Of a DNA stretch of 35,511 nt, positions 1 through 35,511 are shown in pieces. Under the pieces are notes generated by a model that saw nothing but the letters and a program-made list of their open reading frames with translations, was not told where the DNA came from and searched no databases. Source of the stretch: a virus; the IMG/VR virus record IMGVR_UViG_3300030380_005856, positions 1 through 35,511 of that record. One strand, written 5' to 3'. Each line of letters starts with the position of its first letter. Positions within the stretch are counted from its first letter, which is position 1. The position numbers were made by a program, and so were the translations under genes.

Positions 1-119
1 CAACTATTACCAAGATACTCGATACCGTAGGGTGGGTCTGTGACTATCGAATCATACTGTTCTTTACAATTATCTGAATATCTTACGCAATCGTCTTGTA
101 TATACTTGCAATCGACCAT
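1..119 (-). CDS. DNA methyltransferase, N-terminal fragment (runs off left end)
   Basis: This small ORF is read on the minus strand from an ATG at 119 and stays open to the first base, so only 39 residues are visible. They begin MVDCKYIQDD and contain the catalytic motif DPPYG at residues 28-32, preceded by the hydrophobic strand DSIVT. That is the motif IV context of amino-DNA methyltransferases (N6-adenine or N4-cytosine). Having motif IV so close to the N-terminus fits the beta-type order, with the SAM-binding motif I near the C-terminus. The start is supported by a GAGGT Shine-Dalgarno five bases upstream and a promoter at 142-170. The likely role is methylation of phage DNA against host restriction. 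Which base and site it modifies cannot be told. Confidence 0.75.
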   Translation of the reverse strand, partial: MVDCKYIQDDCVRYSDNCKEQYDSIVTDPPYGIEYLGNS

Positions 120-141
120 TCATACCTCATACTTTCTCCTC

Positions 142-170
142 ATTATAGCACAAGAATCCTCCTCTTGCAA
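142..170 (-). promoter_or_regulatory. Early-type sigma70-like promoter for the methyltransferase
   Basis: On the minus strand a TTGCAA -35 box (170-165) is followed, after exactly 17 bases, by a consensus TATAAT -10 box (147-142). The predicted transcript start near 135 leaves room for the GAGGT ribosome site before the ATG at 119. Such host-like promoters usually drive early genes in T4-like phages. Confidence 0.5.
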
Positions 171-238
171 GTCGGGTCTTAAAAATATCTAGTATATCTC
201 GAACAACCATACCAAAGGTATGTATAGTTTTTAATAAT

Positions 239-778
239 TTAACTCCCTTTCACATTCATTGACATAATAATTCTTATGTCATTTGTTATGCTTGGTAGAA
301 CATAATGTGTAATCATTGATGGAAAAAATATTATTTGACCTTCATCAACATCTGGTGCATACTCTATTAAATTACCACTTGGATCACTAAATGGAGCGAT
401 AAAAATAGTTGGTTGATGAATTTTTTTATCATATTTGATATATGTAACTGAACTATATCCATATGCACCGTGATTATGGGGTGAGTGAAATTGACTTTTA
501 TAATATTGCTGAAACCATGTGTTAGATACTAACATATTCTTTGTGTTAGATTCTTCTGAAAATTTAATTAATTCTTTTTTTAATATCTGAACAACATTGT
601 TTCTATATAGACCATCATTACCATAATCAGTATATAAGTTATCAGCAGTTATATTAATATTTTTTCTATTATTTAAATTTTGATTGGTGAAATCAATTGA
701 TGAACAAATCTCAAGTAATTGTTGTTTCTTTGTCTCCCAATTCTCTATTTTATATTGATAAAAAGGTATAGTAAACAT
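239..778 (-). CDS. 2OG-Fe(II) oxygenase superfamily protein
   Basis: The 179-residue protein resembles the 2OG-Fe(II) oxygenases often found in marine myoviruses. It has a histidine cluster HSPHNHGAYGYSS (residues 98-110), a long double-stranded beta-helix stretch, a distal metal-ligand candidate His158 in FFPSMITHYV and an arginine (Arg169) placed to bind 2-oxoglutarate. The H-x-H arrangement (His101, His103) instead of H-x-D is compatible with some subfamilies, so activity is probable but not certain. The start is the ATG at 778, which overlaps the halogenase stop as TAATG with GGAG upstream; the ORF opens further to 799, but that start lies inside the halogenase. Translation is therefore probably coupled to the halogenase. 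The substrate is unknown. Confidence 0.65.
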   Translation of the reverse strand: MFTIPFYQYKIENWETKKQQLLEICSSIDFTNQNLNNRKNINITADNLYTDYGNDGLYRNNVVQILKKELIKFSEESNTKNMLVSNTWFQQYYKSQFHSPHNHGAYGYSSVTYIKYDKKIHQPTIFIAPFSDPSGNLIEYAPDVDEGQIIFFPSMITHYVLPSITNDIRIIMSMNVKGS

Positions 779-1866
779 TATTCTACTCCTAATTTCCAAT
801 TATCAAAGTTCCATTTTTCCCATTGCCCATACTCTTCATCTATCACTCCATTCATTATATCATAAAACCTTTCATCTGGGTTAAATGGCAATGATTTTGC
901 ATAATTCCAAAAGGGTGTATCATATTTAGATCCATATTGATAATGCCATAAAATAATATTCTGCAATTCCATCATTTTATTTCTAATATTTTGATTACAT
1001 TGATCAAAAGTATGAACTTTAAATATTCCATCCCATGCACATCTACACAATTTATGATATAGACCAACTGATGTAGCTTCAAGAGGTTCTAGAAATCCAT
1101 ACATATTTCCTTGTAAAATAGTTCTTTCACCAATCTTAAAATTTTTAGCAACATAATTATCAAATTCAAGAGTATCAGTTACATAATCAAGATCAAATCT
1201 AGAGGTGAAATCATCTATTGCTTCTTGTTTTTTTGTAATGGTATTATTATACAAATAACCATATGACACACTATCTTGATTTGGTATAACAAAAGTCCAA
1301 CCATTTGGTGTAGCAACACATCTTGTGTATATTAAATTAGTATCTCTCTTAAATTTTTTAGATAATAATACGGTATTAAGTGGGTCAATAAGTTTATCAT
1401 AATTATCTAAATCTCGATTATGTCTACCCCTACAATCAAAAATAACATTTGAGTCAATTTCTTTTTCTGGATCATCTATTATTTGTTCAGATACCTCAAA
1501 AAATCCTGAATCTAATACAACCTCTGATAATTTTTTAGGCACGAAATGAATACCCATATCGTTCCATAAAAATGGATGAAATAACTTTTCTTGTTTCTTA
1601 CCCCATCCTTCATAGAGTATGCCACTCTTGAATGTAGCACCTATCGGATTATTATACCAATTAATTTCTAGTGCGTCTGCAATTAATTCTGGTACTGTAA
1701 GAGTCGTCCCTTGTCCCACTTTCTCGATGGGATGATAATCAGGACTGTGATATATTTTTATCTCAAACTTTTCTAAGTCTCCACTATCTCGAAGGTGTTT
1801 ATAAAAATGTAATGCAGTTATACATCCTGCGTTTCCTGCACCAATGATAGCGATTCTATACTTCAT
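778..1866 (-). CDS. Compact flavin-dependent (tryptophan-type) halogenase
   Basis: The 362-residue protein begins with a Rossmann FAD-binding motif GAGNAG (residues 9-14) and has further hallmarks of the tryptophan-halogenase family: KVGQGTTLTVPEL (49-61), FKSGI with Lys80 at the place of the catalytic lysine (Lys79 of PrnA), GWTFVIP (189-195) as a variant of WxWxIP, and EPLEATSVG (260-268), which keeps the active-site glutamate. Classical enzymes are about 500 residues, so this one is short. The family adds Cl or Br to activated carbon atoms using FADH2 from a separate reductase; none is visible here. It forms a two-gene unit with the downstream oxygenase. The substrate, and whether it truly halogenates, are unknown. 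Confidence 0.8.
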   Translation of the reverse strand: MKYRIAIIGAGNAGCITALHFYKHLRDSGDLEKFEIKIYHSPDYHPIEKVGQGTTLTVPELIADALEINWYNNPIGATFKSGILYEGWGKKQEKLFHPFLWNDMGIHFVPKKLSEVVLDSGFFEVSEQIIDDPEKEIDSNVIFDCRGRHNRDLDNYDKLIDPLNTVLLSKKFKRDTNLIYTRCVATPNGWTFVIPNQDSVSYGYLYNNTITKKQEAIDDFTSRFDLDYVTDTLEFDNYVAKNFKIGERTILQGNMYGFLEPLEATSVGLYHKLCRCAWDGIFKVHTFDQCNQNIRNKMMELQNIILWHYQYGSKYDTPFWNYAKSLPFNPDERFYDIMNGVIDEEYGQWEKWNFDNWKLGVE

Positions 1867-1872
1867 CTAGTA

Positions 1873-1901
1873 ATTATAACAATAAACAATTCTTTTGACA
1901 A
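1873..1901 (-). promoter_or_regulatory. Candidate promoter for the halogenase operon
   Basis: On the minus strand TTGTCA (1901-1896) and TATAAT (1878-1873) are separated by 17 bases. Only six bases lie between the -10 box and the halogenase ATG, so the transcript would be almost leaderless. That, or chance in AT-rich DNA, keeps the confidence low. The -35 box shares bases with the opposite-strand -35 box. Confidence 0.35.
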
Positions 1902-1922
1902 GTGAAATATATATGATATAAT
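1895..1922 (+). promoter_or_regulatory. Consensus sigma70-type promoter for the plus-strand oxygenase
   Basis: A perfect TTGACA (1895-1900) and a perfect TATAAT (1917-1922) are 16 bases apart. The transcript should start around 1929-1930, which makes the ATG at 1931 nearly leaderless and favours the ATG at 1943, preceded by AGAGG. Confidence 0.65.
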
Positions 1923-1942
1923 AAAATGAGATGAAGAGGTGT

Positions 1943-2569
1943 ATGGAAAAAGAGAGGATTGAAGCAATTTTTAATGAATACCCATTTCCACACGTTATAA
2001 TTGAAAATTTTTATAATGAAGAGGAATTGAAGTTAATATGGCAAGAACTAGAGTTTTACACTCACCCCAATAAATTAGTTCCTGCAAAAGATTATGGTGG
2101 TATTGTTGGATCTACCAACGCACTTGCACTTCAATTAGATGGAATATACAGTAAAAGAAGAGAATTATCAAATATATTAACAGTCAATCGAAAATTATTT
2201 GATAAAGAATTATTAGATAGCATATCTGAAATAGGTGGTAGTTTTACTATTTTTAACAAGTCAAATGATGATATTACTAAAGTTAGATACTACCATAATG
2301 GCGAATATTATAAACCACATACTGATTACACCATGAACTTCTTAGCATTTTCTTATTTCTTTAGAGAACCTAAAAAATTTACTGGTGGTAATCTAGTTTT
2401 CCCAAAATACAAATACGAATACGAATGTGGAAATAACTCTACAATTATAATGCCTGGTTGGGTTGAACATGGTGTATCAGAGGTTTGTATCGATGATTCT
2501 GATTACTATGATGGTTGGGGTAGATATGCAATTACTAGTTTTATTAATTGTAAAGATAAAGGGTCTTAA
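1943..2569 (+). CDS. Prolyl-4-hydroxylase-like 2OG-Fe(II) oxygenase
   Basis: The 208-residue protein has the complete iron and cosubstrate set of the 2OG-Fe(II) oxygenase superfamily: HTD at residues 126-128, distal His176 in PGWVEHGV and Arg194 in GRYAITSF. The core segment FTGGNLVFP lies between them. This pattern resembles prolyl-4-hydroxylase-type enzymes. The ORF could start at 1931, but the promoter at 1895-1922 and the AGAGG upstream favour ATG 1943. It is the only plus-strand gene in the left part and lies between the halogenase pair and the fibre genes. Its stop codon overlaps the stop of the adhesin gene from the other strand. It may hydroxylate a protein, but no substrate is shown by the sequence. 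Confidence 0.75.
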   Translation: MEKERIEAIFNEYPFPHVIIENFYNEEELKLIWQELEFYTHPNKLVPAKDYGGIVGSTNALALQLDGIYSKRRELSNILTVNRKLFDKELLDSISEIGGSFTIFNKSNDDITKVRYYHNGEYYKPHTDYTMNFLAFSYFFREPKKFTGGNLVFPKYKYEYECGNNSTIIMPGWVEHGVSEVCIDDSDYYDGWGRYAITSFINCKDKGS

Positions 2570-3678
2570 GATACACCTGTGGCATTTGTATCGCCAGTTA
2601 TATTCGGACTTCCAATTAAATTAAATGAAATACCACTGCCTTTTCTAATTGCTGCACCATTTGCACCACCACCTCCACCACCAGATGTGCTAGGGTCTTC
2701 ATGACTTGACCCACTTAAGAAACCATTTTGTCCAGTATCAGCACTGGTATCACCTGTGTGTCCACCTTCACCACCAGTTCCTCCATTTATAGTTGCAGCT
2801 CCACGACTTGTAACTTCTGCTCCCTCTCCTCCTTCTCCTGGTTGTTCATGATCTCCAGCAGTTCCATTTCTTCCTTCAGGACTTGTACCACCACTTCCAC
2901 CTGGTAATCCTTGTCCACCGCCACCGCCACCGCCACCAGCTTTTACCTCTGGTCCTCTTCCAGCACCTCTCCAATTTCCCTCTTTTTTTGTCTCTCCACC
3001 ACCACCAGCTCCTCCACCACCAAATCCACAAATAATAGCCCCACCCTCTGCAGTTTGTATATCTGTATCATCATAATCAATTCCTAATGCACTCGTGCCA
3101 CTCCCACCTGGTTGTCCCGCTCCAGATTCAACACCATTACCACCATTACCACCAGCTCCAATCACTGTGCCACCATCAACTTCAACTAAAACTTCTGTAC
3201 CAGTGTTCCAAGTTCCAGTTCTAAGAGCGACATTATTGACATTACCCTGTACAGAACCTATCAATTTTGTTACATGAATTATAACCTTCTTTCCATTTGT
3301 ATTAGATGGTTTGGGTCCATTAGTGCCAGTTGAACCACCGATTACAGCAAAATTTCCAGATGGATTTGATTGATTAAATTTATCATTTTTTGCATTAACA
3401 CGATTTTGATTTGCGGTATGTAGATCAATAATTATATTCTGTTTTGCATTAAAAAAATCACTAAATTTTATTTCTTGATTATCAACTGGAATATCACTGT
3501 TAGCACTTATACCGCATCCATCCCTTGACAAAGATACCTCAGTCAATGCTCCTATATTGAGATCATTCATTCTATAATCTCCAAGAGATCGTTTCACATT
3601 TTGACCGAACTCATTTTCAATCTCTGAAAAAGATAAAGAATTGGTTGGTGGATTACCACCTGCTGCCTTGATTGCCAT
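2566..3678 (-). CDS. Glycine-rich tail-fibre adhesin (gp38-like)
   Basis: The 370-residue protein has an N-terminal part with IPVDNQEIKFSDFFNA (about residues 63-78), a phrase common in structural proteins of marine T4-like phages, and a C-terminal half (about 170-350) dominated by glycine runs such as GGGGAGGGG and an eight-glycine stretch. This is the composition of the polyglycine tip of gp38 adhesins of T4-like phages such as S16, where glycine-rich strands pack as polyglycine II helices and loops contact the receptor. It is the last gene of the fibre operon and starts by TAATG overlap with the preceding fibre gene, as gp38 follows gp37 in T-even phages. It is the best candidate for the receptor-binding tip. 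Homology to gp38 is inferred from composition and position only. Confidence 0.6.
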   Translation of the reverse strand: MAIKAAGGNPPTNSLSFSEIENEFGQNVKRSLGDYRMNDLNIGALTEVSLSRDGCGISANSDIPVDNQEIKFSDFFNAKQNIIIDLHTANQNRVNAKNDKFNQSNPSGNFAVIGGSTGTNGPKPSNTNGKKVIIHVTKLIGSVQGNVNNVALRTGTWNTGTEVLVEVDGGTVIGAGGNGGNGVESGAGQPGGSGTSALGIDYDDTDIQTAEGGAIICGFGGGGAGGGGETKKEGNWRGAGRGPEVKAGGGGGGGGQGLPGGSGGTSPEGRNGTAGDHEQPGEGGEGAEVTSRGAATINGGTGGEGGHTGDTSADTGQNGFLSGSSHEDPSTSGGGGGGANGAAIRKGSGISFNLIGSPNITGDTNATGVS

Positions 3679-5627
3679 TATCCAGTTACCTCAACACTTG
3701 TGACAGTTTCCCAATTAGTTCCGTTAAAGAATTGTAATTTTCTTAATGTTGTATTGTATATCAATCCACCTCCTTCTGGACTATCAGCCTGTATAACTGC
3801 TGTGCTTCCAGCAGATACTTTTGGCAGCATGATAAATTTCTTAGATGGTTGAGATAAACCACCTGATACATCTAAAACTCCATCTGGTTGAGTAGATCCT
3901 ATACCAACTCTCTTAAATGTAGCATTTGCATTTAGACAATCTAAATCAACAGAGTCAGTATTAACTGTAGTATTGATACCAATTTTTCTAAATGATGATA
4001 TGCCAGATGTTGCATTAACATTACCTGTCAAATTACCTGTAACGTTTCCAGTAAGGTCAGATGTAATTGCACTAGTATTAAGTGAACCACTTAATGTTAA
4101 ATTACCACCTATTATTGCATTACCCGATACGTCAAAGTTTCCTCCAACAAAAGAATTAGATGTGACAGTACAAACTCCTGCTACAGTTAGTCTCTCTTGA
4201 GGTTGTGTAACACCAATACCAAGATTGCCTCCCTTAGTAAGAGTCATTAATCTTGTATTGTTAAATCCTTTTAACCAATGAAAATCTCCTGTAGCACCAC
4301 CAGGGTTGTTTCCACTCAATACATAATTAAAATTATCTAACCCATGATTGATTATGTCAAGTGATTGTGCTGAACTATATGGTGAACCTGAAGATACCAG
4401 ACCATATCTAAATTCTGCATTATTTGTATTTGCAACCGCTGGTTCTCTACCGACAGTAATACCTGCAACACCTGTATCACTTGATACCTGAATCTCAGCA
4501 TTACCAGACTTTCTCACCTGTATATCGTTTGCAGGAGCATCTGTGCCAACTCCAATCAAAGGTGAATTAAGTTCTGTTGTGGCGGTGATGATACCAGATG
4601 AAACAATATTACCTACATTATAGGTTTCTGTTCCTGTTCCAACTCTACCATCTGCTTCTTTATTGACTAACTCAAACCAAGCACCAGCGTGTGCATAATA
4701 TGCCTTTCCAAATGAATGAACGTGAGCAAATGCACCGTGATATGTGCCAGCAGAGGGTAGATCACTGTAATTATTATATAAGAATGGAATTACATTATTA
4801 GTTGCAGCACCTTCAATACGACCAGCAAAGGTTGTAACACCTGCAACACTCACATTATCTAAGTTTGCATGACCATCTACATCTAAATCTGTCACATTAA
4901 TATTAGGAGATCCAGATAAATTCGCAGCAGTGCCAGATGTATTTTGATTACCTGTAGTATTAACACCAGCTAAATTTATGTTTGCAGTGCCATCAAATGA
5001 CACACCACCAATTGTTCTTGCATTTTGTAATTGAGTTGCAGACGCAGCAACTCCAGTTAAGTTACCTGTTACATTACCTGTAAGATTGCCAGTAACATTT
5101 CCAGTCAAATTTCCTGAGAATGTAGTTGCAGTAATGATTCCTGATGCTTTTATATCACCGAAAGAACTAATACCTACACCTTTCTGTCCTGAGTTAACAT
5201 CATTTCCAACTTGTAAAGTGAATAATGCTGCTGTAGTTGCGATACCTACATTACCACCTGTGTTGTATATACTGCTTACCCCTGCACCAACGATTGTATC
5301 TTCCCACTGTGATGTTGGAAGATTTAATAGATTTATACCGTCACCAAAATATGTGATTATGCCTGAACTTGCTGTAACAATACCACTCTTTATACTTACA
5401 CCTGCACCAATAATCTCTGTGGGGTTTAATGTGGTTATTGTTGCAACACCTGCTTGAAGTGTAGGAGCACTCGATACACCAGATACAACTAAATTACCTC
5501 TGACATCAAGAGCCTCTGTCGGCACGGTAGTCCCGATACCAACCAAACCCGTAGCACTTACTTTCAGGTTGTCATCATCGACCTGAACACCATTACGGAA
5601 ATTAAAACTCTTCTTAATATTCGCCAT
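3678..5627 (-). CDS. Tail fibre protein with LTGNVTG repeats
   Basis: This 649-residue fibre-like protein starts MANIKKSFNFRNGVQVDDD and contains VGIGTTVPTEALDVRGN, a phrase repeated in variant form (VGIGSTQPDG) near residue 576 and in the 1081-residue fibre. Two blocks of alternating NLTGNVTG repeats lie near residues 173-193 and 525-535. A compact domain near 285-325 contains GTYHGAFAHVHSFGKAYYAH, and the C-terminus ends in a small FFNGTNWETV module. Such repeats form beta-structured shafts in trimeric fibres. It lies between the S74 fibre and the glycine-rich adhesin and may be the shaft carrying that adhesin; this is inferred from position. Confidence 0.7.
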   Translation of the reverse strand: MANIKKSFNFRNGVQVDDDNLKVSATGLVGIGTTVPTEALDVRGNLVVSGVSSAPTLQAGVATITTLNPTEIIGAGVSIKSGIVTASSGIITYFGDGINLLNLPTSQWEDTIVGAGVSSIYNTGGNVGIATTAALFTLQVGNDVNSGQKGVGISSFGDIKASGIITATTFSGNLTGNVTGNLTGNVTGNLTGVAASATQLQNARTIGGVSFDGTANINLAGVNTTGNQNTSGTAANLSGSPNINVTDLDVDGHANLDNVSVAGVTTFAGRIEGAATNNVIPFLYNNYSDLPSAGTYHGAFAHVHSFGKAYYAHAGAWFELVNKEADGRVGTGTETYNVGNIVSSGIITATTELNSPLIGVGTDAPANDIQVRKSGNAEIQVSSDTGVAGITVGREPAVANTNNAEFRYGLVSSGSPYSSAQSLDIINHGLDNFNYVLSGNNPGGATGDFHWLKGFNNTRLMTLTKGGNLGIGVTQPQERLTVAGVCTVTSNSFVGGNFDVSGNAIIGGNLTLSGSLNTSAITSDLTGNVTGNLTGNVNATSGISSFRKIGINTTVNTDSVDLDCLNANATFKRVGIGSTQPDGVLDVSGGLSQPSKKFIMLPKVSAGSTAVIQADSPEGGGLIYNTTLRKLQFFNGTNWETVTSVEVTG

Positions 5628-5643
5628 CAGTTATTTTTTTAGT

Positions 5644-5651
5644 TATTTATG
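5644..5651 (-). promoter_or_regulatory. Late-promoter-like box CATAAATA
   Basis: CATAAATA on the minus strand, one base from the T4 late consensus TATAAATA, lies 16 bases before the ATG of the 649-residue fibre gene and overlaps the stop codon of the preceding gene. A second start point for the fibre and adhesin pair is plausible but not proven. Confidence 0.35.
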
Positions 5652-8600
5652 AGGACTCTAATGTAGCAACTCTTGCTTCTAGTTCCTTGATTGCATTAAT
5701 TAAAACTGGTATCAATCTATCATAACGAACTGCCTTAGTTCCATTGTCTCTTGTAGTGGTTATACCAGGTAGTCCAAGTGACTCAACATCCTGTGCTATT
5801 ATACCAGTATCCTTTCCATCTGTTCCATAAGAACCAACATCAACATTTTTCCAATCAAAGGTATATCCAGTGATTAATCCTACTTTTGATAAAGCATTAG
5901 GTATAACAACAAGGTTTTCTTTAAGATTTATATCAGATGAAGCAAAAGCAATAATATCATCACCAACATGTAATTTTCCACCAATACCAACACCACCATC
6001 AACTGTCAATGCTCCAGTAGTTTTGTTAGTAGATGCAGTATTTCCTGATACTGTTAAATTAGTTGTAACCTCAACAGTATTACTAGCAGCATCTAGTATA
6101 AGATTACCAGATGAAGTGTCAATTTCATTTGCACCTGAACCAGCGATTTTTACATTTTGTGCGAGAACATTATTAGTTGATAATCTAGTTCCATCAAATA
6201 ATAAATTACCAGATGTTGTGGTTGTATTTGTTCCATTATTGAATAGAACTCGTCCAGAAGTTCCAACAACATTTGTTGCTAAAGACGCTGTATCTGCATT
6301 ACCAGTAACATTACCTGTTAAGTTACCTATGAAGGTTGTTGCAGATAATGCGTTGGTTGCGAAGTTAAATGTTAGTTGTGGATCAGTTTTCACAGTTGTC
6401 ATTGTACCAGATGTTTTATCTGTTAATACAACTCGTTCAGTTCCAGTCGAAGCAGTAGATAATGTTGCACCTGTATTTGTTAGTCCAGAACCATCACCAA
6501 AGAAGGCAGTCGCAGTTACATTATTAAATCCTGAAAGATTTGATGCACCATCACCAATCAGATTACCACCGATACGTAAATCTTTTGCAAGACCAAGACC
6601 ACCATCAATAACAACTGCACCATTAGTAACAGCAGTAGTATTATCTGTATTTCTGAATCTTGCTTTTTGTGCTCTAATTTCTGACTCAGTAACTAATTGT
6701 TTTGTTGGGTCAGATAATCTAACATTATTATTAAATGTTACTGGTCCATCAAACTGAGATAAGATCTGCTTAGAAGTTCCACCCTCAACTAATAGTCTTT
6801 CCTTAACGATTATTTCATCGGCAACTATACTTAATCTATTTGGATCTTCACCTGTGATTGTTGGAATTGGAATATCAAATGTGGTTTGTTGTCCGCTTGA
6901 TGATGAAATCTTAGTGTTACCAATATAGAAGTCACCCTTATCATTCATACCAGTATAAACAACGTTACCACAAGATGTTTCTTGTGACTGTGATAGGAAC
7001 TCTTCTCTTTCTGATAATGTTCTATTCTGTAACTGTGGTAATGCAGTTGAATAGTTACCAGGACCATAACCAAGATACTCAAATGTGTGACCTGATGCTC
7101 TCAATATAGATGGTCTACGAAGTTCTATCGCTAGTGGTTTGACTTTCTTGATCTTAGAATTAATTGGATGTGTAGAACTAATAGTTCCCAATGCACCACG
7201 AACAACAGATATTTCGTCACCAGCTCCACCACTTAATGTGCTGGATGCAACACGCATAATCTCACCATCTATCTGAATATAAGATCCAAGTGGGAATCTT
7301 TTTATAATAGATGTGGCATTTGTTCCACCATCAGGTAGTTTAACCTTAAATGCTATGTCAGATGAAGTTATTGCTTCATTTGATTTAAGTGTTTCATGAT
7401 CAAATACTGATAATCCCCTGACACCTACATTTTCACCACCTGTTGATGATAATGCTTCGTTAGCAGATAAACCATGTTTTAGTATAAATGCTGGCGATGT
7501 AAGTGCGGATGTTGTGGTTGCAGTAAATGTATCTACATCAGTTACAGACTTGACAACGAAATCTCCAAGATTTGCATCACTACCATTTAATACTCGGAAT
7601 GAATTACCAACAACTAAACCATGTGCCTCTGTTGTATTAAAAGTTGTGATTCCACCACTATGCGATGCTGATGATACTGATACCCAAGGACCAAGATCAA
7701 TTACTTGCTGACCAACTAATACTTTATCACCCGATGCCTTCTTAACACTAATAATATTTGTAGATGTTACACCATTAATACGATAGTAAGCATCAGTTCC
7801 AGTTGATAAACCTGTCACCTGAACATAATTACCTGTTGCAGATGAAATACCAGCAGTGACTATTGAGATAGATGCACTTGGAGAACCAGCAATACCACCA
7901 GTTGCAACGGATGAACTATCAAAGAAGAGTGTTTCTCCATTTGTATAACCTGAACCACCCTCTGTAATATCAACAGAAGTAACTGCTCCTCCTGAAACTG
8001 TAACCTGTGCTGTTGCACCATCCCATACAGCAGATGCAGGTGATGCATTTGTATTAAATAATTTTACGTTGTGATATGTGCCATTTGTATGACCAGAACC
8101 ACCTGTAATAGTATTATGGAATTTAAGTGCTTGAAATTCATGCTGTTCATTAAATGTTAAATCAGCAGTAGTTGTATTGTCTGTAACTGCACTTACTGTG
8201 TTAGATACATCAAAAGATTCAAGGAATTTATTTGTTGTCTCCCTTGTGATACTCTTCTTTAAGTCATTAGTTACAACATCACCAATTGGGAATCTCTTCG
8301 CAAATGATGTTGCTTCTTGTGGATTATCATCAACATTATCACGATCATATTCAGGATATAAGTTGACTATATTCTGATTAAAGGTGTCTATATCAAACTG
8401 ATTTGATGCATCAGTCATTGCATTGTCACCGTTTAATACAAATAGATGATAGATACCATCCTGAACACCCTGAATATAAGGGGTAATTACCTCAGATCTG
8501 TAAATGAATAAGTTATCCTTATTATTGTTACGATCAAATCTTGGAAGTAATGTTGAACGTGTCTGAGTTGTATTCGTAAATGTTCCGACTGTATGAACTG

Positions 8601-11355
8601 CACCTAAAGTATCCGTATTAGAATATCTAAACTGCTTACTATTATCTAAATCAGTGACTAAAAATGTGCCATTATATCCTTTATTCTCTACACCATCAGA
8701 GTTTGTTGAACTCTGTGCGTTTCTGACAATAATTTGATCTCCAACATTTACATTGTGTGGTTTATCTGTCCTTACTGTAACCTTATTAGTCCCACTATCA
8801 AAAGTTAATTGAGAAATAAATCTAGTATTACGATCAAAACCATAATCATTTGATGTTAATGATGTCTTTGTGAAGTCAGTGTCTGCTGTAACATTTGTTG
8901 AACTTGAATCTTGTAAAACAAAACCTTCAATCGGATCTCTTGCATTAACAAGTTCCTTTGGTATCACATATCTTAACTTATAAACTTTCTCATCAATACT
9001 ACGATCATCATCCCTTCTTAACACATAAGTAATATCATCATCAACTAAAGATCCTAAATTAGATTGAATTGTATTACCAGATGTGTTTGTATGAACGAAC
9101 CACTGTGTGCCATCATATTGGATAGGATGTCCCTTATCATTTGGATTTTTATCCGATACACGACTAACAATATCAAATTCGTCATTAACAGAAGCCACTG
9201 TGTTTATAAAAACAGGTGTTGCTAACTCTGCATTTGTTTTGGATGATGCAATACGTATCTGATCAGTGCCGAGACTTGAATCACCAGCAACAGTAATTGC
9301 AAAATAAAGTTTATGTGGATCTAAATTTTCTGGTAAGTCACCATTATCTGCAAATATTCTTATAGATTCTCCGTTTTGTAAATTATGCCCTCCACTAAGA
9401 GTAAATACAGATTTAGCAGTGGCGGTTGTCGCAGAGTGTGTTGCTTTATAAGATTTCTTACCTGAATCAGTTGTGCCAGTGGTTACACCATTTGACATTA
9501 CAATGGTTGCTTCATAAGTGCTACCACCTTTATCAATGAATAATTTATCATTAGTTTTTGCACCTATACGGAAACCCTGTGCTATACCTGATGGTGGTTC
9601 TGTAAGTGTAGTCTGACCTAGAAGGTAAAGTTTAGATGTCGTAGTTTCTGAAACATCAATCTGTAAATACTCAATCTTCTGATTTGTGGTAACAACTGAA
9701 CGTGGTGTGATGACTGATGTTACAAATCCTTTATCATCTTTTGCAAATGCTTCTTTCTTAAATCCTTCAGCAGCAAGAGCAAATGTTCCAAAGTTAGAGT
9801 TAGAGTTTGTAATCGACGCATCAGCACCATTAATCATATTAAAATGACTATGGAATCCAATCGCAAACACTGACACAATCTGAACGACTGCATCATTACT
9901 TACCTTAATATGACTTGTTCTAAATCCTTTTCGGTAGTTTGCCTCTTGGTCTAAGTGATATACTGTATTTGGATTGGTTGATGATGACTCAGATGATAGT
10001 AATTCGCCAGTTTGTTTTGAGAATTGAATACCACTATATGTTCTATTAGTTGCATCATACTTGACAAAGGCACGATCATCTTTCTGAAGAGATACAGCAG
10101 TAAATTGTGCCACAACCATTGACTTGAATCCAGTTGCCTTTGCACCATCAGCATGCATACCCTGCATACCAAATACAGAACGAAGAGATATATTGAAGAT
10201 ATATGGTGATGCACCTGTAACTGTGTCAGTCTCAACTAATACTTGTGCGTTTGCAGAACTTAATCCACCAGCAGAACCTGCTGGAAGATTTGGTCTTACA
10301 AAAGGTAAAAGATATGTAAATTTGTTAGTTGATAAGACACTTCCAACCTTTGTTGAGATATTATAATCGGGAACATTGACACCACGAATCTTAATTGGAG
10401 TGCCACCAGATAAATTGTGTGGGACTGCTGTTGTTACTGTAACCTGTTGACCAGGTGTTGCACCATCACCAGACTCTATATTAGTAATATTAAGGGGATC
10501 TGTGGCAAAAGCACCGACAATCTCAAATTCAGGTCTTTGTGGAGCAAAAGATTTAGGTGCTGCTGGATACTTTTGGTCTATCTCACGACCAGATGCTCTG
10601 TTGAATGCATTTGTTAATTTACTATAGTAGATGTCTAAATCTGTCAATCCACTAAACTGATCAAATGTATTCACACCGTCAGCATACTCAAAACAAGTTA
10701 CCTTATGGTGAGAGAAAGTTGGTTTTGAGCGATTATTATCACTAAAATCTGTTGGATCTGTGAAAACAGTTCCTGATTCATCACCATCAAAGATAGTGAA
10801 TTGCCAGAAGTAACAAGCACCAGTAATTCGGAATATTGCTGTTTGTAATGTAGTGCTGTCTGTTGGGTTAGGAACATATTTTGGTCTTATCTTTGTCTTT
10901 CTTAAATCTAGTCCAACGATAGATGTTCCTCTTGGAACAACAACACCACCATTTACACTATTAAATTTATAAAGTATATTATCTTCTTGTGTTAAATCAA
11001 AGTTAGAGTCTAGTGTAAGTTCTAAAGTATTCGATGCTCCCGTTGCTGCCCCTGCTGGACTGACTGCTTTTGCAACACCACCATCATTACGGATAGCAAA
11101 ACCAGGTCTATTATCAACTATATGCTCGCCAGGATATAAAAGTATTGTGGTTCTTTCAACTAAGTCGTTGTCATCTCCTCGTAGATATGAGAATCTAGCA
11201 GCCTCAATGAGTGCTCTTTGAATTGTCTTGAAGGGTTTGGTTAATGAATTACCTTGATTTTCAATCCCATCTGTTGAATCAAGATCATTTGGATTTACAT
11301 AAAGAATACGACCTTCAGTGTTCTTTATGAAATTCTCTAACTTATTAAGAGGCAT
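5647..11355 (-). CDS. Giant tail fibre with C-terminal S74 self-cleaving chaperone
   Basis: This is the largest gene here, 1902 residues. The N-terminus has a pectate-lyase-like beginning (GRILYVNPNDLDSTDG, then KPFKTIQRALIEA near 40-52), followed by a long beta-rich region. A block near 500-540 (ITNSNSNFGTFAL) and one near 1423 (HTFEYLGYG) recur in the 1081-residue fibre. DGG-type repeats lie near 1570 and 1780, and LTGNVTG near 1675. The last 96 residues, from SDINLKEN at 1807, match the intramolecular chaperone of endosialidase (S74): Ser1807 and Lys1812 have the i/i+5 spacing of its self-cleaving dyad, and the end (LINAIKELEARVATLESS) is a coiled coil. The chaperone would help the fibre trimerise and then be cut off. 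The 2-oxidised or enzymatic activity of the beta-helix is not evident. Confidence 0.8.
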   Translation of the reverse strand: MPLNKLENFIKNTEGRILYVNPNDLDSTDGIENQGNSLTKPFKTIQRALIEAARFSYLRGDDNDLVERTTILLYPGEHIVDNRPGFAIRNDGGVAKAVSPAGAATGASNTLELTLDSNFDLTQEDNILYKFNSVNGGVVVPRGTSIVGLDLRKTKIRPKYVPNPTDSTTLQTAIFRITGACYFWQFTIFDGDESGTVFTDPTDFSDNNRSKPTFSHHKVTCFEYADGVNTFDQFSGLTDLDIYYSKLTNAFNRASGREIDQKYPAAPKSFAPQRPEFEIVGAFATDPLNITNIESGDGATPGQQVTVTTAVPHNLSGGTPIKIRGVNVPDYNISTKVGSVLSTNKFTYLLPFVRPNLPAGSAGGLSSANAQVLVETDTVTGASPYIFNISLRSVFGMQGMHADGAKATGFKSMVVAQFTAVSLQKDDRAFVKYDATNRTYSGIQFSKQTGELLSSESSSTNPNTVYHLDQEANYRKGFRTSHIKVSNDAVVQIVSVFAIGFHSHFNMINGADASITNSNSNFGTFALAAEGFKKEAFAKDDKGFVTSVITPRSVVTTNQKIEYLQIDVSETTTSKLYLLGQTTLTEPPSGIAQGFRIGAKTNDKLFIDKGGSTYEATIVMSNGVTTGTTDSGKKSYKATHSATTATAKSVFTLSGGHNLQNGESIRIFADNGDLPENLDPHKLYFAITVAGDSSLGTDQIRIASSKTNAELATPVFINTVASVNDEFDIVSRVSDKNPNDKGHPIQYDGTQWFVHTNTSGNTIQSNLGSLVDDDITYVLRRDDDRSIDEKVYKLRYVIPKELVNARDPIEGFVLQDSSSTNVTADTDFTKTSLTSNDYGFDRNTRFISQLTFDSGTNKVTVRTDKPHNVNVGDQIIVRNAQSSTNSDGVENKGYNGTFLVTDLDNSKQFRYSNTDTLGAVHTVGTFTNTTQTRSTLLPRFDRNNNKDNLFIYRSEVITPYIQGVQDGIYHLFVLNGDNAMTDASNQFDIDTFNQNIVNLYPEYDRDNVDDNPQEATSFAKRFPIGDVVTNDLKKSITRETTNKFLESFDVSNTVSAVTDNTTTADLTFNEQHEFQALKFHNTITGGSGHTNGTYHNVKLFNTNASPASAVWDGATAQVTVSGGAVTSVDITEGGSGYTNGETLFFDSSSVATGGIAGSPSASISIVTAGISSATGNYVQVTGLSTGTDAYYRINGVTSTNIISVKKASGDKVLVGQQVIDLGPWVSVSSASHSGGITTFNTTEAHGLVVGNSFRVLNGSDANLGDFVVKSVTDVDTFTATTTSALTSPAFILKHGLSANEALSSTGGENVGVRGLSVFDHETLKSNEAITSSDIAFKVKLPDGGTNATSIIKRFPLGSYIQIDGEIMRVASSTLSGGAGDEISVVRGALGTISSTHPINSKIKKVKPLAIELRRPSILRASGHTFEYLGYGPGNYSTALPQLQNRTLSEREEFLSQSQETSCGNVVYTGMNDKGDFYIGNTKISSSSGQQTTFDIPIPTITGEDPNRLSIVADEIIVKERLLVEGGTSKQILSQFDGPVTFNNNVRLSDPTKQLVTESEIRAQKARFRNTDNTTAVTNGAVVIDGGLGLAKDLRIGGNLIGDGASNLSGFNNVTATAFFGDGSGLTNTGATLSTASTGTERVVLTDKTSGTMTTVKTDPQLTFNFATNALSATTFIGNLTGNVTGNADTASLATNVVGTSGRVLFNNGTNTTTTSGNLLFDGTRLSTNNVLAQNVKIAGSGANEIDTSSGNLILDAASNTVEVTTNLTVSGNTASTNKTTGALTVDGGVGIGGKLHVGDDIIAFASSDINLKENLVVIPNALSKVGLITGYTFDWKNVDVGSYGTDGKDTGIIAQDVESLGLPGITTTRDNGTKAVRYDRLIPVLINAIKELEARVATLESS

Positions 11356-11404
11356 CTTTTTTATCTACTATAAATTTGATGGCAAGACCATACAATACTA
11401 GGTC

Positions 11405-11411
11405 TATTTAG
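11405..11411 (-). promoter_or_regulatory. Late-promoter-like box CTAAATA before the giant fibre gene
   Basis: CTAAATA on the minus strand lies 49 bases before the ATG at 11355, in the 68-base gap between the 64-residue ORF and the fibre gene. The same box precedes gp48, gp4 and the gp54-like gene. The rest of this gap holds no other clear signal. Confidence 0.4.
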
Positions 11412-11423
11412 CTTCCTAGCGGA

Positions 11424-11618
11424 TTACTTATCTTTCTGAGTTACTAATTCCTTGTATATTATCCTGTCTGGAGAAAGTAATTGATCGCATACTCTCAACA
11501 CTCTCATAAACTCATCAGTTGTATCACATTTGATTATTCTCTTATCTCCATTCTCACTTAGTAAGGAGAAAGTGCGAGAGCACATATCAATCTCTACGGT
11601 TAAAATAAAGTCGTCCAT
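11424..11618 (-). CDS. Small unknown protein (64 residues)
   Basis: The ORF encodes MDDFILTVEI... with alternating beta-strand-like and charged segments and two cysteines (Cys13, Cys30) plus a third at 49. It has no signal peptide, membrane segment or repeat, so it does not look like a fibre protein. It is not recognised. It is separated by 64 bases from the collagen-like gene upstream and by 68 bases from the fibre gene downstream, and has its own early-type promoter (11638-11665), so it may be expressed apart from the structural genes. No good Shine-Dalgarno is visible before the ATG. It could be a small host-directed protein inserted in the fibre cluster. Confidence 0.6.
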   Translation of the reverse strand: MDDFILTVEIDMCSRTFSLLSENGDKRIIKCDTTDEFMRVLRVCDQLLSPDRIIYKELVTQKDK

Positions 11619-11637
11619 TTTTGTGTATGAATAACCT

Positions 11638-11665
11638 ACTATAGCATATGTATGTGATTTGTCAA
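11638..11665 (-). promoter_or_regulatory. Early-type promoter for the 64-residue ORF
   Basis: A perfect TTGACA (11665-11660) and TATAGT (11643-11638, one base from consensus) are 16 bases apart on the minus strand. The predicted start near 11631 lies 13 bases before the ATG. Confidence 0.5.
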
Positions 11666-11682
11666 TTATGTGGTTATGTTAC

Positions 11683-13272
11683 TTAAATAATCTCCTGAAC
11701 GGTTAATGATGTTCCCTTCATTACTTTAACAGGACCATTACCATTACTTCCATAACGTCTAAACTTAAGATAATAAGTAACATTATTTCCACCATGACTA
11801 TAAGAATCCCTAACTGTTAAGTTAAAACCTGTATGAGTATAACCAGAGTTACCACTATGATCTGCTAAACTACTTACTGCAGAATACCCTATTGTTGAAC
11901 CACCTCTATACAATATAACTTCACATTGGTTTTTTTCTGGGTCATCGTAGTCATCTTGACGATATGATCCCATCATTCCAGCAGCAACAACTAATAATTT
12001 AGAACCACTTACTGTTGGATTGATAGTTATAGTAGCAGCAGTTTGATAAGACTCGGAGCTGGTTGATGTATCATTAGATCGCATAGTTGATTCAATTGCT
12101 GGTGTTTGTCCAGCACCAGGTTCTCCCTTTTGTCCTTGAGAACCTGTAGATCCTGTATTACCTTGAGCACCTTGAGCACCTTGAGCACCCTGTGCACCTT
12201 GAGCACCTTGAGCACCTTGAGCACCTTGAGAACCTACTTCTCCTTTTTGACCTTTATCTCCATCTGAACCAGCAGATCCTGTTGAACCACCAGAACCTGT
12301 GGCTCCTACTTCACCTTTCTGTCCTTTATCTCCACCAGTTCCACCAGCACCTGTTGCTCCTTTTTGTCCTTTTGATCCATCACTACCATCAGCACCAGAA
12401 CCACCATCTGCTCCAATCTCACCTTTCTCACCTTTCTGTCCGTTCTCTACAGTATTAATAGTCCCAACCATCGAACCATGATACTGACAAATATAATAGA
12501 GAGTTGCAGGTGCATTAGATGGAACTACAAATGTCAGAGTTCCCACCTGAACACCATTATTTGTTACACCAGTTGTATATTGATTTCCTGTTCCAGTTGA
12601 TGCAGAAGTTTTGATATAGAATGGATGACCACTTGCATTAACGTTGAATGTATAAGTAAATCCACGAACAAGAGTAAGTGTGGGATTATTTGATCCATCA
12701 ATCTGATAAGCACTTGCACCACTATTAGTTACAGTAAAGGTTTGAGAACCTGTTGCACCTGTTTGACCCTTATCTCCTTTCTGTCCTTTGTCACCGTCTG
12801 AACCGTCTGAACCATTCGATCCATTTGTTCCTGCATCACCTTTCTGTCCTTTCGATGCTGCTGCACCTGCTTCACCCTTTTGTCCTTTATCACCATCTGA
12901 ACCAGATGAGCCACCAGCACCCACTTCACCTTTTTGTCCCTTATCACCACCAGCACCTACTTCACCTTTTTGTCCCTTAACTCCATCAGCACCAGTTCCA
13001 TCTTCTCCTTTCTGTCCTTTGTCACCAGTTCCACCAGTTCCACCAGTAGATCCTATCTCACCCTTTTGACCTTTATCTCCACCAGCACCTGTTGCTCCTA
13101 CTTCACCTTTCTGTCCTTTTGTTCCATCAGCACCAGTTCCATCCTCTCCTTTCTGACCTTTCGTTCCTGATGATGAATTTAATTTCCACGCAGAACCATT
13201 CCAGACAAATGTTAAACCATTTTCTGTAAAAGTATCATTGAGACTAGGACTATTTGGAAAATTTGCTGCCAT
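11683..13272 (-). CDS. Collagen-like fibre with inserted cupredoxin-like domain
   Basis: The 529-residue protein has three kinds of segment. Residues 1-35 are a short anchor (NFPNSPSLNDTFTENG, then FVWNGSAWK) shared with two neighbouring fibres. Residues 36-175 and 278-390 are Gly-X-Y triplets rich in KGQKGE, with seven GAQ triplets near 347-370. Between them, residues 176-275 form a cupredoxin-like domain with His216 (GHPFYIKT), Cys262, His265 and Met268 (ICQYHGSMVGTI), the ligand set of a type 1 copper site. Residues 391-529 form a non-repetitive C-terminal tip. Collagen repeats would make a trimeric rod. The copper site is predicted from motif only. It lies upstream of the small ORF at 11424 and next to the fibre chaperone gene. 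Confidence 0.75.
   Translation of the reverse strand: MAANFPNSPSLNDTFTENGLTFVWNGSAWKLNSSSGTKGQKGEDGTGADGTKGQKGEVGATGAGGDKGQKGEIGSTGGTGGTGDKGQKGEDGTGADGVKGQKGEVGAGGDKGQKGEVGAGGSSGSDGDKGQKGEAGAAASKGQKGDAGTNGSNGSDGSDGDKGQKGDKGQTGATGSQTFTVTNSGASAYQIDGSNNPTLTLVRGFTYTFNVNASGHPFYIKTSASTGTGNQYTTGVTNNGVQVGTLTFVVPSNAPATLYYICQYHGSMVGTINTVENGQKGEKGEIGADGGSGADGSDGSKGQKGATGAGGTGGDKGQKGEVGATGSGGSTGSAGSDGDKGQKGEVGSQGAQGAQGAQGAQGAQGAQGAQGNTGSTGSQGQKGEPGAGQTPAIESTMRSNDTSTSSESYQTAATITINPTVSGSKLLVVAAGMMGSYRQDDYDDPEKNQCEVILYRGGSTIGYSAVSSLADHSGNSGYTHTGFNLTVRDSYSHGGNNVTYYLKFRRYGSNGNGPVKVMKGTSLTVQEII
12161..12232 (-). repeat. Nine-base tandem repeat coding Gly-Ala-Gln triplets
   Basis: Eight consecutive nine-base units: six match CCTTGAGCA on the plus strand (12161-12187 and 12197-12223), one is a variant (12188-12196, two changes) and the last has one change. 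They encode the GAQ run of the collagen-like fibre. A multiple of three keeps the frame when copies are gained or lost. Confidence 0.9.
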
Positions 13273-13274
13273 AA

Positions 13275-13721
13275 TTATGAAGGTTTAGTTGGCCAAGTTG
13301 GATTAGCAGGGTCACTTGTGTTTGCAGGGAGATCTCTTAATGCTTGTCTGTATGTTTTCCAATCATTATCGTTTGCTAAAGTAACATCTCTGGATTGTGT
13401 CCAGTCAGAGTCAAACAATAAATCATCTCTTTCAACTCTTAACTTTTCCCACAAAAATGTCGTATCAGAAACTGCCTTATCAGATTGATCCTTCATTCTC
13501 GATAATTCATTATTTAATGTTTCCTCTGCCTGAGAGTATATACCTAATGAATTTATGGTGGCACTTTGTTTTCCATCATTATATTCTATCTGTCCCTTAG
13601 ATCCATCCCAATGTACAGCATGAACATCAGATGGTATCCAAGACATATCAGTGCTGATACCTGTGATAATGGTTGTTCCAATACCTATTGTTTTATCTGA
13701 TGGAATAATTACTAAATTCAT
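13275..13721 (-). CDS. Tail-fibre assembly chaperone (Phage_tail_APC-like)
   Basis: The 148-residue protein ends with a pattern typical of phage tail assembly chaperones: LRVERDDLLFDSDWTQ (residues 93-108), then a W..YRQALRDLP segment and a final P-x-WP-x-KP. The N-terminal half (about 1-65) is beta-rich and contains VHAVHWDGSKGQIEY. Proteins of this kind help nearby fibres fold or trimerise and are usually encoded next to them, as here between two collagen-like fibre genes. Its stop codon is two bases from the next start, and GAGGA lies about ten bases before its own ATG. An ATAAATAA box at 13741-13748 could start late transcription. Confidence 0.7.
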   Translation of the reverse strand: MNLVIIPSDKTIGIGTTIITGISTDMSWIPSDVHAVHWDGSKGQIEYNDGKQSATINSLGIYSQAEETLNNELSRMKDQSDKAVSDTTFLWEKLRVERDDLLFDSDWTQSRDVTLANDNDWKTYRQALRDLPANTSDPANPTWPTKPS

Positions 13722-13738
13722 TGATGATATTTTCCTCT

Positions 13739-13788
13739 ACTTATTTATTTACGATTTCATAATATAACAAAGTGCATAATATGGAGGT
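13739..13788. repeat. Direct repeat, copy 1
   Basis: Fifty bases that match 14567-14616 at 48 positions, 828 bases away. The repeat covers the end of a collar-domain fibre gene, its stop codon and ten bases beyond it, including an ATAAATAA late-promoter-like box on the minus strand. Confidence 0.9.
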
Positions 13789-14564
13789 CTATTTTCGTGT
13801 GATCCCGATCCACCTTGATTGTTTGATGTAGGAGCGTAATAAGTACCACTTCTATGTGCTTGACGATATCCACCACCATTTGTCCAGTGATGATCAGCAG
13901 TGTTTGCATTGCTTGTTCCACGAGCACCGTCAATCGCACTTTCATTTCGTGTCCAGACATTATGGAAGTGAGTCGGCATTTGAGATGATGATAGAGTAAC
14001 AGAATTACTACCACCAGTATTTCCAACTGCATATCCATTACCAGCACCAACAACAAATTTATCTCTTAAATCTGGAGTTCCATTTGATCCATTACATAGA
14101 TACCATCCTGATGGAATCGCACCTGATGATCCTGACCATATTATAATACCTCCTGAAGGTATTGCTGCTGTTACTGAACCTACCTCACCTTTCTGTCCTT
14201 TATCTCCGTCAGAACCTGCATTTCCTGTTCCACCAGTTCCACCAGTAGCACCTATCTCCCCTTTTTGTCCTTTTGTTCCAGTCGCATCAGCTCCAGTTTC
14301 ACCTTTCTGTCCTTTAGTGCCTGTTCCACCAGTTCCACCAGTAGCACCTATTTCTCCTTTCTGACCTTTATCACCTACTTCACCTTTCGTGCCTTTCTCT
14401 CCAACTTCTCCTTTCTGACCCTTCTGACCTACCTCTCCTTTCTGACCTTTTACACCTGCTGTTGCATCTTTCTTCCATACGCTTCCATTATAAATCCAAT
14501 CAATACCATTCGCTGAATAGGTATCTCCGTTATTTGGGCTACTTGGGAAATCAAATGCTGCCAT
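13749..14564 (-). CDS. Short collagen-like fibre with tail-collar tip
   Basis: The 271-residue protein has the shared anchor (FDFPSSPNNGDTYSANG, WIYNGSVWK; residues 4-32), a collagen-like rod of KGQKGE triplets (about 36-135) and a C-terminal phage tail-collar domain (about 142-271) with IPSGWYLCNGSNGTPDLRDK, a QMPTHFH motif and the ending PPYYALCYIMKS. In T4 the collar domain occurs in short tail fibre gp12, which binds the host surface irreversibly. This protein and the next gene are paralogues. The start is the ATG at 14564, 12 bases after the neighbour's stop codon, with the direct repeat between them. Confidence 0.8.
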   Translation of the reverse strand: MAAFDFPSSPNNGDTYSANGIDWIYNGSVWKKDATAGVKGQKGEVGQKGQKGEVGEKGTKGEVGDKGQKGEIGATGGTGGTGTKGQKGETGADATGTKGQKGEIGATGGTGGTGNAGSDGDKGQKGEVGSVTAAIPSGGIIIWSGSSGAIPSGWYLCNGSNGTPDLRDKFVVGAGNGYAVGNTGGSNSVTLSSSQMPTHFHNVWTRNESAIDGARGTSNANTADHHWTNGGGYRQAHRSGTYYAPTSNNQGGSGSHENRPPYYALCYIMKS

Positions 14565-14566
14565 AG

Positions 14567-14616
14567 ACTTATTTATTTACGATTTCATAATATAACAAAG
14601 AGCATAATATGGTGGT
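14567..14616. repeat. Direct repeat, copy 2
   Basis: Partner of 13739-13788 (48 of 50 bases identical, same orientation). The two copies bracket the whole 271-residue fibre gene, so recombination between them would remove or duplicate exactly one gene. Confidence 0.9.
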
Positions 14617-15815
14617 AGATTAGTATTTGATGAGGAAGAACCTTGAGAATTAGTTCCTGTATTACTTGGATTACCTGTATTACCACTTATAGAAACAGTT
14701 ACATCTTGTGTGTCTGCTGTATATCCAGAAAGTCTCTGACCATCAGGACCACCAGACTGATCTAATTCAGCGTGTTGGAATACTCGTTGAGTAACATTGG
14801 CAATTCCTGAACTATAGTAATTATTTCCAATTCCTCCACCACTACCCTGTCCAAAGGCATAGTTATGATCGTGAGTTTGACTACCACTAAATGAGTGAGT
14901 ATGATTATTGATTGTATGACTATGAGATACTAGAGTTGAATCTTTGCTACCACCAGTATCATTTACATTATAAGAGTTTCCAGCACCAATAACAAATCTG
15001 TCTTTAAGATTAGGAGTTCCATTATTACCATCACAAAGATACCAACCAGAAGGTATATTATTAGCTGCACCAGACCATAAACCTATGAATCCTGATGGTA
15101 TGCCAGTGGATCCTGCAGAACCTTCCGCACCTTTTTGCCCTTTATCACCAGTAGCACCAGTTCCGCCAGAACCTCCAGTAGCACCTATCTCTCCTTTCTG
15201 TCCTTTAGATGCTGCAGCACCAGCTTCTCCTTTTTGACCTTTATCTCCTGTAACACCAATTTCACCTTTCTGACCCTTATCACCTGTTTGTCCCTTCAAT
15301 GCAGCAGATGATGTAACTGATACCCATTGTGCTGAGTTACCATCATTATAATAAACGTGAAGGTCGGCATCATCACTGTCCCACCACATATCACCTGGTG
15401 CGGGTGTTGGTGATGTTGGAGGACTTGTTCCTATTGTAACAGATGATCCAGCACCTTTTTCACCTTTTGTGCCAGAACCTGTATTACCTATTTCGCCTTT
15501 ATCTCCTTTATCACCTGGAACTGTAGATGGTTCTCCCTTTGCTCCCTTATCTCCATTTGCTCCAGTAGCACCTTTTTCTCCTGCTTCACCCTTCTGTCCT
15601 TGAGGTCCTGCTACAGTTGATGGTGCTCCTTTCTCGCCCTTATCACCTTGACTTCCTGTTGAACCTATTTCTCCTTTCTGACCTTTTACACCTGGTTCTC
15701 CTTTCGCACCAGGATCTGGCACTCTTCTCCAAGCATATCCATTCCATTTCCAAACTCCTCCACCCTCTGTGTGAGTATCGCCTGTATTTGGTGAATTTGG
15801 AAAATTAACTGCCAT
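14577..15815 (-). CDS. Collagen-like fibre with tail-collar tip
   Basis: This 412-residue protein begins with the shared anchor (VNFPNSPNTGDTHTEGG, then VWKWNGYAWR), followed by collagen-like triplets (35-123), a WW module with GDMWWDSDDADLHVYYNDG (124-174), more triplets (about 174-235) and a tail-collar domain (about 236-412) with IPSGWYLCDGNNGTPNLKDR, a histidine-rich stretch (SHSHTINNHTHSF) and the ending PPYYALCYIMKS. The histidines may bind metal, as in T4 gp12, where zinc sits between the three chains; this is inference. It is a longer paralogue of its neighbour and probably an alternative or additional host-binding fibre. Confidence 0.8.
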   Translation of the reverse strand: MAVNFPNSPNTGDTHTEGGGVWKWNGYAWRRVPDPGAKGEPGVKGQKGEIGSTGSQGDKGEKGAPSTVAGPQGQKGEAGEKGATGANGDKGAKGEPSTVPGDKGDKGEIGNTGSGTKGEKGAGSSVTIGTSPPTSPTPAPGDMWWDSDDADLHVYYNDGNSAQWVSVTSSAALKGQTGDKGQKGEIGVTGDKGQKGEAGAAASKGQKGEIGATGGSGGTGATGDKGQKGAEGSAGSTGIPSGFIGLWSGAANNIPSGWYLCDGNNGTPNLKDRFVIGAGNSYNVNDTGGSKDSTLVSHSHTINNHTHSFSGSQTHDHNYAFGQGSGGGIGNNYYSSGIANVTQRVFQHAELDQSGGPDGQRLSGYTADTQDVTVSISGNTGNPSNTGTNSQGSSSSNTNLPPYYALCYIMKS

Positions 15816-15823
15816 ATCAATAT

Positions 15824-15955
15824 TTATTCAGAACCCTCTTCCTTTTCTGGTAATTCAACAGTAATGTTAGACGTTTTAATATATCCAGGTATCTCTCCTC
15901 TATCAGGATTACCACCTGGTATATATTCTTCAACTGTGACTGATGTTGTAATCAT
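15824..15955 (-). CDS. Small unknown protein (43 residues)
   Basis: An ORF of 43 codons begins at the ATG at 15955, which overlaps the stop of the propeller-like gene as TAATG, and ends in TAA at 15824-15826, eight bases before the next fibre gene. Without it there would be a gap of about 140 bases in an otherwise packed operon. The peptide starts MITTSVTVEEYIPGG and ends in an acidic tail, PEKEEGSE. It has no membrane segment or cysteine. It is not recognised; the position suggests a small structural or assembly factor made by coupled translation. Confidence 0.6.
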   Translation of the reverse strand: MITTSVTVEEYIPGGNPDRGEIPGYIKTSNITVELPEKEEGSE

Positions 15956-17682
15956 TATTCGGTATGTAAACCTGCAGTATATGCAGAAAATGTGTTAAAA
16001 GGTGCAGCGTAAACTATACTATCGGTAGTAGAATTACCATTAACTGGATTTGACATATATTGAGCAGAATAACTGGTAGGACTATAATTTGTTTTACCTG
16101 GTGCAGAACCTACGTTAGTATATCTAGTAAAGTCCATGTTCTGCCAATATGCATATGAGGAAATAGTTTGACTTACGATTCCAGTAGACATATCTCGTAT
16201 ATAAATTTTGTAACTTGTTTGTGCAGAACCCATTGGAATTGTCCAATCACCAACCAGATAGGTGTCAACTGGAAAATGAATAAATCCACAATGATAACCA
16301 GTAAAACCGCTAGTCCCTGTATAAAATTGAACACTTATGTAAATACCCCTCTTCTTAAAGTAAAAACTACCTCTCCTTCTGTGACCATGAGATCTCATAC
16401 TATTAGTAACAGTCATCTGTCCAGAACCATTAGCTCCCTGACCAACTATAACTCTTTGCCATTGCATGCTTCCAGATGAGTTATATTTCACTAAAACATA
16501 TGCTATTTTATTACTACCCCATACACCATTAAGAGTTATTTTAGTTTGGATTAAAACATAGAAATAATTATTATCATCAGGATCAACAACGATACCAACT
16601 ATATTTTCATTTTGAGTATTTGCAGGAGTTGAAACTCCCAATCTCCTAACCCACTGTATGGCACCAGAAGAATTATTTTTGATTATAAAATGATCATAGT
16701 AAGCTCCACTATGTGTTTTTCTGACCCTATGCCCTGTATAAACATTTCCACTATTATCAACTGCAATCCGTTGTCCTTCATGACTTGTTCCACCACTATC
16801 CATTAGAGAATTAATATAACTAAATTGTTTTTGATATTGAATAACACCAGAAGAATTTAATTTCATCACAACCAAACTGGAATTTCTTTGATTAGTTGTA
16901 CCTAATCCATAGTAACCAACTGAATTGTTTCTTGTCATTACAAGGTAATGATTACCTGAACCATCCATAACTGAGTCATACCATGTCGAAACATAACCAC
17001 CACCCCAAAAAGCAGAACTTCTTGTATACTCATACTCTGAATTTAATGAACCCGAACTGCTGATACTTACAAAGTTTAAATTTTGACAAGCCGCACTGGG
17101 ACTGTAAATATTCGGTGCTGGTTTTCTATTTTCACCAAATATACTTACTGATGATGTCCCAATACAATTCAGAGTATAAACATGATCATCAATCTGATAG
17201 ACATAATATCCATTAACGGTTTGTGCATAATTTAAATTGTATATACCATATCCTCTACTCCAAATATTATTACCATTCGACCCATTCCACTTATGTAATA
17301 TTACTTGAGATCCATTACCTCCACTAAATTGAGATACGGAGTATGGTATTAACGAAGATGTCGAATGGACGCTATATAAATTTCCAGAAGTATCGATGTC
17401 TATGCCCCTATTATCTCCACCACCTTTCCACATATCAACGTGTTTCTGCCATATGACCTGTCCAGTTTTTGAATTGATTTTAAGTATTGCAGTGGGAGTC
17501 ATTTTACCACCACCATATCCAGTGTAATTACGTGAACCTTGATAATCTTGAGTGCTTACGTATAAATTATCATTATCATCAAAACAATGATGCATGTATA
17601 AATTCGCTTTGCCATTACATTCTATGTGTAGAATACCATAGTCTCTATTACTTGTGAACAAGTATTGTTGGACTACTGCCAT
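15955..17682 (-). CDS. Repeat-rich, propeller-like virion protein
   Basis: The 575-residue protein has several diverged repeats in which a strand S-G-x-I-Q-W or T-G-Q-V-I-W-Q is followed by a D-x-S-G-N-x-Y turn, for example GQVIWQKHVD then IDTSGNLYS, and GVIQYQKQF then VDNSGNVYTG, and GAIQWVRR then VVDPDDNNYFYV. This is the pattern of beta-propeller blades of PQQ- or SBBP-repeat type. No signal peptide, catalytic motif or membrane segment is seen. The gene is linked by TAATG to the collagen-like gene upstream and to the 43-residue ORF downstream, so it is probably part of a fibre or decoration complex. The exact function is unknown. Confidence 0.55.
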   Translation of the reverse strand: MAVVQQYLFTSNRDYGILHIECNGKANLYMHHCFDDNDNLYVSTQDYQGSRNYTGYGGGKMTPTAILKINSKTGQVIWQKHVDMWKGGGDNRGIDIDTSGNLYSVHSTSSLIPYSVSQFSGGNGSQVILHKWNGSNGNNIWSRGYGIYNLNYAQTVNGYYVYQIDDHVYTLNCIGTSSVSIFGENRKPAPNIYSPSAACQNLNFVSISSSGSLNSEYEYTRSSAFWGGGYVSTWYDSVMDGSGNHYLVMTRNNSVGYYGLGTTNQRNSSLVVMKLNSSGVIQYQKQFSYINSLMDSGGTSHEGQRIAVDNSGNVYTGHRVRKTHSGAYYDHFIIKNNSSGAIQWVRRLGVSTPANTQNENIVGIVVDPDDNNYFYVLIQTKITLNGVWGSNKIAYVLVKYNSSGSMQWQRVIVGQGANGSGQMTVTNSMRSHGHRRRGSFYFKKRGIYISVQFYTGTSGFTGYHCGFIHFPVDTYLVGDWTIPMGSAQTSYKIYIRDMSTGIVSQTISSYAYWQNMDFTRYTNVGSAPGKTNYSPTSYSAQYMSNPVNGNSTTDSIVYAAPFNTFSAYTAGLHTE

Positions 17683-19217
17683 TAAGTCAGACCTCCACCT
17701 GTCACTGCAAAAGTATTAGATCCTACACATATTATAGTTGCAACTCCTCTACCCGCTAAAAATCTATCTCCTGATGTTGCTGTTCCTGCAAGATACAAAG
17801 TTGTTCCTGAACCTTGATTTATATAAATTCCACTACCTGAGTTATTATAAATTGTAACTGCATCTGAAGCACTGAATACACCACTTGGAACTGTAATTGC
17901 AGCAGTTGTTGTGATAAGTTTTTGTTCATCAGATATTTGTAAAGTATATGCTGATGTTTTGGTATTAAGACCCATACCAGATTCACCTGCTTCACCTTTC
18001 TGTCCTTTATCACCAGCACCTGTTGCTCCTTTCTGACCTTGAGATCCACCAGAACCTGTAGCACCTATCTCCCCTTTCTGACCTTTATCTCCATCTGAAC
18101 CTGATGAACCACCAGAACCTGTAGCTCCTACTTCACCCTTCTGTCCTTTAGTGCCAGCACCACCAGTTCCTCCTACTTCACCTTTCTGACCTTTATCTCC
18201 ATCTGAACCATTAGATCCTGCTGAACCTGTAGCACCTTTTTCTCCTGCTTCACCCTTCTGTCCCTTTGCACCTGTATCACCCTTTTCACCCTTTAATGCT
18301 GCGTTAGATGTAATCGACACCCACTGATTAGAACTACCATCTTGATAATAAACGTGCAAATCAAAAGTATCACTCTCCCACCATAAATCACCATTACTTG
18401 CAGAACCTGGTGCTGTATCAGATATGGTTACACTTGCTCCTCCTCCACCACCTGATTCTCCCTTCTGTCCTTTGTCACCATTATTACCAGCAGCACCTAT
18501 TTCTCCTTTCTGTCCTTTGTCACCAGCTACAGTTGATGGTTCTCCTTTTTGTCCTACACCTATTTCTCCTTTCTGTCCTTTATCACCAGCTACAGTTGAT
18601 GGAGCACCTTTCTCACCCTTATCACCTTGACTACCTGTATTTCCTAACTCACCTTTCTGTCCTTTCTCACCTTTAGGTCCGACTTCACCTTTATCTCCAG
18701 TAAGACCACGACCACCTGAGTTTGCCATTACCCATTGTGCTGAGTCACCATCATTGTAATAAACATATAAATCACCAGTATCACTCTCCCACCATAATTC
18801 ACCATTATTAGGATTAGGTGTATTTGGAGGACTATCCCCAACTGTAACAGGAACAACGGTGACAGTTGCAGCAATACCTGGATGTCCTGATGGACTCTGC
18901 ACTGAAACTTGTGCGGTCACAGCAGCACCCACAAAGTTCATTTGTGTAATACTACTCGCAGATGATACTGGTGTTCCCTCGTCAAATACAGTAATCGCAC
19001 CAGGAATTACAGAACCACCAACAGGAACCCAATATCTCCTACCATCATATCCTGCGACTGCAACTAATTGATATTGAGTTCCACTTGGAACGCCTGGTGA
19101 TGTGAGTGGATCTGCTAAATTTGGTTCAGCTTGATCTAACCCAAGATACTGGTATCTATCTTCGGTAAGTCTATTAGAAGCTCTAAGTTTTTGTCTACCG
19201 CTAAGATACTTTGGCAT
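17682..19217 (-). CDS. Collagen-like fibre with two WW modules
   Basis: The 511-residue protein begins with a domain (1-123) unlike the other collagen-like fibres here: MPKYLSGRQKLRASNRLTED and GYDGRRYWVPVGGSV. A WW module (124-168, GELWWESDTGDLYVYYNDG), collagen-like triplets, a second WW module (about 262-308, GDLWWESDTFDLHVYYQDG) and more triplets follow, ending in a C-terminal beta domain (about 410-511) with ISDEQKLITTTAAITVPSG. The different N-terminus suggests it attaches to a different partner, perhaps the adjacent 347-residue protein. The rod and tip arrangement implies a trimeric fibre; the receptor is unknown. Confidence 0.7.
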   Translation of the reverse strand: MPKYLSGRQKLRASNRLTEDRYQYLGLDQAEPNLADPLTSPGVPSGTQYQLVAVAGYDGRRYWVPVGGSVIPGAITVFDEGTPVSSASSITQMNFVGAAVTAQVSVQSPSGHPGIAATVTVVPVTVGDSPPNTPNPNNGELWWESDTGDLYVYYNDGDSAQWVMANSGGRGLTGDKGEVGPKGEKGQKGELGNTGSQGDKGEKGAPSTVAGDKGQKGEIGVGQKGEPSTVAGDKGQKGEIGAAGNNGDKGQKGESGGGGGASVTISDTAPGSASNGDLWWESDTFDLHVYYQDGSSNQWVSITSNAALKGEKGDTGAKGQKGEAGEKGATGSAGSNGSDGDKGQKGEVGGTGGAGTKGQKGEVGATGSGGSSGSDGDKGQKGEIGATGSGGSQGQKGATGAGDKGQKGEAGESGMGLNTKTSAYTLQISDEQKLITTTAAITVPSGVFSASDAVTIYNNSGSGIYINQGSGTTLYLAGTATSGDRFLAGRGVATIICVGSNTFAVTGGGLT

Positions 19218-19218
19218 A

Positions 19219-20262
19219 TTATGATGTACTGTTCTCTAGAATACTTGCGATTAATTCCATCTCAAGTGGTGCAAAATATCCACCAGATGCACTCTGTCCT
19301 ACGTTTACTATGATACCATCTACACCTTGTGTTGTCAAAGATAATACACCATTACTTAATTCAGAATTGCTTGTTGATGCAGGGTCAGTTGGTCTGGGAT
19401 ATGGGTGTTCTGTATTACGATTATCCATCGTGCAAGTGAATATCAATGAGTAGTCAGCGATTGATATTGTATCATTTGCCTGTAATCCGTGTGGCACACT
19501 TGTTTGTAAATATACTCTACCTGCTTGAAGACTGATACCATGAACAGTCTTTGTAACACTATCACCATTATAAACAGCATTGATTACATTAAACTTTGTG
19601 CCATTTGCAGGATTACTATCTTGACTATTCACAACAGTAATTGCACCTGGTCTTGCTCTCTCAAAGTAATGTATCGCAGGATTATAGAAATGAGGGTATC
19701 CTTTTGATCCGCCAACTAACGCAGAAAATTCTTTTACACCATTGACTTCATCAACAGTGTATGATTGTTGTGGATCAGGGAATATAGTAGTTGTAATACC
19801 TGTGCTACCTGAACAGGTAAATGCGATACCAGATAATGTGATTGGATCACCTGCACTAAATCCGTGATTTGTCTCTGTAAAAACTGTGGCAATACCTGAT
19901 GGTTCATCATAAGTCACCGATGATATGATCCCGACTCCCTGTTGAACTCCCTCTACAAATATTCTGTCTATTATTTTTGGGGTCTTCTCTAATACTAATC
20001 TACCGTCAACAAGAATAACTGCATCATTAGGTGGTATTTCCGCATCTTTAATTACTCGAACATCTCTTGTATTGCCTGTGCCTCTTGATTCTCTTCTCTG
20101 AACGAATGTGACTTTTGGAAAAGTAGTTCCAATACCAACATTAGCTACTTGTGTATAGAGTAACAATGCAGATGTGCCAGTTGGAACTTCATACAACTTT
20201 TGCAGACCTGGTGAAACAGGAACTGCGATGGATACAAACTTATTGACTGGTGCTATTGCCAT
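19219..20262 (-). CDS. Structural protein of marine T4-like phages (unknown role)
   Basis: The 347-residue protein starts MAIAPVNKFVSIAVPVSPGL. Residues 1-80 look like a short domain found in virion proteins (QKLYEVPTGTSALLLYTQVAN), and the centre (about 110-160) contains TNHGFSAGDPITLSGIAF, a beta-barrel phrase also present in the giant fibre as THNVNVGDQIIVRN-like segments. The C-terminal part repeats this pattern (VPHGLQANDTISIADY). It is likely a baseplate or fibre-connector protein because it sits between the 1081-residue fibre and a collagen-like fibre, with gaps of only one base on each side. No T4 counterpart was recognised. Confidence 0.5.
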   Translation of the reverse strand: MAIAPVNKFVSIAVPVSPGLQKLYEVPTGTSALLLYTQVANVGIGTTFPKVTFVQRRESRGTGNTRDVRVIKDAEIPPNDAVILVDGRLVLEKTPKIIDRIFVEGVQQGVGIISSVTYDEPSGIATVFTETNHGFSAGDPITLSGIAFTCSGSTGITTTIFPDPQQSYTVDEVNGVKEFSALVGGSKGYPHFYNPAIHYFERARPGAITVVNSQDSNPANGTKFNVINAVYNGDSVTKTVHGISLQAGRVYLQTSVPHGLQANDTISIADYSLIFTCTMDNRNTEHPYPRPTDPASTSNSELSNGVLSLTTQGVDGIIVNVGQSASGGYFAPLEMELIASILENSTS

Positions 20263-20263
20263 A

Positions 20264-23200
20264 CTATCTCAATGCTAATATAAGTGGTGTTAATTGTGCT
20301 TGGATTGCTCTATTGAAATCTCTTCCTCGAATTGTTGATGTTGTTTGGTCGATTGTCAGACCATCACCGATTCTAAAATTACCCTTTTGGTCTGTACTTG
20401 TGAATGGAACTTGACCTCCATTGATGGCAATCACCTCATTCTCTGGAACAGGTTTTCCACCTTGGAATGGGTTCGATGTATTTATGTCTGTTCCAGCACC
20501 GATATACTCAAAAGAATGGGAACTCGTGATGATTCGACTTAATCGAACAAATTTGACTGGAACTCCACTTGTAATCTGAAATGGTATGAACTCATTAAAA
20601 GTAACAGTTGTTATACCTGTAACATCTGCTGTTTCAGTTGCTTCACTGACAGTAAATAAAATTGGATCAGTTATCACTTGGAATGTTGCATTACCACTTG
20701 ATATGACAGTCGATAAGTTTTGTGTCGGTAAGAAGTTTCTTCCACTATTGATAATATCTACAGATGTAATCGTTCCAGCAGCACTTACATTAGGTGAGAA
20801 CTCAGGAAGAATTGCCTCTGGTCCTTGTGGTTCTTCATTCAATGTAATCACAGGAGGTGATGTTGGCAAGTAATCTCCAGCATTACCACCACTTATAACT
20901 TTAATTTCTCTGATTGTTTGTAAAGGTGCAGTGATTGTAGCATTCGATGGAGAGTCATCATAATCACTCATATTCAGATGGAAATAAACACCCTGACCAT
21001 CAAAAGGTTCTCTTATAGAATTATTTGAGTCCTTTGTGTTAATTGATACTATTGTATCTACCTGTGCATCGGTTACTGTATTAGTTGAACCAGTAAATTC
21101 AATATCACCAAATCCATCTGCCTTTAGACCAAAGTTACCAAATGATGAGTTAGAGTTTGTAAGATCACACTGTCCTCCTGATGCCACTGAGATACCAACA
21201 TCACAACCAATTGTAAATATCGAAACTAATTGTGCGTATCCATTATTTGTAATCGATACACCAATACCTGCCTCATTGTATTGTGTATATGAGTCACAGA
21301 CCATTGACTTGAGATCTTGTCCTAGATCATTAGTTCCAGAGTATGCAGCATTAGCATGATCACCATTAATCTTCATACCAATACTTCCTGTCATAAAATT
21401 AGTGCAGTTACGTATATAAGGTGATCTCCATCTACCAGCAGCACCTTCATTCGCTGGACCTAATGCAGTGAAACCTGAAACTGCCTGAAAATCTGTGCCA
21501 GCATTTACACTTGCTTGAATTGGTGGAAATGCAACACCACCACAATTAGGATGATTTGTTGCAATTGATGCACCAGCAAAACTTAAGTTCTCGATTAAAC
21601 ATCCTCTTCTAACGTGAAATACATCTTTATTTGTATTACTAGGAACAACAGTTACTAATCTTAAATCTTCTCCTGTGATTGCAACATCTGTTCTTAATCC
21701 TATAGGGTTGTTTTCAATATAAACACCTGATCTAACTTTAATAGTATCACCCTCTTGAGCGATTGCAGCTGCTGAACCAATCGTAAATTTAGCATCTCCC
21801 TCAAGCAATCCACTATTCGTATCACAACCATTCTTAGTCACATAAAGAGTTCTCTTTGTCTGAACTCCTGATGGTCTCCAAGATACACCTGCTCCAACAG
21901 ATGCTAAACGATAATCTGTTTTACATACACCAACACCATTTGACTGATTAATATCAATCAAACTTGCATCTAAATCTAAATTACCTTCAATCTTTGCATT
22001 CTGTCCTATGTTTATATTTTTAACAATACCTACACCACCATCTACAACTAATGCACCTGTGGTAGTAGAGGTTGATTGAGTCTGATCATTAACATCCAAT
22101 CTTCCTGCAATCACACCAGATCCACCAACGTTTATATTTTTACCAAGTCCTAGACCACCATCAATAACAGCAGCACCAGTTGTTACAGAAGTTGAATCAG
22201 TTACATCATCAACATCTAATCTACCTGCGATGACACCATATCCACCTATGTTTAGATTCTCTTCAATTCCTACACCACCTTCAACAATCAAAGCACCTGT
22301 ATCCTTACTAGTGCTTGATGTTGTTCCCTCTATCTTTGTATCATCACCAACAAATAATTTCTTAACAATGCCTACACCACCATCAATCTGAACTGATCCA
22401 GTTGTAGTGCTTGATGCGTCTGTAGAATCATTTACCGTCACTCCACCATCAACATCTAGAGAACTATTAAATGTTACTTGCCCATCAACATTAAGTGAAT
22501 TATCAAAATCAACACTATTCGATACGTGCATCGTACCATTAACATCAAGTTGCGATGATGGATTTGATTCATTAATACCAACTCGTGACATACGATAGAT
22601 GGCAGCACCACCTCCACCACTACCTTGGAAACCCCAGAAACTCTGTGTAAATATGGTAGAAAATCCTGTAACTTGTGAAGGATCTTGTGCTGTTGCCTCA
22701 ATCGTGTCTGTGCCAGTTCCAAAACTATTTCTCTGTGCAAAGTTCAGAACCGTAAATGACTGTGCAGCACCAACAGATGGAACATACACACCATCATTTT
22801 GTAAGAATACACCCTCAGTTTCAACAGGAGTAAATGATACCCAACGAATACCATTCGCATCACGATTCATGAAGAAACCGTTTTGACCTGGTGAACCTGA
22901 TGAATCGTAAATATTTCTTGCAACTCTTATACTTCCATCAAAGTCTGCCTTTAATTCACCGTGGATTGCATTATTAATTCCAAAATCGCCAGGACTTACT
23001 GTGCCTACTCCTAAAGTACCGACTCCTGTAACAACAAGAGAATCATCACCTGAATTTATCTGGAATCTCTGTGCTGGTTGAGTCGTTGCAATACCAACTG
23101 TACTAACATCAGTGACTATAAAATAATTATTACCAACTTGAAACAAACCATCAGGTTGTGTGCTTCCAATACCAACCCGACCTTCTATAGATTTACTATC

Positions 23201-23509
23201 ACAACTATCAGTTTCTGATATTGCTGTGAATACAGTTCCACCCAATCCAACATCAAATTTATTTTTTGCTACTAAACAATCAAATATATTCTGTCCGCCA
23301 TATGTTCCACCACCAGAAACAAATAATTTTCTAACAGTAATATCATTAAAGGTAATATTATCTTCTGTAAAAACATCACCAGCATCTATATTTGCATATA
23401 ATTTTCCATAAACATATACGTCACTCGTAAACTCTGTTACTTGACTAAATTGATTTGCCTCTTCGCCATATTCAGGACTAGGAACTGGTCCATTCTTGAA
23501 ATTTGGCAT
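20264..23509 (-). CDS. Modular beta-helix fibre or baseplate-attached protein
   Basis: The 1081-residue protein has an N-terminal shaft with phrases like RVGIGSTQPDGLFQVG (about 107-122), four tandem repeats with TTGALVVDGGVGI (about 365-510), and a pectate-lyase-like beta-helix (about 550-830) starting LYVTKNGCDTNSG and including RRGCLIENLSFAG and LTNSNSSFGNFG. A C-terminal module (about 995-1081) contains HSFEYIGAG and DQKGNFRIG. The last two regions have clear counterparts in the giant fibre at 5647-11355. It starts at a TAATG overlap with the spike gene. It may be a baseplate-proximal fibre. Polysaccharide cleavage is possible given the beta-helix but no catalytic residues were identified. 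Confidence 0.65.
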   Translation of the reverse strand: MPNFKNGPVPSPEYGEEANQFSQVTEFTSDVYVYGKLYANIDAGDVFTEDNITFNDITVRKLFVSGGGTYGGQNIFDCLVAKNKFDVGLGGTVFTAISETDSCDSKSIEGRVGIGSTQPDGLFQVGNNYFIVTDVSTVGIATTQPAQRFQINSGDDSLVVTGVGTLGVGTVSPGDFGINNAIHGELKADFDGSIRVARNIYDSSGSPGQNGFFMNRDANGIRWVSFTPVETEGVFLQNDGVYVPSVGAAQSFTVLNFAQRNSFGTGTDTIEATAQDPSQVTGFSTIFTQSFWGFQGSGGGGAAIYRMSRVGINESNPSSQLDVNGTMHVSNSVDFDNSLNVDGQVTFNSSLDVDGGVTVNDSTDASSTTTGSVQIDGGVGIVKKLFVGDDTKIEGTTSSTSKDTGALIVEGGVGIEENLNIGGYGVIAGRLDVDDVTDSTSVTTGAAVIDGGLGLGKNINVGGSGVIAGRLDVNDQTQSTSTTTGALVVDGGVGIVKNINIGQNAKIEGNLDLDASLIDINQSNGVGVCKTDYRLASVGAGVSWRPSGVQTKRTLYVTKNGCDTNSGLLEGDAKFTIGSAAAIAQEGDTIKVRSGVYIENNPIGLRTDVAITGEDLRLVTVVPSNTNKDVFHVRRGCLIENLSFAGASIATNHPNCGGVAFPPIQASVNAGTDFQAVSGFTALGPANEGAAGRWRSPYIRNCTNFMTGSIGMKINGDHANAAYSGTNDLGQDLKSMVCDSYTQYNEAGIGVSITNNGYAQLVSIFTIGCDVGISVASGGQCDLTNSNSSFGNFGLKADGFGDIEFTGSTNTVTDAQVDTIVSINTKDSNNSIREPFDGQGVYFHLNMSDYDDSPSNATITAPLQTIREIKVISGGNAGDYLPTSPPVITLNEEPQGPEAILPEFSPNVSAAGTITSVDIINSGRNFLPTQNLSTVISSGNATFQVITDPILFTVSEATETADVTGITTVTFNEFIPFQITSGVPVKFVRLSRIITSSHSFEYIGAGTDINTSNPFQGGKPVPENEVIAINGGQVPFTSTDQKGNFRIGDGLTIDQTTSTIRGRDFNRAIQAQLTPLILALR
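22000..22425 (-). repeat. Four-copy internal repeat, about 35-40 codons each
   Basis: Four units carrying a T-G-A-x-x-x-D/E-G-G-x-G-I/L core follow each other at roughly 105-120 base spacing inside the 1081-residue fibre. Two further single copies lie in the giant fibre (about residues 1570 and 1780). Boundaries are approximate. Confidence 0.75.
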
Positions 23510-24288
23510 TATCCAAATCCTCCAAAGTTACCTAATGCATTTTGCAATCCACTTGATTGAATAGAATTCTGCAATCCACCAAGATTATCTCCCAACTGTC
23601 CTTGCAATCCTCCTAATTGATCTCCTAGTTGACCTTGCAAATCTCCTAGTTGTCCTGTTAATGCATCAGTGTCAATATTACCAGCAATATCACTCATTTT
23701 ATCTTTTATTGAAGGCAATTGATCTTTCAATTGATCTGTAATGTTATCAAGAGCACCACCTGCGAAAGCACTATCTAATAGATTACCACCAACTTTAGAT
23801 CCTCTGAATACCAAGCCACCAAATGTCACATCTCTTGGAGCAAGATTACCAGTGAGTGCGTTTGTATTTAATGTTGGTGTATCTAAAAATATACTATTTT
23901 TCCCTGTTATTTTAACATTTTTCTTTGATGACAATTCTAATGTATCATCAGCATCTACAATAATACTTCTACCTTTTATTTTAACATCACCATTTTTCAT
24001 CGCAGTAACGGTTACATCACCATTTCTACCAATAATATTAACACACGCTCCACCTTCTTTTGTTACACCACCTGTAATTGTAATGCAATCATCATTTATT
24101 AATTGATACTGTCCATCCTCAGTCATTCCAAGATATGATGACTGTTTATTTTTTTCAGCAATTAATGCATAAATTGTTCCTCCACCAAATCCATATTCAG
24201 GATTATTAGTGTCAATCCTAAAATGTGGACCGAAAGATTCATGATCTCTTGCAGCCCAGTTTTGTAAATCTTGAGGTCTTTCTGCCAT
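23509..24288 (-). CDS. Baseplate spike-like protein following gp5
   Basis: The 259-residue protein begins MAERPQDLQNWAARDHESFG and has a central beta-rich stretch (about 60-150) with short regular strands (NGDVTVTAMKNGDVKIKG, DDTLELSSKKNVKITGKN), the pattern of gp5 or VgrG C-terminal beta-helical needles. Its C-terminal quarter (about 190-259) has QLGDLQGQLGDQLGGLQ repeats, possibly helical. It lies 25 bases after gp5 and starts the fibre operon, so it is likely a trimeric spike that caps the hub. The repeats of leucine and glycine at the end have no known function that I can name. Confidence 0.6.
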   Translation of the reverse strand: MAERPQDLQNWAARDHESFGPHFRIDTNNPEYGFGGGTIYALIAEKNKQSSYLGMTEDGQYQLINDDCITITGGVTKEGGACVNIIGRNGDVTVTAMKNGDVKIKGRSIIVDADDTLELSSKKNVKITGKNSIFLDTPTLNTNALTGNLAPRDVTFGGLVFRGSKVGGNLLDSAFAGGALDNITDQLKDQLPSIKDKMSDIAGNIDTDALTGQLGDLQGQLGDQLGGLQGQLGDNLGGLQNSIQSSGLQNALGNFGGFG

Positions 24289-24313
24289 ATATTAAACCTA
24301 ATATTAATATTTA

Positions 24314-26728
24314 TTAGTAACCGTAGCCACCTCCACCTGATGATGGTGGTGGACTGCTAGGTGGTGGACTGCTAGGTGGTGGACTGCTAGGTGGTGGACT
24401 TGAAGTTGTATTATTATTCTGATCCATTGAAGGGGTAGTTGTTTCTGCAGGTTGAGTCACTGTGGGTTCTGATGGTGAATATGTATTCGCAGATGGTGAA
24501 GCAACTGTTGACATCGTGCTTGCTGCACTTCCTGTTCCAGCACTTGATGTTCTACTCTCTGCTGGTGTATCATATATTATAGCATGTGGTGTAGTTGTGT
24601 GAGCCGCACCTACCATCTTAACTCCCCTATCAGGGTGAATATGGAATGGACCATAGTAAGGTTCACCATTAATGAATCCAACGATGCCATCACGAGGAGT
24701 AATACAATCAATAACTTGTTTAATCTCACCTTGATATATTGGTCTAGGAGCGATTTGTGGTTTAATATTAGCACCTATTCCAGTATTTGATTCAATTGTA
24801 AGGAATGGTATATCCTTTACAGGAATAACATTATTTACAGTAGGGTTTGGTGGTATCACGTTTGTTATTCTACCATTATCATCAATTATTGGTGTGTAGA
24901 CATTGCCAGAATTATCAGTGATGACATCATTTCGTGAATAATTTTCACCTGTATCTATTACTAATACATGATCTACAATATATTCTTGATTACTATCATC
25001 TATCGCTGGATAGTTCTCACCTGGTGTGACGACGTATATATCAGTGACTTGTTGATAAGTAGGTGATTGTGGATCATAATCTATAACTGCTCTTGCCTTT
25101 GCTCCATACCCATTGTCACAATTATCTGTAACTTCAACTAAAGGTGGAACCGTATATCCCTCACCAGGATTTGTCACTTTCACACCGATTAAACTTCCTG
25201 TTTGTTGAGCGAATGCATCGCCAACTAACGCACCAATAATTGGTTCAGCAACTGTGCCCTCACCATCAGAACCAAATACTTTAACTTGAACTCCCTTACA
25301 ATTAAGAGTAGGACCTGTGTAACACTCACCTAACACACTACTGAATCCCGCTGTGCTAACATTTGGATTAAGAAAATCAAATTGTCCTAGTAATCCAGCA
25401 GCAATTCCACCAGGTGCACCTGATGCATCTTGAAGTGCCTGTGCTGCATTTGCAACACTCATAATTGCTCCACCAGTAACGCCAGGTATATTTTTTGGTC
25501 CTTTACCTATAGTCCAAATATTAGCTTCAGCACTTGATTTTTCATTTGTTACACATTTAACTGCCTCTTGCAATCCAAGTAAACCCTCTGCTTTTCCTCT
25601 TAGATTAGAGACCATATCAAACCCACCTAATATTTTACCTACCCCACCTAATTCAGGTGCAAGTGCACTTCCTATACCCTCAGTTATTTTATTGAATAGT
25701 GCTCCAGTAAATTGTTCTCCTATGCAAGGTGTAAAACTCTGAACGTTATCTAAAAATCCTGTTAGTAATGATGTAATATCAGGTAACATTGATCCTGCAA
25801 TCTGCTCTACTACACATGGGATCTTGTTTTGTAGTGCCTTTACTGGACCAATCATAGATACTTGTGCTGCAGTCCCTGCTTTTTTTGCTATCGCTGTGCT
25901 TTTTGTTGCTGCAAGAGTTTTTGTATAAACTGATTGATATAATTTTTCATTACCAAGATTTAATTTTGGTGCGAGACCACTAAATGCTTGTCTTGTTAAA
26001 CTTCCAGTTAAACCATTTGTTGTGCTATTAATTTTTTTCGCAGTATCAGATATAATTTTCTTTTTCTTTTTATTATCTGCTGTCGCAGTTTCTTTAACTG
26101 CATTCTCTAATTCATTATTAATATCATCTGCCTCTGGTGTGCCAGCAAAAGATGTCTGAGTTCCATTTGCATCTGATGTAGATGTAACTGTCTTGCCTGA
26201 TGACTCCTCTATATTTTTTCTTGTTTTTTCATCAACGTTTCTGGGAGAAGTGGAACTATTTTGACTATCAGCACCATTTTCATTTTCAGATATACGTTTA
26301 TTATCCTTACCGTTTATTTCATCTGTAAAACCTGAAAAAGGTGTAAATGGTCCTGGTTCTCCTGAGACAACATATTCACTATTTCCAATGGTGCCAAAAA
26401 TAGCTGGTATCTGTGCATCATCACCATCAAGAAAAAATCCTACAACAATATCTCCCTGCTGAATACGAAGTGCTTTATTTTTACCTGCTTTTCCTGAACC
26501 TAGTTGAGGTGATAATAAACAAATCGCCCAAGGCAAGTCTTCATCAGGTAGATCCACAGTATTTTGAGGATGATACCCCATGATACGAACCTTGACACGA
26601 TTCCCCCAAGCATTATTTCTTTTACGATATTGTAATTCCCAAACTTTTTTTGGTGCAACCTGACCTATCCACCAACGAAATCCGTCAGATCCTAAAAAAT
26701 TAGTTTTTAGTAAATTATTTTCAATCAT
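24314..26728 (-). CDS. 5: Baseplate central spike / hub subunit gp5
   Basis: The 804-residue protein begins with an OB-fold region like T4 gp5 and VgrG (residues 1-130: RVKVRIMGYHP, LPWAICLLSPQLG, GDIVVGFFLDGDDAQIPAIFG), then a charged linker (about 135-230) including KKKKK. A long alanine- and glycine-rich helical region runs to about 440, then beta repeats (GEGYTVPPLVEV; GENYPAIDD; GENYSRND), a histidine-rich motif (YYGPFHIHPDRGVKMVGAAH, about 690-709) and a Ser-Pro tail of SPPPS units (about 776-794) ending GGGGYGY. No T4-lysozyme catalytic motif was found, unlike T4 gp5 (575 residues). It overlaps the gp27-like gene by ATGA, as expected for partners that form the hub. Confidence 0.75.
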   Translation of the reverse strand: MIENNLLKTNFLGSDGFRWWIGQVAPKKVWELQYRKRNNAWGNRVKVRIMGYHPQNTVDLPDEDLPWAICLLSPQLGSGKAGKNKALRIQQGDIVVGFFLDGDDAQIPAIFGTIGNSEYVVSGEPGPFTPFSGFTDEINGKDNKRISENENGADSQNSSTSPRNVDEKTRKNIEESSGKTVTSTSDANGTQTSFAGTPEADDINNELENAVKETATADNKKKKKIISDTAKKINSTTNGLTGSLTRQAFSGLAPKLNLGNEKLYQSVYTKTLAATKSTAIAKKAGTAAQVSMIGPVKALQNKIPCVVEQIAGSMLPDITSLLTGFLDNVQSFTPCIGEQFTGALFNKITEGIGSALAPELGGVGKILGGFDMVSNLRGKAEGLLGLQEAVKCVTNEKSSAEANIWTIGKGPKNIPGVTGGAIMSVANAAQALQDASGAPGGIAAGLLGQFDFLNPNVSTAGFSSVLGECYTGPTLNCKGVQVKVFGSDGEGTVAEPIIGALVGDAFAQQTGSLIGVKVTNPGEGYTVPPLVEVTDNCDNGYGAKARAVIDYDPQSPTYQQVTDIYVVTPGENYPAIDDSNQEYIVDHVLVIDTGENYSRNDVITDNSGNVYTPIIDDNGRITNVIPPNPTVNNVIPVKDIPFLTIESNTGIGANIKPQIAPRPIYQGEIKQVIDCITPRDGIVGFINGEPYYGPFHIHPDRGVKMVGAAHTTTPHAIIYDTPAESRTSSAGTGSAASTMSTVASPSANTYSPSEPTVTQPAETTTPSMDQNNNTTSSPPPSSPPPSSPPPSSPPPSSGGGGYGY
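24345..24401 (-). repeat. 15-base tandem repeat coding SPPPS units in gp5
   Basis: Three exact copies of a 15-base unit (24345-24359, 24360-24374, 24375-24389) and 12 bases of a fourth. They encode the serine-proline tail of gp5. Copy number changes would keep the frame. Confidence 0.9.
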
Positions 26729-28059
26729 TTATCCTGTTTACCTTGAGTATCTCTTATCAGTTTTAATTTTGTATAAGACCCAGTTGATTCATAATAGTGG
26801 ACTAATTCTTTTATCATATATAGACCACTTGTTTCCTCATCTGGTTCTTTCTGTTTTTCTTCAGTGATCTTAACAAATTTACAATCAATCAGATTACCTG
26901 CAATTAGATTTGTGTTTAGAGGTATCGTAACAACAGTTTCAATAGTGAACATCATATTATATCTCATGGCAGATTGAGATAATGTTTCCATTGGATCAGC
27001 ATTTTTCTTCGCTGAATTTTTTTCTTCTTTTTCTAAAGTTCCAATATCCAACACTCCCGTTATCAATCTACTAGGAATATCATTTAATTGTTTACCAGTA
27101 TTTTTATCTTTTGGTAAATTTATCCCAAACTTTCTACCAAGATTGTTTGTATTTTCAGCTGCTTTACTAACTGTGAATGTTCCTTGAGTTTGAGAAGTAA
27201 ACGTCCCATTACGAGGATCATAAAATACCCTTTGAGATGCGTATGCACCTCTCTCTAAATTTTCAATTAAGTTTTGATTTTTATTTGTTTGATGAGATAT
27301 AATTCTGAAATCTTTATTTGGATCATCAACATCAACAATTCCTGGTTGAAATACATATGTATTACCAATAGGTTTTTGAGTGCATAATGCATCAACTGAT
27401 TTAAAGTGGAAACCTTTTCGTGATTCATAAAAGAAATATCCAGCAGTTGAACTTTTCCCACCTGCTCCACTCACCGCACTAGTGTTTGTGCTATCACCAC
27501 CTGGCACTGCTTTCGATGCTAACCATATCAATGTTGAGAATGGTTTTTTCATGTTACCTAAAAATTTGTAATCATTTTGTGTTGGATCAACTTCAACATT
27601 TTTTTTCGATGCAAGAAATTCTTCTACTATTTCAGTCACACTTGATGATATCTTACTTCCAAATCTCTTTCCTACTCTTGATGTTTCATTAGCAAGTGCT
27701 TCTCTTGATACACAATTAAGTGTGAATACCTCCCTCTCAGCATCAACTAATACATCTGTTACAGATGCAACATACAATTCATTTTCATTTTTTTCTGTGA
27801 ATTCTAAATCAGGACCACTTGGATTTACAATTTTCATATCAACTCGCTCACCACCTCTTAAGGGTAAACCTTGATATACAGATTTTTCGTTTATTACATT
27901 TCCAGTATTAATAACCAAAAACTTCGCACTTATATTTGGAGAAAAAACATCTTCAAAGTAACTCAATGCTACAACACCACCAGCGATATTGACAGTGTTT
28001 GCACCATCGGTTGATGTTACATTTATAAATTCAAAAATACTAGGATCTACTGCTGACAT
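26725..28059 (-). CDS. Baseplate hub protein gp27-like
   Basis: The 444-residue protein has the N-terminal pattern of tube-like hub proteins: VALSYFEDVFSPNISAKFLV (27-46), QGLPLRGGERVDMKI (63-77), and a later FTIETVVTIPLNTNLIAGNLIDCKF segment near 375-400 that looks like the second barrel. T4 gp27 (391 residues) forms the trimeric ring that holds gp5 and joins the tube. Here the gene directly precedes gp5, with ATGA overlap, and follows the tape-measure-like genes by TAATG. The middle (about 190-330) has charged linkers. I did not see a T4-specific signature, so the name rests on fold pattern and context. Confidence 0.65.
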   Translation of the reverse strand: MSAVDPSIFEFINVTSTDGANTVNIAGGVVALSYFEDVFSPNISAKFLVINTGNVINEKSVYQGLPLRGGERVDMKIVNPSGPDLEFTEKNENELYVASVTDVLVDAEREVFTLNCVSREALANETSRVGKRFGSKISSSVTEIVEEFLASKKNVEVDPTQNDYKFLGNMKKPFSTLIWLASKAVPGGDSTNTSAVSGAGGKSSTAGYFFYESRKGFHFKSVDALCTQKPIGNTYVFQPGIVDVDDPNKDFRIISHQTNKNQNLIENLERGAYASQRVFYDPRNGTFTSQTQGTFTVSKAAENTNNLGRKFGINLPKDKNTGKQLNDIPSRLITGVLDIGTLEKEEKNSAKKNADPMETLSQSAMRYNMMFTIETVVTIPLNTNLIAGNLIDCKFVKITEEKQKEPDEETSGLYMIKELVHYYESTGSYTKLKLIRDTQGKQDK

Positions 28060-29333
28060 TAATTTTTCTTAAGTGATAAACCTTGCAAACTTTTAAGAAC
28101 ATCACTTTTTGTAGTGCCTGTGACAATAATAGATGATTTACCTTTACCTACCATGCTAGTGCCTACATCCTGTGGTGCTTGTTTTTCAATGGTTATTACT
28201 GTTCTTTTCACCCTCCCTTTACGACTAATCATGTTTGTTCGTTCTCTAGTTACGGGTACGATGTTTGATGCAACATTAACATTCTTATTTACACTACTTA
28301 TTGATGCCTTTTTCTTCTTATCAGTAAGTAAAATATCTGTTGCTGATATTTCTTTGTTATCAGGTGGTGTTGGGATAATACCAGTTCCGTCATTATCTTT
28401 TGGTGGTTTGATTTTACGAATATCAGTATCATTTTTCATACCCTCAACTTCTTCATTATCCGTCATACTTTCAAATTCACCCAACTGTTCATCTGTTATG
28501 ACATCACCTTTTTCTTCAGGAACAAAAAGTTCCGCACCCTCTTCACCGACAATATATGGTTGACCTTTCTCTACAATGCCACCCTCTGCTCTTTTTTCAA
28601 TCTCAACATCTTCAAAACTCATGGTTGGTTGTATTTCCTGATCTACATCCTCAACATTTCCACCATCATCCATCATCTGATTCATTTCTGGAACTTTCCG
28701 AACATTTTCATCACGTTCAAATTCATTAATTATAATCCTAAAATCATTATCTGCCTTTAAAATATTATTGTTCGCCTGATTAATTGCATCATCAATATTT
28801 TTTTTATTTTTACCAAAATCAAACCCCTTGAAGATATTTAAAACAGTAGTAATTCCAGTGCCTATGGCAGTGAGAAAAAATTGTATTGTTTTTATAAAAG
28901 GATCCAATACTGAAATAACTTTTTTTATTTTTTTAATTATATCAGATGTTGCTTTAATAATTCTAGGTAGATTATTAACTACAAATCCAATCAACAAAAC
29001 TCCAAGAAAATCTAACAATCGACCAAGTAATCCTCTTGTACTCCTTGTTATGATATTACCCTGTTGTTTAGGTAATTTTTTAACATCTTGAGCCTCTAAC
29101 TCATCCTCTCGTTGTTTTCTTTTTATATTTTCTTGTCTCCTTCTAAAAAAATTATTATCCTTTGCAGTTAATTCTCTCTTGAATTTATTTCTCTGTCTTG
29201 TTTGTTTTAATATTTCAGTAGCAGTTCCTTTTGCCATTGATATACTTTTATTAAAAGATCTAACGGTATTCCGAATAGAATCAAAACTTATAGCAGATTT
29301 CCTAACTGCAGCTCTTCTTGATTTAACTGTCAT
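28059..29333 (-). CDS. Tape-measure-like protein, second part
   Basis: The 424-residue protein has a basic, coiled N-terminus (1-95), two hydrophobic segments (about 102-122 and 144-168), an acidic middle and the motif GGIVEKGQPYIVGEEGAELF (251-270), a phrase that recurs near the C-terminus of phage tape-measure proteins. The C-terminal 100 residues are basic and beta-prone. T4 has a single 590-residue tape measure, gp29. Here two overlapping genes (TAATG at 29333) with similar hydrophobic blocks lie where gp29 would be. Either the tape measure is split, or this one is a hub plug that enters the tail tube. Confidence refers to the tape-measure family assignment. Confidence 0.55.
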   Translation of the reverse strand: MTVKSRRAAVRKSAISFDSIRNTVRSFNKSISMAKGTATEILKQTRQRNKFKRELTAKDNNFFRRRQENIKRKQREDELEAQDVKKLPKQQGNIITRSTRGLLGRLLDFLGVLLIGFVVNNLPRIIKATSDIIKKIKKVISVLDPFIKTIQFFLTAIGTGITTVLNIFKGFDFGKNKKNIDDAINQANNNILKADNDFRIIINEFERDENVRKVPEMNQMMDDGGNVEDVDQEIQPTMSFEDVEIEKRAEGGIVEKGQPYIVGEEGAELFVPEEKGDVITDEQLGEFESMTDNEEVEGMKNDTDIRKIKPPKDNDGTGIIPTPPDNKEISATDILLTDKKKKASISSVNKNVNVASNIVPVTRERTNMISRKGRVKRTVITIEKQAPQDVGTSMVGKGKSSIIVTGTTKSDVLKSLQGLSLKKN

Positions 29334-30934
29334 TATCCACCAGCTCCATAACTACTTTGAGATAATAATTTATAGTCACCAATATTGCCAAAAGTTATAT
29401 TAGGAATATTATTTGATGTTGCTCCCATATTTGCTGCAACTTCTTTACCATTACCATCACTAAGAGGGAAGTTAATAAACTCTGTTTCTCCTTCTATATC
29501 CTGTGATATTAGATCTGCTGTTTGCTCAGTATTTGATTTTATTGGTTCGATGAGTCCTGCCTTTATTGCATCACTCTCTAACAATATATCATCCATTGTT
29601 AGAGTATCAATGTCTGTTTTATTTTCTTTTTTACCAAATATAAACCCTTTAATACTCTTATAAATGCCATCTACAAATGCTGGACCAAATATTCCAGCAG
29701 CTAGAACTAATAATCCATACAATGGTCGGGCACCAGGAAATGGAGCAAGTAATAATGGACTTAATTTAGCCGAAGCTATTGCAACAGAAGCTTGAAATGC
29801 ACCCATACTTACAATTGCTTCATCAAATGACTGACCTAATAACATTCCAATTATAACACCAATAATATTTTTACCCTTCAATGGATTAAAATTAAAATTT
29901 TTTAATATTTGTCTTTGTGTTAACACTTTAGTGGAACCCTGTCTAGATATATTAAGATTTTTACCAAAGAAATTTTTTAATCTCTGAAATAAACTTGTTT
30001 TAGGTTTTATATTCTTTGCTCCGTCAGTTATTAATTTCTGTTCATTTCCACCTGTAATTAATGGTAAATTTTTTCCACCAGATACTTTATCACCCCCAAG
30101 TATATTTTTTGAGACTTGATCTATAGCCACTCCTCCAACAAGACCACCCCCAAAAATCTTCCCAAGATTTTGTAATGCTTTACCACCAAATCCTGATAAA
30201 AAAGGTAGGAGTGGAGCTAACCTAGCTAATACTTTTCCTAATAATTGTGTTATACCCCTAAATGAATTTCTCAGTAATCCACCAAATGCAACTCTTCCAA
30301 CGGTTAAAGCAAATTTTCCAATTAAAGAAAATGTAGTCCCTAGTCCGATAGTAAGAGCTGTTATAGTTCCTCCTATTATTAATAAACCTTTTAGAAATTC
30401 TTCTTTTAATCTTTCTAATTTAAGTGTGTTGCCCTCCGCAAGTGATTGTAATAATTGAATTCCTTTACTTGTTAACCACCCACCTGCTAAAATTAAGAAG
30501 AATTTTTCTAAGGAAAATAATCCTGCTTGCACCTTTCCTGCAACTTTTTTTATGGGTTCGGTTAAAGAAAATCTTATTTTTTCTTCAAGAGCACTTTCTT
30601 TTCCTTCTCTTAATCCTTGTTCTGCTAATATTGCCTCTCTCTTTTGTTTTGCTGCTTCTCTCTGTTTTTCTAATGCTTCATTTAATGCTAAATTTTCCTT
30701 AATACCTGCCAAAGATATATTCAATGATGATATTTGTGTAGCGACTATCTCAAATCTTCTTGATAAAGTATTTAATGTAAGAGCATTTTGTTGAAGTAAA
30801 TTTGTTGTGATTGGATCAGATTGTTGAATTTGATTACCACGAGAGCGTGAATTAAAGATACTAGAAGATACACTTCTTCTAATACCTCGAAGACTTCCTG
30901 CTATTGGTGATGCTAAACTCTGTTCTTCATCCAT
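29333..30934 (-). CDS. Tape-measure-like protein, first part
   Basis: The 533-residue protein begins with a serine-rich region, a helical coiled coil (about 60-122, rich in K, E, Q and A), then hydrophobic helices (about 143-162, 182-206, 210-230) and a glycine- and leucine-rich C-terminal half (about 355-440). This composition, long helix plus membrane-active segments, fits tail tape measures that also help DNA cross the inner membrane. It directly follows the gp26 and gp51-like pair, the place of the tape-measure gene in the tail-assembly chaperone layout of other phages. The start overlaps the preceding ORF as ATGGATGA. No catalytic domain is seen. Confidence 0.55.
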   Translation of the reverse strand: MDEEQSLASPIAGSLRGIRRSVSSSIFNSRSRGNQIQQSDPITTNLLQQNALTLNTLSRRFEIVATQISSLNISLAGIKENLALNEALEKQREAAKQKREAILAEQGLREGKESALEEKIRFSLTEPIKKVAGKVQAGLFSLEKFFLILAGGWLTSKGIQLLQSLAEGNTLKLERLKEEFLKGLLIIGGTITALTIGLGTTFSLIGKFALTVGRVAFGGLLRNSFRGITQLLGKVLARLAPLLPFLSGFGGKALQNLGKIFGGGLVGGVAIDQVSKNILGGDKVSGGKNLPLITGGNEQKLITDGAKNIKPKTSLFQRLKNFFGKNLNISRQGSTKVLTQRQILKNFNFNPLKGKNIIGVIIGMLLGQSFDEAIVSMGAFQASVAIASAKLSPLLLAPFPGARPLYGLLVLAAGIFGPAFVDGIYKSIKGFIFGKKENKTDIDTLTMDDILLESDAIKAGLIEPIKSNTEQTADLISQDIEGETEFINFPLSDGNGKEVAANMGATSNNIPNITFGNIGDYKLLSQSSYGAGG

Positions 30935-31106
30935 TACGTTCTTGTTGTGCTTTTAAATTTTCCTCTTCAATATATTGTTGGAGTAGTGAAACATATATTT
31001 CTCTCTCCCACGGTATCATGTTTTCAAGCTCTGTTAAACTATATTTATGGTGCTGCATGAGGGCAAAGTTTAATTTATAGTATGACACCAAGTCTTCATG
31101 TGCCAT
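30927..31106 (-). CDS. Small gp51-like ORF; likely frameshift extension of gp26
   Basis: A 59-codon ORF fills the gap between gp26 and the tape-measure-like gene: MAHEDLVSYYKLNFALMQHH, then KYSLTELENMIPWEREIYVS and a charged end. Its ATG at 31106 lies two bases after the gp26 stop, in the -1 frame relative to gp26, and its stop overlaps the next start. The frame is open from the gp26 slippery site onward, so a -1 shift would give a gp26 fusion of about 299 residues (joined through RVS). The W-E-R-E and helical composition resemble the T part of G/GT tail-assembly chaperones. T4 gp51, a hub assembly factor, has 249 residues, so homology to it is only positional. Confidence 0.65.
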   Translation of the reverse strand: MAHEDLVSYYKLNFALMQHHKYSLTELENMIPWEREIYVSLLQQYIEEENLKAQQERNG

Positions 31107-31108
31107 AC

Positions 31109-31825
31109 TTACCCGAAAAAATTCTGTAACCCCTCAAGAACTATTTCATTTTCAACACCAGTATTTGGATTTTTGACTTTAACTTTATGAGAAAGTTTTG
31201 GCATTGTCTCAAAGAATATTTCAATCTCTTTAAATTGAGATGAATTTAATCCCTCTAAAAACTCAACTAATTCTTTCTTAGTGCAGTCTTCTTGAGTCCA
31301 TGATTCCTCTTCAGAATAAATCTGATCTACACATGATGCAATCAACTCAAATGTATCATCGACTTTCATTTCATCAACATTAAAATTTGTTTTTATAAAC
31401 TCATTTAATGATGGGTATCTCATTTTAAGTGTAAACTGATCGTCAAGTTTAATATCAGTTTTATGATTCTTAGATTTTTCTACTTTTATTGAATCAATGT
31501 TGATTGACATTGGAACTTGTGTTTTACCGTCGTCAGGACAAGTAACCATTACTTCAATCTGTTCACCTACAGACTTTCCACGAACATTGAGAAATAGATA
31601 TTCAATATCAAAGGTAGAGAGTTTTTCAACTTTAGTACCTCTGGTTAAAATACAATTAGATAAAATTGATTTAATTGAATTTGCAATTTGTTTTTGATCT
31701 TGTGATTCTAATGCTATGATTAAAATCTTCTCTTCTTTAACTAGGAATGGTCTATATTTAATTTTTCTACCAGATGAAGGTAGAACCAACTCATAAGTTG
31801 GTGTTGCAATTTTTGGTAAAGGCAT
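31109..31825 (-). CDS. 26: Baseplate hub / tail assembly protein gp26
   Basis: The 238-residue protein matches the T4 gp26 type: PLPKIATPTYELVLPSSGRK at the start, YRPFLVKEEKILIIALES (25-42), then FDIEYLFLNVRGKSVGEQIE (about 73-92) and a C-terminal helical part with LEGLNSSQFKEIEIFFETMP. T4 gp26 is a 208-residue hub assembly protein. A perfect TATAAATA late box precedes the gene. The last codons are AAT TTT TTC GGG TAA, which contain a slippery T TTT TTC heptamer. The gene lies between the tube-like gp54 and the tape-measure-like genes, the place of gpG in lambda-type layouts. Confidence 0.8.
   Translation of the reverse strand: MPLPKIATPTYELVLPSSGRKIKYRPFLVKEEKILIIALESQDQKQIANSIKSILSNCILTRGTKVEKLSTFDIEYLFLNVRGKSVGEQIEVMVTCPDDGKTQVPMSINIDSIKVEKSKNHKTDIKLDDQFTLKMRYPSLNEFIKTNFNVDEMKVDDTFELIASCVDQIYSEEESWTQEDCTKKELVEFLEGLNSSQFKEIEIFFETMPKLSHKVKVKNPNTGVENEIVLEGLQNFFG
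31115..31121 (-). promoter_or_regulatory. Slippery heptamer T TTT TTC, candidate -1 frameshift site
   Basis: On the minus strand the bases T (31121), TTT (31120-31118) and TTC (31117-31115) are in the X XXY YYZ register of the gp26 frame, two codons before its stop. Slipping back one base lets both phenylalanine tRNAs re-pair and leads through CGG GTA AGT into the ATG-led 59-residue ORF. Only a weak stem (GAC/GTC) is seen downstream. Confidence 0.65.
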
Positions 31826-31850
31826 AATATGCTAAACACTTCAGTGCCAT

Positions 31851-31858
31851 TATTTATA
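31851..31858 (-). promoter_or_regulatory. Perfect T4 late promoter box TATAAATA before gp26
   Basis: TATAAATA on the minus strand (31858-31851), 25 bases before the gp26 ATG, in the 37-base gap after the gp54-like gene. It is identical to the T4 late consensus recognised through gp55 and gp33. Confidence 0.65.
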
Positions 31859-31862
31859 GGGG

Positions 31863-32711
31863 TTAAGAGAATGGATTATTACCGTTACCACCAGATATAA
31901 CCTGACCTATACCCAAATTCTGACCTGTGAAGTTATTCACTGGTGAAAGAGATCCATTATATAAGTCAGCACTATTTTTTTGTTTACTATCTGATACATT
32001 TCCACTACTAAATACTGAGTTCAATTGCTCGAATGATAATGATGAACCATCTCTTGTAGGATTACCTCTTCCAAATATATCATTAAACGCTCTCATTAAA
32101 TTCCTAGCCAGTGATGTTGATTCACCACAAATATACCTATCAAAACTAAAAGTTACATTGGCTTTTAGAATGTTTGATCCTTGGTAGGAAACTTGTGTCG
32201 ATTGAAGTGACAATGGAAATAATCCAACAAATCTATACTCTAGAAATCTATTATAATCCCTCTCAAATTTTATTATACGTGTTTCATTCATCTTGTAATC
32301 AGATGGATAATTTAATTTAAAGTGATAACTATCTGATGTTGGATCTGAATTTGAACTTCCTGTAATATACTCAATATAATGCTCGAAAAACTTTAAGATC
32401 TTGTAATCATTATCAACATAAAATTCCAAATTAATTCTTGTAAAATTACGTGTATGTGCGAATCTCTCTATGACACCTTGAAAATCACCACGAGTATCAA
32501 CTGATGCAAGTGCACTGCCTGGTAAAACTGCACTACTACACAAGAGTCCAATATCATCTGCAATGAATCTGTCATTCACACCTTTTCTTCTTAAAAACGA
32601 ACGAACTGAACTTACAGGAAGAGCAAACTTAACAATATATTGTGATGTTTGTGCTACATTCTGTATTTTTGGCAAAAAATCTGATATTGGTCTTGGTCTT
32701 GGTGCTGGCAC
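31863..32711 (-). CDS. Tail-tube initiator gp54-like (GTG start)
   Basis: The 282-residue protein has the profile of tail-tube-like proteins (gp19, gp54, gp48 share the fold): QYIVKFALPVSSV (24-36), a beta stretch with PGSALASVDTRGDFQGVIER (64-83), INLEFYVDNDYKILKFFEHY (93-112) and QSTQVSYQGSNILKANVTFSF (about 170-190). The C-terminal 60 residues are low in structure. T4 gp54 (320 residues) joins the tube to the baseplate with gp48. Translation must begin at a GTG (32711) since no ATG lies upstream in frame before a stop codon. CTAAATA at 32743-32737 is a probable late promoter. It could instead be a tube paralogue with another role. Confidence 0.6.
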   Translation of the reverse strand: MPAPRPRPISDFLPKIQNVAQTSQYIVKFALPVSSVRSFLRRKGVNDRFIADDIGLLCSSAVLPGSALASVDTRGDFQGVIERFAHTRNFTRINLEFYVDNDYKILKFFEHYIEYITGSSNSDPTSDSYHFKLNYPSDYKMNETRIIKFERDYNRFLEYRFVGLFPLSLQSTQVSYQGSNILKANVTFSFDRYICGESTSLARNLMRAFNDIFGRGNPTRDGSSLSFEQLNSVFSSGNVSDSKQKNSADLYNGSLSPVNNFTGQNLGIGQVISGGNGNNPFS

Positions 32712-32712
32712 T

Positions 32713-32719
32713 CTAAATA
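32713..32719 (+). promoter_or_regulatory. Late-promoter-like CTAAATA for gp4
   Basis: CTAAATA lies 24 bases before the gp4 ATG at 32744 and mirrors the minus-strand box at 32743-32737, in the 32-base space between the diverging genes. Confidence 0.5.
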
Positions 32720-32736
32720 AAATTACATATCATACC

Positions 32737-32743
32737 TATTTAG
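32737..32743 (-). promoter_or_regulatory. Late-promoter-like CTAAATA for the gp54-like gene
   Basis: CTAAATA on the minus strand lies 25 bases before the GTG start at 32711, directly next to the gp4 start codon on the other strand. Confidence 0.5.
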
Positions 32744-33178
32744 ATGTCTTACAAGGGAAAATACTATCCCTCTTTTCCACGAAAGTATAAAGGTGATCCA
32801 ACAAACATCATCTATAGATCGTTGTGGGAAAGAAAGTTTATGGTCTATTGTGATAAGAATGATAATATATTAGAATGGGCAAGTGAAGAAATCGCAATAC
32901 CATATCGTTCTCCAATTGATAATCGTGTGCATCGTTACTTTCCAGATTTTTATATGAAAGTCAAAGAAAGAAGTGGAAAGGTGAGAAGATATGTAATTGA
33001 AGTCAAACCAGCGAAGCAAACAAAACCACCAGTCAAACCAAAAAGGCAGACAAAAGGATATATTCGTGAGGCATATGAATATGCAAAGAACCAAGCAAAA
33101 TGGAAAATGGCACGGGAGTTCTGTGCTGATCGTCAGTGGGAGTTCAAGGTAGTTACAGAAAAAGAGTTAGGAATATGA
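32744..33178 (+). CDS. 4: Head-completion nuclease-like protein gp4
   Basis: The 144-residue protein matches the T4 gp4 (gp50) head-completion type, about 150 residues, with a PD-(D/E)xK nuclease-like arrangement: Glu29 (SLWERKF), Asp68 (RYFPDFYMKV) and Glu86-x-Lys88 (YVIEVKP). A basic stretch (90-105, KQTKPPVKPKRQ) may touch DNA. In T4, gp4 closes the filled head before tail joining. It lies between diverging tube and cap genes, so it is expressed with gp48 and gp53 on the plus strand. The next gene overlaps the stop as ATGA. Clear Shine-Dalgarno sequence before ATG is not seen. Confidence 0.8.
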   Translation: MSYKGKYYPSFPRKYKGDPTNIIYRSLWERKFMVYCDKNDNILEWASEEIAIPYRSPIDNRVHRYFPDFYMKVKERSGKVRRYVIEVKPAKQTKPPVKPKRQTKGYIREAYEYAKNQAKWKMAREFCADRQWEFKVVTEKELGI

Positions 33179-33522
33179 GTCGTATCGACCCCATCATGAA
33201 AAATCTAATCGGGAATGAAAATCCTGATGATTTAGCACAAGATATATTAGAAGTATTAACTGAAGGAAGTAATATTCCAGAGGCAGGAAACTATTATGTA
33301 TTTGTATATCAACCCAAAACCCCTAATATAAGATATGACGCTCATCCCCTCGTAGCAGTGACTGATGTTTTTCAATGGGGTTTCAAAGGTATAAATTTTC
33401 ACTGGGGAGAAATGAGACAATATACATTTCCAGAAGTTGTTGGAGGTTTGTATAAAGTTGATGAAATGGAACTTCGAGACTTGAGAACTATTCCATTTGG
33501 TAGAATACGTCTAAATAGTTGA
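33175..33522 (+). CDS. Conserved-looking unknown protein between gp4 and gp48
   Basis: The 115-residue protein starts at ATG 33175, which overlaps the gp4 stop as ATGA; the ORF opens earlier, at 33136, but that part lies inside gp4. It has an acidic helical start (NPDDLAQDILEVL), a strand YYVFVYQPKTPNIRYDAHP, then WGFKGINFHWGEMRQYTFPE and a short C-terminus. It has no membrane segment or repeats. The aromatic-rich beta core looks structural. It is probably co-expressed with gp4 and gp48; I do not recognise its function. Confidence 0.65.
   Translation: MSRIDPIMKNLIGNENPDDLAQDILEVLTEGSNIPEAGNYYVFVYQPKTPNIRYDAHPLVAVTDVFQWGFKGINFHWGEMRQYTFPEVVGGLYKVDEMELRDLRTIPFGRIRLNS
33511..33517 (+). promoter_or_regulatory. 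Late-promoter-like CTAAATA before gp48
   Basis: CTAAATA lies 26 bases before the gp48 ATG (33544), overlapping the end of the preceding gene. An AAAAAGG ribosome site follows at 33531-33537, which fits a late transcript starting near 33525. Confidence 0.5.
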
Positions 33523-33543
33523 TATAAGTAAAAAAGGTCGATA

Positions 33544-34740
33544 ATGGGATTTGTTAATCTAGGTGTTGCAGAAGCTGTTGAGATGAGTAAAAACTTATCC
33601 AATAAAAACACCAAAGTTACTGGTAATGAAAAAGTAGGTAATGAAGATATATCACTTGAGACTAAAACTGCACGACCTACGAGAACACCAAGAAAAGCAG
33701 GTGATGTTAGGGGAGTAAAAAAAATAATGGGATATCCTCTGGCAAGAGGACCAAGAGATGATACAGGTGATGCACTCGTTATAAAATGTATTGAATACCA
33801 ACCACCCAAAACAGGATTAGAAGCATCTACAACAAGAGGGTTTGCTCTGAAAGATGGTAATGCTTATGGAGGTCCACAAAAAAAAGGAGAATCCATAAAA
33901 CAGTTTGATAAAAAAGGAAATCTATTAGGAGATAAAATATTTATTGATAGAGTTCGAGTAACAAATAATGGTGCATCTGATCAACAAAAAAGTTCTACTG
34001 CGATTTATTACATAACCTTACCAATACCACAAGATGTAAATGACTCAAATGTAGTGACTTGGGGTGATGATAGTATGAATATCTTCCAACTCGCAGCAGT
34101 CGGTGCAGCAGCTGGTTTACTTAATGATACAGCAGGAACGTTTCAAGAAGCAAAAGCATTACTTGATGCTGGTATTGGAAGATCAATCGGAGCTGAGATA
34201 GGTGGTCAAAGTGGTCAAGATACGCAGAAAGCAATAACAAGTGCAATTGCTGGTGAAGCTATTAATAGACTAGGAGGTAATATTCGACCAAACAGTGTAT
34301 TAGGAAGATCAACTGGTGTGATTCTTAATTCTAACCTTGAATTACTTTTCAGTGGTGTTACCTTAAGAACATTCCCATTTAGTATTAATTTTTCACCAAG
34401 AAATAGTAATGAATCTAAAGAAGTCTTGTCTATTATAAAAGCATTAAAGAGTTCAATGGCAGCAAAAAAGAACGCTTCACAAGGACAGGGAGGTATATTT
34501 TTAAGAGCACCCGATGTATTTCAACTTCGCTATCTCCATAATGGGAAAGATCATCCATTCTTAAATCGAATCAAGGATTGTGCTTTGACTGGAATGACAG
34601 TAAATTATACTAACTCTGGAACTTATGCAACATATGATGATGGTACACCAGTAAGCATAAGAATGAATTTAACATTCAAGGAACTAAATCCAATTTACTT
34701 TGAGGATTATGAGGGAGATGTTGGAGGAGTTGGATACTAA
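33544..34740 (+). CDS. 48: Baseplate tail-tube cap gp48
   Basis: The 398-residue protein is close in length to T4 gp48 (364). Its C-terminal half has the tail-cap pattern: LNSNLELLFSGVTLRTFPFS (about 251-270), NFSPRNSNESKEVLSIIKAL, FLRAPDVFQLRYLHNGKDHP and DCALTGMTVNYTNSG, then a final beta strand pair (GTPVSIRMNLTFKELNPIYF). The N-terminal third is a disordered, lysine- and glycine-rich region, and a glycine- and alanine-rich helical part lies near 180-240. In T4, gp48 sits on the hub and starts the tail tube with gp54. A TAATG overlap links it to gp53. Confidence 0.8.
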   Translation: MGFVNLGVAEAVEMSKNLSNKNTKVTGNEKVGNEDISLETKTARPTRTPRKAGDVRGVKKIMGYPLARGPRDDTGDALVIKCIEYQPPKTGLEASTTRGFALKDGNAYGGPQKKGESIKQFDKKGNLLGDKIFIDRVRVTNNGASDQQKSSTAIYYITLPIPQDVNDSNVVTWGDDSMNIFQLAAVGAAAGLLNDTAGTFQEAKALLDAGIGRSIGAEIGGQSGQDTQKAITSAIAGEAINRLGGNIRPNSVLGRSTGVILNSNLELLFSGVTLRTFPFSINFSPRNSNESKEVLSIIKALKSSMAAKKNASQGQGGIFLRAPDVFQLRYLHNGKDHPFLNRIKDCALTGMTVNYTNSGTYATYDDGTPVSIRMNLTFKELNPIYFEDYEGDVGGVGY

Positions 34741-35462
34741 TGGGATACTTTAGAGAACTACCAAGCATATTTTATCAGTCACCATATCCATCAAAAAAAT
34801 CAACTGGTGACTATATTGCGATTACTAATATTTTTCGTCGAACTAAAATATTTGAGTCACTTCAAAATAATATTTTTGTTTTTAACAAATACGTTATAAA
34901 TGATAACCAAAGACCAGATATGGTTGCAGAAGAAATGTATGGCAATCCAAATTTAGATTTCATAGTGGTTATATCTGCGGGTATAACTAATCTCAATCAT
35001 CAATGGCCTTTACAAGATTATCAAGTATATGATGACTCACTTGCTAGATATGGGTCAGAGATTAAAATGAATGAGATACATCATTACGAAACATTTGAGA
35101 TCAGAGATAGTCAAGGTCATCAAATTTTACCGCCAAACTTAATTGTAGATGATACCTTCAAGATAGATGGAAGTGCCTTAAGATTTGGTGCAAATAGATT
35201 TACATTGATATCTCAAGCAGGTAACACTCAATTAGATGATAAAAATCAATATACTGTAGCAACTGATAATATTGCAAGACCTGTCACTAACTATGAGCAT
35301 GACATTAACGAAAATAATAAATTAAGAAATATTGATATTTTAAGACCAAATTTAGTGCCAACATTTATGGAAGATTTTAAGGATGCTGTAAGATATACAA
35401 GAAATTCACGATTTATTAATTCATCTCTAAGTGCAACAGAAAATACAAATATAATCCCATAA
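34740..35462 (+). CDS. 53: Baseplate wedge subunit gp53
   Basis: The 240-residue protein begins MGYFRELPSIFYQSPYPSKK and shows the gp53 pattern YFRELPxxxY, ITNIFRRTKI (28-37), and RPDMVAEEMYGNPNLDFIVV (58-77) with the hydrophobic follow-up LNHQWPLQDYQVYD. T4 gp53 is 196 residues and completes the wedge so that six wedges can join around the hub. The gene is coupled to gp48 by TAATG, ends at 35462 and is followed within six bases by a terminator. Confidence 0.85.
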   Translation: MGYFRELPSIFYQSPYPSKKSTGDYIAITNIFRRTKIFESLQNNIFVFNKYVINDNQRPDMVAEEMYGNPNLDFIVVISAGITNLNHQWPLQDYQVYDDSLARYGSEIKMNEIHHYETFEIRDSQGHQILPPNLIVDDTFKIDGSALRFGANRFTLISQAGNTQLDDKNQYTVATDNIARPVTNYEHDINENNKLRNIDILRPNLVPTFMEDFKDAVRYTRNSRFINSSLSATENTNIIP

Positions 35463-35467
35463 AAAAA

Positions 35468-35485
35468 GGGGGTCGTTTGACCCCC
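35468..35485. terminator. Hairpin terminator, probably bidirectional
   Basis: A perfect seven-base-pair GC-rich stem (35468-35474 with 35479-35485; GGGGGTC and GACCCCC) with loop GTTT lies six bases after the gp53 stop. Seven A bases lie to its left, so the minus strand carries the canonical T tract, and on the plus strand only a weak T-rich stretch follows. It would end minus-strand transcripts coming from the right and probably also the gp53 transcript. Confidence 0.8.
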
Positions 35486-35491
35486 GTATAA

Positions 35492-35511
35492 TTATTCTTC
35501 CGCTAGTTTTT
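35492..35511 (-). CDS. Possible C-terminal end of a gene entering from the right
   Basis: On the minus strand six codons plus two bases read K-L-A-E-E-stop, with TAA at 35494-35492. They lie just before the minus-strand T tract of the terminator, which is where such a gene should end. Only five residues are visible, so the call rests on the terminator's orientation. Confidence 0.35.

Follow-up and report, generated by a model that had tools for sequence, protein, structure and literature searches.

A predicted cupredoxin domain with a putative type 1 copper site in the collagen-like shaft of a phage tail fibre

In a collagen-like phage tail fibre of 529 residues, structural modelling gives good support for regarding residues 176-275 as a real cupredoxin domain, and in our reading this domain is probably copper-binding. 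We consider it fairly probable that it is a true cupredoxin domain with the full type 1 ligand set, built into the fibre as a module of the shaft and serving a metal-dependent role outside the cell. No description of a cupredoxin or plastocyanin-like domain in a phage fibre was found in the open-access literature, and none of the libraries searched catalogues the family.

Results

Organization of the fibre gene

The window, that is, the whole stretch of DNA analysed here, comes from a record that is itself a virus fragment of 35,511 bases, and it resembles the stretch that encodes fibres in the large cyanophages P-SSM2 and P-SSM5. The features of the fibre gene are collected in Table 1. KGQKGE collagen repeats precede and follow the domain (Pfam Collagen, E 1.5e-27), the first 36 residues resemble the beginning of the adjacent collagen fibre at 13749-14564 when the translations are read directly, and the tip gives no match in Pfam. 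The original prediction had located a cupredoxin-like domain at 12447-12745, a placement that holds except for its exact ends, which are off by one or two bases (residues 176-275 correspond to 12448-12747), and the four candidate ligands that it named, His216, Cys262, His265 and Met268, are present at those residues of the open reading frame. Rfam, tRNA and tandem-repeat scans returned nothing relevant except the collagen repeats. Two more collagen-like fibres with collar-type tips lie beside the gene (13749-14564 and 14577-15815, minus strand), both without the cupredoxin domain, and a tail fibre of 1902 residues with a Peptidase_S74 chaperone domain at its end is encoded at 5647-11355 (minus strand).

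Table 1. Features of the tail fibre gene and of the gene directly upstream, in positions of the window
Feature	Position	Strand	Basis
Tail fibre gene, 529 aa	11683..13272	(-)	ORF; PHROG tail fibre families and Pfam Collagen
N-terminal segment, residues 1-36	13165..13272	(-)	Translation read directly
First collagen-like rod (KGQKGE), residues 37-175	12748..13164	(-)	Sequence; Pfam PF01391
Predicted cupredoxin domain, residues 176-275	12448..12747	(-)	AlphaFold2; Foldseek and VIA matches; family survey
His216, first putative copper ligand	12625..12627	(-)	Aligned with plastocyanin ligand His
Cys262, putative copper ligand	12487..12489	(-)	Aligned with type 1 Cys
His265, putative copper ligand	12478..12480	(-)	Profile alignment
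Met268, putative axial ligand	12469..12471	(-)	Profile alignment
Second collagen-like rod, residues 279-388	12109..12438	(-)	Sequence; Pfam PF01391, best stretch 329-387
C-terminal tip, residues 389-529 (141 residues)	11686..12108	(-)	Comparison with relatives
Tail fibre assembly chaperone gene, directly upstream	13275..13721	(-)	Pfam PF16778 Phage_tail_APC, E 1.4e-17; PHROG tail fibre assembly

Predicted fold and relation to known families

The AlphaFold2 model of the fibre domain, based on an alignment of 53 viral copies, reached a pLDDT of 94.7 and a pTM of 0.87. When it was searched with Foldseek, AcoP came first (8.3e-6), then rusticyanin, followed by nitrite reductase/oxidase cupredoxin domains, plastocyanins and a CuA chimera with the amicyanin loop, and the matches listed among solved structures were all cupredoxin-fold copper proteins. 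The best structural matches, with 2.1-2.3 A over 91-96 residues, were the N-terminal domain of the Hyphomicrobium denitrificans nitrite reductase (VIA-align Z 11.2, 2.1 A, 91 residues) and rusticyanin (Z 11.0). Likewise, the gp9 connector of Syn9-like phages was modelled from a separate alignment; its model has a mean pLDDT of 61.9 that rises to about 90 for residues 301-406, a C-terminal domain only about 40% identical to the fibre domain; this part matches the same nitrite reductase domain (Z 10.6) as well as rusticyanin and amicyanin. Both models display a Greek-key beta sandwich of the cupredoxin type and have solved cupredoxins at the head of their match lists. The cupredoxin-like fold first proposed from the sequence is thus supported by two models from separate alignments. 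Nitrite reductase, rusticyanin and AcoP are members of respiratory or iron-oxidizing chains, whereas no such partner is seen for the fibre domain.

In sequence searches, no entry of Pfam, NCBIfam or the PDB names the domain. Pfam PF25489, an At5g54830-like domain, covers most of it, weakly, with 19 bits against a gathering cut-off of 27 (E 1.4e-3, and 6e-5 in bacterial relatives); NCBIfam returned for the fibre only collagen-like and repeat proteins, all below cut-off; none of the copper-protein models of the two libraries, including those of plastocyanin (PF00127/TIGR02656) and amicyanin (TIGR02657), reached its threshold with the fibre; and a PDB search with the single domain sequence gave no match. 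A family profile built from 30 diverse members is weakly similar to solved cupredoxins, mostly at E > 0.01, with values of 3e-4 and 6e-4 for nitrite reductases, 0.014 for pseudoazurin and 0.12 for plastocyanin, and an intermediate relative (L138) gives 0.0028 with Copper-bind and 0.0012 with halocyanin, all below cut-off. A profile of the N-terminal half alone gave chance matches only. Amicyanin, plastocyanin and pseudoazurin are like the fibre domain in predicted fold and ligand order, at a full-length identity of about 20%; these proteins are free electron carriers, whereas here the domain sits inside a collagen fibre.

The putative copper site

Cys262 is the sole cysteine of the domain, and His216 and His265 are its only two histidines. 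When the same 100 residues were shuffled 200,000 times, the loose pattern H-x30-70-C-x2-4-H-x2-4-M arose in 73 shuffles (about 4e-4); the ligand motif alone is unlikely to be due to chance, and its conservation is far stronger evidence. In the family profile H, C, H and M are all in register with those of fern plastocyanin 1kdi; nitrite reductase 9cck (E 3e-4) and pseudoazurin 2ux6, the latter itself C-x2-H-x2-M, align with its C-H-M loop. The arrangement expected of a type 1 site is also seen along the predicted strands, with the cysteine right after the penultimate strand and the first histidine just before a middle one. The spacing of the fibre loop, C-x2-H-x2-M, had been correctly read as tighter than the C-x2-H-x4-M of plastocyanin, which it does not match, and it has a precedent in amicyanin: the title of PDB entry 2vmj spells out the loop CTPHPFM, which we take to be that of amicyanin and which has the same spacing. 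The residue after the first ligand histidine is Asn in plastocyanin and amicyanin, while multicopper oxidases have His-Pro at the type 1 histidine. Since a nearly invariant Pro (96.6%), and not Asn, follows His216, the second shell of the putative site is not plastocyanin-like.

Conservation and joint loss of the ligands

Only six columns, H, P, Y, C, H and M, are invariant among the 30 diverse members, and four of them are the ligands, the chance of four given columns landing among six of 100 being 3.8e-6. All four ligands (HCHM) are present in 362 of 384 full-length unique copies, with His216 retained in 96.4%, Cys262 in 94.8%, His265 in 94.8% and Met268 in 96.9%, counts that come from copies related by descent and not from independent events. 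The loci were partly found by patterns containing the ligands, and copies that had seeded no search were counted separately; HCHM is present in 82 of 95 of these, and in 14 of 14 copies at GenBank phage loci that plain tblastn had recovered. In a bacterial copy (L101) the axial Met is replaced by Gln, as also occurs in stellacyanin.

Where the ligands are lost, they are lost as a set. Cys262 and His265 disappear together in 20 of 20 cases, several of which are truncated or loop-gapped copies (17 have letters at both positions), and the 14 losses of His216 all fall within these 20. Intact copies outnumber Cys-less ones by about 18 to 1. The fold residues are kept in the decayed copies, about half of which share an open reading frame with an intact copy, and Tyr260 is retained in 99.5% of the 384 copies. 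The type 1 ligand set of the original prediction is therefore supported by residues that are in register with plastocyanin, conserved and lost jointly; that homologues might lose them, which had been named as one outcome to speak against it, applies to decayed copies only, where the loss is joint, and retention prevails. As to the other outcome named, a predicted fold that keeps the four residues apart, the fold obtained matches copper proteins.

These data also bear on the view that the fold is an accessory only, a decoration or weak carbohydrate binder comparable to Ig-like domains in which the four residues serve for packing. Spare beta-sandwich domains are common in phage tail proteins, and the ligand-less copies keep the fold and persist, often beside intact ones, both of which favour such a view; however, conservation of the ligands exceeds that of almost every core residue, and an all-or-none loss is predicted by a metal site and not by a packing role, so that we regard a fold-only function as unlikely. 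Decayed copies with Cys and His both gone, fold residues kept and an intact copy in the same open reading frame are found at L038, L063, L321, L343, L348, L351, L356, L369 and L371. Four further phage loci (L384-L387) encode proteins whose tandem copies are all decayed, with no intact one seen in the open reading frame, and a fold-only derivative is possible for these.

The nature of the metal is a second point to be weighed, since cupredoxin sites can bind several soft metals and the site might hold zinc, iron or another soft metal, or else copper that purely stabilizes the released virion. Iron has been proposed at HxH motifs in the tail fibre of the marine Alteromonas phage R22Y (PMC11705849), likewise a suggested metal in a marine phage fibre, although both motif and metal differ from those of the cupredoxin domain; a zinc site has been predicted in YHYH tail domains (PMC7824862). 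Nevertheless, the ligand set and the amicyanin-type spacing are those of a blue copper site, and a purely stabilizing copper is at odds with the loss of the site while the fold is kept, which leaves both variants rather improbable.

Shaft and tips

The fibre-like protein PSSM2_028 of P-SSM2, annotated 'phage tail fiber-like protein' (YP_214260), has the same layout of collagen, cupredoxin domain with ligands, and collagen, but differs from the 529-residue fibre in the letters of the collagen repeat and in the C-terminal tip. Close relatives combine the same collagen-cupredoxin-collagen shaft with a collar-type tip (L001) or with glycine-rich tips (L002, L004), and the tip of the 529-residue fibre is found again, 75% identical, on a shaft that has neither collagen nor cupredoxin (L388/L389). 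Because the tips swap while the shaft module stays, the domain is unlikely to set host specificity.

Distribution in phages and bacteria

Of the 50,697 phage records of GenBank, 362 encode the domain; Synechococcus and Prochlorococcus phages make up most of them, along with a few phages of Pelagibacter and Methylophilales. In IMG/VR the fibre-domain query alone matched 387 places, and other queries added hundreds more in overlapping sets. Its phage hosts are fibres, gp9-like connectors (PF07880 plus the domain) and subtilases (PF00082 plus the domain). In PHROG 677, the gp9 baseplate wedge-tail fibre connector of T4-like cyanophages, the C-terminal 105 residues or so correspond to the fibre domain (E 2.6e-27) and share its four ligands and cupredoxin fold; gp9 has T4_gp9_10_N (PF07880), whereas the fibre lacks it and has collagen rods and another tip instead. 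The same C-terminal domain of about 105 residues, with all four ligands, ends the gp9/gp10-like connectors at L087 (Syn9 NC_008296 79017-80237) and L146-L225, and is unannotated in the records seen. Two cyanophage proteins of subtilase type (L084:782-2824 and L086:1842-3848) also have the cupredoxin domain at their end, the assignment being based on PF00082 in L084 and on the annotation 'subtilisin-like serine protease' in S-H9-1.

A pattern-limited scan of cellular genomes, for which profile A1 was chosen as profile A2 was too diverse, gave 52 loci, mostly in Bacteroidota, Myxococcota, Acidobacteriota and Pseudomonadota, and returned none from cyanobacterial genomes; some of the 'cellular' contigs look viral, such as L132 with PF07880. 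The closest cellular relatives, with up to 63% identity, are exported bacterial proteins. Many bacterial relatives have N-termini that, read by eye, are signal-peptide-like or lipoprotein-like, and some are partnered with CHRD, DUF7282 or secreted-repeat domains. Among the neighbours inspected there is no constant copper partner; they include a cytochrome c gene (L098), DUF1800/DUF1501 (L101) and a putative porin (L138). The simplest cellular member is a Methylotenera protein of 128 residues (L126:670-1053) consisting of a signal-peptide-like start and the domain. Six marine alphaproteobacterial proteins (L099, L103, L105, L111, L116, L118) carry two tandem copies, one typical and the other very divergent, and a signal peptide is not obvious in them.

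The family tree (102 columns, few starred branches) is poorly resolved, with viral and bacterial copies interleaved and at least three viral/bacterial changes forced by starred branches. The initial impression that the domain is peculiar to a receptor-binding fibre did not hold, since it is also present in gp9 connectors, subtilases and exported bacterial proteins, and in the fibre it belongs to the shaft and not to the tip.

Discussion

Based on the models and the family comparison, we hypothesize that the cupredoxin domain is a modular knob between two segments of collagen rod. As collagen rods are trimeric, the fibre would presumably be a trimer, with three cupredoxin domains side by side. 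The metal at the site would be copper, most likely acquired after lysis, in oxic water, because the cytoplasm, where virions are put together, is poor in copper. A metal-dependent extracellular role that does not set host specificity is suggested because tips are exchanged and decayed copies lose the ligands jointly while keeping the fold, and an extracellular setting is in keeping with the signal-like N-termini of many bacterial relatives and with the T4_gp9_10_N or subtilase partners in phages. The most likely role would be a tip-independent, copper-dependent docking to the cell envelope, or redox contact with it. A closed type 1 site does no open-site catalysis, and electron transfer or structure-linked binding would consequently be the realistic chemistry. 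Several points speak against this reading: Pro in place of Asn after His216, the weak sequence similarity to solved cupredoxins, the copper-protein models of Pfam and NCBIfam that the fibre fails to reach, the seeding of part of the survey by ligand-containing patterns, the truncated or gapped copies among the 20 losses, and the fact that no functional partner was identified.

That hundreds of aquatic phages share the domain suggests metal on their tails. We put forward only tentatively the broader proposition that copper-loaded type 1 sites, located on baseplate connectors and fibre shafts and put to metal or redox use at cell contact, are borne by the majority of T4-like cyanophages and by many further aquatic phages. 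A related proposal, modelled on the iron hypothesis (PMC11705849), is that a copper-handling surface receptor of the host recognizes the metal-loaded shaft in the manner of a Trojan horse. The wide occurrence of the domain in marine phages would agree with it, but no such receptor is known, the domain is also found in baseplate connectors and subtilases, away from the tips, and the exported bacterial proteins that have it need no host receptor; we hold this to be very unlikely.

Plastocyanin works in the thylakoid lumen, which would be beyond the reach of a fibre shaft. Imitation of host plastocyanin, or descent from a phage-borne petE, is the least credible reading and highly improbable: it would fit the cyanophage lineage, and some relatives, including P-SSM2, carry petE plastocyanin as a separate gene (PMC2984593), but the nearest cellular relatives are the exported proteins described above, from Bacteroidota, Myxococcota, Acidobacteriota and other groups, with none returned from cyanobacterial genomes by the pattern-limited scan, and plastocyanins are reached only at E of about 0.1, with a C-x2-H-x4-M loop.

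If, as we favour, copper is bound by the fibre domain, it would place redox-active copper proteins on the outside of tailed phage virions, which are undescribed in the open-access literature found, and virion-borne extracellular copper proteins may then constitute a previously unrecognized class, provided that the sites are copper-loaded. Copper would thereby join the metals considered when phages are discussed as ligands in sea water, and a so far unannotated part of the gp9 connector would be accounted for in many cyanophages. The all-or-none loss of ligands offers a clean evolutionary test of function. Outside tailed phages, two small stand-alone 'beta-sandwich proteins' from Pithovirus and Marseillevirus genomes (BFVD A0A481Z6J5 and A0A481YVH3) match the fibre domain model with TM values of 0.77-0.80.

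Follow-up and report, generated by a model that had tools for sequence, protein, structure and literature searches.

Gene 26 of a marine T4-like phage and its −1-frame ORF very probably form a frameshifted tail assembly chaperone pair

Introduction

The end of gene 26 in a marine T4-like phage raises the question of whether this gene and a small ORF that overlaps its stop codon in the −1 frame are two separate genes, or whether they encode a short and a frameshifted long form of the same tail assembly chaperone. Several groups of T4-like phages reportedly use frameshifting for this purpose, and T4 itself is said to use separate genes, 26 and 51.

Among long-tailed phages, T4 was long regarded as the exception, reputedly without the otherwise conserved chaperone frameshift, and a 2016 review describes G-T frameshifting as widely conserved 'except T4'. 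The study by Vladimirov, Gautam & Davidson (2022, Virology 566:9–15) concerns, according to its title, the tail assembly chaperones of T4-like phages, and a later paper credits it with poly-T slippery sites in the TAC-N genes of these phages. A first-pass annotation of the DNA studied here had stated that T4 gp26 and gp51 were not described as a chaperone pair. This statement could not be upheld, since, as far as the title and the later credit indicate, the pair had already been proposed by Vladimirov et al. (2022), and for the same genes (26 and 51) as those of the pair considered here. Because that work, to the same extent, proposed a chaperone frameshift for T4-like phages, our main conclusion is already known. 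What is added here is strong evidence from conservation and a possible three-part signal, the stimulators of which may also be known already.

The 3′ end of gene 26 in the window

The window is the whole stretch of DNA that was analysed, a 35.5-kb IMG/VR virus record from an uncultivated marine contig. It comes from a marine T4-like phage, and the named phages closest to it are myoviruses of Prochlorococcus and Synechococcus, for example P-SSM2. Gene 26 (31109–31825, minus strand) encodes a protein of 238 aa that ends at a normal TAA stop and that we assign to TAC-N, the short form of the tail assembly chaperone, as it matched PF12322 over the full length of the profile (E=1.2e-76) and phrog_150 (E=1.1e-81). 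On the minus strand its 3′ end reads TTA CAG AAT TTT TTC GGG TAA, followed by gt ATG GCA CAT, and a slippery heptamer, T TTT TTC (31115–31121, minus strand), is therefore present in the 0-frame register X XXY YYZ, one codon before the stop. Read in the −1 frame, the same region becomes TTT TTT CGG GTA AGT ATG GCA, and this frame remains open down to a stop at position 30927. The −1-frame extension (30927–31115, minus strand) corresponds to the TAC-C domain, called gp51 in relatives, and matched phrog_634 (E=2.8e-28) as well as the tail of phrog_150. A stand-alone version of this ORF (30927–31106, minus strand; 59 aa) would start at the ATG located two bases past the gp26 stop, and its product would begin with MAHED. 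The predicted frameshift product, TAC-NC (30927–31825, minus strand), would be 299 aa long with the junction LQNFFRVSMAHED, and its predicted junction peptides are NPNTGVENEIVLEGLQNFFR (ending LQNFFR) and VSMAHEDLVSYYK. Inspection of the sequence thus bore out what the first-pass annotation had read at this site, namely a T TTT TTC heptamer in the correct register followed by GGG TAA, and a −1 shift into a 59-codon ORF, with its ATG two bases after the stop, to give a fusion of about 299 residues (299 when computed).

Heptamers of the X XXY YYZ type are common in this AT-rich genome, with 84 of them in frame among the 11,449 codons of the 25 genes in the window, and the odds of finding at least one of them among the final few codons of one gene or another are about 50:50, so that a single heptamer at a gene end is weak evidence by itself. 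The one at the end of gene 26 is the sole T TTT TTC in the window, and also the sole heptamer within the last six codons of any of its genes.

Conservation of the slippery site and the −1 frame

Statistics from a single genome leave room for a chance heptamer, and it was conservation among relatives that ruled chance out. Loci carrying gp26 were gathered from IMG/VR, by protein and profile scans that were also run with T4-type gp51, and from isolated phages, resulting in 204 distinct loci that fall into 69 clusters at 80 % identity. An in-frame T_TTT_TTN was found 0–2 codons ahead of the gp26 stop in 192 of these 204 loci, and exactly one codon ahead of it in 165; with the motif retained at the gene end in so many distinct loci, a chance occurrence could be excluded. 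In all heptamer loci where the end of the −1 frame lies within the locus, this frame was open for 55–67 codons. The gp26 stop itself varies (TAA in 85 loci, TAG in 80 and TGA in 28, counts that take in one chance heptamer), as does, freely, the codon between the heptamer and the stop, while the codon ahead of TTT TTN always ends in T, even though six different codons (AGT, TCT, AAT, GAT, GCT and ACT) for five amino acids are used there. Elsewhere in gp26, Phe-Phe pairs are encoded by TTT TTC in just 7 of 144 cases. In a subset of 149 sequences TTT TTC is invariant by selection of the sequences, and the unselected figure is that of 192 out of 204 for T_TTT_TTN.

The heptamer and the open −1 frame are kept across Kyanoviridae, Straboviridae (Vibrio and Aeromonas phages), Menderavirus, Pootjesviridae and others. 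The phages concerned include Vibrio phage nt-1, Aeromonas phage AsFcp_1, Stenotrophomonas phages Mendera and DLP6, Rhizobium phage RHph_I34, Ochrobactrum phage ORM_20, Methylophilales phage Melnitz-3, BUCT-ZZ01, S-CRM01 and Pseudoalteromonas phage XG4. The expectation that an alignment of relatives would reveal a conserved heptamer with an open −1 frame therefore held for the 192 loci, and failed in part for seven Ackermannviridae-type or related loci (L087, L188, L189, L190, L184, L185 and L182), in which a homologous −1 ORF is present behind T_TTC NNN TAA, with no canonical heptamer. Because these seven loci have the −1 ORF with just T_TTC, the mechanism of frameshifting is not uniform, and in this group the shift possibly occurs by single-tRNA slippage.

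Some further features of these loci were observed. A group resembling the Methylophilales phage (L089, L195–L211 and similar loci) mostly has T_TTT_TTT with the stop directly after it, and no nearby start codon in the −1 frame. In one locus (L192, near position 2749) the T run is one T shorter than in Mendera (L086) and the two ORFs are out of their usual register, a difference that is either a sequencing error or real variation. At the other end of the gene, the third codon of gp26 (31817–31819 in the window, minus strand) encodes Leu as TTA in 172 of 192 loci. At no other codon of the gene is synonymous conservation as strong, a feature that is perhaps tied to translation start.

Relationship to gp26 and gp51 of T4-type phages

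Tequatrovirus C40 carries gene 26 (208 aa) and gene 51 (250 aa) in divergent orientation. When a fusion of the window type was compared with T4-type gp51 using hhalign, the two aligned over columns 27–293 with a probability of 99.7 (E=1.2e-25; 0.1 for the reversed control), and the C-terminal domain alone aligned with a probability of 97.9. T4-type gp26 aligned with the first part of the fusion, and gp26 and gp51 of the T4 type were found to be paralogues (hhalign probability 99.4), PF12322 and phrog_150 spanning both proteins (4.2e-64 for gp26 and 2.4e-54 for gp51 in the same family). The small ORF of the window, moreover, directly matched the C-terminus of gp51 from Aeromonas T4-type phages. 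T4-type gp26 retains the Phe-Phe pair, encoded as TTC TTT, and has no slippery site. Since T4-type gp51 is the counterpart of the whole fusion and T4 gp26 that of the short form, T4 has two genes where the window phage would frameshift, and, on the evidence of these alignments, T4-type gp51 corresponds to this fusion encoded in a single frame.

Other arrangements were also found. In Slopekvirus KP15 (L180, positions 2501–3795), gp51 (TAC-NC) and gp26 (TAC-N) are in tandem, unlike the divergent pair of T4, while locus L059 (positions 3501–4394) carries a natural in-frame gp26-gp51 fusion of 297 aa, produced by a deletion of 2 nt at the heptamer. Frameshifting, in-frame fusion and separate genes are therefore several arrangements that yield the same pair of domains, providing a natural comparison of the ways to reach it: by frameshift, by in-frame fusion (L059) and by divergent or tandem genes (T4 and KP15, respectively). 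The fusion in L059 is either a true constitutive fusion or an assembly error.

The fold of the fusion was predicted with AlphaFold2 for L059 (pLDDT 91.5, pTM 0.86). Among the Foldseek PDB candidates, VIA-align 2 ranked the HK97 tail assembly chaperone (PDB 2ob9) first, with a Z of 7.4 over 84 residues at 3.6 Å, a value that, being below 8, falls in the range that can reflect a common arrangement. The second was 3fgx (Z 7.3), and the next candidates scored 4.7 and 3.7. The best-ranked fold corresponds to residues 1–86 of the model and covers the N-terminal third of the fusion only, with 6 % identity. Foldseek of the fusion model against the PDB gave no match below E 0.001, and a sequence search of solved structures with the gp26 or gp26/gp51 alignment gave nothing significant. 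The model of T4-type gp51 (pLDDT 90.0) presented a helix and strand order nearly the same as that of the fusion model; against 611 PDB candidates, among which the HK97 chaperone was possibly not included, its best Z was 4.6, to an unrelated protein.

The database names of these proteins, 'baseplate hub' and 'baseplate hub assembly catalyst', would agree with gp26 and gp51 being just structural or catalytic proteins of the hub, with an overlap that has no bearing on a chaperone role. We consider this very unlikely, given that both proteins are listed among the hub assembly chaperones in a review of T4, according to which gp51 is not part of the particle, that a tail assembly chaperone is found among the best-ranked solved folds, and that two forms with a common N-terminal domain are the pattern of chaperones.

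Alternative route to the small protein

The first-pass annotation had named reinitiation as the alternative to a frameshift: ribosomes would terminate at UAA and begin again at the ATG two bases further along, producing a separate gp51 of 59 aa, and the heptamer would be incidental. An ATG is located no more than 15 nt from the stop in 137 loci, and many cyanophage entries in GenBank give gp51 a gene of its own, yet 55 of the 192 loci have no ATG in the −1 frame within 15 nt of the stop, and in 33 loci there is no ATG, GTG or TTG in this frame for 35–74 nt, that is, into the conserved domain, so that a separate full-length gp51 cannot start there. In addition, where an ATG is present, the family lacks a suitably spaced Shine–Dalgarno sequence ahead of it (the duplex energy averages close to 0 at offsets 0–10), and the strong Shine–Dalgarno-like element that is present, GAGGGG in the window, is unable to start the small ORF because, at 23 nt from its ATG, it is too far away. 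Reinitiation also leaves unexplained why TTT TTN and the T before it are kept, and why T4-type gp51 and the protein of L059 are fusions. As the main route it was therefore rejected, on the loci that offer no usable start, and we judge it even less probable than a role restricted to the hub. In about 70 % of the loci, where an ATG comes right after the stop, some separate small protein may be made.

Putative stimulatory elements around the heptamer

The dnaX cassette of Escherichia coli consists of an internal Shine–Dalgarno-like sequence, a heptamer and a downstream hairpin. The same three parts are found at the end of gene 26 in the window, with a different heptamer, and the shifted product is a truncation in dnaX and an extension in the window.

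The first part, a putative stimulator, is the Shine–Dalgarno-like GAGGGG (31130–31135, minus strand), located 8 nt upstream of the heptamer, for which the duplex with the anti-Shine–Dalgarno sequence reaches −7.7 kcal/mol in the window. When this pairing was averaged over the 69 representatives, it dropped to −7.5 kcal/mol at one position upstream of the heptamer, and the element surpassed synonymous codon shuffles in 61 of the 69 (Wilcoxon p=8.6e-11, which is optimistic because the representatives are related). Glu at this site is encoded by GAG in 150 of 179 cases, as compared with 29 % elsewhere. Judged by these codon and pairing statistics, the upstream element is under selection.

The second putative stimulator is a hairpin, AGUAUGGCAC / GUGUCAUACU (31079–31109, minus strand), which starts 5 nt after the heptamer and has 10 bp and −12.4 kcal/mol. 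Folding downstream of the heptamer reached z = −1.9 at +12, versus −0.6 to +0.2 at other offsets, and at least 8 of the 10 pairs form in 117 of 164 loci. Covariation of the hairpin in 51 aligned sequences was above that of all 500 shuffles and of all slid controls. Among the 117 loci, the pair formed by columns 21 and 35 is UA in 66, AU in 21 and GC in 21, with approximately 11–13 parsimony changes on the tree. In the extension, column 21 falls on a wobble base, and changes in column 35, at the second position of a codon, switch the residue between Glu, Val and Ala; the wobble base of extension codon 2 and the middle base of a later codon thus vary together, and RNA pairing would constrain the choice of Val, Glu or Ala. 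With RNAalifold, no consensus structure was predicted for the mixed alignment of 51 sequences, and the hairpin claim therefore rests on the count for the named structure and on the clade of the window. The hairpin is a feature of this clade and is missing in divergent groups.

In the clade of the window the layout is thus dnaX-like, with GAGGG 8 bases upstream, the heptamer, and the covarying hairpin 5 bases downstream, suggesting a possible tuned RNA signal at the end of gp26. We lean towards the view that the marine T4-like clade sets its TAC-N:TAC-NC ratio by means of such a three-part cassette (GAGGR, T_TTT_TTC and a hairpin 5 nt downstream), in which RNA pairing would constrain a residue of the chaperone and the two putative stimulators would raise the efficiency of frameshifting. 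If true, the stimulated signal would be more complete than those usually described for tail chaperones, and it would have been lost where T4 swapped frameshifting for two genes.

The least probable explanation is transcriptional slippage on the T run, by which mRNAs of altered length would be made and some of them read into the −1 frame: runs of T6 to T8 occur, the Melnitz-like group has a T8 that spans the stop, and L192 is one T short of a near-identical relative (perhaps slippage or a sequencing error), yet 149 loci have a run of exactly T6 and then a C, which is short for polymerase slippage, and the X XXY YYZ register, the upstream Shine–Dalgarno-like element and the downstream covarying RNA hairpin are features of translation.

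Proposed mechanism

The frameshifted chaperone pair put forward in the first-pass annotation is supported by the conserved heptamer and −1 frame, by the loci without start codons and by the equivalence of T4-type gp51 to the whole fusion, and we assign a probability of about 0.93 to the conclusion that gp26 and the −1 ORF form such a pair, TAC-N and TAC-NC, through the following mechanism. Gene 26 would encode the short chaperone, TAC-N, and ribosomes reaching its end would probably be slowed by GAGGGG 8 bases before the heptamer and by the hairpin 5 bases after it. A minority of them would slip back one base on T_TTT_TTC (UUU UUC to UUU UUU), bypass the UAA and read on in the −1 frame, generating the 299-aa TAC-NC. 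A one-base slip where gene 26 ends, giving a longer protein for building the tail, is thus very probable, and we infer it, together with its frequency and the ratio of the two products, from the sequences compared here.

By analogy with gpG and gpGT of lambda, many copies of TAC-N and a few of TAC-NC would coat the tape measure, and the C-terminal extension of TAC-NC would recruit tail tube subunits before both forms leave; binding to the tape measure and the tube, and chaperone action on them, would follow the lambda model. As in lambda, the −1 shift would take place close to the 3′ end of the gene for the short chaperone, which follows a tail tube or tube-like gene, and the extended form would be the minor one. 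The slippery site of lambda gpG/gpGT differs from the heptamer of the window. Unlike lambda, the window phage has a contractile tail with a hub, and its downstream tape measure is a positional candidate.

In many records of marine T4-like phages, each half is annotated as a baseplate gene of its own, or the second half carries no annotation, and protein catalogues therefore miss TAC-NC. Several GenBank records of cyanophages, for example S-CAM1, ACG-2014d and ACG-2014h, lack a feature for the small ORF.

Neighbouring genes

The first-pass annotation had read the gene order as tail tube, gp26, small ORF and tape measure, of which the upstream part was confirmed. The gene preceding gp26 (31863–32711, minus strand) encodes a tail tube-like protein of 282 aa that matched PF23849, Phage_TTP_2 (E=1.5e-10), and phrog_45, tail tube (E=6.8e-33). 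The downstream part is positional: the next gene (29333–30934, minus strand; 533 aa), a tape-measure candidate by gene order, had no family match in the Pfam/PHROG-type profile searches, and the second gene downstream (424 aa) gave weak tape-measure matches only. Homology of these two genes to T4 gp29 was rejected (hhalign 0.2 and 1.0, with 0.3 and 0.3 for the reversed controls). The two genes after gp51 (28059–30934, minus strand) are conserved in the clade, belong to no recognisable family and may include the gene for the tape measure. Further upstream, on the plus strand (32744–33178), the window encodes a homologue of the head completion protein gp4 that matched the TnsA-like endonuclease N-terminal domain, PF08722 (E 9.8e-26).
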